From assembly GCF_022170785.1 (NCBI RefSeq), contig NZ_CP081870.1, positions 1,414,001 to 1,478,000 on the forward strand: a DNA stretch of 64,000 nucleotides. Reading direction: 5' to 3'. Positions 1-64,000 of the stretch are shown here, piece after piece. The notes under the pieces were generated by a model, which was not told the origin of the DNA, did not search any database, and worked only from the letters and a program-made list of their open reading frames with translations. How positions within the stretch are numbered: position 1 is the first letter of the stretch; every line of letters begins with the position of its first letter. The position numbers and the translations under genes were made by a program. Source of the stretch: Rossellomorea marisflavi. Its GTDB lineage: Bacteria > Bacillota > Bacilli > Bacillales > Bacillaceae_B.

Positions 1-348
1 ATCCCAATCATGGGAAGACTCTCCCAGGAAAGGTTTGAGGCCATCATCACCAAAATCCTGGATGTATCCTATAATCAGGACATCAATACGATCATCGTTG
101 ATTTTTCCGGTATAAGGGATAAGGACATCGGTGAGACTGACGTGTTCGGCATGAATATTCATAATATGGCCAAAGCAGTACAGCTTATGGGAATCGAGAT
201 CCTTTTCGTCGGGTTCACCCCGTCCCTTACCCAGATCGTGATTCAATCAGATGTAAGGGAAGTCGGGCAGATTAAAAGCTTTCTCAGTTTCAAAACGGCT
301 CTGCAGTACCTGATGAGTGAAAAGAGTCTTTCCTTCCAAGAAAAATGA
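1..348 (+). CDS. STAS-domain protein, C-terminal part (RsbR/RsbS-like)
   Basis: The reading frame is open from base 1, with in-frame codons for Ile-Pro-Ile before the first ATG at 10, so this is the 3' end of a gene that starts outside the window. The visible ~115 residues form an STAS domain. A Pro-Ile-(Met)-Gly-x-Leu opening is followed by IIVDFSGIRDKD and a later VFGMNIHNMAKAVQLMG helix. This is the pattern of stressosome co-antagonists of the RsbR family, which carry an N-terminal sensor domain and a C-terminal STAS domain. In that family a Thr or Ser at the end of the DFSG strand is phosphorylated by RsbT; here the segment reads DKDIGETD, so the phospho-acceptor is not obvious. A strong terminator follows at once. 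The specific paralogue cannot be told from this fragment. Confidence 0.75.
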   Translation: MPIMGRLSQERFEAIITKILDVSYNQDINTIIVDFSGIRDKDIGETDVFGMNIHNMAKAVQLMGIEILFVGFTPSLTQIVIQSDVREVGQIKSFLSFKTALQYLMSEKSLSFQEK

Positions 349-352
349 TGCG

Positions 353-376
353 AACCAGCCGCGGCTGGTTCTTTTT
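353..376 (+). terminator. Intrinsic terminator after STAS gene
   Basis: Perfect arms AACCAGCC and GGCTGGTT flank the central GC and are followed by CTTTTT. The hairpin begins 4 bases after the stop codon. Confidence 0.85.
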
Positions 377-434
377 AGTGGATGGAATCCTGACAATATT
401 GGGACAATAAATCTTGAGAAAGAAGGGGTTCAGC

Positions 435-1166
435 ATGAAACGATTTTTTAAATGGGCAGGAATTCTTCTGCTCGCTTTGATTGTCATAGGAGGTCTATCC
501 TTTTATGTATGGTCCCAGCAAACCTACTCGGCCACTTCATCGCTTAAGGAAAAGGTGGACCTTCAAAAAGCCGAGGCAAAGGATGGCAAGTGGCTGGTGT
601 TTGAAGGAGAGGGGGATAAGGGTGTGATCCTTTACCCCGGGGCCAAAGTGGAAAAGGAGGCCTATGCCTATATTGGGCAGGAGCTATCTGAGCGGGGGTA
701 TACCGTGGTGATTCCGGATGTACCATTGAACCTTGCATTCTTCGGGGTGAACGTACCGGATGAGATCATGAAAGAATATAAGGGTGTGGAGGAATGGTAC
801 TTATCGGGACATTCTCTAGGGGGCGTTGCTGCATCAAGCTATGCTGCTGACCACCCGGACAAGGTGAAAGGGATCATTTACCTTGCATCGTACCCTGCCG
901 AGTCCACAGACTTTTCTTCATCCGACCTGTCGTTTCTGAGTATCTGGGCCGAGAATGACGGCCTGGCTACCAAGGAAAAGATCGACAAGAGCAAATCCCT
1001 TCTGCCTGCAGATACGGAGTTTCATGAAGTCAAGGGCGGGAACCACGCAGGCTTCGGTGTATACGGTGCTCAAAAGGGAGACGGGAAAGCAACAAAATCA
1101 GTATGGGATCAGCAGGATGAAGTCATTAAAACAATCGATGAATGGATTCAGGGAAGGGCCGGATAA
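435..1166 (+). CDS. Membrane-anchored alpha/beta hydrolase
   Basis: About 243 residues. The N-terminus is MKRFFKWAG followed by a hydrophobic segment (about residues 7-27), a signal anchor or signal peptide, so the catalytic part is expected outside the membrane. The alpha/beta-hydrolase nucleophile elbow GHSLGG lies near residue 135, a candidate acid is the Asp in WAENDG (near residue 178) and the catalytic His is in GGNHAGFG (near residue 205). The length and GxSxGG elbow fit the small dienelactone-hydrolase/Hydrolase_5 type; the substrate is unknown. ATG 435 is preferred over the upstream TTG at 414 because GAAGGGG lies about 7 bases before it. It is a single-gene unit bounded by terminators on both sides. 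Confidence 0.8.
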   Translation: MKRFFKWAGILLLALIVIGGLSFYVWSQQTYSATSSLKEKVDLQKAEAKDGKWLVFEGEGDKGVILYPGAKVEKEAYAYIGQELSERGYTVVIPDVPLNLAFFGVNVPDEIMKEYKGVEEWYLSGHSLGGVAASSYAADHPDKVKGIIYLASYPAESTDFSSSDLSFLSIWAENDGLATKEKIDKSKSLLPADTEFHEVKGGNHAGFGVYGAQKGDGKATKSVWDQQDEVIKTIDEWIQGRAG

Positions 1167-1185
1167 TCGGCCCTTTTTCTTTTTG
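1154..1185 (+). terminator. Intrinsic terminator overlapping a stop codon
   Basis: Arms AAGGGCCG and CGGCCCTT enclose GATAAT, followed by a T-rich tail. The stop codon at 1164-1166 lies in the loop, so the hairpin is built partly from coding sequence. Confidence 0.85.
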
Positions 1186-1253
1186 GCAGGAAAAACTCCC
1201 CGTGCAGACGAAATAGTAGAGGAAGATCAGTACTGAAAACAGGAGGAAACACG

Positions 1254-2273
1254 ATGGAATCTTGGATAGACGCACAATGGACAAAGGAAAGATTGAACGA
1301 AGCGGCTGGGATGTTTGATTGCGATGCTTCAGATGCCCGAAAGTTGGGTGATTTTGAAAACTATGTGTACGAAGTGAAAAAGGAAGGGATTTCTTACATC
1401 CTGAGAATCACCCATAGCTCCCACCGCAGGCAAATCGAGTTGGAAGCGGAAATGAAATGGATCAACTTCCTCCATGGGCATGGATTGAACGTCTCCCTCT
1501 CCCATCAATCCCGTACAGGCAGCCTTGTGGAAGAACTGGCTGGGGATGACGGATCCTTTTTTGTCAGCTTATTTGATAAAGCACCGGGGGTGGCTGTAAG
1601 AGCGAACTCCGATCACTTTGATGAGAGGCTCTTCGAAAAGTGGGGAAGTCTTACTGGGAAGATGCATACCATTACAAAACACTATCGAGATCCATCTTCA
1701 AAGGCAAGAATGGCCTGGGATGAAGATGAAATCCTGAATTTCGAGCGTTATCTTCCCCAAGAAGAAGAGGATATCATAGAGATTGGAAAAAAGACAATCG
1801 ATGAAATCAAGACTTTTCCTCGATCCGAGGATACATACGGTTTAATACACTCTGATATCCATCATGGCAATTTCTTCTACGATCAAAGGGAAGCAGATCT
1901 CCACGTATTTGATTTTGATGATAGTATGTGGTTTTACTTCGCAAGTGATATCGCCATCCCCCTATACTATGCAACCTGGTCGAAGCATGGAGGTGATTCC
2001 CTTCACGTACGTTCTGCCTTCGGAGAGGGTTTCCTTCGTTCGTTCCTGAGAGGGTATGAGAGCGAATGCCCGGTTCCGAAAGAATGGTTCCTGCGGATTC
2101 CTCAGTTCCTCCTCCTAAGGGACTTGACCCTTTACTCCGTTTTCCATCAGAAGTGGGACCTGGCCACTATTCCCCAGGAAGAAAAAGAGCTCCTCGATGG
2201 ATTGAGGAAGAGGCTTAGGCAAAAGGAACCAATGGTCGATCTCGATTGGGAGGCAATCTACGACAACCGCTAG
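1254..2273 (+). CDS. APH/homoserine-kinase-type phosphotransferase
   Basis: 339 residues with the protein-kinase-like fold of the aminoglycoside phosphotransferase family (APH, PF01636). The catalytic loop reads HSDIHHGNFFY (about residues 199-209) and is followed by the metal-binding VFDFDDS, equivalent to the Brenner HxDxxxxN and IDxD motifs. Both key Asp residues and the Asn are present, so it should be active. The overall size and the FDFDD motif resemble Bacillus kinases of the SrkA/YtmP kind rather than true aminoglycoside resistance enzymes; the substrate is unknown. An AGGAGG-type site (CAGGAGGAAACACG) precedes the ATG. A hairpin repeat element begins 9 bases after the stop codon and may serve as its terminator. 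Confidence 0.8.
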   Translation: MESWIDAQWTKERLNEAAGMFDCDASDARKLGDFENYVYEVKKEGISYILRITHSSHRRQIELEAEMKWINFLHGHGLNVSLSHQSRTGSLVEELAGDDGSFFVSLFDKAPGVAVRANSDHFDERLFEKWGSLTGKMHTITKHYRDPSSKARMAWDEDEILNFERYLPQEEEDIIEIGKKTIDEIKTFPRSEDTYGLIHSDIHHGNFFYDQREADLHVFDFDDSMWFYFASDIAIPLYYATWSKHGGDSLHVRSAFGEGFLRSFLRGYESECPVPKEWFLRIPQFLLLRDLTLYSVFHQKWDLATIPQEEKELLDGLRKRLRQKEPMVDLDWEAIYDNR

Positions 2274-2281
2274 AATCGATT

Positions 2282-2361
2282 GAGGCTGAAACAAACGTGT
2301 TCTAGCCATAGTAAAACCCGAACTTCGTTGCCTGCGATCAAGCAACGAAGTTCGGGTTTTT
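2282..2361 (+). repeat. Hairpin repeat element, short form (copy 1)
   Basis: It starts with GAGGCTGAAACAAAC and the motif TAGCCATAGTAAAACCCGAA, then a perfect ~19-bp hairpin (outer arms AAAACCCGAA/TTCGGGTTTT, inner arms CTTCGTTGC/GCAACGAAG, loop CTGCGATCAA). The same outer sequence recurs at 32026 and, inverted, at 27437 and 40273, whereas the inner arms differ but stay complementary. It begins 9 bases after a stop codon and ends in a T-run, so it is also a plausible terminator. Confidence 0.85.
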
Positions 2362-2460
2362 ACTTTGTTTTATGAATATGTCATTGTGTCCAGGTGTGAA
2401 CCATTTTTCCTTTCAGTGGTTTTTTGATATGATTCATAGGTGGAAGAAGAGGTGTAGAGA

Positions 2461-3273
2461 ATGAAACAATCAATCGGCTTTATCGGCTGTGGAAATATGG
2501 CTCAGGCCATCATAGGCGGCATCGTCAACTCCGGACTGGTGGATAAAACATCTGTCATGGCGAGCGCCAAAACCCGCGGAACCGTCGAAAGAATAAAAGA
2601 AAAATACGGAATCCGTACAACATTGGACAATGGAGAGGTAGCGGCATTTGCCGACGTGTTGTTCCTCGCAGTCAAACCGGATCAACATCAGGAAATCCTC
2701 TCATCCATTAAGGAGAATGTGAAGCCGGATACCATCGTCATCACGATGGCCGCAGGGATTACACTCCAGTGGATGGAAGCGGTACTAACCCCGGACTCGA
2801 AGATTGTGAGAACGATGCCGAATACGCCATCCCTTGTAGGAGAAGGGATGACTGCGTATTGCGTCAATGGCCGGGTAGGAGAAGGCGAGCGTGAGATGAT
2901 CCATGCTGTCCTCGAAAGCTTCGGAAAAGCAGAGGAGATGGACGAAAGCCTCTTGGACGCCATTCCAGCCGTCAGCGGCTCATCACCTGCTTATGCCTTC
3001 ATGTTCATGGAAGCATTGGCAGACGGTGCGGTGAAAGAGGGGATCCCTAGAAAGCAGGCATATAACCTGGCAGCACAGGCGCTTCTCGGAGCAGCAAAGA
3101 TGGTGCTTGAAACGGGCAGCCATCCTGGAGAGCTGAAGGATGCGGTCTGCTCACCGGGAGGGGCTACCATCGAAGCTGTCATTGAACTTGAAAAGAGCGG
3201 CTTCAAGGGAAGCATTGTAAGGGCAATGGATGCCTGTACAAAAAAAGCAAAGCAGCTGGGAAGGGAAGATTGA
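2461..3273 (+). CDS. proC: Pyrroline-5-carboxylate reductase
   Basis: 270 residues, standard length. It catalyses the last step of proline synthesis, NAD(P)H-dependent reduction of pyrroline-5-carboxylate, in the cytoplasm. The Rossmann motif GFIGCGNMAQAIIGG starts at residue 6; the family signature region contains AVSGSSPAYAFMFMEAL (about residues 161-177) and CSPGGATIEA near residue 220. The ribosome site is AAGAGGTGTAGAG before ATG 2461. The downstream flavoprotein gene overlaps or abuts the TGA, so the two are probably co-transcribed. A Bacillus cell may hold several P5C reductases (ProG, ProH, ProI); which paralogue this corresponds to is not clear. Confidence 0.93.
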   Translation: MKQSIGFIGCGNMAQAIIGGIVNSGLVDKTSVMASAKTRGTVERIKEKYGIRTTLDNGEVAAFADVLFLAVKPDQHQEILSSIKENVKPDTIVITMAAGITLQWMEAVLTPDSKIVRTMPNTPSLVGEGMTAYCVNGRVGEGEREMIHAVLESFGKAEEMDESLLDAIPAVSGSSPAYAFMFMEALADGAVKEGIPRKQAYNLAAQALLGAAKMVLETGSHPGELKDAVCSPGGATIEAVIELEKSGFKGSIVRAMDACTKKAKQLGRED

Positions 3274-3275
3274 AC

Positions 3276-3794
3276 ATGAACGTATTGGTAATCGCTGCAC
3301 ATCCGCGAATGAACGAATCAATCGTCAACAAAGCCTGGGTAAAGAGGCTGGAAAAAGAGGCCGATGTGACGGTCCACGACCTTTACCGTGAATACCCGGA
3401 TTTCCAAATCGATGTAACACGTGAGCAGAAGTTGGTTGAAGAACACGATAGGATCGTCCTGCAGTTCCCTTTCTACTGGTACAGTGCCCCCGCGCTGATG
3501 AAAGAATGGATCGATGCCGTGTTGACCTATGGGTGGGCGTACGGAAGTGGTGGTACGATGCTTCATGGCAAAGAACTTCTGATTGCGACGTCCACAGGGT
3601 CACCGGCAGATGCCTATCAGGCTGGAGGAAAGAATCATTATGCCATGAGCGAGCTACTGAAGCCGTTCCAGGCAACATCGAACCTGATCGGAACAACGTA
3701 TCTTCCGGCATTCATCGAACAGGGCGTCAGGACACTGGATGAAGAAGGAGTGGCCCGGTCTGCCGAGAGGCTTGCGGATTATATTAAAAAGTAA
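3276..3794 (+). CDS. NAD(P)H dehydrogenase (quinone)-type flavoprotein
   Basis: About 172 residues of the flavodoxin_2 family (KefF/YwrO/YrkL type), a cytoplasmic FMN or FAD enzyme that reduces quinones or nitro-compounds by two electrons. The N-terminal strand VLVIAAHPRMNES and the FMN-contact region QFPFYWYSAPALMKEWIDAV (about residues 64-83), then GWAYGSGG, are typical of this family. A TTG at 3270 overlapping the proC stop could also start translation, but ATG 3276 gives the usual short N-terminus (MNVLVIAAHPR). It shares an operon with proC and ends in a strong terminator. The substrate cannot be inferred. Confidence 0.85.
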   Translation: MNVLVIAAHPRMNESIVNKAWVKRLEKEADVTVHDLYREYPDFQIDVTREQKLVEEHDRIVLQFPFYWYSAPALMKEWIDAVLTYGWAYGSGGTMLHGKELLIATSTGSPADAYQAGGKNHYAMSELLKPFQATSNLIGTTYLPAFIEQGVRTLDEEGVARSAERLADYIKK

Positions 3795-3796
3795 TA

Positions 3797-3826
3797 AAAA
3801 AACGGCTCCTGGAAGCCGTTTTTTTT
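3797..3826. terminator. Bidirectional intrinsic terminator
   Basis: The hairpin ACGGCT-CCTGGA-AGCCGT is flanked by an A-tract and a T-tract, so it can end both the rightward flavoprotein transcript and the leftward SIMPL gene transcript. Confidence 0.85.
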
Positions 3827-3832
3827 GTGAAA

Positions 3833-4465
3833 TCAATGCGTGGTAAACGTAACGAGTAGTGAAGCCTTCACGGATATTTCACCTGGCAGGATGGCAGATT
3901 CCTGAACTGCGAGCTTCATAGGGGAAGGAAGCTCAGTAGATTGACCTTCTTTGATAGAAAGGGGATCAGAAACCAGCTCCTGACCAGATTGCCTGGCAAG
4001 GACCGTGGCCTTTGCCAAAGCGTCTCTATAGGCGTGTTCCAGGGCGTACTGATATAGGGCAGTGGAATGGGAGGAGAGGAACTGGATCCCCTCCACCCGG
4101 TTTGCTCCGGCCTTCACGGCATCATCGATGATCTTTCCCGCCTTTTCAATGGTTCTAAGGTGGACGCGCAGGATATTCACGACTTCATAACCATTAAAGA
4201 TCTGCTTTCCATCTTCAAAGGAATAGCGGGGGATGATCTGATAGTTTGCTGTTTGTGTATCACTGTTTGAAACTCCGTTTGCTTGAAGCGTCCCGACTAT
4301 GTTCTTTATCTTTTCGTTATTTTCCTGTTGGGCTTTTTGCAGATCGTGGCCTTCGGTCATCACCCCTAATGTGATCAGGGCTTCATCAGGCGCTCCATAT
4401 GAGGTGTGTTCTCCTGAAACCGTGATGGTTCCCCGGGAATCGGTCACGCGCATAGATGGATACAT
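3833..4465 (-). CDS. SIMPL-domain protein (DUF541)
   Basis: About 210 residues with the SIMPL domain (PF04402). GTITVSGEHTSYGAPDEALITLG at the N-terminus matches the family's beta-strand entry, followed by QQENNEKIKNIVGTL, the motif SDTQTANYQIIPRYSF and the C-terminal half with LEHAYRDALAKATVLA. Many members are secreted, but no signal peptide is visible here, and the Bacillus members of this size are probably cytoplasmic or spore-associated; the function is unknown. The start at ATG 4465 (MYPSMRV) comes 4 bases after the TAA of the upstream Pro/Gly-rich gene, and ATG 4453 is an alternative. Translation is probably coupled to that gene. Confidence 0.75.
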   Translation of the reverse strand: MYPSMRVTDSRGTITVSGEHTSYGAPDEALITLGVMTEGHDLQKAQQENNEKIKNIVGTLQANGVSNSDTQTANYQIIPRYSFEDGKQIFNGYEVVNILRVHLRTIEKAGKIIDDAVKAGANRVEGIQFLSSHSTALYQYALEHAYRDALAKATVLARQSGQELVSDPLSIKEGQSTELPSPMKLAVQESAILPGEISVKASLLVTFTTH

Positions 4466-4469
4466 CCTG

Positions 4470-4907
4470 TTACACACATGTGAAGGATTCGATTTTATCA
4501 AGATCGATTCCGAAATACACCCATGTGAATCCGATCCATCTCCATCCTGCTATGGACCTTCTTCCGAGGAAGACAGGGTAGAACCAGAAAGCGTCACGGT
4601 TGAGCCAGATATAGGTATAGCGGAACAGGCATCTCCGGATGGAACCCGGGTCCACGGCAAACGTCGACGTTCCTCCAGGGCCGCCCTGCATGACGGTCTT
4701 CTGAGGCTGGAAGTTAGGCGGAGGTCCAGGTGGAGGCTGATTTTGTCCACCGCCCTGAGAAGGAGATGGGGACCCGCTGCTGCCACCTTGCCCTGGTGGC
4801 GGTGATGGCGGGAATACATTTGGAAGTCCGGGGATGGAAGGGAAACCACTGCCCCCGGAACCTCCTCCGCCGGGAAAGCCGGGTAGGAATTGTCTCTGAT
4901 CGTACAT
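4470..4907 (-). CDS. Pro/Gly-rich protein with aromatic C-terminal domain
   Basis: 145 residues in two parts. Residues ~1-75 are low complexity, rich in Gly, Pro, Ser and Gln (GFPGGGGSGGSGFPSIPG, then PPPGPPP). Residues ~85-145 are compact and rich in Trp, Tyr, Phe and Arg, including RRCLFRYTYIWL, FWFYPVFLGRRSIAGWRW and a terminal SFTC. Similar two-part proteins occur in Bacillus, often as hypothetical or mis-called transporter; there are no membrane helices here. A spore-coat or surface role is possible but only inferred. ATG 4907 is chosen because GGAGGAGG lies 7 bases upstream. It is transcribed with the SIMPL gene. Confidence 0.7.
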   Translation of the reverse strand: MYDQRQFLPGFPGGGGSGGSGFPSIPGLPNVFPPSPPPGQGGSSGSPSPSQGGGQNQPPPGPPPNFQPQKTVMQGGPGGTSTFAVDPGSIRRCLFRYTYIWLNRDAFWFYPVFLGRRSIAGWRWIGFTWVYFGIDLDKIESFTCV

Positions 4908-4969
4908 AATAGAACCTCCTCCATTCATGTTGGTATCATTGTATGAGGAGGAGGTTCGTGTGTGCGTGT

Positions 4970-5920
<951 letters not shown>

Positions 5921-5970
5921 TCATACGCCCTTTTTAATTGGATTTATGAAAGTGGTGGGTTGAAGATGAT

Positions 5971-5989
5971 AATGTGAAATATTTCACAA
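5971..5989 (-). promoter_or_regulatory. Rex operator upstream of ldh
   Basis: On the minus strand the site reads TTGTGAAATATTTCACATT, matching the Rex consensus TTGTGAA-N4-TTCACAA except at the last bases. It sits just downstream of a TATAAG that may be the -10 box, a repressing position. Rex is the NADH-sensing repressor of fermentation and low-oxygen genes. Confidence 0.85.
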
Positions 5990-6093
5990 ACTTATAGTAG
6001 CATACTCCAAATCGAATTTCCAACACGAAATTTCGACAACTTTAAAGGGATTCCACGAAGCTGCGGGGAATAAGTCCATAGGAGGGATGCACG

Positions 6094-6633
6094 ATGCGTT
6101 ATGAGAAAGGTGATATCAAGGTCCGGCCTTTGAAGGATGAAGATGCCGAATTTCTTTATAACTGGCTGAACGATCCGCGGATCCTTGAGTATTACGAAGG
6201 AAGGGACAAACCCTTTACCCATGAGATGGTGGAGGAAGCGTTTTATAATGACGATAAAGAGAAGGTCGCCTGCATCGTTCAATATAAAGGGGAGAAAGTC
6301 GGTTATCTCCAATATTATCCATTAGATGATGAGACCAAGCTTCGCTACGGATATACGAATCTTGATGAGTTCATCTATGGGACCGATCAGTTCATAGGGG
6401 ATTCAAGGTACTGGAATAAAGGCGTGGGCACGCTGATGATCAAGGCCATGGTGGAATATTTCATGCTTGAAAAAGGCCTGCACCGGTTGGTCATGGATCC
6501 GATGACCTGGAATCGCAGGGCAATTCGTTGCTATGAGAAATGCGGCTACAGCAAAGCACGGATCCTGCCTCAAAATGAGCTCCACGAAGGTGAATGGCAC
6601 GACTGCTGGCTGATGGAATACATACCGGATTGA
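6094..6633 (+). CDS. GNAT acetyltransferase, AAC(6')-like
   Basis: 179 residues, one GNAT domain of the Acetyltransf_8/AAC(6') subgroup. IKVRPLKDEDAEFLYNWLNDPRI opens the domain. DQFIGDSRYWNKGVGTLMI (about residues 107-125) carries the acetyl-CoA pyrophosphate loop, and RLVMDPMTWNRRAIRCYEKCGY is the last conserved block. These motifs match aminoglycoside 6'-N-acetyltransferases and related chromosomal enzymes; whether it acts on aminoglycosides is unproven. The ribosome site is AGGAGGG before ATG 6094. The TPR gene starts 9 bases after the stop, indicating co-transcription. Confidence 0.85.
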   Translation: MRYEKGDIKVRPLKDEDAEFLYNWLNDPRILEYYEGRDKPFTHEMVEEAFYNDDKEKVACIVQYKGEKVGYLQYYPLDDETKLRYGYTNLDEFIYGTDQFIGDSRYWNKGVGTLMIKAMVEYFMLEKGLHRLVMDPMTWNRRAIRCYEKCGYSKARILPQNELHEGEWHDCWLMEYIPD

Positions 6634-6642
6634 AATGGATGG

Positions 6643-7128
6643 ATGGATATGGAAGATAGAATGAGCGAAGCGATCGAAGCGAGGAAGTCAGGGAATACAG
6701 TGGAGTCGATCAGGATACTGAAAGAGCTGATCGCCGAACACCCCAAAAGCGGAAGCCTACACTATCAATGTGCCTGGAGTCATGATGCATCAGGACTTGA
6801 AGAGGAAGCCGTTGAATATTATGAGAAAGCATTGACATACGGGTTGGATGAAGAAGAGTCCATCGGTGCTTATACGGGACTCGGGAGCACCTACCGTGCC
6901 CTCGGGAAGTATGAAAAATCAAAAGAAGTGCTTGAGGATGGGCTTAAGAGACACAGGGACAGGGCATTATCAGTATTCTACAGCATGACGCTCTATAACC
7001 TCGGAGAGCCGAAGAAGGCAATGGAACTGCTTTTAGGGCAGCTGTGTGATACTTCTTCAGATGGTTCGATCCAATCTTATGCAGCTGCTATCAACTATTA
7101 CAGCCGCGACCTTGATCGTACGTGGTAA
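6643..7128 (+). CDS. Tetratricopeptide-repeat protein
   Basis: 161 residues, almost entirely TPR helices. Recognisable units are SIRILKELIAEHPKSGSLHYQCA, EEAVEYYEKALTYGLDEEESIGAYTGLGSTYRALG and KYEKSKEVLEDGLKRH. Bacillus has similar small cytoplasmic TPR proteins of unknown role (often called tetratrico-peptide repeat). It lies directly downstream of the GNAT gene and is terminated by a strong hairpin, so the two form an operon. There are in-frame ATGs at 6643, 6649 and 6661, with no clear ribosome site to decide; 6643 is given. Confidence 0.75.
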   Translation: MDMEDRMSEAIEARKSGNTVESIRILKELIAEHPKSGSLHYQCAWSHDASGLEEEAVEYYEKALTYGLDEEESIGAYTGLGSTYRALGKYEKSKEVLEDGLKRHRDRALSVFYSMTLYNLGEPKKAMELLLGQLCDTSSDGSIQSYAAAINYYSRDLDRTW

Positions 7129-7143
7129 AGAAGGACTCATACT

Positions 7144-7178
7144 AAAAAGGCAGCTCCCACCGTGGGAGCTGCCTTTCC
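7144..7178. terminator. Intrinsic terminator between convergent genes
   Basis: Long arms AAAGGCAGCTCCCA and TGGGAGCTGCCTTT around CCG, A-rich on the left and T-rich on the right, so usable in both directions. Confidence 0.88.
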
Positions 7179-7181
7179 TCT

Positions 7182-8483
7182 TTAATGAGGGATGAATGCC
7201 AGCTGATAGAAGAACAGCACGGCAAAGATATAGACGAGGGGATGGACTTCGCGCCATTTCCCTTTTGCCACTTTCAAAAGTGGGTACGAGATGAATCCGA
7301 GTGCGATCCCTGTAGCGATGCTCGACGTAAGAGGCATGCTGAGGATGATGAGGAATGCAGGGAAAGCTTCATCAAGTTCGTCCCATTTGATCTGGGAAAT
7401 GCTTCCGATCATCAAGCTTCCTACAATGATCAAAGCTGGAGCCGTGATGGCAGATAATCCAGATACGGCACTCACAAGTGGACCGAAGAATGCTGAAACG
7501 ATAAACAGTACAGCCACGGTAAGGGAGGTCAATCCTGTGCGTCCTCCCGCTGAAACCCCAGCAGATGATTCCACGAAGGCACTGGTCGGGCTAGTACCGA
7601 ACATGGCTCCGACAGTCGTCCCAAGTGAATCAGCAAGGAGTGCTTCTCGGGCACGCGGCATTTCATTGTTTTTCAGGAGTCCTGCCTGTTGGGCAACACC
7701 GACCATCGTACCGGTTGTATCAAAAATGGTCACAAGCAAGAAGGAGAATACGACAGCGTACAAGCTGTGCTGAATCACATCGGTGAACGCGGTGATCGGG
7801 TTCGAGATGATCAGCCCTTCAGGCAGATGCGGCATGGCGACGAAGCCTTCCTTGAACGACAGGTCACCAGTGAAGAATGCAACGATGGCGGTGATGATCA
7901 TCCCGATGAACAGGGCTCCGTGTACGTTCAGGACCATGAGGACAAGGGTGACGGCCAGTCCGATCAAAGCAAGGATGGCAGATGAAGAATGAAGATCCCC
8001 GAGTTTCACGAGATTGGATGGATCAGCTTGAACCAGTCCGGATAAACGAAGACCGATAAAAGCGATGAAGAGACCGATACCGGCTGTGATTCCGTGTTTG
8101 AGATTTTGCGGTATGGCTTCAATCAATTTCTTACGGAACGGTGTGAGCGAAAGGATGATGAAGATGATACCGGCTACGAATACTGCTGCAAAGGCAACCG
8201 AGTACGAAATATCTTCATGACCTCCGACAACGGAATATGTAAAGTAGGCATTCAATCCCATACCTGGTGCGATGGCAATCGGGTAGTTGGCGAACAGTGC
8301 CATCCAGAGCGTACCGACAGCTGCCGAAATGATGGTGGCCATGAATACCTGGTCGAACGGCACCCCTGCATCGGATAGGATGATCGGATTGACGACGACG
8401 ATGTAAGCCATTGTGAGGAACGTGGTCAGTCCGGCAAGGATTTCTGTCTTGGTTGACGTGCCGTTTTCCTTTAATTTAAACAT
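7182..8483 (-). CDS. NCS2-family purine permease (PbuG/PbuO type)
   Basis: 433 residues with about 12-14 membrane helices, AzgA-like branch of the NCS2 nucleobase transporters; it imports hypoxanthine, guanine or adenine. Hallmarks are the opening EILAGLTTFLTMAYIVVVNP, APGMGLNAYFTY (about residues 75-86), the IFDTTGTMVGVA motif (about residue 256) and SPTSAFVESSAGVSAGGRTGLTSL (about residues 301-324). The nearest B. subtilis equivalents are PbuG and PbuO, and the sequence alone does not separate them. GGAGGT precedes ATG 8483. Expression is likely under PurR: a promoter with an overlapping PurBox and a second PurBox lie upstream. No purine riboswitch aptamer was seen. Confidence 0.9.
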   Translation of the reverse strand: MFKLKENGTSTKTEILAGLTTFLTMAYIVVVNPIILSDAGVPFDQVFMATIISAAVGTLWMALFANYPIAIAPGMGLNAYFTYSVVGGHEDISYSVAFAAVFVAGIIFIILSLTPFRKKLIEAIPQNLKHGITAGIGLFIAFIGLRLSGLVQADPSNLVKLGDLHSSSAILALIGLAVTLVLMVLNVHGALFIGMIITAIVAFFTGDLSFKEGFVAMPHLPEGLIISNPITAFTDVIQHSLYAVVFSFLLVTIFDTTGTMVGVAQQAGLLKNNEMPRAREALLADSLGTTVGAMFGTSPTSAFVESSAGVSAGGRTGLTSLTVAVLFIVSAFFGPLVSAVSGLSAITAPALIIVGSLMIGSISQIKWDELDEAFPAFLIILSMPLTSSIATGIALGFISYPLLKVAKGKWREVHPLVYIFAVLFFYQLAFIPH

Positions 8484-8501
8484 TAGTGTAATACCTCCAA
8501 T

Positions 8502-8546
8502 AAAAACGAACGATTAAAAAGCACAACTACTATAATATTCGGTAAT
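8502..8546 (-). promoter_or_regulatory. Putative PurR operator (PurBox pair)
   Basis: ATTACCGAATATT on the minus strand (plus 8534-8546) matches the PurBox AWWWCCGAACWWT at 12 of 13 positions and overlaps the -10 box. AAAAACGAACGAT on the plus strand (8502-8514) matches at 11 of 13 in the opposite orientation. The two are separated by 19 bases, close to the 16-17 of B. subtilis PurR targets. Confidence 0.65.
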
Positions 8547-8560
8547 ACATCGTTTTTCAA
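8532..8560 (-). promoter_or_regulatory. SigA promoter of the purine permease
   Basis: On the minus strand, TTGAAA (-35) and TATTAT (-10) are separated by 17 bases. The start point would fall about 40-45 bases before the ATG. Confidence 0.75.
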
Positions 8561-8622
8561 TAGGTATCGACAAATTTTTAATATTTTTCGTGTTGGTTCT
8601 TTAAGAACTGATAATGAAAGTT

Positions 8623-9795
8623 ATGCACTGGACGTTCCGTTCCGCTACGGGTGCCCGCTTTCCGGCGTGGAGGGAGTTGAGCCGCTTTGGCTGCGCCTGC
8701 AGGGTCTCAATCTTCCCTCTATTCCCGCGGGAGTCGGCCACCCTCCGCTGCACTGCACTATTGGTGATAGGGAGAACGTCGTTTATATACATTTTTCCTT
8801 ATTGTTTGTGTGAGTGAGTGCTAGTCATTTCAGCATTTCATTTTGTTTTGTGATCGGATTTGCACATGGACGTTCCGTTCCGCTGCGGGTGGGCGCTTTC
8901 CGGCGGGGAGGGAGTTGAGCCGCTTCGGCTGCGCCTGCAGGGTCTCAACCTTCCCTCTATTCCCGCGGGAGTCGGCCACCCTTCGCTGCACTGCACTTTT
9001 GGTGATGGGGAGAACGTCATTTATATACATTTCTCCTTATTGTCTGTGAGAGTGAGAGCTAGTCATCACATCATTTGATTTTGGATCTGTACATGGACGT
9101 TCCGTTCCGCTGCGGGTGGCCGCTTTCCGGCGGGGAGGGAGTTGAGCCGCTTCGGCTGCGCCTGCAGGGTCTCAACCTTCCCTCTATTCCCGCGGGAGTC
9201 GGCCACCCTCCGCTGCACTGCACTATTGGTGATAGGGAGAACGTCGTTTATATACATTTTTCCTTATTGTTTGTGTGAGTGAGTGCTAGTCATTACAGCA
9301 TTTCATTTTGTTTTGTGATCGGATTTGCACATGGACGTTCCGTTCCGCTACGGGTGGGCGCTTTCCGGCGGGGAGGGAGTTGAGCCGCTTCGGCTGTGCC
9401 TGCAGGGTCTCAACCTTCCCTCTATTCCCTCTGGAGTCGGCTACCCTCCGTTGCACTGCACTATTGGTGATGGGGAGAACGTCATTTATATAAATTTCTC
9501 CTTATTGTTTGTGAAAGAGTGCTATTCATTCAGCATTTCATTTTGTTTTGTGGTTGGATCTGTACATGGACGTTCCGTTCCGCTGCGGGTGGCCGCTTTC
9601 CGGCGGGGAGGGAGTTGAGCCGCTTCGGCTGCACCTGCAGGGTCTCAACCTTCCCTCTATTTCCGCGGGAGTCGGCCACCCTTCGCTGCACTGCACTTTT
9701 GGTGATAGGGAGAACGTCATTTGTATAGATTTCTCCTTATTGTTTGTGGAAGTGAGTGCTAGTCATTTTGCACTTGGATTTGGGCGTTCCGTACG
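8623..9795 (+). repeat. Tandem array of five ~235-bp GC-rich repeat units
   Basis: Units begin with TGGACGTTCCGTTCCGCT at 8629, 8867, 9094, 9332 and 9567 (periods 238, 227, 238, 235), with a decayed sixth start near 9776. Each has a GC-rich ~130-bp head and an AT-rich ~100-bp tail containing GGTGATAGGGAGAACGTC. The head folds on itself: GGTGGCCG pairs with CGGCCACC, then GAGGGAGTTGAG with CTCAACCTTCCCTC, with AGCCGCTTCGGCT near the apex. Short ORFs inside the units are by-products of the repeat. The head shares a core (GAGCC...TCGGC...GCCTGC.GGGTCTCA...TTCCCGC.GGAGTC) with the element at 40273. The array fills most of the 1.4-kb gap between two leftward genes; 9796-9900 holds nothing recognisable. 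Confidence 0.9.
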
Positions 9796-9900
9796 GTTCT
9801 GTTTGTCCAGCGCATTCGAGTTATCACCGCTCTGTTGATTGGGCCTTATTGGATGGAACGTTAATAGTATCTCCAAGTGTTGGGTATCCATGTAAGTGCT

Positions 9901-10341
9901 TCATTGATTGGTGAAGAGGGTTTGGGTTTCGACTTCTGAGAAGATGAAATGGGTGACGGTGTGGGCGAAGGGGTTGATGTGGTCTATGAAGGCTTCTGCT
10001 TCAGCGAATGTTGCAAAGTGGAGCTTAAGCATGAAGCAGGCTTGCCCAGCGATCCGATAGCAGAAGTCCACGTTTGGAAGCTCGGCGATTTTTTGCTTGA
10101 ACCCTTTGTAGTCTCCATTTTTCACGGTAGCTTCGATGATGCATTGAATGTCGTTGCCGAGTTTTCCATGGTTGATCTTCGTTGTATAGGACTCGATGAC
10201 ACCGTGGGATTCCATCTGCTTCACCCTTTCGGAGACCGATGGAGAAGAGAGGTTGATTCGCCTACCGAGCTCACTCATGGAAAGCCTGCTGTCCTGCATT
10301 AATTCGTTTAAAATTTTTCTGTCGATATCATCGATTTTCAT
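9901..10341 (-). CDS. lrpC: Lrp/AsnC-family transcriptional regulator, LrpC-like
   Basis: 146 residues. The N-terminal winged helix (IDRKILNELMQDSRLSMSELGRRINLSSPSVSERVKQMESHGVIE, residues 6-50) is followed by a RAM/AsnC ligand domain (IIEATVKNGDYKGFKQ, then NVDFCYRIAGQACFMLKL and THFIFSEVET). The CIIEATVKNG and FCYRIAG blocks closely match B. subtilis LrpC as remembered, a DNA-bending Lrp homologue. It is divergent from an AhpD-like gene with a ~120-bp shared upstream region, so it may control that neighbour and itself. Confidence 0.85.
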   Translation of the reverse strand: MKIDDIDRKILNELMQDSRLSMSELGRRINLSSPSVSERVKQMESHGVIESYTTKINHGKLGNDIQCIIEATVKNGDYKGFKQKIAELPNVDFCYRIAGQACFMLKLHFATFAEAEAFIDHINPFAHTVTHFIFSEVETQTLFTNQ

Positions 10342-10462
10342 ATGGAATGATCTCCTTGTGATTTGGGTTAAATTCTTAAATTTAAATTGCTAATTGCTTT
10401 TAGAGTGAAATGTAAAATTGAGAATGAGATTGATATGATTATTCTATAAGGAGGAGATGGAA

Positions 10463-10879
10463 ATGACAAGGATTGCTTCAGCTGCAATTGGCGCAACACC
10501 GTTCATGCGTTTGCTTGGACATCACGAAGAAGTAATGGAACGATGGGGGCAACTCTCAGAAACATTGGAGAAGGACGGTCACTTGACGAAAGAACTAAAA
10601 GAACAAGTGAGAAGGGTATTGGCATTCCAAAATGGATGCTTATACTGTCAAGCAAAGGGAAGGCCGGATCCTGACGTGTTTGATGAAAAAATATCAGTGG
10701 CCGTCGGTTTTGCGGAAGTTTTCGGAGTACAGGGTAGCAACGTTCAGGATGCTCTGTTCAAGGTGCTGAAGGAATCGTTCAGTGATGAGGAAATCTCAGA
10801 GCTTATTGCCTTCATCAGTTTCACCTCCGCTTCCCAGACATTTGGAGCCCTTATGGACCTTCGTCCGCAGAAAAATTAA
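10463..10879 (+). CDS. AhpD/carboxymuconolactone decarboxylase-like protein
   Basis: About 138 residues with the all-helical AhpD-like fold. The family helix LKEQVRRVLAFQNGCLYCQAKG (about residues 45-66) contains a CxxC pair (CLYC). In canonical AhpD the second Cys is followed four residues later by His; here that position is Gly, so the classical relay is incomplete and peroxidase activity is doubtful. The later block FSDEEISELIAFISFTSASQTFGALMDL fits the family. ATG 10463 is favoured because AAGGAGG (10448-10454) lies 8 bases away; ATG 10457 would be too close. It is divergent from the LrpC-like regulator and is probably regulated by it (inference). Confidence 0.7.
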   Translation: MTRIASAAIGATPFMRLLGHHEEVMERWGQLSETLEKDGHLTKELKEQVRRVLAFQNGCLYCQAKGRPDPDVFDEKISVAVGFAEVFGVQGSNVQDALFKVLKESFSDEEISELIAFISFTSASQTFGALMDLRPQKN

Positions 10880-10880
10880 A

Positions 10881-10909
10881 TTGCAAATATTTTGCTAATC
10901 TGGTATGAT
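10881..10909 (+). promoter_or_regulatory. Promoter of the tyrZ T-box transcript
   Basis: TTGCAA and TATGAT are separated by 17 bases, with a TG extension (TGGTATGAT). It starts two bases after the preceding stop codon, 15-20 bases before the leader. Confidence 0.75.
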
Positions 10910-10924
10910 CAGTTCAATTTAACA

Positions 10925-11156
10925 CATGTAAAGCGATGAGAGGAAATCCAGTAGCGACGATCTCCATGTTTAAGAGAGCCGGTGGGTGGTGCGAACCGGT
11001 ACAAAGGTCGGGTGAATTACAATCCTTGAGCGTCCCTGCATTCGTGGGGAACGGACGAACCGTTATTCGATTGAGTGGAAGAATCATTGTCTTCAAGAAG
11101 GGTGGTACCGCGTGAGCAATCACGTCCCTTTTTGAAGGCAATTTTTTTATTTTTTC
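10925..11156 (+). promoter_or_regulatory. T-box leader (tyrosine-specific) with terminator
   Basis: Stem I elements (AGCGATGAGAGGAAATCCAGTAG-like start, GAGAGCCGGTGGGTGGTGCGAACCGG) lead to a specifier region GAATTACAATCC, where TAC (Tyr) is followed by a purine as in other T-boxes. The T-box core AGGGTGGTACCGCG is at about 11099-11112. Downstream, CGTGA-GCAA-TCACG and longer flanking arms (ATTGTCTTCAA with TTGAAGGCAAT) form the terminator before a T-run. Uncharged tRNA-Tyr is expected to stabilise the antiterminator and allow tyrZ transcription. Confidence 0.92.
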
Positions 11157-11189
11157 ATGTGTTAGAAATGATTATGGGAGGTAATGTCA

Positions 11190-12431
11190 ATGCAAAAGCT
11201 GACAGATCAACAAGAACAAGAAGTACAGGAGCAACTGGCTGTCTACCGACAAGGTGTACAGGAGATCATTCCTCTCAAAGAACTTGAAAACAAAATCAGA
11301 ACATCCGTCATTGAAAATAAACCATTAAAAATTAAACTGGGTCTTGATCCATCTGCTCCTGACGTCCATCTCGGGCATACGGTCGTTTTGAATAAGCTTC
11401 GCCAGTTCCAGGAGCACGGCCATATCATCCAGCTGATCATCGGTGACTTTACGGGGAAAATAGGGGATCCAACTGGGAAATCCGTTGCCCGTAAGCAGCT
11501 AACCGAAGATGAGGTGAAACATAATGCTCAAACTTACTTTGAGCAATTTTCTAAAGTCCTGGACATGGATAAGGTTGAACTTCACTATAATTCCAAATGG
11601 TTGAGTGAGATGAAGATGGAGGATGTCATTGGACTTGCGGGGAAAATCACAGTGGCAAGACTGATGGAGCGCGATGACTTCGAGGCGAGGATCAAGGAAG
11701 GTAAACCGATCTCCCTTCATGAATTCTTCTACCCGTTGATGCAGGGTTTTGACTCGGTACAGCTGGAATGCGATATCGAGCTTGGGGGGACGGATCAGCA
11801 TTTCAACGTGCTCATGGGGCGTCATTTCCAGGAGAAATTTAATAAGGAGAAGCAGGTTGTCATTCTTATGCCCCTTCTAGAAGGACTGGATGGAGTCGAT
11901 AAGATGTCAAAATCGAAACATAATTACATCGGAATCGATGAGAGTCCTGAAGAAATGTTCGGCAAGACGATGTCACTGCCCGATCACCTTATGATGAAGT
12001 ACTTTGAACTCATCACGGATCTTCCCCTTGAAAAGATCAGTGAAATCAAAGCTTCGCTGGCTGCAGGGCAAATGCACCCCCGTGATGCCAAGATGCTCCT
12101 CGGAAGGACGATCGTCAGGATGTACCATGGAATCGGAGCAAGTGAGCGGGCACAAGAGCAGTTCATCTCTGTTTTTCAAAAAGGCAGTATGCCAGATGAG
12201 ATTCCAGAGCTGCAGTGGAACGGGAATGAAGAGATCAACATACTCGAGCTGCTCGTCAACGTCAATCTTCTTCCTTCCAAAAGTGAAGCGAGGAAGATGA
12301 TCAAGAATAAGGGCGTAAAGATTGATGGAGCCAAGGTGGAAGATCCAAACCTTATTGTGAAGGTCCAGGAGGGGATGACTATGCAGGTCGGCAAGCGAAA
12401 ATTCATTAAACTTTTGGTTGAAGGGGAATGA
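11190..12431 (+). CDS. tyrZ: Tyrosyl-tRNA synthetase, TyrZ type
   Basis: 413 residues; charges tRNA-Tyr in the cytoplasm. The class I signature is HLGH within [17 protein letters not shown] (about residues 54-70), and KMSKSKHN is near residue 238. A C-terminal S4 RNA-binding domain ([21 protein letters not shown]) ends the protein. The KMSKS form and the [11 protein letters not shown] motif place it in the second tyrosyl synthetase clade (B. subtilis TyrZ) rather than the TyrS clade with KFGKT. ATG 11190 is preferred because GGGAGG is 8 bases upstream; ATG 11184 is too near. It is controlled by the T-box and its last codons overlap the MerR regulator gene (ATGA). Confidence 0.93.
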
Positions 12432-13228
12432 AGGATCAGTTCACCATCGGACAAATGTCAAAGCTTTATGATATACCAGTGAAAACCTTGAGATATTATG
12501 ATGAAATCGGGCTATTCACCCCTTATCATACGGATGGGGAAACAGGTTATCGGTATTACCGTGCCGAGCAGTTCCAGCAGCTCGATATGATCAGCTTTTT
12601 GAAAAGCTTGGGTGTGCCTCTGAAGGAAATTAAGCAAAAAATGGAGCACAGTACGCTGGACCAGTTCTTGCACACTCTTGAGAAATACGAGGAAAACACG
12701 AGAAGGAAAATGGATGAATTGAAAACAACTCATCGGCATCTCTCCCAAAAAATTCAGCAGCTTCAGCTTGCGAAGACAACGGAACGGGGGCCTTTGCTCT
12801 CCTCTCTGCCGAAGAGAAGCATTTGGAAAGAAGAGCGTTCATTTTCTTCCCTTGATGATATGGAAGTGCTCTTAAGGGAAATCAAGAAAACCGTCAATCA
12901 TATGACGCCCATCATGGTCGGTTCTGTCGGCTTGTTTGTATCACCTGAGCACATCAAGAGTGATGAAGAGTTTGTCTACGACGGATTGTATATCCTTCTT
13001 GAAGAAGAATCAGGATACGACATCCTTCCGGAAGGGACATATGCCACAGTCTATTCTCTCGAGGATCGCAGGAGGGATTCCTACTATTATAATATGCTTG
13101 TGGATTTTGTATCTGGACTGGGAATGGAAACGGAGGGACCTCTATATACAAGGCAGATTGTCGATTCCTTCATCTCCCACATGAAGGACGAGCGATTGAC
13201 AGAGTATCAGATTAAAGTTCGTGGTTGA
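12428..13228 (+). CDS. MerR-family regulator, BmrR/multidrug type
   Basis: 266 residues. The N-terminal MerR helix-turn-helix is [28 protein letters not shown] (residues 5-32) followed by the wing TGYRYY. A long dimerisation helix spans about residues 75-120 ([21 protein letters not shown]). The C-terminal half resembles the GyrI-like effector domain of BmrR-type drug sensors ([12 protein letters not shown]). It overlaps tyrZ by 4 bases, so regulator synthesis is coupled to a T-box transcript. Its likely target is the MFS gene immediately downstream, whose promoter has the MerR-type 19-bp spacer. Confidence 0.85.
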
Positions 13229-13234
13229 TTCCTA

Positions 13235-13265
13235 TTGACCCTCCGGTTACTGGAGGGTTTAAAAT
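13235..13265 (+). promoter_or_regulatory. MerR-type operator-promoter of the MFS gene
   Basis: TTGACC (-35) and TAAAAT (-10) are 19 bases apart. Between them lies the inverted repeat ACCCTCC-N7-GGAGGGT, overlapping the end of the -35. An over-long spacer with a centred dyad is the hallmark of MerR-activated promoters, and the layout resembles CueR and BmrR sites. Confidence 0.8.
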
Positions 13266-13299
13266 GATGATGGCTATACAACGTAAAGGAGAGTCATCC

Positions 13300-14502
13300 A
13301 TGAAGGAATTAGCACACACGCAATCAAAAACGTATTTATTCATTTTCATCGTGATCATGGGGTGCCTAAGTGCATTCGGACCACTGACAATCGATATGTA
13401 CCTTCCGGGTCTGCCTACTCTTGCATCTGATCTTGGTACGAACGCCTCCACTGCTCAGCTTAGTCTGACGGCCTGCCTGATCGGACTTGCCGCAGGGCAG
13501 CTCATCGTAGGTCCTTATTCGGATATGGTGGGAAGGAAAAAGCCGCTGATTGTGGCATTGATCCTCTTCACCATTTCATCGGTTTTGTGCATGTTCACAG
13601 GTTCAATCTGGGGACTTATTGTTCTCCGTTTCATTCAGGGTCTCACAGGTGCTGCCGGCATGGTCATTTCAAGGGCTGGCATGCGGGATCGCTTTTCCGG
13701 ACAGGAATTGACGAAGTACTTTGCCATGCTGATGCTCGTCAATGGGTTGGCACCTATTGCAGCGCCAGTGGCCGGGGGACAGCTTCTTCAATTCATGTCG
13801 TGGAGGGGAATCTTCGGTGTCCTTGCCCTCATCGGGGGAATCATGCTTCTTGCCGTCTGCTTCGGATTGAGTGAAACGCTACCGATAGAAAGAAGGAAGA
13901 CCGGGGGGATCTCCAGCGTTTTCAACACCTTCGGCCGTTTGATCAGAAACCGGGTTTTCATGGGGTATGTCCTGGTACAAGGGTTCGCCATGAGTGCCAT
14001 GTTCGCCTATATTTCAGGCTCCACCTTCGTCCTGCAGGATATTTATGGACTATCTCCACAAATGTTCAGTCTGATCTTCGCCTTGAACGGCCTCGGTCTC
14101 ATCATTGCAACCCAGGCAACCGGGAAACTCGCACCCGTCTTCGGTGAAACATCGTTGCTGAGGTATGGCATCCTTCAAGGACTATTGGCTAGCGTGTTGC
14201 TCATTGTCAGCATCTCACTGGAGGCCTCGGTCGTATTCATCTGTATCTTCCTTTTCCTGACGGTATCCACTGTCGGAATCGTGAATACTACCGTATTTTC
14301 CCTTGCGATGAGTGATCAGGGAGATAACGCAGGGAGTGCAGCTGCCCTCCTTGGATTATTGCCATTCATTCTTGGTGGTGCGGCGGCACCCCTCGTCGGA
14401 CTGGGTGACGGGGCTTCAGCGGTCCCCATGGCTGTCGTCATTGCCATTTGTGAAGCTGTGGCTGTAGTATCCTACTTTATCATGGTAAGGAAAAAGGGTT
14501 GA
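13300..14502 (+). CDS. Bcr/CflA-type MFS drug efflux transporter
   Basis: 400 residues with 12 predicted membrane helices, DHA1 family. Helix 1 contains GPLTIDMYLPGLPTLASDLG, the Bcr/CflA signature. The loop 2-3 motif is GPYSDMVGRKKPL (about residues 69-81), and motif C-like glycines are in GLAPIAAPVAGGQL (about 149-162). It probably exports antibiotics or other hydrophobic compounds by proton antiport. ATG 13300 follows AAAGGAG at 8-base spacing; upstream in-frame starts would overlap the promoter. The MerR regulator and operator upstream suggest drug-induced expression. A strong terminator follows. Confidence 0.88.
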   Translation: MKELAHTQSKTYLFIFIVIMGCLSAFGPLTIDMYLPGLPTLASDLGTNASTAQLSLTACLIGLAAGQLIVGPYSDMVGRKKPLIVALILFTISSVLCMFTGSIWGLIVLRFIQGLTGAAGMVISRAGMRDRFSGQELTKYFAMLMLVNGLAPIAAPVAGGQLLQFMSWRGIFGVLALIGGIMLLAVCFGLSETLPIERRKTGGISSVFNTFGRLIRNRVFMGYVLVQGFAMSAMFAYISGSTFVLQDIYGLSPQMFSLIFALNGLGLIIATQATGKLAPVFGETSLLRYGILQGLLASVLLIVSISLEASVVFICIFLFLTVSTVGIVNTTVFSLAMSDQGDNAGSAAALLGLLPFILGGAAAPLVGLGDGASAVPMAVVIAICEAVAVVSYFIMVRKKG

Positions 14503-14507
14503 ACCGA

Positions 14508-14542
14508 AAAAGGGATTCAGAGCACATGCTCTGAATCCCTTT
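14508..14542 (+). terminator. Intrinsic terminator after MFS gene
   Basis: Near-perfect 14-15 bp arms (AAAGGGATTCAGAGC and GCTCTGAATCCCTTT) around ACAT. Confidence 0.85.
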
Positions 14543-14632
14543 CGCTTATACCTTAAGTATAGCATGCCTATAGGGAAAATATCAGTCTGTTTTTCCTGAA
14601 AAACCCTGTTAAAATGAGCAAGACAAGGGGGC

Positions 14633-15163
14633 ATGACCGTGATTGATTATAGGATTACAAGGAAAGATGGCTTTGATCATAAGATTGGTGAACTGATATC
14701 CATGTTGGAGCATACCAGGAGCGTGACGATGGAAGAATTAAGTGGAATCAGCCGGGAAGAGCTTGAGTATATGGAGGACCCCGGTGGAAATACCATCGCA
14801 AGCCTCCTCATGCATATTGCAGCAATTGAATTTGTCCATCAGATCATCTCTTTTGAAGAAAGGGACCTGACTGATGAAGAAGCAGACACATGGGGTAAGG
14901 CCCTTGACTTGGGGAATCCGGCCACTCTGCACTATCAGGGGCTGGAGGTTGATGAGTACCTTGAAGCGTTAAAAAAGGTTCGGAGTGTTACTGTCTCTTC
15001 TTTCTCTCAGCTTTCAGACCAATGGCTAGATGAAGAAAGAAGGAGGGGAAACGGGGTTTCCTATAACTTCTATTATATCTGGTACCACGTGATGGAGGAT
15101 GAAATCAATCATCGAGGACAGATACGTCTATTGAGAAGGAAGTATAGAGAGGGTTCAAACTAG
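14633..15163 (+). CDS. DinB-family protein (DUF664-like)
   Basis: 176 residues, four-helix DinB/DUF664 fold. Metal ligands typical of the family can be picked out as His in ASLLMHIAAIEFVH (about residues 58-73) and the late paired histidine motif in WYHVMEDEINHRGQIRLLRRK (about residues 150-170). Relatives include putative metal-dependent enzymes such as bacillithiol S-transferases; the substrate here is unknown. GGGGGC precedes the ATG. It is a stand-alone gene between terminators. Confidence 0.8.
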   Translation: MTVIDYRITRKDGFDHKIGELISMLEHTRSVTMEELSGISREELEYMEDPGGNTIASLLMHIAAIEFVHQIISFEERDLTDEEADTWGKALDLGNPATLHYQGLEVDEYLEALKKVRSVTVSSFSQLSDQWLDEERRRGNGVSYNFYYIWYHVMEDEINHRGQIRLLRRKYREGSN

Positions 15164-15185
15164 TTGAAGACAATGGTTCACCGGC

Positions 15186-15226
15186 GAGGTTCCTTGCGCG
15201 GTCGCAGTGCAGGGAACCTCTTTTCC
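15186..15226 (+). terminator. Intrinsic terminator after DinB-family gene
   Basis: GAGGTTCC ... GGAACCTC hairpin with additional inner pairing (CTTGC/GTGCAG), followed by TTTTCCC. Confidence 0.7.
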
Positions 15227-15286
15227 CTCCTGTGTACTTTGTCTTGAATTTGTCAAATTCAATTCAGTGAGAAGAAGGATAAGTGA

Positions 15287-15328
15287 TGGTATAATAGAGA
15301 TAGAATAATTTGTGAAGTATTTCACTAA
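15287..15328 (+). promoter_or_regulatory. Extended -10 promoter and Rex operator of cydDC
   Basis: TGGTATAAT (15287-15295) is an extended -10 box without a clear -35. TTGTGAAGTATTTCACTAA (15310-15328) is a Rex box with one deviation from the dyad, placed 15 bases downstream of the -10, where it would block transcription at low NADH. Confidence 0.8.
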
Positions 15329-15354
15329 CTTTCGGAACGGGAGTGAAATCATCT

Positions 15355-17082
15355 ATGAAAGCATTACATTCAATTGTAAAAGCCAGTAGGTCATTCATGA
15401 TGACTTTATATAGTTCTTCCATTCTTTTGGGTCTCGCCATTGTCGCTCAGGCATACTTGATCGCGGGGATTGTAGACAGGGTTTTCCTGAAGGGAGCTTC
15501 CTTGACAGAAGTATGGCCTCTATTGACAGCACTGCTTTTGGCTTTCGCATCCAGGGCGGTTTTCAGCTGGTTGAACGGCAGAACAGGGATCCGGCTTGCA
15601 TCATCTGTGAAAGGAGAGGTCAGGAAAAAACTCTTGAACAAATGGGCTCATCAGCCACTCACTGCTTCTGTAGGCAGTCAGGCGGGAAGGAAGGTATCCG
15701 TCCTGATGGAAGCGGTCGACGGGCTTGATGGCTACTATAGCAAGTATGTGCCTCAACGAATTGAAACAACGCTCGTCCCACTGATGATTTTGGTGGTCCT
15801 ATTCAAGGAACACTGGTTCACAGGACTGATCATCCTGATTACGGCTCCCTTCATCCCGATCTTCATGGCACTCATCGGGATCAAAACGAAGGAAAAATCA
15901 GAAGACCAGATGGAAAAGCTTGAATCGTTCTCCGGTACATTTCTTGATGTCCTTCAAGGGTTGACGACATTGAAGCTATTCGGGAAAGGAAAGACGAAGA
16001 GTTCAGAGATCATGGAGAGCTCGCTGAACTTCCGCGAGTCCACAATGGAGGTGCTGAAGACTGCCTTCCTATCCTCCTTGATGCTCGAGTTCATCTCCAT
16101 GCTGAGCATCGGCCTGATCGCCCTCGAAGTCGGTCTGCGTCTGATCGTGTTCGACAGCATCTCATTTTACACTGCATTCTTTGTCCTCATCCTGGCACCT
16201 GAATTCTATCTTTCCATGAAGCAGTTGGGGAGTGCCTTCCATACAGGAAGGGGTAGTTCAGGTTCCGTTAAAGCGGTGAAGGATGAGCTTGAACGGGATG
16301 ACGGGGAGATCCTCTGGGGGGATAGTCTCATTCATGCGGAGGATGGACCGCCCCCAATCGATCTGAAAGGGGTCGGTCACGCCTATTCACAAGGTGCTTT
16401 TCGTCTTAAGCCCTTGTCAGTCCATATTGAACCGTTCAGCAAGGTGGCCATCATCGGTGAAAGTGGATCCGGAAAAACGACCCTCCTGCATATCCTTTCA
16501 GGATTGATCGATCCAGCCGAGGGACAAGTGATGGTGAATGGCCAATCAAGAAGACAGTTTACAGAACGTTCGTGGTTCGGGCTCATCGCATATATCTCGC
16601 AGAACCCATATATTTTTGCCGGGACGATAGAAGAGAACATGGCAGCCGGGTCCCTTCATACAGCAAAGGAACTGGAGGATGCGGCTGAAAAAGCCGGACT
16701 GACGGATCTGATCTTCAGTCTGAAGGAAGGATTCCAGACCGTGATCGGCGAAGGGGGCAGGGGACTGTCGGGTGGAGAGAAGCAACGGATCGCCCTTGCA
16801 AGGGCCTTTTTGCGGAAGCCATCCATCGTCTTGCTTGATGAACCGACCACCGGACTCGACCTGAAGACAGAGTCGATTCTTCAGCAGTCGATCCAGGAGC
16901 TATCCCGGTCTTCCACCATCGTCACGGTTGCTCATAGATTGCACACCATCCGCCATTCCGATCAAATCCTTGTATTGAAAGAGGGAGCACTCATCGGAGA
17001 GGGTACTCACGAGGAATTGCTCAAGGAGCTGCCTGCATACGAGCGCATGATTGCGGTACAAAAAGGAGTGAACATCATATGA
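15355..17082 (+). CDS. cydD: Thiol reductant ABC exporter subunit CydD
   Basis: About 575 residues, a half-transporter with an N-terminal six-helix ABC membrane domain (about residues 1-310) and a C-terminal ATPase. Walker A is GESGSGKTT (about residue 371), the signature motif LSGGEKQR and Walker B IVLLDEPTTGLD follow. CydDC exports cysteine or glutathione-type thiols and is needed to assemble cytochrome bd oxidase. The cydA and cydB genes are not here, unlike the B. subtilis cydABCD operon. ATG 15355 is preferred over the GTG at 15343, which overlaps the ribosome site (CGGGAG). The 4-base overlap with cydC shows translational coupling; Rex control is likely. Confidence 0.9.
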   Translation: MKALHSIVKASRSFMMTLYSSSILLGLAIVAQAYLIAGIVDRVFLKGASLTEVWPLLTALLLAFASRAVFSWLNGRTGIRLASSVKGEVRKKLLNKWAHQPLTASVGSQAGRKVSVLMEAVDGLDGYYSKYVPQRIETTLVPLMILVVLFKEHWFTGLIILITAPFIPIFMALIGIKTKEKSEDQMEKLESFSGTFLDVLQGLTTLKLFGKGKTKSSEIMESSLNFRESTMEVLKTAFLSSLMLEFISMLSIGLIALEVGLRLIVFDSISFYTAFFVLILAPEFYLSMKQLGSAFHTGRGSSGSVKAVKDELERDDGEILWGDSLIHAEDGPPPIDLKGVGHAYSQGAFRLKPLSVHIEPFSKVAIIGESGSGKTTLLHILSGLIDPAEGQVMVNGQSRRQFTERSWFGLIAYISQNPYIFAGTIEENMAAGSLHTAKELEDAAEKAGLTDLIFSLKEGFQTVIGEGGRGLSGGEKQRIALARAFLRKPSIVLLDEPTTGLDLKTESILQQSIQELSRSSTIVTVAHRLHTIRHSDQILVLKEGALIGEGTHEELLKELPAYERMIAVQKGVNII

Positions 17083-18782
17083 GAGAGTTGACTGAGATCC
17101 TTCGATTGACTGTAAAAAAGAAAAAAGATGTTGTCCTTTCTGCTGTCTTCGGTACGGTGGCCGGTCTTACATCCGTCGGGGTTTTCGCTTTGAGTGGATA
17201 TATGATTTCCCAAGCGGCACTTGAAGTGCCCCTTTATGTTCTGACCATCATGATTGCTTTAATGAAGCTGTTCGGCATCCTGAAGGCAGTGACAAGGTAT
17301 GCAGAGCGCTATTATTCCCACCGGGCGACGTTCACGATCCTTGCCAACTTGAGGGCATCGATCTTTGACCGGTTGGAAACCATTGCGCCGACGATTTTTC
17401 AGCGATACAAAAGCGGTGATCTCCTGGCTCGGATTGTGGGAGATGTAGAGAGCCTTCAAAACTTCTTCTTGAGGGTCTTCTATCCGCCTCTGGTTATGAT
17501 GGTTGTTTTTATCGCCACCATACTTTTTACTCTCTTCTATTCTTTGGCGACTGGAGTATTGCTGATTGTGGGGATGCTGCTCACCGGTTTCTTGATTCCC
17601 TCCCTGGTCAGCCTGAAACAAAGGAAAATTGAATCACGTGTGAGAGAGCGTCGCAGTGAGCTATCGTCCGGTACTACAGAATTCCTGTATGGCTTCAGGG
17701 AACTGAAAATTCATCAGCAATTATCCCATCAAGAAGAGACACTCGGCGGTTCTTCCTCTGCGTATGTGAAAGAGCAGGATCTGGAAAGCCGTCACTCCTT
17801 ATTCAGCCATACCATCAACCTGCTCGTCTCACTGCTGATCACATGGCTGGTATTGGTTCTCGGTGTGTATGCCGTCGGGGAAGGGACCCTAGATGGTGTC
17901 CTCCTTGCCATGCTCGTCATGATTTCACTGACTGTCTTTGATGAAGCAATACCGATGGCGACCCTTCCTTACCATTTAGAAGATTCAAGGAAGGCATCCA
18001 AACGCCTTGGTGAAATTCAAGGTGGAGAGCTTAAGGGCCGAAGGAGTGAAGAGGCTCCCGATCATGCGCCCTCCTTTACGCTGGAAAAGGTGGGGTTCAC
18101 CTTTGAGGGAGGGGGGAGGTCCTCGATCTCTGACGTCGACCTTTATATACCGGAAGGGTCGAAGACGGCTGTCATCGGTGCATCGGGTTCCGGAAAATCA
18201 ACGTTATTCAATCTGCTTCTAACTTTTTATTCACCGGATGAGGGACAGATCCTAATGGATTCCCGTCCCATTGATGCCTTCAAGCGGGAAAGCCTGTGGC
18301 AAAAAGCTGCCGTCATCCTTCAGGAAAACCACTTCTTTCATGGATCAATCAGAGATAATTTGCTGATTGCCGGTGAGTTCGGTGATGAAGAGTTGCAAAG
18401 GGTCCTCTTAAAAGTGAAGCTTCCATTCAGGTTGGAGGACACCGTGACTGAAAAGGGCGGGAACCTGTCAGGAGGAGAGAAGCAGAGGATGGCCATTGCC
18501 CGGGCAATCTTGAAAGGCGGTCCACTTTGGATCCTGGACGAGCCGACTTCTTCCATCGATCCCATGCTTGAAGCCGAACTGATGGACGTTATCCGGAAAG
18601 AGTCGGAGAATAGTACGCTTCTTCTCATCAGTCATCGATTGACCGGGCTTGAAGAAATGGATCAAATTGTAGTGATGGAGGAAGGGGAGATTGTTGAAAT
18701 CGGCAACTATCAGGAGCTGATGGACCTTAAGGGGTATTTCTATCACATGAAGGAAATTGAAAAGAACGTGATTTTCCAATAG
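17079..18782 (+). CDS. cydC: Thiol reductant ABC exporter subunit CydC
   Basis: 567 residues, partner half-transporter of CydD. The membrane domain opens with LTSVGVFALSGYMISQAAL and has the RYAERYYSHRATFTILANLR segment typical of CydC. The ATPase has Walker A GASGSGKST (about residue 366), signature LSGGEKQRMAIARA and LWILDEPTSSIDP. Its ATG overlaps the cydD stop (ATGA). A long bidirectional hairpin ends the operon. Confidence 0.9.
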   Translation: MRELTEILRLTVKKKKDVVLSAVFGTVAGLTSVGVFALSGYMISQAALEVPLYVLTIMIALMKLFGILKAVTRYAERYYSHRATFTILANLRASIFDRLETIAPTIFQRYKSGDLLARIVGDVESLQNFFLRVFYPPLVMMVVFIATILFTLFYSLATGVLLIVGMLLTGFLIPSLVSLKQRKIESRVRERRSELSSGTTEFLYGFRELKIHQQLSHQEETLGGSSSAYVKEQDLESRHSLFSHTINLLVSLLITWLVLVLGVYAVGEGTLDGVLLAMLVMISLTVFDEAIPMATLPYHLEDSRKASKRLGEIQGGELKGRRSEEAPDHAPSFTLEKVGFTFEGGGRSSISDVDLYIPEGSKTAVIGASGSGKSTLFNLLLTFYSPDEGQILMDSRPIDAFKRESLWQKAAVILQENHFFHGSIRDNLLIAGEFGDEELQRVLLKVKLPFRLEDTVTEKGGNLSGGEKQRMAIARAILKGGPLWILDEPTSSIDPMLEAELMDVIRKESENSTLLLISHRLTGLEEMDQIVVMEEGEIVEIGNYQELMDLKGYFYHMKEIEKNVIFQ

Positions 18783-18801
18783 AAGCAATGGCGAAAGAAA
18801 G

Positions 18802-18859
18802 AAAAAATCCGAACGATCACTCGATTTCCATGGAGGAATCGCGATCGTTCGGATTTTTT
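18802..18859. terminator. Bidirectional intrinsic terminator
   Basis: 17-bp perfect outer arms, AAAAAATCCGAACGATC and GATCGTTCGGATTTTTT, with an inner CGATT-TCCATGGA-GGAATCG dyad. It serves cydDC and the convergent nitroreductase gene. The outer sequence recalls the dispersed AAAACCCGAA hairpins but lacks their flanks. Confidence 0.88.
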
Positions 18860-18883
18860 ATGGTACGGTTTGAGCCTATATGA

Positions 18884-19495
18884 TCACTCAGCCCACTGAA
18901 TCAAATTCATAGGCTCAAGACGATCAGATTTTCTCGCTTCTTGGAGAGGCTTGCCGACAGTGATCAGCATGATCGGAATGTATCGTTGTGATACATTGAA
19001 TTCTTTTGCAAGGGCTGCAGGATCGAATCCACCAATCGGACATGTATCCCAGCCTTTTGCCTTTGCCGTCAGCATTAGCTGCATCGCAGCAAGGGATGCA
19101 TTACTGAACGCGGCATCACGTGCGTACCCGGGACGAGTATAGGCACCGTCAATCTGCCCTTTTAAAACGTCTTTGATTTCTTGTGTCATTTCACCTTTGG
19201 CAACAGACGGATCGAATACTGGATCTACATTGCGGTTGGCTTCCAAGTCACCAAGGACAGCGATGACGGCAGAAGCATCAAGAACCTGTTGCTGGTTGAA
19301 TGCAATCGGAAGAAGTCTCTTTTGGACCTCTTTGGAGTCGAAGACAAGGAAATTCCAGTGCTGCAGATTCCATGCAGATGGAGCCTTTCCTGTTGTTTCT
19401 ACTAGGTGAAGAAGTTCTTCACGAGGAATTTCTACTGTCGGGTCATATACTTTAACTGACCGTCGCTCTTCAATAATCTGAAAGAATGAGTCCAT
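18884..19495 (-). CDS. Nitroreductase-family protein (MhqN/YodC-like)
   Basis: 203 residues, FMN-dependent NAD(P)H oxidoreductase fold. FFQIIEERRSVKVYDPTVEIPREEL at the N-terminus holds the FMN-phosphate Arg pair, APSAWNLQHWNFLVFD (about residues 38-53) is the second FMN block, and AKGWDTCPIGGFDP (about residues 146-159) is the C-terminal signature. The order and wording of these blocks resemble B. subtilis MhqN and YodC, enzymes induced by quinones and thiol stress. The physiological substrate is not determined. AGGAGG precedes the ATG at 19495. Confidence 0.87.
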   Translation of the reverse strand: MDSFFQIIEERRSVKVYDPTVEIPREELLHLVETTGKAPSAWNLQHWNFLVFDSKEVQKRLLPIAFNQQQVLDASAVIAVLGDLEANRNVDPVFDPSVAKGEMTQEIKDVLKGQIDGAYTRPGYARDAAFSNASLAAMQLMLTAKAKGWDTCPIGGFDPAALAKEFNVSQRYIPIMLITVGKPLQEARKSDRLEPMNLIQWAE

Positions 19496-19752
19496 GTTTA
19501 TCCTCCTTGATGTAAATCATCTATAGTATGATAGAAAGCAATACTGCTACTATATCGAACAAACGCTCAGCTAGTCAAGATAAGGACTGCTACAAGGATT
19601 TTCAAGAAGATGTCGGCCCAATGTTCTTACGTTCCTCCTTATCTAGCGCGAAGTATGAGCAGCAAATGATGATAACGCATAAGAGTGGAAAATACAGGAT
19701 TCCAAGCATGCAATCAGCTCCTTTTGAGTGGCGATGAATTCAATGTATGTGA

Positions 19753-19766
19753 TGAAACGCGTTTCA
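19753..19766. promoter_or_regulatory. Candidate operator of the CcpB-like regulator
   Basis: Perfect 14-bp palindrome TGAAACGCGTTTCA, 36 bases before the TTG start. It has the outer half-sites of a catabolite-responsive element but GC instead of CG at the centre. The rest of the 307-bp gap 19496-19802 shows no supported gene. Confidence 0.45.
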
Positions 19767-19802
19767 GAGCAAGTGTTTATTTTCATGAAAGGGTGAAAAC
19801 CT

Positions 19803-20756
19803 TTGACCAATATTCGCAAAGTGGCCGAGACTGCCGGCGTATCTGTATCTACCGTATCACGCGTGCTGAATGGGCATCCGTATGTAAGGGAAGACAAACG
19901 CCGAATCGTCCTTGAAACCATCAAAGCACTCAACTATACACAAAACGCCAATGCGGTCCATCTTTCAAGGGGGAAGACGAACAGCGTCGGCGTCGTCCTT
20001 CCGTATCTGAATCTTCCATATTACGGAGAGATCCTTCAGGGTATTGCTGAAGAAGCCCTCAAAGCCGGCTATCATCTGCGCCTCTATCAGACGAATTATG
20101 ATTCGCCTGCCGAACTTGATGCGTTTGAGGCACTGCGGATGAAGGAAGTCGACGGTTTGATCGTTGCATCAAGGACGAATGGCCTTGAAGAATTAAAGGA
20201 CTTCATGGGGGGAGATCGTCCGATTGTCCTTTGTGAAAATCTCGAATCGGATTCCCTCCGAAGCGTATATATCGATCACTATCAGGCGATGGGCAGGGCC
20301 CTGTCCTATCTTCAGGGAAAAGGCTACCGAAAGATCGGTCTATGCATCCACCGTTTAAGTGGTAAGAATAGCGAAGACAGGATGCGTGCCTTCCGGGAGT
20401 ACCGGGGAATCGAGATAAGGAATGAATGGATCTTTACGGGTTGCTATCACATGGAGGATGGCTGCAGGGCCTTGGGGGAATGGATGAATCTCAAGGAGCG
20501 TCCGGAGACCCTCGTGGTCACGAGCGATCAAGTGGCGGCCGGTCTTCTCAGTGAGGCAGGGAGAAGGGGTGTGAGCATCCCTGGAGATCTCGCTCTCCTT
20601 TCATTTGATAATCATCCAATCAGCGAGCTGATGGGGATTACCTCGATTGAAGTTCCTTCCCGATCCCTCGGGAGAGAGGCGTTCCGGATGTTTCTGGAGG
20701 AAGGAAGGCAGCGGTCCGTTTTACAAACGACTCTCTTTGAACGTGACACGGTTTAA
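19803..20756 (+). CDS. LacI-family regulator, CcpB-like
   Basis: 317 residues. The LacI helix-turn-helix and hinge are NIRKVAETAGVSVSTVSRVLNGHPYVREDKRRIV (residues 3-36), followed by a periplasmic-binding-protein-like sensor domain: GVVLPYLNLPYYGEILQGI, VDGLIVASR, ALLSFDNHPISELMGITSIEVPS. The N-terminus and domain lengths resemble B. subtilis CcpB. Translation probably starts at the TTG, with AAAGGGTG 8 bases upstream; no ATG fits the conserved N-terminus. No sugar genes lie nearby, so the effector and targets are unknown. A palindrome just upstream may be its own operator. Confidence 0.85.
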   Translation: MTNIRKVAETAGVSVSTVSRVLNGHPYVREDKRRIVLETIKALNYTQNANAVHLSRGKTNSVGVVLPYLNLPYYGEILQGIAEEALKAGYHLRLYQTNYDSPAELDAFEALRMKEVDGLIVASRTNGLEELKDFMGGDRPIVLCENLESDSLRSVYIDHYQAMGRALSYLQGKGYRKIGLCIHRLSGKNSEDRMRAFREYRGIEIRNEWIFTGCYHMEDGCRALGEWMNLKERPETLVVTSDQVAAGLLSEAGRRGVSIPGDLALLSFDNHPISELMGITSIEVPSRSLGREAFRMFLEEGRQRSVLQTTLFERDTV

Positions 20757-20822
20757 AAGGAATGTGACCATAACCTATCTGATGCCATATGTTATAGATA
20801 GGACGCAAGAGGGGGGATGAAC

Positions 20823-21020
20823 ATGATACGGGTGGTTAAACTGCTTATGGAGCTCGTGATGGTAGCTGTAGGTGTTGGGCTTGTGATGACCATGCTTTCA
20901 ACGGAAAGGACCCGGACGCAAGCTCCGAAGGCAGGAAGGGAAGCAACCCGATTTCCTGTTACACGGTTTGGAATGAAAGTGTGGATGAGAAAATCGCATG
21001 AATCAAGCATGGAACGTTAA
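20823..21020 (+). CDS. Small single-pass membrane protein, unknown
   Basis: 65 residues: MIRVVKLLMELVMVAVGVGLVMTML is one hydrophobic helix, followed by a basic, Arg/Lys-rich tail (RTRTQAPKAGREATRFPVTR). The ribosome site AAGAGGGGGG lies 6 bases before ATG 20823, and a terminator follows directly, which supports a real gene. The family was not recognised. Confidence 0.55.
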   Translation: MIRVVKLLMELVMVAVGVGLVMTMLSTERTRTQAPKAGREATRFPVTRFGMKVWMRKSHESSMER

Positions 21021-21046
21021 ATCCTACTTTATCGGTAGGATTTTCT
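21019..21046 (+). terminator. Intrinsic terminator
   Basis: AATCCTAC-N7-GTAGGATT followed by TTCTG; begins within the stop codon of the small membrane protein gene. The T-run is short. Confidence 0.6.
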
Positions 21047-21086
21047 GTGTTACATTGAAGCTAATCGAAAAATTGAGGTGAAGGAA

Positions 21087-22010
21087 ATGGGAAAGATACA
21101 TATCATTCATGAAAATAGCGAATGGACAGATCATTTGATTAAGAGGATGGACGAGCTTGGATTGGACTATGAAGAGTGGTTCTTAGATAAGGGAATGGTT
21201 GATTTGACTACAGCCCCACCTGAAGGGATCTTCTATAATCGGATCAGCGCTTCTTCCCACACGCGTGATCACCGCTATGCACCGGAGCTGACGGAAAGTG
21301 TGCTTGCGTGGCTCGAGCTTCACGGACGGAAGGTGTTGAATGGAACCAGGGCCATCCGCCTTGAAGTCAGCAAGGTCAATCAGTACACCGCTTTGAAGAA
21401 AGCAGGGATTGCCGTGCCGGCTACCATTGCGGCGGTAGGTAAAGAGGCCATCGTGGATGCTGCCCACCGTCTGGGTGCTCCTTCATTCATTACGAAGCAT
21501 AACAGGGCAGGAAAGGGCCTTGGAGTTCAGTTATTCCACTCCATAGAAGCATTGGAGAGCTATGTGAACAGTGAAGAGTTCGATGAGCCACTGGACGGGA
21601 TCACGCTCATCCAGGAATATATCAAGTCCCCGGATTCCAGCATCACACGCTGCGAATTCATTGGGGGAGAATTCATCTATGCAGTGAGGGTCGATACGTC
21701 CGAAGGCTTCGAGTTATGTCCGGCCGATGCGTGCCGCATCGAGGATCTTGCATGCCCAGTTGGGGAGAGGCCAAAGTTTGAAATAATCAAGGACTTTGAT
21801 GAAGACATCATTGACGCATATAAGACTTTCTTGAAAGAGAATGAAATTGCCATCGCCGGTATTGAATTCATCCGTGATGGAGAAGGGAATTTATATACGT
21901 ATGATGTGAACACCAATACGAACTATAACCGTGATGCAGAAGAGAAGGAAGGGGTGTTCGGGATGCTCGAACTTGCCTCATACCTTGGTAGGGAGCTTCA
22001 CCAATCATAA
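21087..22010 (+). CDS. ATP-grasp protein, RimK-like ligase
   Basis: About 307 residues with an ATP-grasp fold resembling alpha-L-glutamate ligases (RimK, PF08443). The N-terminal domain ends at KVLNGTRAIRLEVSKVNQYTALKKAGIAVPAT (about residues 90-120), the usual entry to the ATP-binding domain. FITKHNRAGKGLGVQLF (about 136-152) is the phosphate-binding loop, ITLIQEYI the hinge, and AGIEFIRDGEGNLYTYDVNTNTNYN (about 257-280) supplies the metal-binding Glu and Asn residues. A peptide or amino-acid ligase reaction is expected; the substrate is unknown. The start at ATG 21087 has GAGGTG 8 bases upstream. Confidence 0.8.
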   Translation: MGKIHIIHENSEWTDHLIKRMDELGLDYEEWFLDKGMVDLTTAPPEGIFYNRISASSHTRDHRYAPELTESVLAWLELHGRKVLNGTRAIRLEVSKVNQYTALKKAGIAVPATIAAVGKEAIVDAAHRLGAPSFITKHNRAGKGLGVQLFHSIEALESYVNSEEFDEPLDGITLIQEYIKSPDSSITRCEFIGGEFIYAVRVDTSEGFELCPADACRIEDLACPVGERPKFEIIKDFDEDIIDAYKTFLKENEIAIAGIEFIRDGEGNLYTYDVNTNTNYNRDAEEKEGVFGMLELASYLGRELHQS

Positions 22011-22123
22011 GGGATCCATTTTTTTGATAGGGTCATATGATTCCATAATAGAGTAACCATGATGATGTGGTTGTGGTAAAATTCTCATATACGATACCAT
22101 TTGAAAGGGAACAAGAGATTCAT

Positions 22124-23371
22124 ATGATTATCTTCAATCAAGACGTGGTCAATAATTTTTTCTATATCCTTCTCAGCATCTTCCTCGTCTTTTTTCTTGT
22201 AGAGAAGCGATTCATCCGAGGAATCTGTACGAAGATGATCACGTTCCTATCATTGAGCGGTGCGATGATCCTTTGCATGCTGTCACCGATCTATATGAAA
22301 CCTTACTGCATACATGACCTCAGGATGATCCCATTCGTCCTCGGGATCATGTATGCCGGGCCATACATGGGCCCTGCCCTTTTTCTCTCCCTCCTGGCAG
22401 GGAGAACATTCATTTACCAGTGGAGCTGGACATCGTTTGTCATCTATGGAGTGATTTATATCCTGACCGTTGCAGCGTTGAAGCTTTTCCGTTTTGATGC
22501 AATGAAAAGCCGGAAACGGATCTTTTTTTCTGTATGCCTGTTCACGATCCATTCCATCGCTGCAGCTTCCATTGCCACGGTGATGACGGAATTCAGGGTG
22601 GACGGGTCTTACATCTTGAACTTTATCCTGTTGCCTTCAGTCGGGATGCTCTTTTTTACATACATTTGTGAGATCCTGGTCAAGCAGGTACAGGTGAAGC
22701 ATACCCTCATGAAGATTGAAAAGATGGAAGTCCTTTCTCAGCTTGCCGCCAGCATTTCACATGAGGTGAAAAATCCCCTGACCGTCATTAAAGGGTTTCT
22801 CCGCCTTTTGCATCAGGAGCATCTGTCATCTGAGAAGAAGCTGGAATATTTAAGCATTGCTTCATCCGAACTGAACCGTGCGGAAGATATTATCAATGAT
22901 TACCTTACCTTTGCCAAACCTTACCCCGAAGTCATCGAAGAGATCCCCGTCGGTGCCCATCTGCAGAAGCTGATGGAAATCATCGGACCCATGAGCCACC
23001 AGCATTCGGTTAAGATCGAGGCAGGGATAGAAGAAGCGGTGATTAAGGGGAATGCACGGACCTTTCAGCAGGCTTTCCTTAATTTCATGAAAAATGCCGT
23101 GGAGGCCATGCCGAAGGGGGGAACCCTGACAATCAGGACGGTGAGGGAGAGGGGACATGTATGCATTAGCATCTCTGATACAGGGGTGGGCATGACAAAG
23201 TCTCAGAAGCGGAGACTGGGTGAGCCCTACTTTTCCACAAAAGAGTCAGGCACCGGACTCGGTCTCCTCATTTCCTATCGGATCATTGAAGCCATGAATG
23301 GGAAGATCAGTGTCACAAGTTCGGTTGGACAAGGTACAGAATTCAGGATCACGTTTCCGACAGCAGACTAA
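22124..23371 (+). CDS. KinB-like membrane sensor histidine kinase
   Basis: About 415 residues. The first ~195 residues carry six hydrophobic segments (LytS-like 5TM type with MIPFVLGIMYAGPYMGPALFLSLL). The HisKA phospho-acceptor helix is AASISHEVKNPLTVIKGFLRLL (His near residue 216), and the HATPase has the N box NFMKNAVEAM, G1 DTGVGM and G2 GTGLGL. Domain order, length and H-box resemble B. subtilis KinB, which feeds the sporulation phosphorelay through Spo0F. There is no partner response regulator gene, as expected for a phosphorelay kinase. A KinB-type role fits but is inferred. ATG 22124 begins the first membrane segment. Confidence 0.8.
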   Translation: MIIFNQDVVNNFFYILLSIFLVFFLVEKRFIRGICTKMITFLSLSGAMILCMLSPIYMKPYCIHDLRMIPFVLGIMYAGPYMGPALFLSLLAGRTFIYQWSWTSFVIYGVIYILTVAALKLFRFDAMKSRKRIFFSVCLFTIHSIAAASIATVMTEFRVDGSYILNFILLPSVGMLFFTYICEILVKQVQVKHTLMKIEKMEVLSQLAASISHEVKNPLTVIKGFLRLLHQEHLSSEKKLEYLSIASSELNRAEDIINDYLTFAKPYPEVIEEIPVGAHLQKLMEIIGPMSHQHSVKIEAGIEEAVIKGNARTFQQAFLNFMKNAVEAMPKGGTLTIRTVRERGHVCISISDTGVGMTKSQKRRLGEPYFSTKESGTGLGLLISYRIIEAMNGKISVTSSVGQGTEFRITFPTAD

Positions 23372-23396
23372 AAAAACGCCATCAGGCGTTTTTTTG
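23371..23396. terminator. Bidirectional intrinsic terminator
   Basis: AAAAAACGCC-ATCA-GGCGTTTTTTT between convergent genes. Confidence 0.9.
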
Positions 23397-23400
23397 TCTA

Positions 23401-24024
23401 TCAGCCCCGTATGTTCAGGATGGGGCGAAGCTCTTGAATCTCACGAATGACGTAATCCGCTTGACTGTCGGATGACGGCTTGTCAGTAAACAGACAGGCA
23501 TCGATCCCGGCGTTCTTTCCTGCCATGATATCAAGGTCACGGTCGCCGATCATGATTGCTTTTTCAGCAGCGATGTCATGCTTGGATAAAAGGTGAAGGA
23601 TGGCATCAGGACTTGGCTTTCGGTCAAATCCATGTTCTTCGGTGATGAAATCTGTAAAGAATTCAGCCAAACCGAATGTCTCAAGCATGGCGACAGCCGA
23701 TTCCCCGCGATGAGTATAAAGGTAGTTATGTCTTCCGGTTTTCTGGATCTGCCCGCATAGATCGGCGATCCCTTCGAATGGTTTCGCATCACGCTCCCTT
23801 GATTTACGTTCCGCATGATAGTCATTCAGGAAGGCTTCATCAAACCTGTGTAGCCCCTGATAATGCTGGATGGCCGTAGACATGGAGATGCGCATGAGAT
23901 CCATGATCTCTTCAAGCGGCTCGCTGATCCCGTTTTTCTCTAAGGTGACCCTGAATGAATCGGCCATGACCGGATATGTATCGAATAAGGTGCCGTCAAA
24001 ATCCCACATGATATGTTGATACAT
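23401..24024 (-). CDS. HAD-superfamily phosphatase
   Basis: 207 residues, HAD subfamily IA with a helical cap. Motif I is DFDGTLFDT (about residues 8-16), motif II lies in LYTHRGESA, and motifs III-IV are RKPSPDAIL and MIGDRDLDIMAGKNAG (about residues 163-178). The phosphoglycolate phosphatase/PgmB-like layout predicts a small phosphorylated metabolite as substrate, identity unknown. ATG 24024 is chosen because GGAGGAGGG is 8 bases upstream. It is a single gene converging on the KinB-like kinase. Confidence 0.85.
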   Translation of the reverse strand: MYQHIMWDFDGTLFDTYPVMADSFRVTLEKNGISEPLEEIMDLMRISMSTAIQHYQGLHRFDEAFLNDYHAERKSRERDAKPFEGIADLCGQIQKTGRHNYLYTHRGESAVAMLETFGLAEFFTDFITEEHGFDRKPSPDAILHLLSKHDIAAEKAIMIGDRDLDIMAGKNAGIDACLFTDKPSSDSQADYVIREIQELRPILNIRG

Positions 24025-24136
24025 CTGTTTTCCCTCCTCCGCAATATGCGTTGATTCCAGCGTATCACAGTGCATCCCAGTGCATCCCTTTCTTCCATAA
24101 AATAGGTCACTCTCAGGCGTGGAGTGAAAATAAGTA

Positions 24137-24165
24137 TTGTGCCGGAATGAATGTTCTGATAATAT
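24137..24165 (+). promoter_or_regulatory. Likely SigA promoter of helD
   Basis: TTGTGC and TAATAT at 17-base spacing, about 110 bases before the helD ATG. The untranslated leader between them shows no known riboswitch. Confidence 0.5.
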
Positions 24166-24276
24166 ATACTTCTGCTCCCAACGCCCTACATATATTTCCA
24201 GTGTCGGTATGCAGAGAGTCGTTACCTCTGCAGCACCATTTCTCCATTGCGGATCATAATTTGGAAGGAGATCGCC

Positions 24277-26535
24277 ATGACAAAGGAAAAACCACTTCAT
24301 CCCGATTTTACAATCGAACAAGAACGACTCGACTTCACTAGAAGGTACATTGACGTAGTCATCGAGACCTCACAAACAAGCAAAGAACAGTATAAAGAGA
24401 ATATGGAAAAAGCCTTCGGTGACATTGACTGGGGTGAATCCAGTGCGGCTTACATCGACCTACTTACGAATGCAAGCTTCTTTGAAATGTCCAAGGAGGA
24501 GCTCGATTCCCTTGAGAAGGCCAGAAGCAAACCTTATTTTGCCCGGATTGATTTCCGCCATGACCGCGCCCTTGAGTTGGAAAAGCACTATATCGGTAAA
24601 ACCTCACTGTACCAAAGAGATAATCAGGAACAGATCATTGTGGACTGGAGATCCCCGATTGCAAACCTCTACTATGAGGGCAGGATCGGTGACGTTTCCT
24701 ACGAAGCAGAAGGAGAAACATACAGTGGCGATCTTTCACTGAAGCGACAGTACATGATTGAGGAAGGCAAGCTCGAAGAAGTCCGCGACATCGACCTGAC
24801 GACAACGGATGAACTGCTCCAGGACTCTCTTGCCAAAAGCTCAAGCAACCGGCTCACTGAAATCATTTCCACCATCCAGGAGGAACAGAACCGGATCATC
24901 CGTGCCGATCTCAATAAACCCATCATCGTGCAGGGGGCGGCTGGAAGCGGCAAGACGACGATCGCCCTCCACCGGATTTCATACTTCCTCTACAACTATA
25001 AACAATTCTTCGATCCATCCCAGCTTATGATCCTTGCACCAAGCAATCTGTTCATCGATTACATTTCAGAAGTCCTTCCTGATCTAGGGGTGGAGAATGT
25101 AAGGCAGACGACGTTCACCGACTATGTACAGACGTGTCTTGAGCGGGAGTTGAAACTCGCACCGGATGATAAACTAATACGGTTCATCGAATCGGATTCT
25201 CCCGGCAAGGAGGACCTTGCGTGGATCTCCGGATTCAAGGGCTCGAGGACGTTCAGGAAGATCCTTGAACAGTACGTGGAGGAAATCGAAGAGAGATTCT
25301 ATACGTCCAAGGATTTCTATGTGGATAAATACAAGCTGTTCACGGCGAAGCGTTTCACCCATCTATTCAAAGAGGAGTATACGTATCTGCCGATCTATCG
25401 ACGGATTACGAAACTCAAGTCCCTTCTTCAGAATGTTGTCAGGTCGAACAAGGCCGAGATGATCACAAAAGTGGAGGACTTCTTCGACGCCCGCATTGAA
25501 GCGGCTTTATCCAGAAGGAGCGAGAATCGGAAGGCTTATGTCACAAAAGCCCTCGATATGAAGCTTGAACGTCTTGAAGAACTGAAAAAAGCCATCAGAA
25601 CAAGCGTCACAAGCTATATGAAGCAATTCGAGCGAAAGCAGCTGGATCACTATTTCAAGGAATTATTTTCAGATCCCGGGCGCTTGGTATCCTATTCAGG
25701 CGGTGAGCTTTCCCATGAGAGGGCCGAACGATTATGTGCCTATTCGTTAAAGCTGGCCAATAAGAAATATTACGAGTCAGAAGATCTGGCCATCCTTTTG
25801 TTCCTGCAAACCCACCTGTATGGCATTGATAAATATGTGAAAGCGAAAAATATCGTCATCGATGAAGCCCAGGATTATAGCTATCTGCAGCTCTATGCGC
25901 TGAAAAAAGCCCTTGGAACCGATATGTTCACCCTTGTAGGGGACCTCGCACAGGGGATCCATTCGTATAGGGGGCTTCAATCCTGGGAGCCGGTCTACCG
26001 GGAAATCTTTCCCCGGGCAACGTACACAGAACTTCAGAAAAGCTATCGGACTACAGTGGAAATCATGGAAGAAGCCAATAGGCTGCTCACACTTCTCCCG
26101 TACGAATTCCCAAAGGTGAATCCCGTCGTTCGCCACGGAGAAGCTCCAGTAAGAAAGGTTGTAGCTTCAAAGGAAGAAATTGGCGATGAAGTGGGAAGAC
26201 TTGTCGCTTCCGGAAAAGCACAGGGATTTCAAACGTTTGCTGTGATCTGTAAGAGTATGAAGGACTGCCAAGCGGTCGCTTCTATCTTGGAGGAGCGGAC
26301 GGACTTGGTGGTGAAGCTTTTGGAAGAACAGGAATCAATCCCGAAAGACCGGGTCGTTGTCGTTCCTTCCTATCTCTCAAAGGGACTGGAATTCGATGCT
26401 GTGATACTTGTCTCCATTGAAGAAAGCTATGACCCTTCCAATGAACTGGATATCAAGCTGCAGTATGTGGGCATGACCCGTCCACTTCACCAACTGTCCT
26501 TTCTGAGTACATCATCCGAGAATTTCATAGGATGA
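24277..26535 (+). CDS. helD: RNA polymerase recycling motor HelD (UvrD-like)
   Basis: 752 residues, superfamily 1 helicase-type ATPase. In Bacillus HelD binds stalled RNA polymerase and pries it off nucleic acids using ATP. The N-terminal ~200 residues, with a coiled-coil arm that enters the secondary channel, precede Walker A GAAGSGKTTIALHR (about residue 220). Later motifs include VIDEAQDYSYLQLYAL (motif II, near 528), GDLAQGIHSYRG (motif III), LQKSYRT (motif IV) and LSKGLEFDAV and YVGMTRP near the C-terminus. ATG 24277 follows GGAAGGAG. In B. subtilis this gene is yvgS, near yvgN, as here. Confidence 0.92.
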   Translation: MTKEKPLHPDFTIEQERLDFTRRYIDVVIETSQTSKEQYKENMEKAFGDIDWGESSAAYIDLLTNASFFEMSKEELDSLEKARSKPYFARIDFRHDRALELEKHYIGKTSLYQRDNQEQIIVDWRSPIANLYYEGRIGDVSYEAEGETYSGDLSLKRQYMIEEGKLEEVRDIDLTTTDELLQDSLAKSSSNRLTEIISTIQEEQNRIIRADLNKPIIVQGAAGSGKTTIALHRISYFLYNYKQFFDPSQLMILAPSNLFIDYISEVLPDLGVENVRQTTFTDYVQTCLERELKLAPDDKLIRFIESDSPGKEDLAWISGFKGSRTFRKILEQYVEEIEERFYTSKDFYVDKYKLFTAKRFTHLFKEEYTYLPIYRRITKLKSLLQNVVRSNKAEMITKVEDFFDARIEAALSRRSENRKAYVTKALDMKLERLEELKKAIRTSVTSYMKQFERKQLDHYFKELFSDPGRLVSYSGGELSHERAERLCAYSLKLANKKYYESEDLAILLFLQTHLYGIDKYVKAKNIVIDEAQDYSYLQLYALKKALGTDMFTLVGDLAQGIHSYRGLQSWEPVYREIFPRATYTELQKSYRTTVEIMEEANRLLTLLPYEFPKVNPVVRHGEAPVRKVVASKEEIGDEVGRLVASGKAQGFQTFAVICKSMKDCQAVASILEERTDLVVKLLEEQESIPKDRVVVVPSYLSKGLEFDAVILVSIEESYDPSNELDIKLQYVGMTRPLHQLSFLSTSSENFIG

Positions 26536-26602
26536 CTGACAAGTCGAAATATTCGCTTTCCGAAATAGAGATTTTGTACAATGGAATCAGGAGGGATCAC
26601 TC

Positions 26603-27433
26603 ATGATTAAAAACCTTGCAAGTACGAAGACGTTACATAATGGCTTAGAAATTCCGTTTGTAGGTCTTGGAGTCTATAAAATGAAAAACCCGGAAGAAAC
26701 AGTCAACGCCGTGCGGACGGCGATTGAAACCGGCTACCGTTCCGTCGATACGGCTGCTGTTTACGGAAATGAAGAAGAAGTCGGGCAGGGAGTAAGGGAT
26801 TCCGGAGTCAATCGTGAAGATCTTTTTATCACATCAAAGGTATGGAATGCCGATCAAGGCTATGACTCGACACTAAGTGCATTCGATGAGAGCCTGAAGA
26901 AGCTTCAGATGGACTATCTCGACCTTTACCTGATCCACTGGCCGGTGGAAGGGAAATACAAAGATACGTGGAAAGCACTTGAGCGTCTTCATGGGGAAGG
27001 ATTGATCAAGTCGATCGGGGTAAGCAACTTCCATCAGCATCATCTTGAAGATCTGTTAGCCGGAAGCAATGAAAAACCGGTCCTCAATCAGATCGAAACA
27101 CATCCTCGCTTGAGTCAGGAACCATTGAGGGAGTTCTGTTCGTCCCATTCCATTGCCGTCGAGGCGTGGTCACCGATTGCACAGGGGCGTGTGCTTCACG
27201 AACCGACGCTGAATCACATCGCCAAGAAGCATGGTAAGTCAGCGGCTCAGATTGTTCTGAGATGGCATCTTCAAAATGATGTGATCATCATTCCAAAATC
27301 GGTACATGCCAATCGAATCGAAGAGAATGCAAATCTGTTTGACTTTGAACTGTCATTGGATGAAATGAACCAGATCAACAGTCTCAATCAGAATGAACGG
27401 TTCGGACCAGACCCTGATCATTTTGATTTTTAA
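26603..27433 (+). CDS. yvgN: Aldo/keto reductase, glyoxal/methylglyoxal reductase YvgN-like
   Basis: 276 residues, same length as B. subtilis YvgN, an NADPH-dependent reductase of glyoxal and methylglyoxal. The tetrad is visible: Asp in SVDTAAVYGNEEEVG (D about 49, Y about 54), Lys in FITSKVWN (about 79) and His in YLIHWP (about 112). The NADP-binding end contains IIPKSVHANRIEENANLFDF. AGGAGGG precedes the ATG. A hairpin repeat element begins 4 bases after the stop and may terminate the transcript. Confidence 0.9.
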   Translation: MIKNLASTKTLHNGLEIPFVGLGVYKMKNPEETVNAVRTAIETGYRSVDTAAVYGNEEEVGQGVRDSGVNREDLFITSKVWNADQGYDSTLSAFDESLKKLQMDYLDLYLIHWPVEGKYKDTWKALERLHGEGLIKSIGVSNFHQHHLEDLLAGSNEKPVLNQIETHPRLSQEPLREFCSSHSIAVEAWSPIAQGRVLHEPTLNHIAKKHGKSAAQIVLRWHLQNDVIIIPKSVHANRIEENANLFDFELSLDEMNQINSLNQNERFGPDPDHFDF

Positions 27434-27436
27434 TAG

Positions 27437-27666
27437 TAGATTGGGATAAAAGCCTAATGAAGAGCATGCTCGTAGTAGGTTCTAAATACCCCTCATGATT
27501 ACCATGCAAGATTCCGCTTCAAGCAGGATTCTTCTTCGTGCACTCCAATCAACCGATAGAAACAATCGCAATGATCATGAAACAAATAAAACCCGAATGG
27601 ATATGTCTTATCGTAGACAAATCCATTCGGGTTTTGCTATGACTAAATCAATTTTGTCTTAGCCTC
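27437..27666. repeat. MITE-like hairpin element, long form (copy 2)
   Basis: Left end TAGATTGGGATAAAAG, right end TTTTGTCTTAGCCTC: imperfect terminal inverted repeats. The interior contains GTGCACTCCAATCAACCGATAGAAACAAT and TCATGAAACAAATAAAACCCGAA, then a hairpin (AAAACCCGAATGGAT / ATCCATTCGGGTTTT), all shared with copy 40273. It is 58 bp shorter than that copy because the GC-rich core hairpin is mostly missing. It fills the gap between convergent genes. Confidence 0.85.
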
Positions 27667-27711
27667 TCGTTCCTGTTATTCCTTTTTATCCTTATGAGCC
27701 CGTCTGCTGAC

Positions 27712-28608
27712 TCAATCCTCCCAGTTCAGCTCGGCAATGTCCGAACACGATGCATGGCATGAAATCGTTTCCCCGGTCAGTGGGTGGGGGAAGACGATGG
27801 AGGAGGCGTGAAGGGCCTGTCTCTTGTAAACGGGGGTACCTTCATAGAGGAGATCGCCCGCCAGAGGATGTCCGAGTGAACTCATATGGACCCTGATCTG
27901 ATGGGTCCTTCCAGTTTTTAGCTGGAGAGTCAGGAATGTCTTGTCTTTTTGTTTGGAGACGACTTTAAAGTGAGTGATAGCCTCCTGCCCGCTGGCCGAC
28001 ACCCTTCTCCTTGTTGGATGGTGACGATCCCTTCCGATGGGATCGGTGATGGATCCTTTGTTTTTTTTAAGTGAGCCCTGGGCTACTGCATGATAGGTCC
28101 TTTTGACTTTTCTCTCTGAAAGGAGGCGGTCCAGGATGGCCTTGCTTAATGGATCTTTCGCAAATAGCACGGCACCGGACGTATCTTTATCGAGACGATG
28201 GACATGAAGCACATTCGCTGATTTGCCTGAAGCCTGGATATGGAAGGCCACCAGATTCGCCAGGGTGTCAGTGTCATCAGGACCATTCGGATGGGTATCG
28301 ATGCCGGCGGGCTTATTGACGACAATTACATGTTCATCCTCATATAGAACGTCAAGCTCCCCGTATGTCGGATTCACATTCAGTTCCAAGTCTTTAAATA
28401 GAGGAAGCTGCAGGCGGTCTCCTCCTTTAAGGGGCTCATCCCATCCGGCAACCTCACCATTGATTTTTACTTCCTTGCTCATTCGCATGGAGTGGATCCA
28501 CTTTTTAGGGGAATTCCATTTTTCTTTCAGAATTATTTCAATCGTTACATTTTTCCAGTTTTCAGGAATGGTTAGTTCAAATTGATCACCTATACGTCTT
28601 GTTTTCAT
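27712..28608 (-). CDS. yhcT: RluA-family pseudouridine synthase, YhcT-like
   Basis: 298 residues. It converts specific uridines of ribosomal or other RNA to pseudouridine. The catalytic block is HVHRLDKDTSGAVLFAKD (about residues 137-154, Asp in RLDKDTSG), with further RluA motifs VVNKPAGIDTHP (about 95-106) and TGRTHQIRVHMSSLGHPLAGD (about 228-248). An S4-like N-terminal part precedes. The start is ATG 28608 with AAAGGAGC upstream; the TTG at 28611 is less likely. The divergent neighbour is yhcU-like, the same gene pair as in B. subtilis. Confidence 0.88.
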   Translation of the reverse strand: MKTRRIGDQFELTIPENWKNVTIEIILKEKWNSPKKWIHSMRMSKEVKINGEVAGWDEPLKGGDRLQLPLFKDLELNVNPTYGELDVLYEDEHVIVVNKPAGIDTHPNGPDDTDTLANLVAFHIQASGKSANVLHVHRLDKDTSGAVLFAKDPLSKAILDRLLSERKVKRTYHAVAQGSLKKNKGSITDPIGRDRHHPTRRRVSASGQEAITHFKVVSKQKDKTFLTLQLKTGRTHQIRVHMSSLGHPLAGDLLYEGTPVYKRQALHASSIVFPHPLTGETISCHASCSDIAELNWED

Positions 28609-28787
28609 CAAAAAGCTCCTTTAGACGACAAAATTCATGGTTTGAATCATGTAATTCAGCCTATATCTTTGTATTTAACGATGTTGCCGTGGGTATAATT
28701 ACCACCTGAGCACTCATAGAACTATGTTATCCTTAATATAATCCATTACATAAAGATTACAATCATGACAAAAAAGGTGGGCTACAG

Positions 28788-29183
28788 GTGAAAATCTTAA
28801 TCGCGTCGACTCCCGAACAAGAAGAGAAGATTCAGGAGCTAATCGAGTATATGTATTGTACCGTGTTTCCTGATTATTTCACAGACGATGAAATTAGACA
28901 AATGGATGACTTGAAGGTTTTACATACCCATGTGCATGAAGTGGAATATGTAGGGACGCTGAAAGAAGCGTTTCAGATCATCTCAAGTCTTCAAACACTG
29001 ATTGCCATCATTGAAACAGGTAGCGAAGAAAAGGTATACAGGGAAATGTTCGCTCATAATGCCGGGATCCTTCGGGGATTTGGTATATCCTTTCCTTTCT
29101 CGTTTGATCAATTCTCGGAAGGTCATGACTGTGATAATCATATCAGCCTGTATGCAAAGCCGGCTAATCAACTTTTAATTTGA
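28788..29183 (+). CDS. yhcU: YhcU-like protein (DUF5365)
   Basis: 131 residues, no membrane segments or signal peptide. Notable runs are TPEQEEKIQELIEYMYCTVFPDYFTDDEI at the N-terminus and FQIISSLQTLIAIIE in the middle. Its length and position next to the yhcT-like gene match B. subtilis YhcU, a protein of unknown function. It starts at GTG, preceded by AAGGTGGG at 7-8 bases. The assignment rests on synteny and remembered sequence. Confidence 0.75.
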   Translation: MKILIASTPEQEEKIQELIEYMYCTVFPDYFTDDEIRQMDDLKVLHTHVHEVEYVGTLKEAFQIISSLQTLIAIIETGSEEKVYREMFAHNAGILRGFGISFPFSFDQFSEGHDCDNHISLYAKPANQLLI

Positions 29184-29298
29184 TTTTATCTGAATAATCA
29201 ATTAAATAGGTTTAGCATCATCAATGAGGGGTATACATCTACTACCAGTAATCTTGAGAATTCCTCATATTCTCGATCAGAAATTCCTCCTCATTGAA

Positions 29299-29337
29299 AG
29301 GAGCTGACCCGTGAAGGGCCAGCTCCTCTTTTTTTAT
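29299..29337. terminator. Intrinsic terminator between convergent genes
   Basis: AGGAGCTG-ACCC-GTGAA-GGG-C-CAGCTCCT with CTTTTTTT on the right side. It is strongest for rightward transcripts. It also abuts the stop codon of the leftward thioredoxin gene. Confidence 0.8.
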
Positions 29338-29804
29338 TCTTTTGCATATTCATTAAAGAATGCTTCGAAATCTTCCTTCGACTGTTCCCCGACGAGCCTT
29401 GCTTCTTCTTTTCCGTTCTTGAACTGGACAAGGGTCGGAGTTGCTTCGATATTGTAATCATTCCAACCTTGCTGGAATTCCAATAGATTATATTGAACCA
29501 TGTCGACATCCATATCCTTGGCCAATGGAGCGAGGGTTGGAGTGGTGCGTTTGCAATGCACGCAATCGGAAGCATAGAAGTACACGGTCACATCTTCTTT
29601 GTTATCGAGTTTTTCTTTCAAATCATCGGGCAGGATGACGTTTTGATAGTTCGGGTCGTCGAGGAGATCCACGGTCGCAGGTTTTAGTTTATCTTTCTTG
29701 AACATATTTCCTTCGGCTTTCTGACTGTTTTGCATGCTCGTAATGATAGCGATCCCTCCGAAGAGTAGAACGATGACGGCAAGAAAAATGATGACTTTCT
29801 TCAA
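29334..29804 (-). CDS. Membrane-anchored thioredoxin-like protein
   Basis: 156 residues. An N-terminal signal anchor (VIIFLAVIVLLFGGIAII, about residues 4-21) places the thioredoxin domain outside the membrane. The active site is CVHC within VYFYASDCVHCKRTTPTLAPLAKD (about residues 74-97), with the cis-Pro in EATPTLVQF. It sits directly downstream of bdbC and would be a partner in extracellular disulfide exchange, in the place of the DsbA-like BdbD; unlike BdbD it is a short, classic thioredoxin fold. It starts with TTG adjoining the bdbC stop (TAATTG), with GGAGG 7 bases upstream. Confidence 0.85.
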   Translation of the reverse strand: MKKVIIFLAVIVLLFGGIAIITSMQNSQKAEGNMFKKDKLKPATVDLLDDPNYQNVILPDDLKEKLDNKEDVTVYFYASDCVHCKRTTPTLAPLAKDMDVDMVQYNLLEFQQGWNDYNIEATPTLVQFKNGKEEARLVGEQSKEDFEAFFNEYAKE

Positions 29805-30230
29805 TTAGTGATCCTCCTTCAGTGTTTTCAGAACCAGCAGGCTCATGATGAAAATGATGATGAATCCAGTTAATGCAAGGAATGGAATCGTGACGAATCC
29901 CATCCAGTTGATGTATTCACCCGTGCACGGTACCCTGCCGCAGGCCGGGGCACTATCGGACAGGAAGCTTACTTTTTGAATTGAATAGTGATAAAGGGAA
30001 ACCAGTGTACCGATGCCGGATAAAATCATGGAATATAATGCCATTTTGAAGTCTTTCCGTACATAGGCAATCCCGAGTATGATCACCATGGGATACATGA
30101 GGATCCGTTGATACCAGCAAAGCTCACACGGCTCGTACTTCATGATTTCAGAAAAGTACAAACTGCCCAGCATGGCAATCAGGGAAGTGGCCCATGCGGT
30201 GAAGAATAGAGAATCCGCTTTTTTATTCAT
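29805..30230 (-). CDS. bdbC: DsbB-family disulfide oxidoreductase BdbC
   Basis: 141 residues with four membrane helices. The quinone-linked active site is CELC in MKYEPCELCWYQRILMYP (about residues 31-48), and the second cysteine pair is in ACGRVPCTGEYINWMG (about residues 96-111). It re-oxidises an extracellular thiol oxidoreductase and passes electrons to quinone. It is co-transcribed with the membrane thioredoxin gene; AGAAAGG precedes the ATG. Confidence 0.92.
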   Translation of the reverse strand: MNKKADSLFFTAWATSLIAMLGSLYFSEIMKYEPCELCWYQRILMYPMVIILGIAYVRKDFKMALYSMILSGIGTLVSLYHYSIQKVSFLSDSAPACGRVPCTGEYINWMGFVTIPFLALTGFIIIFIMSLLVLKTLKEDH

Positions 30231-30477
30231 CCCTTTCTCCTTTCTTCAAGTATTCTATCAAATTATAGTATGGGTTTATTATAAATGTAAAATGCGAAAT
30301 TTTTGTGTGGGATGATAAAAAAATCATGTCAATTACATGAATGATCGCATTATGCATATGCAGTAAGGTATTTTTCTTCTCCTTCAATCATGGTATTTGA
30401 TAGAATAAACATGAAGTTCGTTTAAAACGAGCAGGATATGTGGTATATAGGAAAGATGAAGAAGGAGTCGATCATGA

Positions 30478-32019
30478 ATGGCAGAAAAGCTCGATTTATC
30501 CCAATTTGAGAAGAAAATGATTATCCGTCCCATGGAGTACGGGGACATTGAACATATCATCAAGATGCAGGAGGTCTGCTTCCCAGGCATGGATCCGTGG
30601 AAAGTGGAACATCTTGAAAGCCATCTGGATATCTTCCAGGAAGGGCAGCTTGTTGCGGTACTCGATGGCGAGATCATCGGTTCCTGCTCAAGTCTCATCA
30701 TCAACTTCGATGAGTACGACGACCGTCATACATGGGACGACGTGACGGACAACGGGTACATCACAAACCATAACCCGGAAGGTTATAACCTTTATGGAAT
30801 CGAGGTCATGGTTCATCCTGAATATCGACGGATGAAGGTCGGTCACCGTTTGTACGAGGCAAGGAAGGAGCTTGCACGTCAGTTGAATCTGAAGAGTATC
30901 ATCATCGGGGGGCGCATCCCGAACTTCTATAAGCACTCGGATGAAATGTCCCCGAGGGATTACGTAGATGCGGTAAGCCTCCATAAAATCTACGACCCGG
31001 TGCTTTCCTTCCAGCTTCTGAACGGGTTCACCCTCATGCGTATCAACCCGAATTATCTTCCGGATGACAAGCGTTCGCAGAAGTATGCCACCCTCATGGA
31101 GTGGAACAACGTAGACTATCGTCCGTTGAGTAAGCGACACTTCAAGACGAGCCATCCGGTCAGGATCTGTGTGGTCCAATACATGATGAGGAAGATTTCA
31201 TCCTTTGAAGAGTTTGCCAACCAGGTTGAATACTTTACCGATGTAGCAAGCGATGCAAAGTCTGACTTTGTTGTCTTCCCTGAGATCTTCACTACGGAGT
31301 TGATGTCATTCCTAAACATCAAGTCCCCGAGTCTTGCCGTCCGGAAGCTTACAGATTTTACTGAGGAGTATATCGAACTCTTCACGGATCTTGCGGTACG
31401 CTATAATGTGAACATCATCGGAGGATCCCACTTCGTGAAAGAAGAGAATGATGAAATATACAATATCGCTTACCTCTTCAGACGCGATGGAACAATTGAA
31501 AAGCAATACAAGATCCATATCACACCGAATGAGCGCAAATGGTGGGGAATCAGTGCTGGTGACACCGTGCGTGTATTCGATACGGACTGTGGCAAGATCG
31601 CCATCCAGATCTGTTACGATATTGAATTCCCCGAGCTTGCCAGGATCGCGACGGATAAAGGGGCCAAGATCATCTTCACCCCGTTCTGTACCGAAGACCG
31701 TCAAGGGTACCTCAGGGTGCGCTACTGTTCACAGGCACGTGCGGTTGAGAACCAGATCTATACCGTCATTTCCGGTACGGTCGGCAATCTTCCACAAACG
31801 GAAAATATGGATATCCAATACGCCCAGTCCGGCATCTTCGCTCCATCCGATTTCGAATTTGCACGTGACGGGATCGTAGGTGAAACCAACCCGAACATCG
31901 AGATGGTCATGATCGGGGATGTGGACCTCGAAGTCCTTCGCCGCCAGCGGCAATCAGGAACGGTCCGTCAACTGAAAGACCGCCGTCATGATGTGTACGG
32001 CATCTCTTATAAAAAATGA
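30478..32019 (+). CDS. yhcX: GNAT-nitrilase fusion protein YhcX
   Basis: 513 residues, exactly the length remembered for B. subtilis YhcX. The N-terminal ~220 residues are a GNAT acetyltransferase (IIRPMEYGDIEHIIKMQ, then GIEVMVHPEYRRMKVGHRLY). The rest is a carbon-nitrogen hydrolase with the complete triad: Glu in VVFPEIFTTE (about 268), Lys in KQYKIHITPNE (about 345) and Cys in IQICYDIEFPE (about 378). A two-step acetyl-transfer/amidase reaction is implied but the substrate is unknown. AAGGAG lies 11 bases before ATG 30478. A hairpin repeat follows 6 bases after the stop. Confidence 0.92.
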   Translation: MAEKLDLSQFEKKMIIRPMEYGDIEHIIKMQEVCFPGMDPWKVEHLESHLDIFQEGQLVAVLDGEIIGSCSSLIINFDEYDDRHTWDDVTDNGYITNHNPEGYNLYGIEVMVHPEYRRMKVGHRLYEARKELARQLNLKSIIIGGRIPNFYKHSDEMSPRDYVDAVSLHKIYDPVLSFQLLNGFTLMRINPNYLPDDKRSQKYATLMEWNNVDYRPLSKRHFKTSHPVRICVVQYMMRKISSFEEFANQVEYFTDVASDAKSDFVVFPEIFTTELMSFLNIKSPSLAVRKLTDFTEEYIELFTDLAVRYNVNIIGGSHFVKEENDEIYNIAYLFRRDGTIEKQYKIHITPNERKWWGISAGDTVRVFDTDCGKIAIQICYDIEFPELARIATDKGAKIIFTPFCTEDRQGYLRVRYCSQARAVENQIYTVISGTVGNLPQTENMDIQYAQSGIFAPSDFEFARDGIVGETNPNIEMVMIGDVDLEVLRRQRQSGTVRQLKDRRHDVYGISYKK

Positions 32020-32025
32020 ATGATC

Positions 32026-32102
32026 GAGGCTGAGACAAACATGTTTTAGTCATAGTAAAACCCGAATCATTTGCCTACGATAGAGCAAATGATTCGGGTT
32101 TT
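32026..32102 (+). repeat. Hairpin repeat element, short form (copy 3)
   Basis: GAGGCTGAGACAAAC, then TTTTAGTCATAGTAAAACCCGAA and an 18-bp perfect hairpin (inner arms TCATTTGC/GCAAATGA, loop CTACGATAGA). It has the same orientation as copy 1 and the opposite of copies 2 and 4. The remainder of the ~400-bp gap before pgcA (32103-32418) shows no gene I can support. Confidence 0.85.
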
Positions 32103-32418
32103 AAATTCGTTTAATGAACATTCAAATTTCATCGTTTCCAGCGGTTGCACGGAGATCATGAGCGGTATTAAGCTCCTATACTGATCGTGCTCGGCTTTAA
32201 AGGGGCCTTTTTTAGTTTTGCCCCACCCCCTTCCATCGTGAAGGATCTTATCATAATAAAAATGGCATTAGCTCATGGTTTTTTTGAAAAATATCCCACT
32301 GAACCGGGCCGAAAGTATGCTACTATAGAAAAGCAAACCCTGCTCCTCCATTTAAGGAGGATTTACGGGTGAAGGGCTAGAATAATACAAACACAAAGCC
32401 TATTAGGAGGGGATTCAG

Positions 32419-34170
32419 ATGAGTTGGAAAGCAGCATGGGAAAAGTGGAGTGGATTCTCTGGACTGGATGAAGAGATGGGGAATGCCCTTCTTTCGATCA
32501 ATGATGATGAGAAGGCCCTCGAAGATGCGTTCTATAAAGACCTTGAGTTCGGTACAGGGGGCATGCGAGGGGAAATAGGCCCGGGAACGAACCGGATGAA
32601 TGTCTACACTGTCAGGAAAGCGTCTGAAGGACTTGCCCGTTACATAGAAGATCAAGGAGAGGAAGCGAAGGGGCGCGGTGTGGTGATCGCCTATGATTCA
32701 CGGCATAAGTCGCCTGAATTCGCCATGGAGTCTGCCAAGACCTTGGCGACTCACGGGATCCAGACATATGTGTTCGATGAATTGGCTCCGACACCGGAGT
32801 TATCTTTTGCCCTCAGGACGCTGAATGCTTTCTCGGGAATCGTCGTCACGGCGAGTCATAATCCCCCTGAATATAATGGCTACAAAGTATATGGCGAAGA
32901 CGGGGCCCAGCTTCCGCCTCTTGAAGCAGATGAAGTGATCAGAAGGGTCAATGAAGTAGAGGATGAGCTGGTGATCAAGGTGCTTCCTGAAGAAGAATTG
33001 AAGCAAAAAGGTCTGATCAAGATGATCGGGGATGAAATTGATCAATCTTACCTTGAGCATCTTCTCACGATTTCGGAAAAACCACAGATCGCTACGGAAG
33101 TCGATCTCAAGATCGTCTTCACGCCCCTTCATGGAACCGGTCTGAAAATGGCAGAACGCGGCCTTAAGGCCCTAGGCTACCAGCATGTCCATATCGTAAA
33201 GGGGCAGGCTGTTCCGGATCCGGAATTTACGACGGTTGCTTCGCCTAATCCGGAAGAAAGGAAAGCCTTCGAATATGCCATCCGTCTAGGGAAAGAGATC
33301 GATGCTGATATCCTGATCGCTACCGACCCCGATGCTGATCGCTTGGGAGTCGCAGTGAAAGGTGGAGGCGGGGAATATATCCTCCTTACGGGTAATCAGA
33401 CTGGCGCGATCCTGATGGACTATGTACTGGCAAGGAAGCAGGAGAAGAATCAGCTCCCTGCGAACGGAAGGGTATTCAAAACGATCGTAACGTCCGAACT
33501 TGGGCGGAAGGTAGCCGAGCACTACGGCGCTTCTGTCGAGGATGTCTTGACGGGTTTCAAGTTCATCGGCGAAAAGATCAAAGCATACGAACAATCGGGT
33601 GAACATACCTTCCTCTTCGGATATGAAGAAAGCTACGGGTATTTGATCGGTGATTTTGCCCGCGATAAAGATGCCATCCAGGCCGTCCTCATGGCAGCGG
33701 AAGCAGCGGCCTACTACAAGGCGCAGGGAAAAACGCTCCAAGATGTACTTAATGAACTGTATGAGCGTCACGGGTATTACCAGGAGGGACTGCAAAGCAT
33801 GACCCTTAAAGGGAAAGAGGGAGCCGAACAGATCCAGGGTATCCTCAAGGATTTCCGTGCTGATCCCCTTAAGGAAATTGCAGGAAGAAAGGTAGTCACT
33901 GCTGAAGATTATGCGAGCGGTGAGAGGACCAATCTCCTGACAGGTGAAAAAGAAACCATCGATCTCCCTTCTTCAAATGTGTTGAAGTATTTCTTGGATA
34001 ATGGATCATGGGTATGTCTCCGTCCATCGGGGACCGAACCGAAAATCAAGTTTTATTTCAGCGTGGTCGGTGAGACAAAGCAGGAGAGCGACGAATTGCT
34101 GCATGTCATCCAGGAAGACTTCATGGTGAACGTTGAAGGGAAGATGCAAGCGAAAGCAGGGAAGGCTTGA
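32419..34170 (+). CDS. pgcA: Alpha-phosphoglucomutase
   Basis: 583 residues, the family length. It interconverts glucose-1-phosphate and glucose-6-phosphate, feeding UDP-glucose for glycolipids and teichoic acid. The phosphoserine loop is [19 protein letters not shown] (about residues 145-163), the metal loop [11 protein letters not shown] (about 305-315), the sugar-binding loop GYEESYGYL (about 401-409) and the phosphate-binding [12 protein letters not shown] near the C-terminus. GGAGGGG precedes the ATG. In B. subtilis pgcA (yhxB) is followed by yhcY-yhcZ-yhdA, as here. Confidence 0.93.
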
Positions 34171-34189
34171 TGCCTTCCTTCTTTTTTTG
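34158..34189 (+). terminator. Intrinsic terminator after pgcA
   Basis: GGAAGGC-TTGAT-GCCTTCC followed by TTCTTTTTTT; the stop codon lies in the loop. Confidence 0.85.
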
Positions 34190-34288
34190 TGGAAAGTCAG
34201 ACAAAAGTCGTAGCGGGCATGGGACCTTCAGCGAATGCTCATGGGCTGAAAGGAGTTATACTAGAGAGGAGAAGAAAGGACGAATACG

Positions 34289-35398
34289 ATGAACGAAGGA
34301 TCAAATATCGAACTTTTAAAAGAAATTGCCGAATTGTTGAACACCGAGACTGAGATGGAGTCCATGATGAGCGAGGCGTTGAATAAGTTGATCAACGGGA
34401 CGGTATTCACGAGCGGATGGATCTTTTTCATTGATGATCAAGGGAAACATGAGATGGTCTCTCAACAGAACCTTCCCGCATCTTTGACAGAGCGGGGCTG
34501 TGAACGTATGAAAGAAGGCGGTTGCTGGTGCGTCAACCGGTTCATCAAAGGGAAGCTTACCAAGGCGACGAATATCATTGAATGCCTGCGAATTGAAAAA
34601 GCAATCGAAGAAGATCCCAATGCGACAAACGATATCCTTTATCATGCAACGGTTCCTCTTCAGTCCGGGCAGGAATCGTTTGGTTTATTGAATATGGCAG
34701 CACCCCATAAGACCCATTACTCCCATGAGGAGCTAGCTCTATTGGAGTCGGTCGCTTTCCAAATCGGTTCCGCGATCAAGAGGATCACGTTGACAAAGAA
34801 AGAGCAGGAACTTGCCCTGATCGGGGAAAGGAACCGGTTGGCAAGGGACCTCCATGATTCCGTGAATCAGCTCCTCTTTTCCCTCACATTGACGGCAAGG
34901 GGCGGTTCGGCTATGACGGATGATCAGGATGTCAAGGATACGTTCCAGACGATCCAGGGCATGGCGCAGGAAGCCCTGTCAGAAATGAGGGCATTGATCT
35001 GGCAATTGAAGCCTCACGGACTTGAGAATGGACTTGTCCAAGCGGTCAGGGGCTATGCGGATATGCTCGGGCTGAAGTTAGATGCGGAGATTCAGGGTCT
35101 GGCATGTTTGGACTCCAAATATGAAGAAGCGCTTTGGAGGGTAAGCCAGGAAGCACTGAATAATTGCAAGAAGCATGCAGGTGTCCAGTCAGTGCGATAC
35201 CGGTTGACGAGATTGCCAGAACTTGTGGAGCTGAACATCGAGGATTGTGGCTATGGTTTCCATTACGATCCATCCAATTCCCTGCCGTCCGTGGGCCTTC
35301 AGGGAATGAAGGAGCGGATCAAGGCGGTCGGGGGCAGCCTCACAATCGATTCAGAACTCGGAAAGGGTACGGTCCTCTCCGTGAAGATACCATGTTAG
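34289..35398 (+). CDS. yhcY: GAF-domain sensor histidine kinase YhcY
   Basis: 369 residues, soluble. An N-terminal GAF domain (about residues 10-165) contains a cysteine cluster (GCERMKEGGCWC and later IIECLR), suggesting a metal, heme or redox cofactor. Next come the HisKA_3 dimerisation helix ERNRLARDLHDSVNQLLFSL (His near 191) and the HATPase with NNCKKHAG and VGLQGMKERIKAVGGSL. This is the NarX/DegS/LiaS type that pairs with NarL-family regulators. It overlaps the ribosome site of the next gene. The signal is unknown. Confidence 0.88.
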   Translation: MNEGSNIELLKEIAELLNTETEMESMMSEALNKLINGTVFTSGWIFFIDDQGKHEMVSQQNLPASLTERGCERMKEGGCWCVNRFIKGKLTKATNIIECLRIEKAIEEDPNATNDILYHATVPLQSGQESFGLLNMAAPHKTHYSHEELALLESVAFQIGSAIKRITLTKKEQELALIGERNRLARDLHDSVNQLLFSLTLTARGGSAMTDDQDVKDTFQTIQGMAQEALSEMRALIWQLKPHGLENGLVQAVRGYADMLGLKLDAEIQGLACLDSKYEEALWRVSQEALNNCKKHAGVQSVRYRLTRLPELVELNIEDCGYGFHYDPSNSLPSVGLQGMKERIKAVGGSLTIDSELGKGTVLSVKIPC

Positions 35399-35411
35399 GA
35401 GGTAGAAGGGA

Positions 35412-36053
35412 TTGATCAAGATATTGATTGTTGATGATCACCACGTTGTCAGGAGAGGGCTTGCCTTCTTCTTGAAAACGCAGAAGGATATGGATATCAT
35501 CGGAGAAGCGAAAAACGGGAAGGAAGCTGTTGAAATGGCATCAGCCCTTGATCCAGATATCATCCTCATGGATCTAATGATGCCGGAGATGGATGGAATC
35601 GAAGCAACTAGAAGAATCAAGGCTGTCCACCCTGGAATCCAGATCATGATGCTCACGAGCTTTTCTGATCAGGACCAGGTTGTTCCCGCCATCGAAGCAG
35701 GGGCAGGAGGATATCAACTCAAGGATATTGAGCCTGATGAGCTGGTCAAAAGCATCAGAAAGCTCTTATCCGGAGAAAATTCCCTTCATCCGAAAGCAAC
35801 GAACCATCTTTTGACTAGAATCACCAAAAAAGAACCGCCCAATAAAATCCATGAGCTCACAAGAAGGGAATCAGAGGTGCTCAAGGAACTGACCAAAGGG
35901 AAGAGCAATAAAGAGATCGCCTCGAGCCTTTTTATCACAGAGAAGACGGTGAAGACCCATATCTCCAATATCTTCTCTAAGCTTGAGGTGACCGACAGGA
36001 CGCAGGCAGCCCTCTACGCCGTTAAAAATCAGCTTGCATGGAAGGATGAATGA
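35412..36053 (+). CDS. yhcZ: NarL-family response regulator YhcZ
   Basis: 213 residues. The receiver domain (ILIVDDHHVVRRG, phospho-acceptor Asp in DIILMDLMMPEMDG near residue 54, Lys in YQLKDIEPDEL) is joined to a LuxR-type helix-turn-helix (ELTRRESEVLKELTKGKSNKEIASSLFITEKTVKTHISNIFSKL, about residues 143-186). It starts at TTG 35412, with AGGAGG 9 bases upstream embedded in the end of yhcY. It is the cognate partner of the YhcY kinase. Confidence 0.92.
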   Translation: MIKILIVDDHHVVRRGLAFFLKTQKDMDIIGEAKNGKEAVEMASALDPDIILMDLMMPEMDGIEATRRIKAVHPGIQIMMLTSFSDQDQVVPAIEAGAGGYQLKDIEPDELVKSIRKLLSGENSLHPKATNHLLTRITKKEPPNKIHELTRRESEVLKELTKGKSNKEIASSLFITEKTVKTHISNIFSKLEVTDRTQAALYAVKNQLAWKDE

Positions 36054-36056
36054 ATT

Positions 36057-36599
36057 TTGAATATCACAGTCATCAACGGAACACCCCGGAAACATGGAAG
36101 GACAGGCATCGTTGCCCGTTACATAGCAAAACAATACGGATGTAGCATGATCGACCTCAGTGACGGAACCATCCCACTTTACACCGGTGATCGAGAGCAG
36201 TCCGAGCTTGAAGCGATACGGTCGTTGAAGCAGGAGGTCCAGGAGGCGGATGCTGTCATCCTTTGCTCTCCCGAATATCACAGCGGAATGAGCGGTGCCC
36301 TCAAGAACGCCATGGACTTCATGGGTAGCGACCAATTCGCCCATAAGCCCGTCGCCATCATCGCATGTGCAGGTGGTGGGAAGGGGGGAATCAACTGTCT
36401 GACGAATCTCCGAACTGTGAGCAGGGGCGTGTATGCCAACGTTATTCCGAAGCAACTGGTTCTGGATCCTCACTGTTTTGACCGTGAAAAGGATACGCTT
36501 TTACCAGATCCTGAAGTATTGGTAAAAGACATGATGCAGGAACTGAAGGTTTATGCAGAGGCTCATGTATCCATCCGTGAGAAGCTCATTAAGCCTTAA
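36057..36599 (+). CDS. azr: NADPH-dependent FMN reductase/azoreductase YhdA
   Basis: 180 residues with a flavodoxin-like fold. VINGTPRKHGRTGIVARYIA (residues 4-23) is the FMN-phosphate loop; LCSPEYHSGMSGALKNAMDFM (about residues 63-83) is the hallmark of the YhdA/ArsH-like reductase family. It reduces azo dyes and quinones in vitro in relatives. It begins with TTG three bases after the yhcZ stop and is preceded by AAGGATG, so it is translated from the yhcYZ transcript and is probably part of its regulon. Confidence 0.87.
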   Translation: MNITVINGTPRKHGRTGIVARYIAKQYGCSMIDLSDGTIPLYTGDREQSELEAIRSLKQEVQEADAVILCSPEYHSGMSGALKNAMDFMGSDQFAHKPVAIIACAGGGKGGINCLTNLRTVSRGVYANVIPKQLVLDPHCFDREKDTLLPDPEVLVKDMMQELKVYAEAHVSIREKLIKP

Positions 36600-36601
36600 A
36601 G

Positions 36602-36634
36602 AAAAAACCGGCCCGTAGTGTCAGGCCGGCCGGT
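36602..36634 (-). terminator. Intrinsic terminator for the leftward yhdB gene
   Basis: CCGGCC-N13-GGGCCGG followed on the minus strand by TTTTTTC. It lies between convergent genes. Confidence 0.75.
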
Positions 36635-36647
36635 GGAATTCCCTTAT

Positions 36648-36902
36648 TTACATTTTGACAACATCGACTTCGAGTGGTTGCTCTTCACTGTAGGTGATGT
36701 TGGCATGTTCGATATAGCGTAAAAGCGTATACAGGTTGCGTTCGACAACCGTATAGTCGTGCGAAAAGTGATAGGCATGCAGGAAATGTTCGATCCTCTT
36801 TGAGAGAAGATCATCCTTCGACCTCACCATCAAGATCAGGAGGTTATCCCATTCCGATCGGTGAGTGTAGTACAACGCCCTGTCGTAGTCCACTTTATCC
36901 AC
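36648..36902 (-). CDS. yhdB: YhdB-like small protein
   Basis: 84 residues, charged and helical (VDYDRALYYTHRSEWDN, LSKRIEHFLHAYHFSHDY). Function unknown. GTG 36902 is chosen as start because AGAAGGAGGG lies about 8 bases upstream and the protein then begins at the conserved-looking VDKVDYDRALYYTHR. Position after yhdA matches B. subtilis yhdB; the name rests on synteny and remembered sequence. Confidence 0.7.
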   Translation of the reverse strand: MDKVDYDRALYYTHRSEWDNLLILMVRSKDDLLSKRIEHFLHAYHFSHDYTVVERNLYTLLRYIEHANITYSEEQPLEVDVVKM

Positions 36903-37068
36903 TCCGGTTCCCTCCTTCTGAAGGGGTACTGTTAGTGTATGGAGAAATGCAAGGAACTTCCTCAGCAAAACTTGGCACTGTGGATTCTTCTGGTTCTCCT
37001 TATATTGGGTGAATAAAGATCCCTTCCTACCCTCATTCTAAAGGGAAAAGGAACAAGAGGTGAAACAC

Positions 37069-37368
37069 ATGAAGAAGCCCTTTCTCATCCTATGCCTTCT
37101 GTCTCTTCTGCTTCCAAGCGTAGCCCATGCAACAGAAGTGGATTATAAAAAGTTCGGCAGGATCGCAACTGTCGTCGTCAAAGAAGACTACCCGGGTCAG
37201 TCCGTCAAAGATTATCTTTACTTGGGTAGGAAGCAGCTGACAAATGAAAAGGTGTCCGATACATTCGAGTTCACCGTACAGGAAAATAACAGGGACAAAA
37301 GGGTATTGATCATCATCGTACATGACCTTACAAATGAGAAAACGCTGAACATCACGGTGCATGAATGA
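37069..37368 (+). CDS. yhdC: Secreted DUF3889 protein, YhdC-like
   Basis: 99 residues. A signal peptide (MKKPFLILCLLSLLLPSVAHA) ends at an AHA-T site near residue 21; the mature part is ~78 residues of beta-rich sequence (FGRIATVVVKEDYPGQSVKDYLYLGR). DUF3889 proteins are found in Bacillus with unknown function. The start is ATG 37069; the GTG at 37060 belongs to the GAGGTG ribosome site. Divergent from the yhdB-like gene, followed by a strong terminator. Confidence 0.8.
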   Translation: MKKPFLILCLLSLLLPSVAHATEVDYKKFGRIATVVVKEDYPGQSVKDYLYLGRKQLTNEKVSDTFEFTVQENNRDKRVLIIIVHDLTNEKTLNITVHE

Positions 37369-37371
37369 AAT

Positions 37372-37398
37372 TCCTCCCATTTCGGGAGGTTTTTTTTA
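37372..37398 (+). terminator. Intrinsic terminator after yhdC
   Basis: CCTCCC-ATTTC-GGGAGG followed by TTTTTTTT. Confidence 0.9.
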
Positions 37399-37552
37399 CG
37401 TCTCCTAATAGGTATTCAGGAAAAATAATCCTGCTTTGAGAATAGAATGTATGATATAATGGTCGTTATCAATGAAAAGAAGGGAGATTGGCAATCCGAT
37501 GTGAGTTCAGCTTTTTTTCTAGCCTGAAAATTGAATAATGGGAGGAAAAAAG

Positions 37553-38731
37553 ATGAAATCCATCGCATTTCGACATCTCTGGTTCGGTCAGGCGTTAGCC
37601 AATCTTGGCGACGTCTTATATATTGTGGGACTGATTTCGGCCGTCTATACCATGACGGGTTCGGCCGTTTATATGACTGCTGTTCCACTGATCATCACCT
37701 TTTCACGTTTCGTCAGTTCAGTGGTGGCACCGCTCCTCATGAACAGAACGACACTCAGGGCATTGCTTGCCTGGTCGCAGGCTGCAAAGACTGCTTTGTT
37801 GTTCATTGTTCTGTTCGCGCTCCAAAGTCTTTCCGTTTGGCCGTTGCTTATGCTGGGTGCAGGCATCGCCTTCCTTGATGGTTGGGCCCTACCGGCGCGG
37901 AATGCATTCGTTCCCTATCTTGTTAAAAGGGAAGAGTTGATGGGGGCAAACGGTTTTTTATCCACCGTCGATCAGATCATCCAGTTCTCTAGTTGGGCCC
38001 TTGGGGGAGTGTTGCTCTCGCTTATCGGGGTTGATTATCTCTTTGTCACCGTGTTCATTCTGTTCCTTGTCAGTACGGTCTATATGTTCCGGCTCCCTGC
38101 AGCCCTGAGGACCAACCTGGAAGAACGAAAATCATGGTGGGCGCAGCTCGGTGAAGGCTGGGTTCTGGTGAAAGAGAAAAGAGGGCTTGTATCAGTGTTT
38201 TGTGTGTATGCCCTTGAGTCCATCGCCGCCACCGTGTGGATCGCGGCTGTTCTCTACCTGTATGTCGATCGCCAGCTTGGTAAGGGGGAAGAATGGTGGG
38301 GATTCATCAACAGCGCCTTCTTTATCGGCCTGCTTCTTGCATCCATCGTCATCTTCCGCTATCACGGGCTGTTCAGCAGAAAGCGGGCATCGATTCTTCC
38401 ACTGACCATCATTATGACATCGATCATCACCCTTTTCTTTGCCTGGAATGAACTGGCCATTTTGGCCCTCGTCCTTTCTCTGTTGTTCGGTTTATTCGAT
38501 CAGCTGAAAACGATCATACTCCAGACGTATCTTCAGGAGAGTGCACCACCAGATGAATTGGGCAAAATCTATGCAGCCCAGGGAACGTTGACGACCTTGC
38601 TGTTCGGTCTTTCTTCCGCAGGTGCAGGTTTACTCGTGGAGAAATGGTCGATACCGGCGGTCTTCACTGTCTCAGGTATCCTTCTTGCTCTTTCAATCAT
38701 TCCGATGACGGTATTCTTGAAGAATGAATAA
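37553..38731 (+). CDS. MFS transporter
   Basis: 392 residues with ten to twelve membrane helices. N-terminal FRHLWFGQALANLGDVLYIVGLISAVYTMTGSA is typical of MFS exporters of the enterobactin-exporter/macrolide-efflux type (MFS_3). Motif A-like charges are weak; ALPARNAFVPYLVKREELMGANG (about residues 112-134) is characteristic of this branch. The substrate is unknown. ATG 37553 has GGGAGG 7 bases upstream; ATG 37538 overlaps it. An extended -10 (TGATATAAT) lies about 95 bases upstream, and the leader between shows no known riboswitch. Confidence 0.85.
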   Translation: MKSIAFRHLWFGQALANLGDVLYIVGLISAVYTMTGSAVYMTAVPLIITFSRFVSSVVAPLLMNRTTLRALLAWSQAAKTALLFIVLFALQSLSVWPLLMLGAGIAFLDGWALPARNAFVPYLVKREELMGANGFLSTVDQIIQFSSWALGGVLLSLIGVDYLFVTVFILFLVSTVYMFRLPAALRTNLEERKSWWAQLGEGWVLVKEKRGLVSVFCVYALESIAATVWIAAVLYLYVDRQLGKGEEWWGFINSAFFIGLLLASIVIFRYHGLFSRKRASILPLTIIMTSIITLFFAWNELAILALVLSLLFGLFDQLKTIILQTYLQESAPPDELGKIYAAQGTLTTLLFGLSSAGAGLLVEKWSIPAVFTVSGILLALSIIPMTVFLKNE

Positions 38732-38737
38732 GCTTCA

Positions 38738-38767
38738 CCCACGTGTCGTGTCGGCACGTGGTTTTTT
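38738..38767 (+). terminator. Intrinsic terminator after MFS gene
   Basis: CCACGTG-N9-CACGTGG followed by TTTTTT. Confidence 0.88.
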
Positions 38768-38859
38768 CGTCTCTCAGAGGTCAATTGCTCCCAGTTCCTT
38801 TCATCAAATGGCCGACCTTATCATACAGTTAGATAAGAGTGATATTAAGGGGGATGGCG

Positions 38860-40272
38860 ATGAATTTAGAGGAACAGCGACAGTTGCAGTATGCAATCGC
38901 TGAAATTACCGAGATTGCTTCTGGATTTGGATTGGACTTTTACCCAATGAGATACGAAATTTGTCCTGCCGACATCATTTATACATTCGGTGCTTACGGG
39001 ATGCCGACCCGTTTCTCCCATTGGAGCTTCGGCAAGCAGTTCCATAAAATGAAGCTTCAGTATGATCTGGGGCTGAGCAAAATTTATGAGTTAGTCATCA
39101 ATTCGGATCCATGCTATGCCTTCCTGCTCGATTCGAATGCTTTGATACAGAATAAATTGATTGTCGCTCATGTGCTTGCACACTGTGATTTCTTCAAGAA
39201 CAATGTGAGGTTCCGAAACACGAAGCGGGATATGGTCGAGAGCATGTCGGCGACGGCGGAGCGCGTGAGACAGTATGAAATCGAACACGGGAAGCAGGAG
39301 GTGGAGAACTTCCTTGATGCAGTTCTTGCAGTGGATGAACATATCGATCCTTCCCTTATGCGGCCAAATCTTTCATGGACGATGGATGATGTGGAATGGG
39401 TAGAGGAAGAATCGGCCCCTGTCACACCCTACGATGATCTTTGGTCCCTGGATGAAAAGCCAAAAAAGATCCAGACGAAAAAGGTGAAAAAGAAATTCCC
39501 GCCTCAACCCGAAAAGGATATCCTGCTCTTCATTGAACAGTACAGCCGTGAGCTTACCGATTGGCAGCGTGATATCTTGACGATGATGAGGGAGGAGATG
39601 CTCTACTTCTGGCCACAGCTCGAAACGAAAATCATGAATGAGGGCTGGGCTTCCTATTGGCATCAGCGCATCATCAGGGAAATGGACCTCACATCGGGTG
39701 AATCCATCGAGTTTGCCAAGTTGAATGCAGGGGTCGTCCAGCCGTCACGGACTCAGATCAACCCTTATTACCTCGGCTTAAAGATCTTTGAAGATATCGA
39801 GGACCGCTATGATCATCCGACAGAGGAGATGAAGAAGCGGGGTGTGAAGGAAAACTCGGGAAGGGAAAAAATGTTTGAGGTGAGGGAGATCGAATCCGAC
39901 ATCTCATTCCTGAGGAATTACCTTACGAAAGACCTCGTGACAAGGGAGGATATGTATCTCTTCCAAAAGCAGGGTAAGGACTACAAGATCGTAGACAAAG
40001 AGTGGACCCATGTAAGGGATCAGCTTGTCGGGATGAGGGTGAACGGTGGATTCCCATACATCACAGTCGATGACGGAGATTATATGAAGAGCGGCGAGCT
40101 GTACCTGAAGCACTGGTTTGAGGACGTGGAACTCGATATTAAATATTTGGAGAAAGTCCTTCCCTATCTTCATCAGCTTTGGGGAAGACCGGTCCATATG
40201 GAAACCCGGGTGGAAGGAAGGAATATGCAGTTCACCTATGATGGTCGGAGCGTACAGAGAAAATACCTATAA
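38860..40272 (+). CDS. spoVR: Stage V sporulation protein R
   Basis: 470 residues, family length. SpoVR is involved in spore cortex formation; its biochemical action is unknown, although the family has conserved His and Glu residues suggestive of a metal site. Conserved SpoVR blocks seen are [19 protein letters not shown] (about residues 45-63), [14 protein letters not shown] (about 108-121), [12 protein letters not shown] (about 261-272) and [16 protein letters not shown] 38860 follows AAGGGGG at 6 bases; earlier in-frame starts overlap it. The stop codon touches a MITE-like element. Expression is probably sigma-E dependent, but no promoter was assigned. Confidence 0.92.
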
Positions 40273-40560
40273 GAGATTGGGACAAAACAAAAAAGATCAT
40301 GACGAACAATATCAGTATGGTTTCTTTATACCGCTCATGATTTCCTTGCAAGACTGCGCGCGGGTAGCCCGTGAGCCTTCTCGGCAAGCCTGCGGGGTCT
40401 CACATCCGCTACTCTTCCCGCTGGAGTCTTCGTCTTGCACTCCAATCAATCGCTAGGAACCAGTAAATAGTAATGGTCATGAAACAAATCAAAAACCCGA
40501 ACGATCTCAGGCAGGATCGTTCGGGTTTTACTATGACTAAAACACTCTTGTCTCAGCCTC
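40273..40560. repeat. MITE-like hairpin element, full-length form (copy 4)
   Basis: 288 bp from GAGATTGGGACAAAAC to TTGTCTCAGCCTC, imperfect terminal inverted repeats. It starts at the base after the spoVR stop. A GC-rich core (GTGAGCC...TCGGC...GCCTGCGGGGTCTCAC, then TTCCCGCTGGAGTC) matches the head of the tandem repeat at 8623. The right part carries CTTGCACTCCAATCAATCGC, TCATGAAACAAAT and the AAAACCCGAACGATC / GATCGTTCGGGTTTT hairpin shared with the other copies. The rest of the gap up to 40648 holds only the ribosome site of the next gene. Confidence 0.88.
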
Positions 40561-40648
40561 TTTTTCCATATCATCATGCACAGACCGACCTGGATTTTTG
40601 TTCTAAAACCATGTCCTCCTTTATAAAATGAATCAAGGAGGCGATTGT

Positions 40649-40993
40649 ATGGCTGAAGTCGAAGTATTCATTGGAGACCTGGAAGATCCTGCTTTTCAGT
40701 ATGAAGGCGGTGATTGGAATCATAATTATCCGAAAAGGATCAGTCCGTTCCTTCCTGATGGATCCGATCTTTTCTACAAGATCTTGGATGGTATTTACAA
40801 AAAAGAGTTGGTGGGAAGACAAACGGATTGGGGAAGCCACACGTGCCTGCTCTATCCTTATGAAATGATCCAGGTGCTGTCGGGTCATTACGCCCATAGG
40901 AGAAAAGGGGAAGATGTAGAAAGACTGTTCAGGATGATACTGGATCTTGATCCGGGAATCCAATACGGGCTGGTAGCCTGTGAAATGGGGTAA
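40649..40993 (+). CDS. Hypothetical protein
   Basis: 114 residues, acidic, no signal peptide or membrane segment. MAEVEVFIGDLEDPAFQYEG opens the protein, and LLYPYEMIQVLSGHYAHRRKGEDVERLFRMILDLDPG is a likely helical C-terminal half. No family was recognised. The ribosome site AAGGAGG lies 7 bases before ATG 40649, which supports translation. It is flanked by a MITE-like element upstream and a small fbpA-like gene downstream. Confidence 0.6.
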   Translation: MAEVEVFIGDLEDPAFQYEGGDWNHNYPKRISPFLPDGSDLFYKILDGIYKKELVGRQTDWGSHTCLLYPYEMIQVLSGHYAHRRKGEDVERLFRMILDLDPGIQYGLVACEMG

Positions 40994-41132
40994 GGTGAAT
41001 CTTTTCACTTAGTGGAAAATCAACCTCTAATAAGTTCGGAGAGATGAAGGGATATTTTACTCCACCAACCAATATTGCTTGGTTTGAAACCTTCCATGAT
41101 TGGGGTATACACCTCAATTGGAGGGGTTGAAA

Positions 41133-41315
41133 ATGTTACACCAAGAAAATGAACTGAGTACAATCAAAAATTCAAAAAAAGATTTCTACATTCAACAGCT
41201 CTTGCGAATCGGAGTTTATAAATATAAAGATAAACAGCTGTATGAATTGCCAATGGGAGAGCTTCAGGAAGTGTATCTCGACTTCTATGTAGCTCCTGAT
41301 ATTAGGAGGAAATAA
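41133..41315 (+). CDS. Small FbpA-like protein (Fur-regulated basic protein family)
   Basis: 60 residues: STIKNSKKDFYIQQLLRIGVYKY followed by KDKQLYELPMGELQEVYLDFY. This matches the short FbpA family of Bacillus, whose founding member is an iron-sparing factor made when Fur is derepressed. GGAGGGG lies 7 bases before ATG 41133. No convincing Fur box was found upstream, so iron control is unproven here. A 28-codon open frame (41044-41130) ends two bases before the ATG and could couple translation. A strong terminator follows. Confidence 0.75.
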   Translation: MLHQENELSTIKNSKKDFYIQQLLRIGVYKYKDKQLYELPMGELQEVYLDFYVAPDIRRK

Positions 41316-41350
41316 AAATGACGATCTGTAGAGATCGTCATTTTTATTTT
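41314..41350 (+). terminator. Intrinsic terminator after fbpA-like gene
   Basis: 14-bp arms AAAAATGACGATCT and AGATCGTCATTTTT around GTAG, then ATTTT. Confidence 0.9.
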
Positions 41351-41351
41351 C

Positions 41352-41526
41352 GGTTCTCGTCTTATGCTTGTCGCCTCAGAACGAGCCCCCTTCGCTTTTC
41401 TTCTTGTCTAGCTCCGGCGGGTTGACCCTCGAGGTCATAAGTCAAGAACCCCAAAAGGTAAAGAGCGCCTTTCAGGGTTCTCGTCTTATGCTTGTCGGGT
41501 CAGAACAACCCCCCTCCGCTTTTCTT
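41352..41526. repeat. Bacillus-type GC-rich inverted repeat, 1.4 copies
   Basis: A full ~125-bp unit (41402-41526) runs from TTCTTGTCTAGCTCCGGCGG to CCGCTTTTCTT. A 5'-truncated copy (41352-41401) containing GGTTCTCGTCTTATGCTTGTCG precedes it; the same sequence recurs at 41476. In the full unit the arm with TGACCCTCGAGGTCATAAGTCAAGAACCC pairs with the arm GGGTTCTCGTCTTATGCTTGTCGGGTCA. Units with TGTCTAGCTCCGGCG and CATAAGTCA are familiar as dispersed repeats in Bacillus genomes. The unit ends at the stop codon of the leftward gene. Confidence 0.8.
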
Positions 41527-42427
41527 AAGGTACTTCGTGGCCCATTGAGGCGTGGAGGATTTCGAACCACTGGTCGTGGTTTAGGGTGATGTTCAGTGAG
41601 TTGATGGCTGATTGGATTCGTTCTTTTTTGCCTGAACCGACGATCGGCATGATGCGGGCAGGATGGGTGAGAAGCCAAGCATAAAGGATTTCGTCGATTC
41701 CGTTGGCGTCTGTTTCGCCCTGTACTTTTTCAAGTGCAGCACGCAGGCGGTCGGCTTTTTCATCGCCTTGCTTGAAGATGGCTCCTCCAGCAAGAGGTGA
41801 CCAGGCCATTGGCGGCACCTTCTTCTCCTGACAAAGGTTCAACGTGCCGTCTTCGATGTTTTCAAGCTCGTAAGCAGATAGTTCAATCTGGTTAGTCACG
41901 AGAGGGAACGGAAGATGTGCCTGCAACATGGACCACTGGTGATGTTTGAAATTCGAGACACCGAAATGTTTGACCTTACCGGCGTCTTTTAACTGAGTGA
42001 AGGCGTCTGCTACTTGTTCCGGATCCATGAATGGATCGGGACGGTGAATCAACAGGACATCGATAAAGTCAGTTGACAGGTTCTTGAGTGACTGATCCAC
42101 AGATTCAAGGATATGGGATTTCGATGTATTGTAATGGTGGGTACGATGCTGCGGTCGTTGTTCGGAAGGAATGACGATTCCGCATTTAGTGACGATCTCC
42201 ATCTGGTCCCGCAAAGAAGGCTTCAGTGAAAGGGCCTCTCCGAACAGCTCTTCACATTTGTACGAACCGTATAGATCTGCGTGATCAAATGTCGTAATGC
42301 CTTGTTCAAGATCATGCTCGATCAATGAAAGGGTTTCTTCTTTTGTATAATCCCAGTCTGCAAGTCTCCAAAAACCATGGATGATCCTTGAGAAACTTAG
42401 GTCTTCTGTGATTTTGATTCTTTCCAT
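41525..42427 (-). CDS. Aldo/keto reductase, YdhF-like
   Basis: 300 residues, (beta/alpha)8 barrel reductase. The catalytic residues are seen in TTFDHADLYGSYKCEELFGEAL (Asp about 49, Tyr about 54), IVTKCGIV (Lys about 80) and VLLIHRPDP (His about 125). The cofactor-binding end has PIVGSGKKERIQSAINSL. The HADLYGSY and LLIHRPDP wording places it with E. coli YdhF-type oxidoreductases rather than the YvgN type. The substrate is unknown. The stop codon lies inside the end of a repeat element. Confidence 0.87.
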   Translation of the reverse strand: MERIKITEDLSFSRIIHGFWRLADWDYTKEETLSLIEHDLEQGITTFDHADLYGSYKCEELFGEALSLKPSLRDQMEIVTKCGIVIPSEQRPQHRTHHYNTSKSHILESVDQSLKNLSTDFIDVLLIHRPDPFMDPEQVADAFTQLKDAGKVKHFGVSNFKHHQWSMLQAHLPFPLVTNQIELSAYELENIEDGTLNLCQEKKVPPMAWSPLAGGAIFKQGDEKADRLRAALEKVQGETDANGIDEILYAWLLTHPARIMPIVGSGKKERIQSAINSLNITLNHDQWFEILHASMGHEVP

Positions 42428-42482
42428 CGCGCATTCCTCATTTCATGCAATTGGTATGTATGGTGGTTAGGCAGTCATACTA

Positions 42483-43364
42483 ATGAATATCTTACTACAC
42501 AGACGGGTGGAACACGAAATGCTAGACCTTATTAACGCATTTTTTTCTGAAGAAGATGCAGAAGAGTTCAAGGTGAAAAAGATAAGTGAAAGCGTGTGGG
42601 TTGCTCATGGTCCCGAGGGCATCTTTTATATCAAGCGGAGGACGGAGTTGAAGTTGGAAGAGAAGCTCACCTCCTATCTTCATCAGCGGTCCGTCCGGGT
42701 GGAGATGCCTCATCCCGCAAGACATGGGGGAAACATGTTCTGGGCGGATGGATGCGGGTACGCCTTATACGCATGCATTCCCGGAATCCGACCGGGATGG
42801 GAAGTTCCGATCATGTCAGCTGTCGGAAACACGTTGGCCAAGCTTCATTCAAGTTTCATGCACTTTCCGTTCAAAGGAGTCAAAACGTGGGATATCTCCC
42901 TTCATACGTGGGAGTGGATCCTTCAATCCGGCCATTCACCTGTTGCCAGGTGGGCGCGGACCGTTGTGAAGCAATTTTGCAGTTTGGACCTTGAACGAGG
43001 AAAGCAGCTGGTGCACGGTGATGTTCACCCCGGGAATCTCCTAGTCGATGAAGAAGGGGATGTTGGCATCATCGACTTTCAGCGGCTTCGTGTCGCCAAC
43101 CGCATGGCTGACATTGCTTATTTCTGCGCACACCTCATCATTCACAACGGTATATCATGGCCGTTGATCACCGCATTCTTAAAGGGGTACGGTGCTGAGT
43201 CAACATTCAGGGAAGGAGACGGTGCACGATTCATGCATCATCTTACCATGTTCATCGTTCAATATACCTTTTATCTACGTAAGGAACCCTTCGCTGCATT
43301 TTCCCAGCTCATAGAGGTATCCGAAGCGGTTGAAGATCTGATGTCCCCTTCAAGTAATGCTTGA
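42483..43364 (+). CDS. APH-family phosphotransferase
   Basis: 293 residues with the aminoglycoside phosphotransferase/choline kinase fold. The catalytic loop is LVHGDVHPGNLLVDE (about residues 177-191, Asp in HGDVHPGN) and the metal-binding motif is GIIDFQRLR. The N-lobe Lys is probably in FYIKRRTELK. The substrate is unknown; spore-related kinases such as CotS/YutH share this fold, but the motifs do not single these out. The ribosome site before ATG 42483 is weak; ATG 42519, with GGGTGG upstream, is an alternative start that removes 12 residues. Confidence 0.78.
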   Translation: MNILLHRRVEHEMLDLINAFFSEEDAEEFKVKKISESVWVAHGPEGIFYIKRRTELKLEEKLTSYLHQRSVRVEMPHPARHGGNMFWADGCGYALYACIPGIRPGWEVPIMSAVGNTLAKLHSSFMHFPFKGVKTWDISLHTWEWILQSGHSPVARWARTVVKQFCSLDLERGKQLVHGDVHPGNLLVDEEGDVGIIDFQRLRVANRMADIAYFCAHLIIHNGISWPLITAFLKGYGAESTFREGDGARFMHHLTMFIVQYTFYLRKEPFAAFSQLIEVSEAVEDLMSPSSNA

Positions 43365-43425
43365 AAACCATAAGATACTATGGCAAAGTAGGAATGAAAG
43401 ATAACGCCCGATATCGTGATTATTG

Positions 43426-43514
43426 TAGGGGGACCGGTGTGGCCGGTTGAGAGTGCATCCATCAGATGCTGACCCTTTGAACCTGAACTGGCTCATACCA
43501 GCGTAGGAAACAGA
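43426..43514 (+). promoter_or_regulatory. TPP riboswitch (THI box)
   Basis: The conserved THI-box blocks are present in order: GGGGGACCGG, GGTTGAGAGTGC, GACCCTTTGAACCTGAACTGG and CATACCAGCGTAGGAAACAG. A terminator follows 30 bases later, so TPP is expected to stop transcription of the thi genes when thiamine is sufficient. Confidence 0.95.
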
Positions 43515-43542
43515 TCGTAGACAGAATTCTTGTTTAATGATG

Positions 43543-43575
43543 CGTCCTAGGCCCATGAGCCTCGGGCGTTTTTTT
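43543..43575 (+). terminator. Riboswitch-controlled terminator
   Basis: CGTCCTAGGC-CCATGA-GCCTCGGGCG (one mismatch, one G-U pair) followed by seven T. It is the expression platform of the TPP riboswitch. Confidence 0.85.
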
Positions 43576-43607
43576 CTGTACATATTTTGTGAAGGGGCGT
43601 ATGCATC

Positions 43608-44585
43608 TTGAGAAAATGGCTCATGGTCGTAAGTTCAATCCTTCTGCTGACTGCTTGCAGTGCAGGAGGAGCTGAAAAAGACAAGCTCAAAAAAGTATCG
43701 GTCGTCCTTGATTGGACTCCGAATACGAACCATACCGGTTTGTATGTGGCAAAAGAAAAAGGATATTTTGAAAAGCAAGGACTGGATGTCGACATCATCA
43801 TGCCAGGAGAGGCTGGTGCTGACCAACTGGTGGCATCGGGAAAGGCGGACTTTGGTGTAGGGTATCAGGAAGGTGTCACACAGGCAAGGGTACAGGATGT
43901 ACCGATCGTCTCGATTGCTGCCATCATCCAGCATAATACATCCGGATTCGCAGCTCCGAAGGACAAAGGGATCACCAAGCCTGAAGATTTCGAAGGCAAG
44001 ACCTACGGTGGATGGGGTTCTCCCGTAGAGGAAGCCGTCATGGGCTCGATCATGAAACAGGAAGGAGCCGACGTGAAGAAGGTCAACTTCGTGAATATGG
44101 GGGACACAGACTTCTTTACGGCTGTAAAAAGGGATATCGACTTTGCCTGGATCTTTTATGGCTGGACGGGAATCGAAGCCGAACTCCGGGGGGAAGAACT
44201 TGATATGATGTATGTCAAAGATTACTCGGATAAGCTTGATTACTATACTCCTGTCCTCACGACGAACGAATCCCACATAAAGGATGATCCTGACACGGTC
44301 AAAGCATTCCTGAAGGCAGCAACGGAAGGATATGAGTACAGCATCGAACATCCGGATGAAGCAGGCAAGATCCTTCTGAAAGAAGCACCCGACCTTGATG
44401 AAGAGCTCGTCATGAAAAGCCAAGAATGGCTTGCGGCGAAGTACAAAGACGATGCGGAGAGATGGGGAGAGCAGAAAGCGGAAGTATGGAAGAACTACGC
44501 TGATTGGATGTTCGATAATGGACTTCTGGAAAAGAAACTTGATAGTCAAAAAGCCTACACAAATGAATTTTTACCTGGAGAGTGA
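43608..44585 (+). CDS. thiY: Thiamine-precursor ABC transporter, substrate-binding lipoprotein
   Basis: 325 residues. A lipoprotein signal (LMVVSSILLLTACSAGG, lipobox LTAC, Cys near residue 17) anchors it outside the membrane. The NMT1/THI5-like domain opens with VSVVLDWTPNTNHTGLYVAKEKGYFEKQGLDVDII. GVGYQEGVTQARVQDVPIV and KTYGGWGSPVEEAVM are typical of ThiY, which binds formylaminopyrimidine/HMP-type salvage precursors. It begins at TTG 43608, with AAGGGG about 10 bases upstream. First gene of the TPP-controlled operon. Confidence 0.9.
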   Translation: MRKWLMVVSSILLLTACSAGGAEKDKLKKVSVVLDWTPNTNHTGLYVAKEKGYFEKQGLDVDIIMPGEAGADQLVASGKADFGVGYQEGVTQARVQDVPIVSIAAIIQHNTSGFAAPKDKGITKPEDFEGKTYGGWGSPVEEAVMGSIMKQEGADVKKVNFVNMGDTDFFTAVKRDIDFAWIFYGWTGIEAELRGEELDMMYVKDYSDKLDYYTPVLTTNESHIKDDPDTVKAFLKAATEGYEYSIEHPDEAGKILLKEAPDLDEELVMKSQEWLAAKYKDDAERWGEQKAEVWKNYADWMFDNGLLEKKLDSQKAYTNEFLPGE

Positions 44586-44591
44586 GTATAA

Positions 44592-44885
44592 ATGGCAAAT
44601 GCATTGGTCAGTATTCAAATCATCCCGAAAACAAAGAATGGTGAAGATGTCATCCCTTATGTGGACGACGCGATCGCAGTCATAGAAGAATCAGGAGTGA
44701 ACTATGAAGTGAATCCTTTAGAAACGACAATGGAAGGTGAACTCAGCGAGTTGTTCAAGATCGTGGAGCGCATGAATGAGAAGATGATCACGAGGGGAAG
44801 CGTGAATGTCATCTCTCAGATCAAGGTTCTCTATCAGCCTCAAGGCATCGAGATGACGGATCTTACCGGTAAATACCGTTCATGA
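44592..44885 (+). CDS. Thiamine-binding protein (MTH1187/YkoF-like, single domain)
   Basis: 97 residues of the thiamine-binding DUF77/MTH1187 family (PF01910), a ferredoxin-like fold: ALVSIQIIPKTKNGEDVIPYVDDAIAVIEESGVNYEVNPLETTMEG, then VNVISQIKVLYQP. YkoF of B. subtilis carries two such domains and binds the HMP part of thiamine. Here it is a stand-alone domain in a thiamine-uptake operon and is probably a cytoplasmic carrier or sensor for the imported pyrimidine. It starts six bases after the thiY stop and overlaps thiX. Confidence 0.88.
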   Translation: MANALVSIQIIPKTKNGEDVIPYVDDAIAVIEESGVNYEVNPLETTMEGELSELFKIVERMNEKMITRGSVNVISQIKVLYQPQGIEMTDLTGKYRS

Positions 44886-45643
44886 TGAACGGAATAAGGA
44901 AGGGATGGCGGCCGGTTTCGGCCCTCATCCTTTTATTCATCTTCTGGCAGGTGGCGGTGACGGTGTTCACCATCCCCCAATGGTTGCTGCCATCCCCTAT
45001 GAAGGTTGTTTCCGAAGGCTTGGCCTCCTGGGACTCCTTCCGTATCCATCTTACTTCGACAGTCGGGCTCTCCGTTTCCGGGTTCTTGATCGGATGTGCG
45101 GCGGGTATCGCTGTGGCTGTCACACTGCATCTTCTTCCAGGGGTGAGGGAGGCAGTCTATCCGCTGATGATCTTATCGCAAAACGTCCCCATCATCGTCC
45201 TTGCACCTCTACTGGTCATATGGTTCGGTTTTGGCCTGCTGCCTAAATTCCTGGTAATCACGCTTGTGTGCTTCTTTCCGATAGCGGTTTCCACCATGGA
45301 CGGGTTCAGACAGACGCGACGCCAATATATTCACTATATGAAAATGGCGGGTGCCGCCAAGGGGCAGATCTTCAGGAAGGTGGAATGGCCACATGCCCTT
45401 CCATCCATCTTTTCAGGTCTGAAGATTGCGGCTACATACAGCGTCATGGGAGCCGTTATTTCTGAGTGGCTTGGTTCTCAGAAAGGAATTGGCGTCTATA
45501 TGACGCTTGCTTCCTCGGCATTCAGGACCGATCGTGTATTCGTGGCGATCTTCGCCATCATGATCTTGAGCTTGTTGTTTTTCAGCATCATCGTCCTGCT
45601 GGAACAATGGTGTGTGAAAGGGAAGAAGGAGGAATTGAAATGA
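44882..45643 (+). CDS. thiX: Thiamine-precursor ABC transporter, permease
   Basis: 253 residues with six membrane helices, BPD_transp_1 family. The coupling EAA loop reads YIHYMKMAGAAKGQIFRKVEWPHALPSIFSGLKIA (about residues 149-183). Together with ThiY and the downstream ATPase it forms the uptake system for thiamine pyrimidine precursors. It overlaps both neighbours by 4 bases (ATGA), showing tight translational coupling. Confidence 0.9.
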   Translation: MMNGIRKGWRPVSALILLFIFWQVAVTVFTIPQWLLPSPMKVVSEGLASWDSFRIHLTSTVGLSVSGFLIGCAAGIAVAVTLHLLPGVREAVYPLMILSQNVPIIVLAPLLVIWFGFGLLPKFLVITLVCFFPIAVSTMDGFRQTRRQYIHYMKMAGAAKGQIFRKVEWPHALPSIFSGLKIAATYSVMGAVISEWLGSQKGIGVYMTLASSAFRTDRVFVAIFAIMILSLLFFSIIVLLEQWCVKGKKEELK

Positions 45644-46386
45644 GCGAGCTTCACATCACGTCATTATCGAAACACTTCGATCACCAACCTGTCCTACAAA
45701 ATTTATCCCTTCAGGTTGAAGAAGGGGAGTTCGTCTCTATCCTTGGCCCTTCAGGAAGCGGAAAAACTACGCTCTTCCATTTGATCGGTGGGATGATGGA
45801 GCCGGAAGAAGGCTCCATTGTTCTCAACGGGGAGAAGATCAACGGTAAGAGTGGCTTCATCAGCTATATGCCGCAGGATCACGCGTTATTACCTTGGAGA
45901 ACGGTTCTCGGAAATGTGATCCTGGGTCAAGAGATTCATGGGAGGAAGGACGAGGCACGGGCAAAAGAGTGGATCGCGCGCGCCGGCCTCTCGGGTTATG
46001 AGGCGGCGTATCCCGATGAACTATCCGGTGGGATGAAGCAAAGGGTCGCGTTCATCCGGGCCCTGATGAGTCCACAATCCCTGCTGTGCCTTGATGAGCC
46101 GTTCTCCAGTCTGGATGAGTTCACAAGGCTTGATATGCAAAAATGGCTCTTGGATATCTGGGATGAGGATAAAAGATCAGTTCTCTTCATCACCCATAAC
46201 ATTGACGAAGCCCTTTTCCTATCAGACCGGATTATTGTTTTATCAGGTAAACCGTCAAGCGTACAGAAGGAATTCCGGGTACCCTATCTACGCCCAAGGG
46301 ATGAACAAATTATTTTAAGCGCGGAATTCCTCGAGTACAAAAAAGAAATCTTCCGGGAGTTGACGAAGTATGTTCAACATGATTGA
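45640..46386 (+). CDS. thiZ: Thiamine-precursor ABC transporter, ATPase
   Basis: 248 residues, nitrate/taurine/ThiZ-type ABC ATPase. Walker A is GPSGSGKTT (about residue 35), the Q-loop YMPQDHALLPWRTVLGNVILG, the signature LSGGMKQRVAFIRAL (about residue 128), Walker B LLCLDEPFSSLD and the switch His in FITHNIDEALFLSDR. ATG 45640 overlaps the thiX stop. Its 3' end overlaps the TatD-like gene by 17 bases. Confidence 0.92.
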   Translation: MSELHITSLSKHFDHQPVLQNLSLQVEEGEFVSILGPSGSGKTTLFHLIGGMMEPEEGSIVLNGEKINGKSGFISYMPQDHALLPWRTVLGNVILGQEIHGRKDEARAKEWIARAGLSGYEAAYPDELSGGMKQRVAFIRALMSPQSLLCLDEPFSSLDEFTRLDMQKWLLDIWDEDKRSVLFITHNIDEALFLSDRIIVLSGKPSSVQKEFRVPYLRPRDEQIILSAEFLEYKKEIFRELTKYVQHD

Positions 46387-47149
46387 TGCACACATCCACT
46401 GGGATGCATATTCTCCCGGGCAACGCACGGGAATCCTTGATTCTCTCGATACACATGGGATTAGAGGGATGATTGCCGTGTCGATGAACTTGAAGTCGAG
46501 CCGTGAGACACTGGAACTCTCCGTGATGGACAGCCGGGTGAAAGCGGCAGCCGGGTTTCATCCGGAACAGGAACTGCCTTCCGAGGAAGAAATGGATGAA
46601 TTATTCACCTTCCTCGATCAGCATGCCAGCTCACTGGTGGCCGTGGGGGAGGTGGGCCTTCCTTATTACAGGATGCAGGATGACGCCAATCTTGAGCTCA
46701 AACCTTATGAAGAATTACTGGAGAGGTTCATTGTGAAAGCGAAGTCCCTTAAAAAACCCATTGTGCTCCACTGCATCTACGAGCATGCCGGTATTGCTTG
46801 CGATCTGTTGGAACATCATTCTGTCGAGAAGGCGCACTTCCACTGGTTCAAAGGGGACGAAGCAATCCTTGAGAGGGTGCTGTCCAATGGATATAAAGTA
46901 TCGGTAACACCGGATGTGATGTATGAAGATGAAATACAAAAGATCGTGCAAAAAGCTCCGCTTGATGCCATCATGGTGGAAACCGACGGTCCCTGGCCGT
47001 TTGAAGGGCCATTTAAAGGGCAGATGACCCACCCCGGTATGATGGGTCGAACCATCAAGTGCATCGCTTCAATCAAAAATATGGACGAAAGCGAAGCTGC
47101 CGAGAAGATTTTCACCCAAACAAAACGATTTTACGGGCTCTCCATTTGA
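46370..47149 (+). CDS. TatD-family metal-dependent hydrolase in thiamine operon
   Basis: 259 residues, amidohydrolase-like barrel of the TatD family. Metal ligands are visible: DAHIHWD (His 8 and His 10), Glu in AVGEVGLPYYR (near 94; canonical TatD has GLDYY), His in VLHCIYEHA (near 125), His in KAHFHWFKG and Asp in MVETDGPWPFEG (near 206). TatD proteins are usually 3'-exonucleases, but this divergent member is the last gene of a TPP-riboswitch operon and overlaps thiZ, so a role in processing an imported thiamine-breakdown product (hydrolysis of an amide or formyl group) is a reasonable inference. ATG 46379 is an alternative start. Confidence 0.85.
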   Translation: MFNMIDAHIHWDAYSPGQRTGILDSLDTHGIRGMIAVSMNLKSSRETLELSVMDSRVKAAAGFHPEQELPSEEEMDELFTFLDQHASSLVAVGEVGLPYYRMQDDANLELKPYEELLERFIVKAKSLKKPIVLHCIYEHAGIACDLLEHHSVEKAHFHWFKGDEAILERVLSNGYKVSVTPDVMYEDEIQKIVQKAPLDAIMVETDGPWPFEGPFKGQMTHPGMMGRTIKCIASIKNMDESEAAEKIFTQTKRFYGLSI

Positions 47150-47164
47150 ATGGAGAGCTTTTTT
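47137..47164 (+). terminator. Intrinsic terminator of the thi operon
   Basis: GCTCTCCAT-TTGA-ATGGAGAGC followed by TTTTTT; the stop codon lies in the loop. Confidence 0.92.
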
Positions 47165-47244
47165 GGCATAAGCAGGTATTACCAACATATTTGATCCCGG
47201 GTAGGAAAAAATGAAAAGGAATACAAAGGAAATGGGTGAACCCT

Positions 47245-47490
47245 ATGGAAATCAACAATCAGGATTCCGTCTATCAGGCGGGGGATGTTGTCTATGTGAT
47301 CTACCGCAATCCCCATACTCAAAGCGTGGCCAATGTCCAGGCTGCAGCAGTGGTGAATGATCCGGACCATCCCGAAGAACTTGCACTGTTCATGTACGAA
47401 ACTTATTATCCTTTGACGAATGAAGTTGCAGTTTACGCATCGGAAGCAGATGCTGAAGCGGCCTACACACAATCATTCGGTCAGATGTAG
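47245..47490 (+). CDS. splA: SplA, regulator of spore photoproduct lyase
   Basis: 81 residues, SplA family (TRAP-like RNA-binding fold): YQAGDVVYVIYRNPHTQSVANVQAAAVV and ELALFMYETYYPLTNEVAVY. In B. subtilis splA precedes splB and limits its expression. ATG 47245 is preferred; the GTG at 47236 is part of GGGTG, its likely ribosome site. It forms an operon with splB, 9 bases apart. The forespore sigma-G promoter expected here was not convincingly identified. Confidence 0.9.
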   Translation: MEINNQDSVYQAGDVVYVIYRNPHTQSVANVQAAAVVNDPDHPEELALFMYETYYPLTNEVAVYASEADAEAAYTQSFGQM

Positions 47491-47499
47491 GAGGACAAG

Positions 47500-48528
47500 A
47501 TGCTGAAACCATTCATGCCCCAGCTGGTCTACTTTGAACCGGGCGCTCTAGAGTACCCCCTCGGGAAACAGCTTAAAGAGAAATTTGAGAAATTGAACGT
47601 GGAAATCCGCTACACCACTTCCCACAACCAAGTGCGGAATTTGCCGGGGGATAACCACTTCCAAAAATACAGGATTGCAAAATCCACCTTGGTAGTCGGG
47701 GTAAGGAAGACCCTGAAGTTCGACACCTCGAAACCTTCCGCAGAATATGCGATCCCATTTGCCACAGGGTGTATGGGGCACTGCCATTATTGCTATCTTC
47801 AAACGACGATGGGGAGCAAACCATATATCAGGACCTATGTGAATGTGGATGAGATCTTTGACGCGGCTGATCAATATATCAAGGAGCGCACGCCTGAATT
47901 CACCCGGTTCGAGGCGGCCTGTACGTCGGATATTGTGGGGATTGACCATATTACGCATACATTGAAACGCGCAATCGAGCACTTCGGAAAATCAGACCAT
48001 GGCAAGCTGAGATTCGTGACGAAATTCCACCATGTCGATCATCTTCTGGATGCGAACCATAATGGGAAGACACGCTTCAGATTCAGCATCAACGCTGATT
48101 ATGTGATCAAGAATTTTGAACCCGGGACATCGCGATTGGATCAACGGATCGAGGCTGCAGCGAAAGTGGCAGAAGCAGGGTACCCGCTTGGCTTCATTGT
48201 AGCACCCATCTATCTTCACGAAGGATGGGAAGAAGGGTACAAAACCATGTTTGAACATCTGGAAGCCACTTTGCCTTCATCGGCCAAAAAAGATCTCACG
48301 TTTGAGTTCATCCAGCATCGATTTACAAAGCCGGCCAAACGGGTGATCGAGAAAAACTACCCGATGACGAAACTTGAACTCAATGAAGAAGAACGTCGGT
48401 ATAAGTGGGGGAAATATGGCATAGGAAAGTATATTTATCAGAAAGACGAAGAACAGGATATCAAAGATCATCTATACGGTTATATGGAAAAGGCTTTTCC
48501 TCAAGCAAAACTGGAATACTTCACATAA
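47500..48528 (+). CDS. splB: Spore photoproduct lyase
   Basis: 342 residues, the usual length. This radical-SAM enzyme repairs the thymine dimer (spore photoproduct) formed by UV in dormant spores. The [4Fe-4S] cysteines are in CMGHCHYC (Cys 91, 95, 98), and the catalytic H-donor Cys is in FEAACTSDIVG (Cys 141); all four match the B. subtilis numbering. The C-terminus contains HRFTKPAKRVIEKNYP and YKWGKYGIGKYIY. AGGAGG precedes the ATG. Confidence 0.96.
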   Translation: MLKPFMPQLVYFEPGALEYPLGKQLKEKFEKLNVEIRYTTSHNQVRNLPGDNHFQKYRIAKSTLVVGVRKTLKFDTSKPSAEYAIPFATGCMGHCHYCYLQTTMGSKPYIRTYVNVDEIFDAADQYIKERTPEFTRFEAACTSDIVGIDHITHTLKRAIEHFGKSDHGKLRFVTKFHHVDHLLDANHNGKTRFRFSINADYVIKNFEPGTSRLDQRIEAAAKVAEAGYPLGFIVAPIYLHEGWEEGYKTMFEHLEATLPSSAKKDLTFEFIQHRFTKPAKRVIEKNYPMTKLELNEEERRYKWGKYGIGKYIYQKDEEQDIKDHLYGYMEKAFPQAKLEYFT

Positions 48529-48560
48529 AAAAATGACTGCCATGATGATCATGGCAGTCA
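48525..48560 (-). terminator. Intrinsic terminator of the ArsC-like gene
   Basis: TGACTGCCATGATGATCATGGCAGTCA forms a 12-bp hairpin, followed on the minus strand by TTTTTTTA. It overlaps the stop codon of the leftward gene and is just downstream of splB. Confidence 0.85.
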
Positions 48561-48995
48561 ATTCATTCCGATGGAAGGGAGAAGGGATTCAAGATCCCTG
48601 ACCTTCATGGCGATCTCGTCACAAATCTCTTGGAAAAAAACCCACTCTTCCAAATCGGAGGTGGAACGTTTCTCCGGGTTGGGGAGATTCCAGTGGATGA
48701 CTTTTTTCTCCCATTCTTCCGGGAACTTGATGGCATCGTCCATTTCTTCATCATAAATCGTGATGATGAGGGAGGCACCGGCGAGTTCGTCAATCTGAAT
48801 GGGGTCCCTTTTAAGGGTGTCTATATCAATGTTATATTCCTTCATGGCAAGGGTACTAAAGCTTTTTTTGTGGTGTTTTCTCATTAATCCAGCACTTTTA
48901 AAGGCCCAGCCGGACATGTCAAGCCTTCCAGCCCAACCTTCAGCGATGGAACTTCGATCCTGGCCAGGTGAAAGAAAGTAAACGGTATTTTTCAT
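48558..48995 (-). CDS. ArsC/LMW phosphatase homologue lacking catalytic cysteines
   Basis: 145 residues, low-molecular-weight phosphatase fold. The N-terminal strand and loop VYFLSPGQDRSSIAEGWAGRL aligns with VYFLCTGNSCRSQMAEGWA of thioredoxin-type arsenate reductases, but the nucleophile Cys is Ser, the second loop Cys is Asp, and the Cys pair of the redox relay is absent (IITIYDEEMDD). The general-acid Asp also appears as Asn (HWNLPNPEKRS). LEEWVFFQEICDEI matches the ArsC C-terminus. It is therefore likely a non-catalytic or repurposed homologue. Start ATG 48995 has AAAGGAA upstream. The frame is intact, not a pseudogene by visible damage. Confidence 0.8.
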   Translation of the reverse strand: MKNTVYFLSPGQDRSSIAEGWAGRLDMSGWAFKSAGLMRKHHKKSFSTLAMKEYNIDIDTLKRDPIQIDELAGASLIITIYDEEMDDAIKFPEEWEKKVIHWNLPNPEKRSTSDLEEWVFFQEICDEIAMKVRDLESLLPSIGMN

Positions 48996-49267
48996 TCTAA
49001 TGTTCCTTTCTCGAATCATCATGCTGTTACTTATTATCTACCCCGATATGCTCGTTTTAATCATGATATGTATTAGTATTTATTGTGAATTCGTTTCAGC
49101 AACCACTTCTGGACCGGTTTCATACCGGTCTTCTCCTGATTCTAGTAAATTAGTAGAGTTTCTTCCATTGAGTAAGAAAATCCTAGATTAAAAAAACGGT
49201 TTCATATAAAATTGTATAGGGTAAAGATTACGAATTATCTTTATATATTTTTTTAGGGAGGTACCAT

Positions 49268-50521
49268 ATGAAACTGAACCTGACAACAAAGATTATCTTG
49301 GCCCTGATTTTGGGTGCCATAGTAGGGTTGCTGCTCAATTTATTTGCTAAGGACTGGTTCGACGTCCTTGACCCATATCTATTGACTCCACTGGGACAAA
49401 TCTTCCTAAACTTAATCAGCATGCTTGTCGTACCCATCGTATTCCTCTCCATCGTCCTTGGGACAGCCGGATTGGGAGATCCGAAGAAGCTTGGGAGGAT
49501 CGGAGTCAAGACTGTATCATTCTTTTTGATCACTACATGCATTGCTATCGTGATCGGTCTTCTAATGGCCTATGCGATAGACCCGGGAATGGTCGAGGGT
49601 ATCGATAAATCACAGGCAGAGGGGTATAAGACAGAAGAGGCTCCACCTGTAGGCGAGACTCTATTGAATATTATTCCGAAGAACCCGATTGCCTCCATGA
49701 GCGAAGGGAATATGCTGCAGATCATCGCATTCGCCATCTTCGTCGGTCTCGGCCTGACCGCTCTTGGTGATAAGACAAAGGGAATCTTGAAGCTGTTTGA
49801 ACAAGGGAATGACCTGATGATGTATCTCGTGGGGATTGTCATGAAGTTTGCCCCGTATGGAACATTCGGCTTGCTCGCTTCCGCTATCGGAAGCCAAGGG
49901 TTGAGCGCACTGAAAGCAATGTGGTTGTATTTCTTGGTCGTCCTTCTCGCTCTCATCGTACACGGAGTGGTGACCTATGGTTCAGCCGTAGGCTTCCTCG
50001 CGAAGAAGAATCCCCTGTGGTTCTTCAAGAACTTCAGCCCTGCGATGAGTGTGGCTTTCGGAACATCCAGCAGTAACGCCACGCTGCCTGTTTCCATGGA
50101 AGTAGCTCAAGAGAAGCTGAAGGTATCCAAAACGGTCAGTTCTTTTGTACAGCCATTAGGTGCCACGATTAATATGGACGGGACCGCCATCATGCAAGGG
50201 GTGGCGACAGTGTTCATCGCACAGGTTTATGGAATTGATCTTTCCATGGAGCAGTTGATTACCGTTGTCCTCACCGCCGTTCTTGCGAGTATCGGTACGG
50301 CAGGGGTTCCTGGCGTCGGGCTCATCATGCTTGCCATGGTGTTGAACAGTGTCAGCCTTCCTGTAGAAGGAATTGGCTTGATTCTTGGGATTGACCGACT
50401 CCTTGACATGGCGAGGACGGCAATCAACATTTCTGGTGATGCTGCATGTGCCTTATACGTTTCAGAGTCTGAGAAGAAGCGCACCATCAAAGAACAGCGA
50501 GGCGAATCTGCCAGATCATAA
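49268..50521 (+). CDS. Dicarboxylate/glutamate:cation symporter (DAACS family)
   Basis: 417 residues with eight helices and two hairpin loops. Signature segments are LVVPIVFLSIVLGTAGLGD (about residues 54-72), the Ser-rich hairpin GTSSSNATLPVSMEVAQ (about 264-280), NMDGTAIMQGVATVFIAQ (about 301-318), GTAGVPGVGLIML and DRLLDMARTAINISGDA. It imports glutamate, aspartate or C4-dicarboxylates with Na+ or H+; the exact substrate is unknown. GGGAGG precedes the ATG. It is single-gene, with a terminator. Confidence 0.9.
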   Translation: MKLNLTTKIILALILGAIVGLLLNLFAKDWFDVLDPYLLTPLGQIFLNLISMLVVPIVFLSIVLGTAGLGDPKKLGRIGVKTVSFFLITTCIAIVIGLLMAYAIDPGMVEGIDKSQAEGYKTEEAPPVGETLLNIIPKNPIASMSEGNMLQIIAFAIFVGLGLTALGDKTKGILKLFEQGNDLMMYLVGIVMKFAPYGTFGLLASAIGSQGLSALKAMWLYFLVVLLALIVHGVVTYGSAVGFLAKKNPLWFFKNFSPAMSVAFGTSSSNATLPVSMEVAQEKLKVSKTVSSFVQPLGATINMDGTAIMQGVATVFIAQVYGIDLSMEQLITVVLTAVLASIGTAGVPGVGLIMLAMVLNSVSLPVEGIGLILGIDRLLDMARTAINISGDAACALYVSESEKKRTIKEQRGESARS

Positions 50522-50534
50522 TAGGTACCAAACT

Positions 50535-50566
50535 GAAAAATCCGGACCATGTCCGGATTTTTTGTT
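50535..50566 (+). terminator. Intrinsic terminator after DAACS symporter
   Basis: AAAAATCCGGAC-CAT-GTCCGGATTTTTT. Confidence 0.9.
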
Positions 50567-50831
50567 TTTTTAAGAAAATACAGAAAATGTGTTTAACACT
50601 GGTTGAAAGAGGTTAAGAAAAAAGTACTATGACCAAGGGAGCCAGTCATGTTCTTATTTGTCTAATACTCTTCGGGAATCATCCTTCTATCCCCCCTCAT
50701 TTTGTCATGATTTTAAATAAATTTAAATAATTCGACATGAATATTTATCGGATAATCAAAAAAAACCCTTTCGTTTTACGCGTTTTTTGCGCATAATTAT
50801 ACAAAAAATGAATTACGTACGCCCTGTGAAA

Positions 50832-50860
50832 TTTTCATTATTCCAGAAATGTGTTAAGAT
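50832..50860 (+). promoter_or_regulatory. Likely promoter of the putP operon
   Basis: TTTTCA and TAAGAT at 17-base spacing with a TG extension (TGTTAAGAT), 89 bases before the small accessory gene. The gap 50567-50949 otherwise holds AT-rich DNA and a GC-rich dyad (TACGCG...TTGCGCA) near 50777, no gene. Confidence 0.45.
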
Positions 50861-50949
50861 TTATCTTGTGTCTTCGGGAGAGGAGATTATTGCAGAGGAG
50901 ATTTATGATTGCATACGTGATTCAAAATATTGAATAAGGAGGAAGCGTG

Positions 50950-51057
50950 ATGGCAGACAGCTTAACAATGGCAACCTGGCTTTGGCTTTTGATACCGATG
51001 CCTCTATTGATTATTTTTTCAATTATCACTTTATTAACCGAAAAGACAAAGGAGTAG
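50950..51057 (+). CDS. Small single-pass membrane protein linked to sodium symporter
   Basis: 35 residues, MADSLTMATWLWLLIPMP followed by a hydrophobic stretch LLIIFSIITLL and a charged tail TEKTKE: one membrane helix. It has a strong ribosome site (AAGGAGG, 8 bases before the ATG) and ends three bases before the putP ATG, so it is translated with the symporter. Such short ORFs are a recurrent partner of SSS-family symporters and have been called symporter small accessory protein. Its function is unknown; stabilising the transporter is an inference. Confidence 0.75.
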   Translation: MADSLTMATWLWLLIPMPLLIIFSIITLLTEKTKE

Positions 51058-51060
51058 ATT

Positions 51061-52530
51061 ATGGACATTAATATCGAAACATTGACAGCGATCATCATTT
51101 ACCTTGTAGGGATGCTGATCATCGGGTATTTAGCAGCAAAATTAACTAGTGATCTATCAGATTATGTTTTAGGTGGAAGACGCTTGACCGCAGGAGTGGC
51201 AGCACTCAGCGCAGGTTCATCCGATATGAGTGGATGGCTCATGCTCGGGTTGCCTGGAGCGGTTTATGCTTCCGGGATGGGCTCGATCTGGCTGGCAATT
51301 GGGCTAGCCGTTGGTGCATATCTCAACTGGCAGTTCGTGGCAAAACCATTCAGGGTCTACACGGAGGTAGCGAACGATTCCATCACGGTCCCGGATTACT
51401 TCGAAAATCGTTTCCGCGATCACAGCAAAGTACTTCGAGTTTTTTCTGCAATAATCATCCTCATTTTCTTCACATTCTACACATCTTCAAGTCTGGTAGG
51501 TGGAGCCATCCTCCTAGAGCAATCTTTCGGGATGAACTACCAGCTGGCACTATGGGTCGGGGCGGGTGTCATCCTCTCCTACACATTCTTTGGTGGATTC
51601 CTGGCGGCAAGCTGGACGGATTTCATTCAAGGTATCCTGATGTTCCTTGCTCTCATCATCATTCCGGTCGTAGCCATTAACGAACTTGGTGGCTGGAGTG
51701 AAACAGTCAGCAGGGTTGGAAGCATCGATCCATCCCATCTCAACGTCTATACGGGAGCAACCTTTGCATCCGTCGTATCGCTCCTTGCGTGGGGGCTCGG
51801 GTATTTCGGTCAGCCTCATATCATCGTTCGATTCATGGGGATCAAATCGACTAGGGAGATACCTAAGGCAAGATTGATCGGGATGACGTGGATGGTTGTT
51901 TCCCTCTTCGGGGCCATCTTTATTGGATTCACTGGTTTTGCATACTTTGCAGATAATCCACTGAGTAATCCGGAAACTGTGTTCATCTCATTTTCACAAA
52001 TCTTATTCAACCCTTGGGTTGCCGGTTTCTTACTTGCGGCGATTCTCTCAGCAATCATGAGTACAGTGGATTCTCAGCTGCTCGTATCTTCAAGTGCGCT
52101 TGCACAGGATTTTTATAAAGCCATTTTTAGGAAAGAAGCAAGCAAGAAAGAAGAGATGCTTGTTGGAAGAATTTCGGTCTTGGTCATTGCCGTTATTGCG
52201 ATTTTCCTAGGGTATAATCCGAATAGTTCTGTTTTGCAGCTCGTCAGCTATGCATGGGCAGGATTCGGGGCTGCATTCGGTCCTCTGATCATCTTCAGTC
52301 TTTTCTGGAAGCGAATGACGCGTAATGGCGCCCTTGCAGGAATGCTAGTCGGTGCTGTAACGGTCATCCTTTGGGCCATCCCCGAAGATGGCTTCCTAGG
52401 AATCTATGAGCTTCTCCCAGGTTTCATTTTCTCCTCATTGGCGATTATCATCGTCAGCTTGACAGGAAAGGGACCGGACAAAGAAGTCGTAGAAGAATTC
52501 GAATTAGTACAGACAAAATTGAAGCAATAG
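51061..52530 (+). CDS. putP: Sodium/proline symporter (SSS family)
   Basis: 489 residues with about 13 membrane helices. SDYVLGGRRLTAGVAALSAGSSDMSGWLMLGLPGAVY (about residues 32-68) contains the Na+/proline-binding helix 2, and FLLAAILSAIMSTVDSQLLVSSSALAQDFYK (about 326-356) is the PutP-type helix 8 with the Na2-site SxxxS. It imports proline with Na+; whether as nutrient (PutP) or osmoprotectant (OpuE) cannot be told. No putA/putB catabolic genes are adjacent, which slightly favours an OpuE-like role. Ribosome site AAAGGAG. Confidence 0.9.
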   Translation: MDINIETLTAIIIYLVGMLIIGYLAAKLTSDLSDYVLGGRRLTAGVAALSAGSSDMSGWLMLGLPGAVYASGMGSIWLAIGLAVGAYLNWQFVAKPFRVYTEVANDSITVPDYFENRFRDHSKVLRVFSAIIILIFFTFYTSSSLVGGAILLEQSFGMNYQLALWVGAGVILSYTFFGGFLAASWTDFIQGILMFLALIIIPVVAINELGGWSETVSRVGSIDPSHLNVYTGATFASVVSLLAWGLGYFGQPHIIVRFMGIKSTREIPKARLIGMTWMVVSLFGAIFIGFTGFAYFADNPLSNPETVFISFSQILFNPWVAGFLLAAILSAIMSTVDSQLLVSSSALAQDFYKAIFRKEASKKEEMLVGRISVLVIAVIAIFLGYNPNSSVLQLVSYAWAGFGAAFGPLIIFSLFWKRMTRNGALAGMLVGAVTVILWAIPEDGFLGIYELLPGFIFSSLAIIIVSLTGKGPDKEVVEEFELVQTKLKQ

Positions 52531-52537
52531 AATCAAA

Positions 52538-52571
52538 CAAAGGAGACCTGTCACCTGACAGGTCTCCTTTG
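52538..52571. terminator. Bidirectional intrinsic terminator
   Basis: 16-bp arms CAAAGGAGACCTGTCA and TGACAGGTCTCCTTTG with a CC loop, between convergent genes. Confidence 0.88.
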
Positions 52572-53966
52572 CTATTTCTTTATTTCGTCAAAACGTGCCA
52601 ATGCACGCTGTCTCGCTGCTTTATGATCGACCATCGGTTCCGGATAGTCCTTCCCGAGCGTGATCCCCGCATTTTTTAATGTGGCAGCGGGTGCCTTGGA
52701 AGGCTCTTGGATATACTTGTCAGGTAATTCGCTGATTTCAGGTACCCACATCCGGATGTAGTCACCATCACTATCAAATTTTTCTCCTTGCAGGGTCGGG
52801 TTGAAAACCCTGAAATATGGAGAAGAGTCCAGTCCCGATCCGGCAACCCACTGCCAACCCATTGAATTATTAGCAAGATCTGCATCGATCAGCGTATCCA
52901 TGAACCAATCAGCGCCTTTTTGCCATGGAATGAGCAGGTGCTTGGTCAGGAAGGAGGCTGCGACCATCCTGACTCTGTTATGCATAAAACCGGTTGCCCA
53001 CAATTCCCTCATCCCGGCATCGATGATGGGATATCCGGTGAGACCCTTTGTCCATCTCTCGAATGCTTCCTGGTCCGACTCCCATCTGAACGATTTGAAT
53101 CGGGAGTCAAGCGGTGTCGACGTGGAGTCGGGGAAGTGGAGGAGGACGGAATAAGAGAATTCCCTCCAGACCAACTGCCTGATGAACGGCTCGGGTGATA
53201 CGGAATGTTTGAGAAGGGAGTGGTACATACTCCTGACGGAAATAACACCAAGGGATAGGTACGGAGAAAGAGTGGAATGAGATCCGTTTGCAGGATAATC
53301 CCGCCTGTCGGTATAGTTCGGGAGCCTGTTCTTCGTAAATGAGCGGAACCTCCTGATCGCGGCAGCTTCTCCCGGATCCCAGATGGATTCCATCACATGA
53401 TACCAAGGGATTTCAGGGAGAAGGCCCAATTCTTCCAATGAAGCACCTGTATCTATGTCCGTCACGTTCAATTCTTTTACCTTCGGTAGCGGTTTAGGGA
53501 TGCTGTTCGTTCGAAACGACTTATAGAATGAAGTGAACACTTTATAAGGGGTGTCATCTTCCTTTTTGACCGTCCAAGGAGGGAGCATCAAGGTTCCTTC
53601 AAATGTTTTCACTTCTATTCCTTCAGCATCGAGCTTCTTGGCAAGCTCGAGATCCCGTTCATAGATCCCTGGCTCATACACCCGGTTCCAGTAAACGGCA
53701 TCGGCTTTCCATTCCTTTATCCATCTGAAGATTGTCTTTTCCATATCACCTTTGTCATACCACATCCGGCCGCCTATTTCTGAAATGGCCGATTCGAGGG
53801 CTTCCAGATTTCGATGAAGCCACCACTGCTTTGCTCCCCCGAATGGACGATCGTTATCAAGGATATACAGGGGGAGGACGGTTCCAGCGGTAGCGGCTTC
53901 ATGAAGTGCGGGGTGATCATGAATTCTCAGGTCGTCCCTGAAGAGGACGATGATGCGCTTGTTCAT
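52572..53966 (-). CDS. phrB: Deoxyribodipyrimidine photolyase (CPD class I)
   Basis: 464 residues. The N-terminal alpha/beta antenna domain (IIVLFRDDLRIHDHPALHEA) precedes the helical FAD domain. FAD and DNA-binding blocks include HSTLSPYLSLGVIS (about residues 231-244), GYPIIDAGMRELWATGFMHNRVRMVAASFLTKHLLI (about 322-357) and DADLANNSMGWQWVAGSGLDSSPYFRVFNP (about 371-400). It uses visible light to split pyrimidine dimers. ATG 53966 has GGAGG 9 bases upstream. With splB, two UV-repair enzymes lie within 7 kb. Confidence 0.93.
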   Translation of the reverse strand: MNKRIIVLFRDDLRIHDHPALHEAATAGTVLPLYILDNDRPFGGAKQWWLHRNLEALESAISEIGGRMWYDKGDMEKTIFRWIKEWKADAVYWNRVYEPGIYERDLELAKKLDAEGIEVKTFEGTLMLPPWTVKKEDDTPYKVFTSFYKSFRTNSIPKPLPKVKELNVTDIDTGASLEELGLLPEIPWYHVMESIWDPGEAAAIRRFRSFTKNRLPNYTDRRDYPANGSHSTLSPYLSLGVISVRSMYHSLLKHSVSPEPFIRQLVWREFSYSVLLHFPDSTSTPLDSRFKSFRWESDQEAFERWTKGLTGYPIIDAGMRELWATGFMHNRVRMVAASFLTKHLLIPWQKGADWFMDTLIDADLANNSMGWQWVAGSGLDSSPYFRVFNPTLQGEKFDSDGDYIRMWVPEISELPDKYIQEPSKAPAATLKNAGITLGKDYPEPMVDHKAARQRALARFDEIKK

Positions 53967-54055
53967 ATACTTATACCTCCTGCTGAATCTCAGGGGATCC
54001 ATTTTTCATTCAGTATAGGGAAGAATCCATGATGAGACAAAGAAAAATGCGCTAC

Positions 54056-54087
54056 AAAATAAAAGGAATGGGTCTAAGCCCATTCCT
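54056..54087 (-). terminator. Intrinsic terminator of the universal stress gene
   Basis: AGGAATGGG-N6-CCCATTCCT, followed on the minus strand by TTTTATTTT. Confidence 0.85.
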
Positions 54088-54095
54088 GAAATCGC

Positions 54096-54620
54096 TTATT
54101 TCACGACCAATACATTGGTTTCGCAGTTCTTTACGACCTTTTCACTTACGCTTCCCAGCATGAGCTTCTTCATGCCGCTTTTACCGCTTCTTCCCATGAT
54201 GACTAGATCTACTGCATTTTCTGCTGCGTACTCACAAATCCTCTTCTCTTCTGAACCGGCAAGGTGAATGTATTCAGCTTCGATCTTGTGGGGGTCAAGT
54301 TTTTCCTGTACGTGTTTCAGCACAGGATGGATTTCTCCCACTTCATTAATCGATTGCCTTTCCTCGGCACCATCATACACATGGGGGTCACGCTGCAGGG
54401 CGGTATCACCTACGATCTGCTGGTCCACACCCGGGGAAGTAGCTGCCATGGCGTGGGGAGGAGTGAAGTGATCAACTGCCTGATTCGGTGTTTTCTCATC
54501 GGTTACATATAAAATGGTCATTTTTGTATCGAGTGATTGATTCTTCAGCTTCAGTGCTTCATCAAGTGCTTTCTTGCTACCATCTGTGTCGTCATATGCG
54601 ACTAGGATATGTTCGTACAT
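54096..54620 (-). CDS. Universal stress protein (UspA family)
   Basis: 174 residues, one Usp domain. ILVAYDDTDGSKKALDEAL (residues 5-23) is the first ATP-contact region, and the C-terminal phosphate loop is VDLVIMGRSGKSGMKKLMLGSVSEKVVKNCETNVLVVK, with the G-x2-G-x9-G(S/T) pattern of ATP-binding members. An insertion of about 30 residues (about 65-95, with THPPHAM-like and QRDPHVYDGAEERQ segments) makes it longer than the usual ~145. ATG 54620 has AGAGGTG upstream. Monocistronic. Confidence 0.9.
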   Translation of the reverse strand: MYEHILVAYDDTDGSKKALDEALKLKNQSLDTKMTILYVTDEKTPNQAVDHFTPPHAMAATSPGVDQQIVGDTALQRDPHVYDGAEERQSINEVGEIHPVLKHVQEKLDPHKIEAEYIHLAGSEEKRICEYAAENAVDLVIMGRSGKSGMKKLMLGSVSEKVVKNCETNVLVVK

Positions 54621-54692
54621 CAATAATCACCTCTGGTAATGGAATAGTATCCATTTACCCTTTTCAGAATAGTTTAATCCTTTTGTTAAAGC

Positions 54693-54725
54693 AAAAAAAG
54701 AAGCAGGGTGGGTTTCACCTGCTTC
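54693..54725 (-). terminator. Intrinsic terminator of the 22-residue gene
   Basis: GAAGCAGG-N10-CCTGCTTC followed on the minus strand by TTTTTTT. Confidence 0.85.
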
Positions 54726-54735
54726 ATACTGAAAC

Positions 54736-54804
54736 TTATAGAAGGCTGATGATCCAGCCGATTACAACGATTGCCCCGATGACCATTAAGATCGTGCGTA
54801 CCAT
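54736..54804 (-). CDS. Very small hydrophobic membrane protein (22 residues)
   Basis: 22 codons: MVRTILMVIGAIVVIGWI then ISLL, a single membrane helix with one Arg near the N-terminus. The ribosome site AGAGGTG is 7 bases before the ATG, and a proper terminator follows 11 bases after the stop, so the stretch has every mark of a gene despite its size. Short conserved membrane peptides of this look occur in Bacillales; the function is unknown. It lies between the universal stress gene and the bmr leader. Confidence 0.65.
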   Translation of the reverse strand: MVRTILMVIGAIVVIGWIISLL

Positions 54805-54911
54805 GGATGTTCACCTCTTCATATGTGTTTTATCATTTCGCTTACCGTTAAGATACCCCAACGTGTACAAATGAAACATAAAGGATACATCAAATAAGAA
54901 CAAAAATAATA

Positions 54912-54945
54912 TTGACATTATTCTGAAAATAATGTAGGGTATAGT
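54912..54945 (+). promoter_or_regulatory. Promoter with internal palindrome, bmrCD leader
   Basis: TTGACA (54912-54917) is followed by a perfect inverted repeat, ACATTATT-CTGAA-AATAATGT (54915-54935), then GGGTATAGT. A -10 at TAGGGT gives 17-base spacing and one at TATAGT gives 22. The palindrome lies between the boxes, a position suited to a repressor or a spacer-distorting activator. Confidence 0.6.
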
Positions 54946-55004
54946 AAGATTTAAAATGAAGAGTTTCTGTCTATGAAGACTGAACTGAGAAGGGAGTGGC
55001 TGTG

Positions 55005-55070
55005 ATGAAGAAGGTTATGATCGATTCCGCTATGAACAAGAATAAGCGATCTTCATCACATATCTGCTGA
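55005..55070 (+). CDS. Leader peptide of the bmrCD operon
   Basis: 21 codons starting MKKVMIDSAMNKNKR and ending in Ser-Ser-Ser-His-Ile-Cys. AAGGGAGT lies about 7-9 bases before the ATG. It is followed by two intrinsic terminators before bmrC. In B. subtilis, bmrCD is controlled by translation of a leader peptide (BmrB) that senses ribosome-targeting antibiotics through transcription attenuation; this ORF holds the same position although its sequence and length differ from my memory of BmrB. A shorter frame of 10 codons (54973-55005) overlaps its start codon. Confidence 0.6.
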   Translation: MKKVMIDSAMNKNKRSSSHIC

Positions 55071-55094
55071 TCCCGTTTTCATAAATGAGTGAGG

Positions 55095-55127
55095 GCACAG
55101 GTGATGGTAGAACACCTGTGCTTTTTT
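55095..55127 (+). terminator. Leader terminator 1 (candidate attenuator)
   Basis: GCACAGGTG-ATGGTAGAA-CACCTGTGC followed by TTTTTT, 24 bases after the leader stop codon. CATCAC within the leader ORF (55054-55059) can pair with GTGATG (55101-55106) at the top of this hairpin. Confidence 0.88.
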
Positions 55128-55134
55128 GTCCCCG

Positions 55135-55180
55135 GATGGACGACTAAAAGGCGCATCGCCTTTGGTCGTCCATCTTTTTG
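55135..55180 (+). terminator. Leader terminator 2
   Basis: GATGGACGAC ... GTCGTCCATC outer arms with an inner AAAGGCG-CAT-CGCCTTT hairpin, then TTTTTG. It is a second strong terminator in series, 8 bases after the first. Confidence 0.88.
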
Positions 55181-55238
55181 TTGTTTTCAGGGTATCCCTG
55201 TGACATAGAATCACATCTTGATAAAGGAGGAATTTTTT

Positions 55239-55295
55239 ATGATTCACGATCACCAATCGGTAGTCCCATCCCTTACGGAGACCGAAGGAGGCTAG
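55239..55295 (+). CDS. Second mini-ORF before bmrC
   Basis: 18 codons, MIHDHQSVVPSLTETEGG, with an ideal ribosome site AAAGGAGG 8 bases upstream. It ends 33 bases before the bmrC ATG. It may only aid ribosome loading, or be a second sensor peptide; no family is known. Just upstream is TGTGA-N7-TCACA (55199-55215), a small dyad. Confidence 0.4.
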   Translation: MIHDHQSVVPSLTETEGG

Positions 55296-55328
55296 TTAGG
55301 GACCAAAAGCAAGAATGGAGGCAGGAGC

Positions 55329-57086
55329 ATGTTCATCATTTTTAAGAAATTATCATGGTTTTTCATAGAAAACTGGAAGAGATATACCGTTGCCATCATT
55401 TTATTGACCATAGTCGGCATTTTGGATGTGGTCCCGCCGAAGCTGGTGGGTGACGCCATCGATGAAATCCAGGTCGGCTCACTCACGAAGGAAGCAATCG
55501 TGCATTATCTGTTGCTGTTGACAGGCACCACGGTCGTTTCGTATGGCATGACCTATATTTGGATGTATCAGCTGTTCGGGGGAGCGTTCCTTGTTGAACG
55601 GAAGCTCCGTTCACGCTTTGTCGGTCATCTTATGAAGATGACGCCCACTTTCTTCGAAAAGAATCGTACAGGGGATCTCATGGCCAGGGCTACGAACGAT
55701 CTTCAGGCCATTTCGGTCACGGCAGGCTTCGGGGTGCTGACGCTCATCGACTCAAGTATTTTCATGCTGACGATCCTTTTTACGATGGGCTTCCTCGTCA
55801 GCTGGAAATTGACACTGGCGGCTATCTTACCCCTTCCATTGATGGCCCTCCTTATGAAGATCTACGGGGCAAGGATCCATGCGCGCTTCACGGAAGCACA
55901 GGATGCTTTCGGGGAGCTGAATGATAAAGTCCTGGAGTCGGTCTCAGGGGTCCGTGTCATCAGGGCCTATGTGCAGGAGAGGGCAGATGAGAATCGATTC
56001 TCCGATATGACAGAGGATGTGTACAGCAAGAACATCGCCGTAGCGAGAATCGATTCATTGTTCGATCCCACCATCAAAGTGCTGGTGGGGCTGAGTTATC
56101 TGATCGGGCTAGGGTACGGTGCGTACCTTGTATTCCATCAGTCCATCACTCTCGGTCAGCTTGTCTCCTTCAATGTCTACCTCGGAATGTTGATCTGGCC
56201 GATGTTTGCCATAGGTGAACTCATCAATATCATGCAGAGGGGGAACGCTTCACTCGATCGTGTTCAGGAAACCCTTGCCTATGAGCAGGATGTGAAAGAC
56301 GAAGATATCCGAGAAACGGTTCCTGAACCGGATGGGATCGAATTCCATCAATTATCATTCCGCTATCCATCCTCTGAAGGAATGAATCTCAAAGATGTGG
56401 ATGTAAGGGTGCCTAAAGGGGCCACGCTTGGTCTAGTAGGTAAAACGGGGAGTGGAAAGACGACGTTCATCAAACAGATCTTACGGGAGTATCCGCTAGG
56501 AGAAGGGACTTTGGAGATCGGTGGTATCCCGATCCAACAGCTGCCGATGGACCGTGTCAGGGAATGGATCGGGTATGTTCCTCAGGATCATATCCTCTTC
56601 TCCAAGACGGTGAAAGAAAACATCCTTTATGGAAAAGAAGGAGCAACAGATGAAGAGCTTGAAAGAGCGATAATCCAAGCAGATTTCATGAAGGATCTCA
56701 GCACCCTTCCCCAAGGACTCGAGACGATTGTCGGTGAAAAGGGCGTGGCGCTCTCAGGAGGACAGAAACAGAGGATTTCCATTGCAAGGGCTCTGATCAA
56801 GGACCCTGACATCCTCCTACTCGATGATGCGCTATCGGCGGTGGATGCAAAGACGGAAGCTACCATCATACGGAATCTCAGGAATGAAAGGACCGGGAAG
56901 ACCACCATTTTGGCAACCCACCGTATTTCCGCCGTTGAGGAAGCAGATTGGATCCTGGTCTTTGATGGAGGAAAAGTCATCGAGGAGGGCACGCATTCGG
57001 ATCTTCTCACTACAAAAGGATGGTATAGACAGCAATATGAGCGTCAGCAGGCTGCAGATCCTGCACGGAAGGAGGTGGGGGCATGA
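55329..57086 (+). CDS. bmrC: Multidrug ABC exporter half-transporter BmrC
   Basis: 585 residues, the same length as B. subtilis BmrC (YheI). The six-helix exporter domain (about residues 1-320) with GDLMARATNDLQAIS is followed by the ATPase: Walker A GKTGSGKTT (about 375), Q-loop GYVPQDHILFSKTVKENILYG, signature LSGGQKQRISIARAL, and Walker B ILLLDDALSAVDAKTE. Asp replaces the catalytic Glu after Walker B, as expected for the degenerate-site half of a heterodimeric exporter. It overlaps bmrD by 4 bases. It exports drugs and is probably induced through the upstream leader. Confidence 0.9.
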   Translation: MFIIFKKLSWFFIENWKRYTVAIILLTIVGILDVVPPKLVGDAIDEIQVGSLTKEAIVHYLLLLTGTTVVSYGMTYIWMYQLFGGAFLVERKLRSRFVGHLMKMTPTFFEKNRTGDLMARATNDLQAISVTAGFGVLTLIDSSIFMLTILFTMGFLVSWKLTLAAILPLPLMALLMKIYGARIHARFTEAQDAFGELNDKVLESVSGVRVIRAYVQERADENRFSDMTEDVYSKNIAVARIDSLFDPTIKVLVGLSYLIGLGYGAYLVFHQSITLGQLVSFNVYLGMLIWPMFAIGELINIMQRGNASLDRVQETLAYEQDVKDEDIRETVPEPDGIEFHQLSFRYPSSEGMNLKDVDVRVPKGATLGLVGKTGSGKTTFIKQILREYPLGEGTLEIGGIPIQQLPMDRVREWIGYVPQDHILFSKTVKENILYGKEGATDEELERAIIQADFMKDLSTLPQGLETIVGEKGVALSGGQKQRISIARALIKDPDILLLDDALSAVDAKTEATIIRNLRNERTGKTTILATHRISAVEEADWILVFDGGKVIEEGTHSDLLTTKGWYRQQYERQQAADPARKEVGA

Positions 57087-59101
57087 GCGTAGGAAAACGA
57101 TTGGTTAAGTATGCCCTTTTATATAAAAGAATGATCATTGCGGCCCTTCTCATGCTCACTGTTTCAGTAGGAGCAGAGCTAGCGGGTCCTTTCATCGCCA
57201 AGAAGATGATCGATGACCATATACTTGGAATTGAAGACCGGTGGGTAGAAACCGATAAGGGGGAAGATGCTGTAGCCTATAAAGGCAAATGGTATACCCG
57301 TGAAGAATATCGGTCTGATGGAGAAATCGGAGGGAATGAGGTAAGGGTCTTCCAGGTCGGAAGGTCTTTCTACTTCATCCCGGGAGATGTCCCGAGTGAT
57401 GGGGAACGCTCAATTACGGACGGGAAGCTTTCCATCCGTAAGAATGGGGAAACATCCTTGTATGAGGCTGAAAAATTATCCGGGTCCGAACTGTTGGCTT
57501 TTTATCAGCCGGAAATTCCAAGGATCATCAAACTGATTGCCTTTTATTTCGGATTGCTGCTGTTTGCATCATTTTTCCAATACGGACAGCACTTCTATCT
57601 TCAAAAGGCGGCAAACAGGGTCATTCAGAAGATGAGGAATGACGTTTTTAACCATATTCAGCGTTTGCCCATCCAGTACTTCGATAATCTGCCCGCCGGG
57701 AAGGTCGTGGCACGGATTACGAATGATACGGAGGCGATCAGGAACCTGTATGTGACGGTTTTGTCGACCTTCTTCACCAGTGCCATTTACATTGTCGGCA
57801 TTTATATCGCCCTTTTCATTCTGGATCCGTCCTTGGCTTCAATCTGTCTCATCCTCATGCCTATTCTTGTCCTGTGGACTTTCCTTTATAGAAGATACGC
57901 CTCTTCCTATAATAAAGTGATCAGAAGCAAGGTAAGTGAGATCAATGCGGTCATCAACGAATCAATCCAGGGAATGCCGATCATCCAGGCTTTCCGGAGG
58001 GAAAAGAAAACAAAAGAGGAATTCGAAGAACTGAATGAGATGCACTACCGTTATCAAAACAAGCTACTCAATTTGAATTCCCTTACGTCCCACAATCTTT
58101 CGGGAGTACTGAGGAACATTGTGTTCGTCGCATTCATTTGGCATTTCGGGGGTGGATCACTCGAAGTGGGATCGGTGATTTCACTTGGTGTCCTCTATGC
58201 GTTTGTCGATTATATCAATCGGCTTTTCCAACCTATCACAGGGATTGTCAATCAGCTGTCCAACCTGGAGCAGGCCCTGGTCGCAGGGGAGCGGGTCTTC
58301 AAGCTCCTCGAAGAGAAAGGGACGGACGTGGAAGATGAACGGATGGAGCGCTACCGGGGGGATGTGAGCTTCAAGCATGTGTCATTCGGGTACAAGAAGG
58401 ATGACTATGTGCTGAAGGATATCGATTTTTCAGCGACACGCGGGGAGACAGTGGCCCTTGTCGGACATACAGGCTCCGGCAAGAGCTCCATCATGAATCT
58501 GCTATTCAGATTCTACGATGTAGATGAAGGGTGTATCACGATCGATGGAAAGGATATCAGGGAGCTGCCGATTCAAGCAGTCCGTGAGCATATGGGGATC
58601 GTCCTTCAAGATCCATACCTTTTTACAGGGACCATCGCTTCCAATGTCAGTCTGGGCCAAGAAGGGATATCTCGTGAAAAGGTAGAGGCGTCACTCAAGG
58701 CAGTCGGAGCAGAAAAAGCATTTGCAGGTCTTGCGAAAGGGTATGATGAGCCGGTGATCGAGAAAGGGAGCACCCTGTCCTCAGGTCAAAGGCAGCTCAT
58801 TTCATTTGCGCGGGCCCTTGCCTTCGACCCTGCCATCTTGATCCTCGATGAAGCGACATCCAGCATCGATACGGAGACGGAATCGATCATACAGGAAGCG
58901 ATGGAAGTGGTGAAGAAAGGGAGAACCACATTCATCATTGCCCACCGCCTTTCTACTATAAAAAATGCAGATCAGATCCTGGTACTTGATCGCGGGTCCA
59001 TTGCGGAAATGGGGAACCATGACCAACTGATGGAGCGTAAGGGTAAGTATTATCATATGTATCACCTTCAAACCGGCGCAGCCGGGGAGGAGGCAGGATA
59101 A
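57083..59101 (+). CDS. bmrD: Multidrug ABC exporter half-transporter BmrD
   Basis: 672 residues, close to B. subtilis BmrD (YheH). Compared with BmrC it has a ~90-residue extracellular insertion between helices 1 and 2 (about residues 45-140: IEDRWVETDKGEDAVAYKGKW and VRVFQVGRSFYFIPGDVP), typical of BmrD. The ATPase has Walker A GHTGSGKSS (about 464), signature LSSGQRQLISFARALAF and Walker B LILDEATSSIDTETE with the catalytic Glu retained. It pairs with BmrC. Confidence 0.9.
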   Translation: MSVGKRLVKYALLYKRMIIAALLMLTVSVGAELAGPFIAKKMIDDHILGIEDRWVETDKGEDAVAYKGKWYTREEYRSDGEIGGNEVRVFQVGRSFYFIPGDVPSDGERSITDGKLSIRKNGETSLYEAEKLSGSELLAFYQPEIPRIIKLIAFYFGLLLFASFFQYGQHFYLQKAANRVIQKMRNDVFNHIQRLPIQYFDNLPAGKVVARITNDTEAIRNLYVTVLSTFFTSAIYIVGIYIALFILDPSLASICLILMPILVLWTFLYRRYASSYNKVIRSKVSEINAVINESIQGMPIIQAFRREKKTKEEFEELNEMHYRYQNKLLNLNSLTSHNLSGVLRNIVFVAFIWHFGGGSLEVGSVISLGVLYAFVDYINRLFQPITGIVNQLSNLEQALVAGERVFKLLEEKGTDVEDERMERYRGDVSFKHVSFGYKKDDYVLKDIDFSATRGETVALVGHTGSGKSSIMNLLFRFYDVDEGCITIDGKDIRELPIQAVREHMGIVLQDPYLFTGTIASNVSLGQEGISREKVEASLKAVGAEKAFAGLAKGYDEPVIEKGSTLSSGQRQLISFARALAFDPAILILDEATSSIDTETESIIQEAMEVVKKGRTTFIIAHRLSTIKNADQILVLDRGSIAEMGNHDQLMERKGKYYHMYHLQTGAAGEEAG

Positions 59102-59105
59102 GATT

Positions 59106-59139
59106 AAAAGGCACCTGGAATCCGTCCAGGTGCCTTTTG
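59106..59139. terminator. Bidirectional intrinsic terminator after bmrD
   Basis: AAAAGGCACCTGGA-N5-TCCAGGTGCCTTTT between convergent genes. Confidence 0.88.
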
Positions 59140-59143
59140 GCCG

Positions 59144-59737
59144 TCAATAGCAGATCCCGACGCGCTTCCGTATATGGAGACCATCATCCAGGACTTTAAG
59201 CATGTAGTCTGCCGTGTCATGTGTCGAGATGCTCCTACCGCCTTCAGGCAGGACCCGTTCTGATGCCCGGAAGACACCGGTCCGTTCACCGTCGGGAAGA
59301 TACGTTGGGCAGACGATCGTCCATTCCATTTCAGAAGCTTTTAGCATCAGATAAGCGGATAGATGATCCTCCGCAGCCGTGGTGCTCCTCCGTTTGGACT
59401 CATCCGACTGAAAGCGATAGAGCCCGGTGGAATGAGATGCATCCAGGATGCCTGCGGTTCCGCATGTGATGATCCGCTTTATGCCGTGTCTTCGCATGCC
59501 CTTCAGGATGAGGGGCATGCTTCTTGATAATACATCTGTTTTGTCGGAGTTAAGAGTGCTGATGACGCCATCGCATCCCTCCAGTACGAGATCGATATCC
59601 TTTTGGTTCAAGACGTTCCCTATGATCTCCTCATCATTTCCCGTAGGTGTCCGCACAAGACAATTTGCTTTCTGTCCCAGCTGATCGGCAATGATGCTTC
59701 CGACTCTTCCGGTTGATCCGAATAGTGCAGTATTCAT
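59144..59737 (-). CDS. NAD(P)-binding Rossmann protein (NmrA/SDR-like)
   Basis: 197 residues, atypical SDR. GSTGRVGSIIADQL (residues 8-21) is the dinucleotide-binding loop, and the later blocks DLVLEGCDGVISTLN, GIKRIITCGTAGIL (about 87-100) and WTIVCPTYLPDG match NAD(P)H-binding (PF13460) proteins such as YwnB. No catalytic Tyr-x3-Lys is evident, so it may be a sensor or reductase of unknown substrate. GGGGGAG precedes the ATG. Confidence 0.8.
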   Translation of the reverse strand: MNTALFGSTGRVGSIIADQLGQKANCLVRTPTGNDEEIIGNVLNQKDIDLVLEGCDGVISTLNSDKTDVLSRSMPLILKGMRRHGIKRIITCGTAGILDASHSTGLYRFQSDESKRRSTTAAEDHLSAYLMLKASEMEWTIVCPTYLPDGERTGVFRASERVLPEGGRSISTHDTADYMLKVLDDGLHIRKRVGICY

Positions 59738-59832
59738 TCCATCTCCCCCTGATTCTTCGATGTGAATATTGTTACATGATAAACCATTCCGCGTCCAATA
59801 CTAAGAAGGGACGAATGCCTGAAACATTTCCG

Positions 59833-59861
59833 TTGACTTTTCAGTCATAGCGTTTTATGAT
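59833..59861 (+). promoter_or_regulatory. SigA promoter of tcyABC
   Basis: TTGACT and TATGAT at 17-base spacing, 47 bases before the tcyA ATG. In B. subtilis cystine uptake genes are repressed by CymR; the stretch AAATCCGATAAGATTA downstream is worth testing as a CymR site but was not matched with confidence. Confidence 0.75.
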
Positions 59862-59908
59862 GACATTCGTACAGAAGTAAATCCGATAAGATTAGTGGGG
59901 GTTATCAT

Positions 59909-60715
59909 ATGAAAAAATGGAGAATTTCCATCGTTCTGATTGCCGTGCTCAGCCTAGTGCTGACAGCGTGCTCGAGTGGTGATTCGAAGAGCGGTTCAGA
60001 CGAAGAAGCGCTTTATAACAAAGTGAAGGAAGATGGGAAAATCCTCATCGGGACAGAGGGTACATATCCACCGTTCACCTTCCATGATGATTCAGGCAAG
60101 CTGACAGGCTTCGACGTCGAACTTGCACGTGAAGTGGCAAAACGCCTCGGAGTAAAAGCAGAATTCCAGGAAACACAATGGGATGCCATGTTTGAAGGTC
60201 TTAACAGTAAACGGTTCGATATGATTGCAAACCAAGTGGGGATCAGGGAAGATCGCCAAAAGAAATATGACTTCTCAACTCCGTATATCGAGTCAAGTGC
60301 TGTAGTGGTTGCCAAAAAAGACAACAAGAACGTAAAGTCATTTGAAGATATCAAAGGGTTGAAATCGGCTCAGTCCCTTACAAGCAACTATCGTGACATT
60401 GCCGAGAAAAATGGTGCAGAAATTCAAGGTGTCGAAGGTCTTTCCCAATCGATCGAGTTGATCGAGCAGGGACGGGTGGATGTAACAGTGAATGACAAAA
60501 TTTCTGTTCTTGACTACTTGAATAAGAAGAAAGGCGCCAATGTGAAAATTGTTGCTGAAGCGGCAGAAGCAAGCGAGAGTGCCTTCATGTTCCGCAAAGG
60601 CGACGACAAATTGGTGAAAGAAGTAAATAAAGCGTTAGAGGATATGAAAGAGGACGGAACATACAAGAAAATCTCTGAGAAATGGTTCGGAGAAGATGTA
60701 TCTCCTAAGCACTAG
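59909..60715 (+). CDS. tcyA: Cystine ABC transporter, substrate-binding lipoprotein
   Basis: 268 residues. The lipoprotein signal ends at the lipobox LTAC (Cys near residue 21). The SBP_bac_3 domain reads ILIGTEGTYPPFTFHDDSGKLTGFDVELAREVAKRLG, FQETQWDAMFEGLNSKRFDMIANQVG and SAQSLTSNYRDIAEKNGAEIQGVEG, closely matching B. subtilis TcyA. It binds L-cystine outside the membrane. First gene of a three-gene operon. Confidence 0.9.
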   Translation: MKKWRISIVLIAVLSLVLTACSSGDSKSGSDEEALYNKVKEDGKILIGTEGTYPPFTFHDDSGKLTGFDVELAREVAKRLGVKAEFQETQWDAMFEGLNSKRFDMIANQVGIREDRQKKYDFSTPYIESSAVVVAKKDNKNVKSFEDIKGLKSAQSLTSNYRDIAEKNGAEIQGVEGLSQSIELIEQGRVDVTVNDKISVLDYLNKKKGANVKIVAEAAEASESAFMFRKGDDKLVKEVNKALEDMKEDGTYKKISEKWFGEDVSPKH

Positions 60716-61394
60716 CATTTACCAGGATCCTCAGGCAATGATTGATATACTACAAAGCTCCCTGCTTCCTTTGATCAAGGGAGCTTTGTATTATTCCATC
60801 CCTCTGACGCTCATATCATTTGCCGTGGGTATGATTCTGGCCATCTTGACTGCATTAGCGAGACTTTCAAAGTACAAAGTGCTCCAAATCATCGCAAGGG
60901 TCTATGTATCTGCAATCCGGGGTACACCTCTATTGGTGCAATTATTCATTATTTTTTATGGCCTGCCGAATCTTGGAATCAGATTTCCTGCCTTCTTGGC
61001 AGCAGTCATCGCCTTCTCCTTGAATAAGGGGGCATATTCATCTGAAATCATCCGTGCTGCCATCCAATCAATACCGAAGGGTCAATGGGAAGCAGGTTCG
61101 TCCATCGGTATGACCTATGGTCAGACGTTATGGCGCATCATCCTCCCCCAAGCAGCTAGAGTTTCGATTCCACCGCTTGCCAACTCATTCATTTCACTTG
61201 TGAAGGATACATCTCTTGCGTCGCTCATCCTCGTGACTGAGATGTTCAGAATCGCACAGCAGATTGCAGCCACGAACTATGAATTCCTGCTGATTTATAT
61301 GGAAGCGGCACTCCTATACTGGGTATTGTGCTTCATCCTATCCGTCATACAGGGCCGCATCGAGAATCGACTCGATCGATATATAGCGAAATAA
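60696..61394 (+). CDS. tcyB: Cystine ABC transporter, permease
   Basis: 232 residues, five to six membrane helices, HisMQ family. [24 protein letters not shown] opens the membrane domain; the coupling loop is [45 protein letters not shown] (about residues 112-156). As given, the gene overlaps tcyA by 20 bases; a start at ATG 60738 (MIDILQSS) would remove the overlap and 14 residues, and the ribosome sites do not decide. Confidence 0.88.
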
Positions 61395-61417
61395 TTGTTA
61401 GAAAAAGGAGATTTATC

Positions 61418-62152
61418 ATGATTTCCATAAAAGGATTAACCAAACGATTCGATGATCTTGAAGTGCTTAAAGGCATGAGCGCCGAGATTAAAAAGGGTGA
61501 AGTCGTCGTACTTGTAGGCCCATCGGGGTCAGGGAAGACGACATTCCTTCGCTGCCTCAATGCCCTTGAGATACCGAATGAAGGAGTTGTCTCCATCGGG
61601 GGAACGACCATCGACTTCAAAGGTCGCGTGGCCAAAAACGAACTCCTTGAAATGAGAAGAAGGACCGGTATGGTCTTTCAAAGCTATAACCTTTTCCCTC
61701 ATAAAACCGCCTTGGAAAACGTCATGGAAGGTCCGGTGGTCGTTCAAGGGAAAAGCCGAGAGGAAGCAAAAGCACAGGCTGTAAAACTGCTTGAGAAGGT
61801 AGGCTTGGGAGATAAGGTCGACTTCTATCCTTATCAACTTTCAGGCGGTCAACAGCAAAGGGTCGGGATTGCAAGGGCTCTCGCAATCGAACCAGAGGTC
61901 ATGCTTTTCGATGAACCGACCTCAGCGCTTGATCCGGAGCTTGTAGCCGACGTTCTTGCCGTCATGAAGGAGCTTGCCGAAGAGGGTATGACCATGGTGG
62001 TCGTCACGCATGAAATGAGATTTGCCAAAGATGTGGCTGACCGCGTCATCTTCATGGATGGTGGCCATATCCTTGAAGAAGGCCCTCCTGAGCAGGTACT
62101 TGACAATCCGAAGAATGAACGGACGCGTCAGTTCTTGAATCTTATACATTGA
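61418..62152 (+). CDS. tcyC: Cystine ABC transporter, ATPase
   Basis: 244 residues, polar amino acid ABC ATPase. Walker [10 protein letters not shown] (about residue 34), Q-loop [22 protein letters not shown], signature [15 protein letters not shown] (about 136), Walker [17 protein letters not shown] and His switch [18 protein letters not shown] 61418 follows AAAAAGGAG at 7 bases. A strong terminator ends the operon. Confidence 0.92.
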
Positions 62153-62160
62153 TACTCATC

Positions 62161-62197
62161 CGCTCTCTGTCCATTATGGACAGGGAGCGTTTTTTTG
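62161..62197 (+). terminator. Intrinsic terminator of tcyABC
   Basis: CGCTCTCTGTCC-ATTAT-GGACAGGGAGCG followed by TTTTTTT (one T-G pair). Confidence 0.92.
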
Positions 62198-62296
62198 TGC
62201 AGATGGGAACGAATATTCATCAACCTTGTCCATAATAGGTTAGTTCGTTGAAATTAGTGGAAATATGAATATATGACCAGAAAAGGAGGAATCATG

Positions 62297-63670
62297 ATGG
62301 ATTACAGGATCGAGAAGGATACCATCGGGGAAATGAAAGTACCCGCAGATAAATACTGGGGGGCTCAGACCCAACGGAGCAAGGAGAACTTCCCCATCGG
62401 AGGGGAGAAGATGCCCCTTGAAGTTACATATGCTTTCGCCCATCTGAAAAAAGCCGCAGCGAGGGCGAATCATGCATTGGGAAAACTATCGGTCACCAAG
62501 GCGGATGCCATTGCAAGGGCGTGTGAAGACATCCTTTCGGGGGATCTCGATGATCACTTCCCCCTTGTGGTCTGGCAGACTGGAAGCGGCACCCAGTCGA
62601 ATATGAATGTCAATGAAGTGGTGGCATACAGGGCGAATGAAACCCTGGCAGGGGAAGAGAGGGTTCATCCCAATGATGATGTCAACATGTCACAGAGCTC
62701 CAATGATACGTTCCCGACGGCCATGCATGTTGCTGCATTAATGGAACTGGATAAATGTCTCCTTCCATCCCTGGATCAATTGATTGCAACGCTTAGGGAA
62801 AAAGAAGAGAGGTTCCAGGATATCATCAAGATCGGGCGGACCCATCTCCAGGATGCGACTCCCTTGACCCTGGGACAGGAGATCAGCGGCTGGAGGGCCA
62901 TGATGGAGAAATCCAAGGCGATGATCCTGGAGTCATCACGTCATCTGTTGCCCCTCGCAATCGGGGGGACCGCCGTTGGAACGGGCATCAATGCAGACCC
63001 GACATTCGGAAGCCGGGTCGCACAGGAGCTGGAATCACAAACGGGGTATGCCTTTCAGTCATCGGACAATAAATTCCATGCGCTCACTTCTCATGATGAG
63101 CTCGTCTTCGTCCACGGTGCATTGAAAGCACTCGCTGCAGATCTCATGAAAGTGGCCAATGATGTCCGATGGCTTTCAAGCGGTCCCAGAAGCGGGATAG
63201 GAGAATTGACCATCCCTGCAAATGAGCCGGGAAGCTCCATCATGCCTGGCAAGGTGAATCCTACTCAGAGTGAAGCAGTCACCATGGTAGCAACACAAGT
63301 TTTCGGGAATGATGCAGCTATCGGTTTTGCAGCTAGCCAGGGAAACTTTGAATTGAATGTATTCAAGCCGGTCATCATCTATAATGCACTGCAGTCCATC
63401 CGCCTTTTGGGAGATGGGATCCAATCATTCAATGACCGCTGCATCGAAGGATTGGAGGCGAATCTCGATGTGATTGAAGGGTTTGTATCCCGTTCCCTGA
63501 TGCTTGTGACCGCCCTCAACCCTCATATTGGATATGAGAAGGCGGCAGAAATCGCCAAAAAGGCCCACCAAGAAGGATGGACCTTGAAAGAATCTGCTCT
63601 GAAAAGCGGATATGTGACGGAAGAACAGTATGATGAATGGATCAATCCTGAAGACATGGTGAACAAATAA
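62297..63670 (+). CDS. fumC: Fumarate hydratase, class II
   Basis: 457 residues. It hydrates fumarate to malate in the TCA cycle (CitG in B. subtilis). The class II signature [12 protein letters not shown] (about residues 314-325) holds the catalytic Ser loop; earlier blocks are [15 protein letters not shown] (about 94-108), [11 protein letters not shown] (about 135-145) and [16 protein letters not shown] (about 180-195). ATG 62297 is chosen because AAAAGGAGG lies 7 bases upstream. Monocistronic and convergent with the SASP gene. Confidence 0.95.
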
Positions 63671-63694
63671 AAAAACCCCCGGAAATACCGGGGG
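63668..63694 (-). terminator. Intrinsic terminator of the SASP gene
   Basis: CCCCCGG-AAATA-CCGGGGG followed on the minus strand by TTTTTTTATT; it starts 9 bases after the SASP stop and overlaps the fumC stop codon. Confidence 0.88.
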
Positions 63695-63702
63695 ACTGTG
63701 CA

Positions 63703-63912
63703 TTATTTGTAGCTTCCGCCAAGTTGTTGTTCAGCCATTTGAACAAGGCGTTTCGTGATTTCTCCACCTACAGAACCGTTAGCGCGTGCAGTAGTGTCTG
63801 CTCCTAATTGTACGCCGAATTCTGAAGCGATTTCGTACTTCATTTGGTCGATTGCTTGCTGAGCTCCAGGAGCAACCAGTTGGTTAGATGAGTTGTTACG
63901 AGATTGTGCCAT
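63703..63912 (-). CDS. Alpha/beta-type small acid-soluble spore protein
   Basis: 69 residues, standard SASP size. [49 protein letters not shown] contains the GPR protease cleavage context EIASEF and the two conserved DNA-binding blocks. It coats spore DNA, protects against UV (shifting damage to spore photoproduct, the SplB substrate) and supplies amino acids at germination. ATG 63912 (MAQSRNN) has AAGGAG 9 bases upstream. Expression is expected from sigma-G in the forespore; no promoter was assigned. The particular paralogue (sspA-D) cannot be told. Confidence 0.95.
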
Positions 63913-64000
63913 GTTGTTCATCTCCTTAAAGTATAAGAATTTTATTGGCTGGGTCAGCTGGGTTTGCACCAGCTCGCATTCCATGAGCGACCATCTGGTA

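Follow-up and report, generated by a model that had tools for sequence, protein, structure and literature searches.

The 64,000-nt stretch of DNA that was analysed, referred to as the window throughout, belongs to a Rossellomorea marisflavi-like genome and carries bmrC (yheI) and bmrD (yheH), the genes for the two halves of an ABC exporter, downstream of a leader in which a TTGACA-17-TAGGGT promoter, a first small ORF (ORF1), two intrinsic terminators (T1 and T2) and a second small ORF (ORF2) follow one another from 5' to 3' before bmrC (Table 1). The search for relatives returned a locus, L001, whose BmrC is 98% identical to that of the window. A gene of the universal stress protein family (PF00582, 54096-54623, minus strand) adjoins the leader, and a small ORF (MVRTILMVIGAIVVIGWIISLL, 54736-54804, minus strand) with the Shine-Dalgarno (SD) sequence GAGGTG is divergent from it; its product looks like a small membrane peptide, and by eye it is followed by a terminator-like hairpin with a T-run. 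At the gathering score of Rfam the leader region of the window matched no RNA family, the weak match of RF00236 to T2 scoring 19.9 bits against 45, and no Rfam match was found in the leaders of five relatives.

Table 1. Features of the bmrCD leader and operon (positions in the window)
Feature	Position	Strand	Basis or remark
Promoter, TTGACA (54912-54917), 17 nt, TAGGGT (54935-54940)	54912..54940	+	register shared with relatives
ORF1 Shine-Dalgarno region (AGAAGGGAGTGG)	54988..54999	+	moderate SD AAGGGAG; sequence
Segment 1, ORF1 start region	55001..55011	+	anti-antiterminator partner of segment 2, 11 bp
ORF1, 21-aa leader peptide MKKVMIDSAMNKNKRSSSHIC	55005..55070	+	sequence
Segment 2, end of ORF1	55050..55060	+	alternative partners: segment 1 or segment 3
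T1, intrinsic terminator 1	55095..55127	+	arms 55095-55103 and 55113-55121 plus U-tract; -18.7 kcal/mol, z -3.96
Segment 3, GTGATGG, T1 5' arm and loop	55101..55107	+	antiterminator partner of 55053-55059
T2, intrinsic terminator 2	55134..55179	+	hairpin about 55134-55174 plus U-tract; -29.6 kcal/mol, z -7.05
ORF2 Shine-Dalgarno (AAAGGAGG)	55223..55230	+	sequence
ORF2, 18 aa MIHDHQSVVPSLTETEGG, end TETEGG-TAG	55239..55295	+	strict motif conserved among leaders
SD-like GGAG within ORF2, 12 nt 5' of stop	55277..55280	+	anti-SD scan
bmrC (yheI), ABC exporter half	55329..57086	+	B. subtilis YheI structures (PDB 8t1p_C / 7m33_C), E about 1e-260
bmrD (yheH), ABC exporter half	57083..59101	+	ABC-exporter domains; name from position beside bmrC

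Among 17 named relatives, 15 have TTGACA-17-TATGGT, L001 has the TTGACA-17-TAGGGT of the window and L013 has neither. A built-in consensus scan gave no support, as it reported no terminator and this promoter was absent from its output; in our reading, T1 was missed because its loop of 9 exceeds the limit of 8, T2 because its stem is bulged, and the promoter because its -10 element matches at three of six positions and the scan demands four. An inverted repeat across the promoter (ACATTATT-N5-AATAATGT) is missing from every one of the 17 named relatives, even from L001, and was taken as chance.

Relatives of BmrC were collected from the 17 named contigs and from genomes of the genus, the order and the class. 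The order search matched 271 of 397 genomes; 60 stretches (56 from the order search and four from the genus search) were picked for genus spread among the best-scoring matches listed, so that distant relatives are under-represented. bmrC was placed by tblastn in 143 of 151 sequences and from known coordinates in the remaining eight. Of leaders identical over the last 350 nt one was kept, which left 126, grouped by shared 8-mers into 78 clusters; L069, with 214 bases, was excluded as too short. Automatic calling gave an ORF1 with two terminators behind it in 94 of these leaders (56 clusters), which entered a swap test: the energy with which two segments from one leader pair is compared with the energy after one of them is exchanged for those of other clusters. 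A second test covered 105 pairs among 15 leader segments in 79 of the 126 leaders (42 clusters). For the window and two leaders nearly identical to it, L019 and L020, ORF1 was accepted by hand under a looser SD rule; in many relatives GGAGG stands at the ORF1 SD position.

The start of ORF1 (GTGATGAAGA, 55002-55011) is the perfect complement of its end (TCTTCATCAC, 55050-55059), a feature overlooked in the initial annotation, and the same end can pair with the 5' arm of T1 through the helix TCATCAC/GTGATGG. The leader thereby offers the alternatives 1:2 (ORF1 start region with ORF1 end), 2:3 (ORF1 end with T1 5' arm) and 3:4 (T1). T1 and T2 of the window are far more stable than shuffled sequences (Table 1). 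In the window itself, the gain over shuffled sequences is modest both for the 1:2 fold (-18.3 kcal/mol, z -1.96) and for the 2:3 fold (z -1.63). Across the 56 clusters, native pairing exceeded swapped pairing for 1:2 (p = 3.8e-7) and for 2:3 (p = 1.8e-8), and two control pairs, ORF1 start with T1 5' arm (p = 0.69) and ORF1 end with T2 5' side (p = 1.0), showed no native advantage in the same test. The 105-pair test singled out both terminator stems, the ORF1 SD with the ORF1 end (p = 2.1e-10) and the ORF1 end with the T1 5' arm (p = 5.6e-9), the next-ranked pair having an uncorrected p of 0.017. The helices covary, as in CGTGACCTG/CAGGTCACG, CGTAACCTG/CAGGTTACG and ACATGACC/GGTTATGT. Helix length by itself separates native from swapped leaders weakly: an antiterminator helix of at least 7 bp is present in 36 of 56 clusters vs 0.37 of swaps, a 1:2 helix of at least 7 bp in 37 of 56 vs 0.56 of swaps, and in nine of the 56 clusters no uninterrupted antiterminator helix reaches 6 bp.

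The initial annotation had described a promoter, a 21-codon ORF1, two terminators in series and an 18-codon ORF2 before bmrC, all of which were found at or near the places given, and had proposed attenuation by a leader ORF in which CATCAC (55054-55059) pairs with GTGATG (55101-55106) as a weak antiterminator. Both motifs are present, the comparative tests favour the attenuation scheme through 1:2 as well as 2:3, and the antiterminator gains support from both the native-vs-swapped result and the covarying helices. An ORF with a ribosome-binding site (RBS) lies 5' of an intrinsic terminator, the antiterminator (2:3) is exclusive with that terminator (T1), and the anti-antiterminator (1:2) overlaps the leader ORF. 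These features support the view that the bmrCD leader is a putative trp-like ribosome-mediated attenuator. The element shared by the ORF1 sequences is, by eye, read in different frames (VTCP, RDLS, RNLS) and is thus kept as RNA; stop codons, weighted over 56 clusters, are TAA (36), TAG (11) and TGA (9). Since the ORF1 peptide is variable and the element lies in different frames, we expect that slowed initiation or early elongation would be sensed, rather than one particular peptide.

The published work on this operon concerns B. subtilis, represented here by L155, whose BmrC is identical to 8t1p_C over 584 residues. According to the excerpts of PMC4191407, bmrCD is induced by lincomycin, erythromycin and chloramphenicol, read-through needs translation of the leader, and the leader is assigned to a 53-aa frame with a GTG start that contains the terminator. 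In L155, a 53-aa frame that begins with GTG stops 119 bp short of bmrC, in exact agreement with the published description of bmrB. In 12 genomes of the B. subtilis group (L154-L165), the BmrB frame passes through the terminator in five and keeps its GTG in seven, counts that were read at a fixed offset and could be misled by indels. In another frame, an ATG ORF of 23 codons preceded by GGAGG (MPRNLRVYQTVSYWRGKPFVLFS in L155) is intact in all 12, and L155 shows complementarities of -20.7 kcal/mol for 1:2 and -14.7 kcal/mol for 2:3 (hand-set segments, without control). Unlike the BmrB frame, the ORF1 of the window ends before T1. In the excerpted data of PMC4191407, the start mutant also carried changes in alternative start codons and in RBSs, and BmrB-GFP could be detected when encoded on a plasmid but not when encoded on the chromosome; thus the published data do not separate the two frames. 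We infer that the SD-led 23-codon ORF1, and not the 53-aa BmrB frame, is probably the working leader in B. subtilis. The initial annotation had remarked that the ORF1 peptide does not resemble BmrB; the dissimilarity is explained by drift of the ORF1 peptide, whose RNA element is preserved, and by the poor conservation of the annotated BmrB frame itself.

At least two terminator-like hairpins were counted in 114 of the 126 leaders, a count made without shuffle control. The same excerpts of PMC4191407 report that C-to-G changes at nt 136 and 140 of annotated bmrB abolished regulation, and in L155 these two positions are C residues in the 3' arm of the T2 equivalent. The regulated terminator of B. 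subtilis is therefore the T2 equivalent, and an account centred on T1 is incomplete there. Since, moreover, the L155 hairpin at the T1 position is by eye without a U-run, T2 responds in B. subtilis by a route that we cannot extend to the other leaders. A relay in which the freed 3' arm of T1 pairs with the 5' side of T2 was considered and set aside as a general device, as native pairing was not above swapped (p = 0.995), nor above pairing with 141 unrelated control terminators (mean z -0.08, p = 0.34). Because both segments are conserved in sequence, a fixed pairing of this sort is hard to detect by swapping; the comparison with unrelated terminators is free of that weakness. For B. subtilis alone, where the T1-arm and T2-arm duplex of L155 reaches -12.7 kcal/mol (without control), a local T1-to-T2 relay may exist. 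As a separate observation, a T2 sequence like GCATATCGC...GCGGTATGC is by eye kept across genera (e.g. L055, L062, L064, L073, L098), a conservation exceeding the needs of a plain terminator.

ORF2 was defined strictly as an SD-preceded mini-ORF of 12-30 codons with the end [EDN][SGD]G-stop, 18-85 nt before the gene. This motif was found in 97 of 126 bmrC leaders (52 of 78 clusters) vs one of 191 control ORFs, the controls being ORFs of 150 aa or longer taken mechanically from the loci and the window rather than annotated genes, and the single control match is the ORF2 of L131 under a different bmrC start call. ORF2 is absent from 26 clusters under the strict rule and from 20 of the 78 under a loose one. 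As DNA, the motif occurs once in each of 30 of the 36 genus genomes, always beside bmrC (reversed pattern, 8 places), and was found at 17 places in 16 of 150 order genomes (reversed pattern, 8), of which 11 are beside bmrC, one (G111) is elsewhere and five are in genomes without a listed bmrC position. No ORF2-like ORF was seen 5' of two paralogous ABC-exporter genes of the window's own genome. All 12 B. subtilis-group genomes have an ORF2 ending in ...EGG-TGA (...KIEGG* in B. subtilis), with a weak SD at its start, and an ORF2-type ending was present in 28 of 28 further genus loci (L151-L178, from 43 genomes with a match; L165 and L131 are the same genome). The doubled terminator and second mini-ORF had been regarded as a variant architecture; this part of the initial annotation does not stand, as the layout is common among the compared leaders and ORF2 precedes bmrC in B. 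subtilis as well.

The C-terminus of ORF2 is (E/D)-(S/G)-Gly-stop written with synonymous codons. Weighted over the 52 clusters, the last residue is Gly with all four codons in use, position -2 is Ser (26, from both AGY and TCN), Gly (22) or Asp (4), and position -3 is Glu (37) or Asp (14). The search rule in part dictates positions -3 to -1, but has no bearing on positions -6 to -4, the stop codon or the synonymous variety. The stop is TAG in 44, TAA in five and TGA in three weighted clusters, and conservation from -7 to -17 is weak (0.5-1.4 bits). A length of 18 residues is found in 33.4 of the 52 weighted clusters, and the median distance from the ORF2 stop to the bmrC start is 35 nt (5-95% range 27-45 nt). 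Where position -5 is Glu, GAG encodes it throughout (21.0 of 21.0 weighted clusters), vs 2110 GAA and 1101 GAG in pooled bmrC. An anti-SD scan aligned on the stop and judged against synonymous recoding, which left aside some positions lying 15-22 and 26-27 nt 5' of it, revealed an SD-like 8-mer whose 3' end lies 11-12 nt upstream of the ORF2 stop (z about -8), and anti-SD affinity is avoided at the stop itself (z +5.5). Conserved residues with synonymous codons, together with the stop-aligned SD, indicate that ORF2 is conserved at the level of the peptide and of the RNA alike. Stop-adjacent conservation and a preferred stop codon are known from the arrest peptides TnaC and SpeFL, as expected for arrest at termination. 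ORF2 resembles them in both respects, its own arrest being putative, and differs by the additional internal SD aligned to the stop; we know of no sequence similarity of ORF2 to either.

The attenuator and ORF2 are separable modules. In L086, L121 and L123, ORF2 occurs without the ORF1/T1/T2 leader, downstream of a conserved 46-aa ORF (MTIH...) that we take to be YrzI-like, and in nine leaders (L063, L130, L100, L141, L143, L139, L144, L148, L134) T2 ends 31-60 nt before bmrC and there is no ORF2. A conserved frameshift from ORF2 into bmrC was considered and excluded, as stop-to-start distances fall in all three frame relations.

We propose that bmrCD is probably under a two-stage control read by ribosomes, transcription attenuation at ORF1 being followed by translation-level control at ORF2. 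The analysis shows the anatomy, the comparative pairing for 1:2, 2:3 and 3:4, the coding conservation of ORF2 and its internal SD-like signal; that antibiotics stall ribosomes at ORF1, that ribosomes pause at the ORF2 stop and which way ORF2 acts are what we infer. When ORF1 is not read, its RBS and start would pair with its end (1:2), so that T1 (3:4) forms and transcription stops; when a ribosome moves normally along ORF1, either 1:2 pairs or the ORF1 end is covered, and T1 would again form. A ribosome held by an antibiotic at the start or early codons of ORF1 would cover segment 1 and leave segment 2 free for the T1 5' arm (2:3), in which case T1 would fail and RNA polymerase would continue. 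That the position of the ribosome decides the fate of T1 is suggested by the anatomy and by the behaviour described for B. subtilis in the excerpts of PMC4191407. This first stage would account for the passage of T1; that of T2 is outside the model. Transcripts past the terminators would carry ORF2 with its (E/D)-(S/G)-Gly-UAG end, whose GGAG would meet the anti-SD once the last sense codon occupies the P site. The ribosome may then pause at the ORF2 stop, or a 30S subunit may be retained there, beside the bmrC start and not on it, and this pause or retention might gate bmrC translation or protect the mRNA. Since no structure or pairing links ORF2 to the bmrC RBS, its effect on bmrC is conjectural.

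A different account of the first stage, in which T1 and T2 are constitutive, ORF1 is decayed or incidental and bmrCD is simply kept low, would suit two strong terminators in series and the fact that no switch was found for T2; however, the native-specific 1:2 and 2:3 pairing in 56 clusters and the induction reported for B. subtilis in the excerpts of PMC4191407 make it the least probable of the alternatives weighed here. For the second stage, the main competitor is that ORF2 is a mere coupling cistron, which opens the bmrC start or delivers 30S subunits by reinitiation without any peptide-specific arrest. The tight stop-to-start spacing and the SD-like signal aligned to the ORF2 stop fit this well, and we regard it as a serious contender, if not the one to be expected; it leaves unexplained the conserved last residues with their synonymous codons and the UAG preference, and no RBS-blocking structure that translation could open was found.

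Two further roles for ORF2 have been considered. Translation attenuation of the ermC type, in which stalling on ORF2 frees a sequestered bmrC RBS, would account for a mini-ORF immediately 5' of bmrC, but is very improbable: neither the 105-pair test nor folding gave support for ORF2 or intercistronic RNA sequestering the bmrC RBS, the region from ORF2 to bmrC (55233-55332) is no more stable than its shuffled versions (z +0.47), the best listed segment pair involving the bmrC RBS has p = 0.14, and no hairpin sequestering that RBS was found. Peptide-level conservation beside bmrC could also reflect a free micropeptide acting in trans, for instance on BmrCD; conservation is concentrated beside the stop, together with the stop-aligned SD, and is weak from -7 to -17, which renders this role unlikely, though a little less so than the ermC type. 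A bolder form of the two-stage control, in which ORF2 is the founder of a new family of termination-arrest peptides, the exporter is gated twice and the published BmrB frame is wrong, is rather doubtful as a whole and is put forward tentatively.

The attenuator is of a known kind, with bmrBCD, vmlR and trp as examples. The B. subtilis bmrBCD operon (Reilman et al. 2014, PMC4191407), as excerpted, shares with the window the operon itself, a leader ORF, an anti-antiterminator, an antiterminator and a terminator; it differs in that the leader was given as the 53-aa frame, whereas our comparison points to the SD-led 23-codon ORF, and the excerpted parts mention neither a second terminator nor ORF2. 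In B. subtilis vmlR, according to the excerpts of PMC9226507, a uORF also lies inside the anti-antiterminator, an antibiotic-held ribosome permits the antiterminator, and a transcription layer is joined to a translation layer, the latter being a proposal in the case of bmrCD. Unlike the bmrCD leader, vmlR has a uORF of three codons and an SD-sequestering hairpin as its second layer (same excerpts), while for bmrCD no such hairpin was found and the proposed second layer is the conserved ORF2. The E. coli trp attenuator, as set out in the excerpts of PMC4191407, likewise chooses among 1:2, 2:3 and 3:4 pairings through a ribosome that translates a leader ORF. The trp signal is amino-acid starvation, in contrast to the presumed antibiotic-slowed initiation or early elongation here, and in the bmrCD leader segment 1 is the RBS and start itself. 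Within open-licence PMC, no paper on ORF2 was evident by title or abstract opening among the matches listed, which is weak evidence of absence. As far as these listings show, what is new is ORF2 with its stop-aligned signature, the generality of the two-terminator, two-ORF layout and the correction of the B. subtilis frame. The bmrCD attenuator emerges as a widely conserved switch whose logic can be defined as 1:2/2:3/3:4, the comparison suggests that the leader peptide of a model organism was apparently assigned to the wrong frame, and a conserved second peptide with a signature at its stop codon is brought to attention; should ORF2 indeed arrest termination, it would add a family of arrest peptides tied to antibiotic efflux.

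Some minor features were also observed. In L048 and L050, a third mini-ORF (MNLLLVYV and MYLLMVFV, respectively) stands close behind ORF2, within the last 80 nt before bmrC. In L097, ORF2 is by eye apparently interrupted relative to that of its relative L108, about 110 nt before bmrC, which suggests a recent loss. Elsewhere in the window lie a T-box leader (RF00230, 10927-11132, 119.6 bits) and a TPP riboswitch (RF00059, 43417-43526, 71.5 bits).
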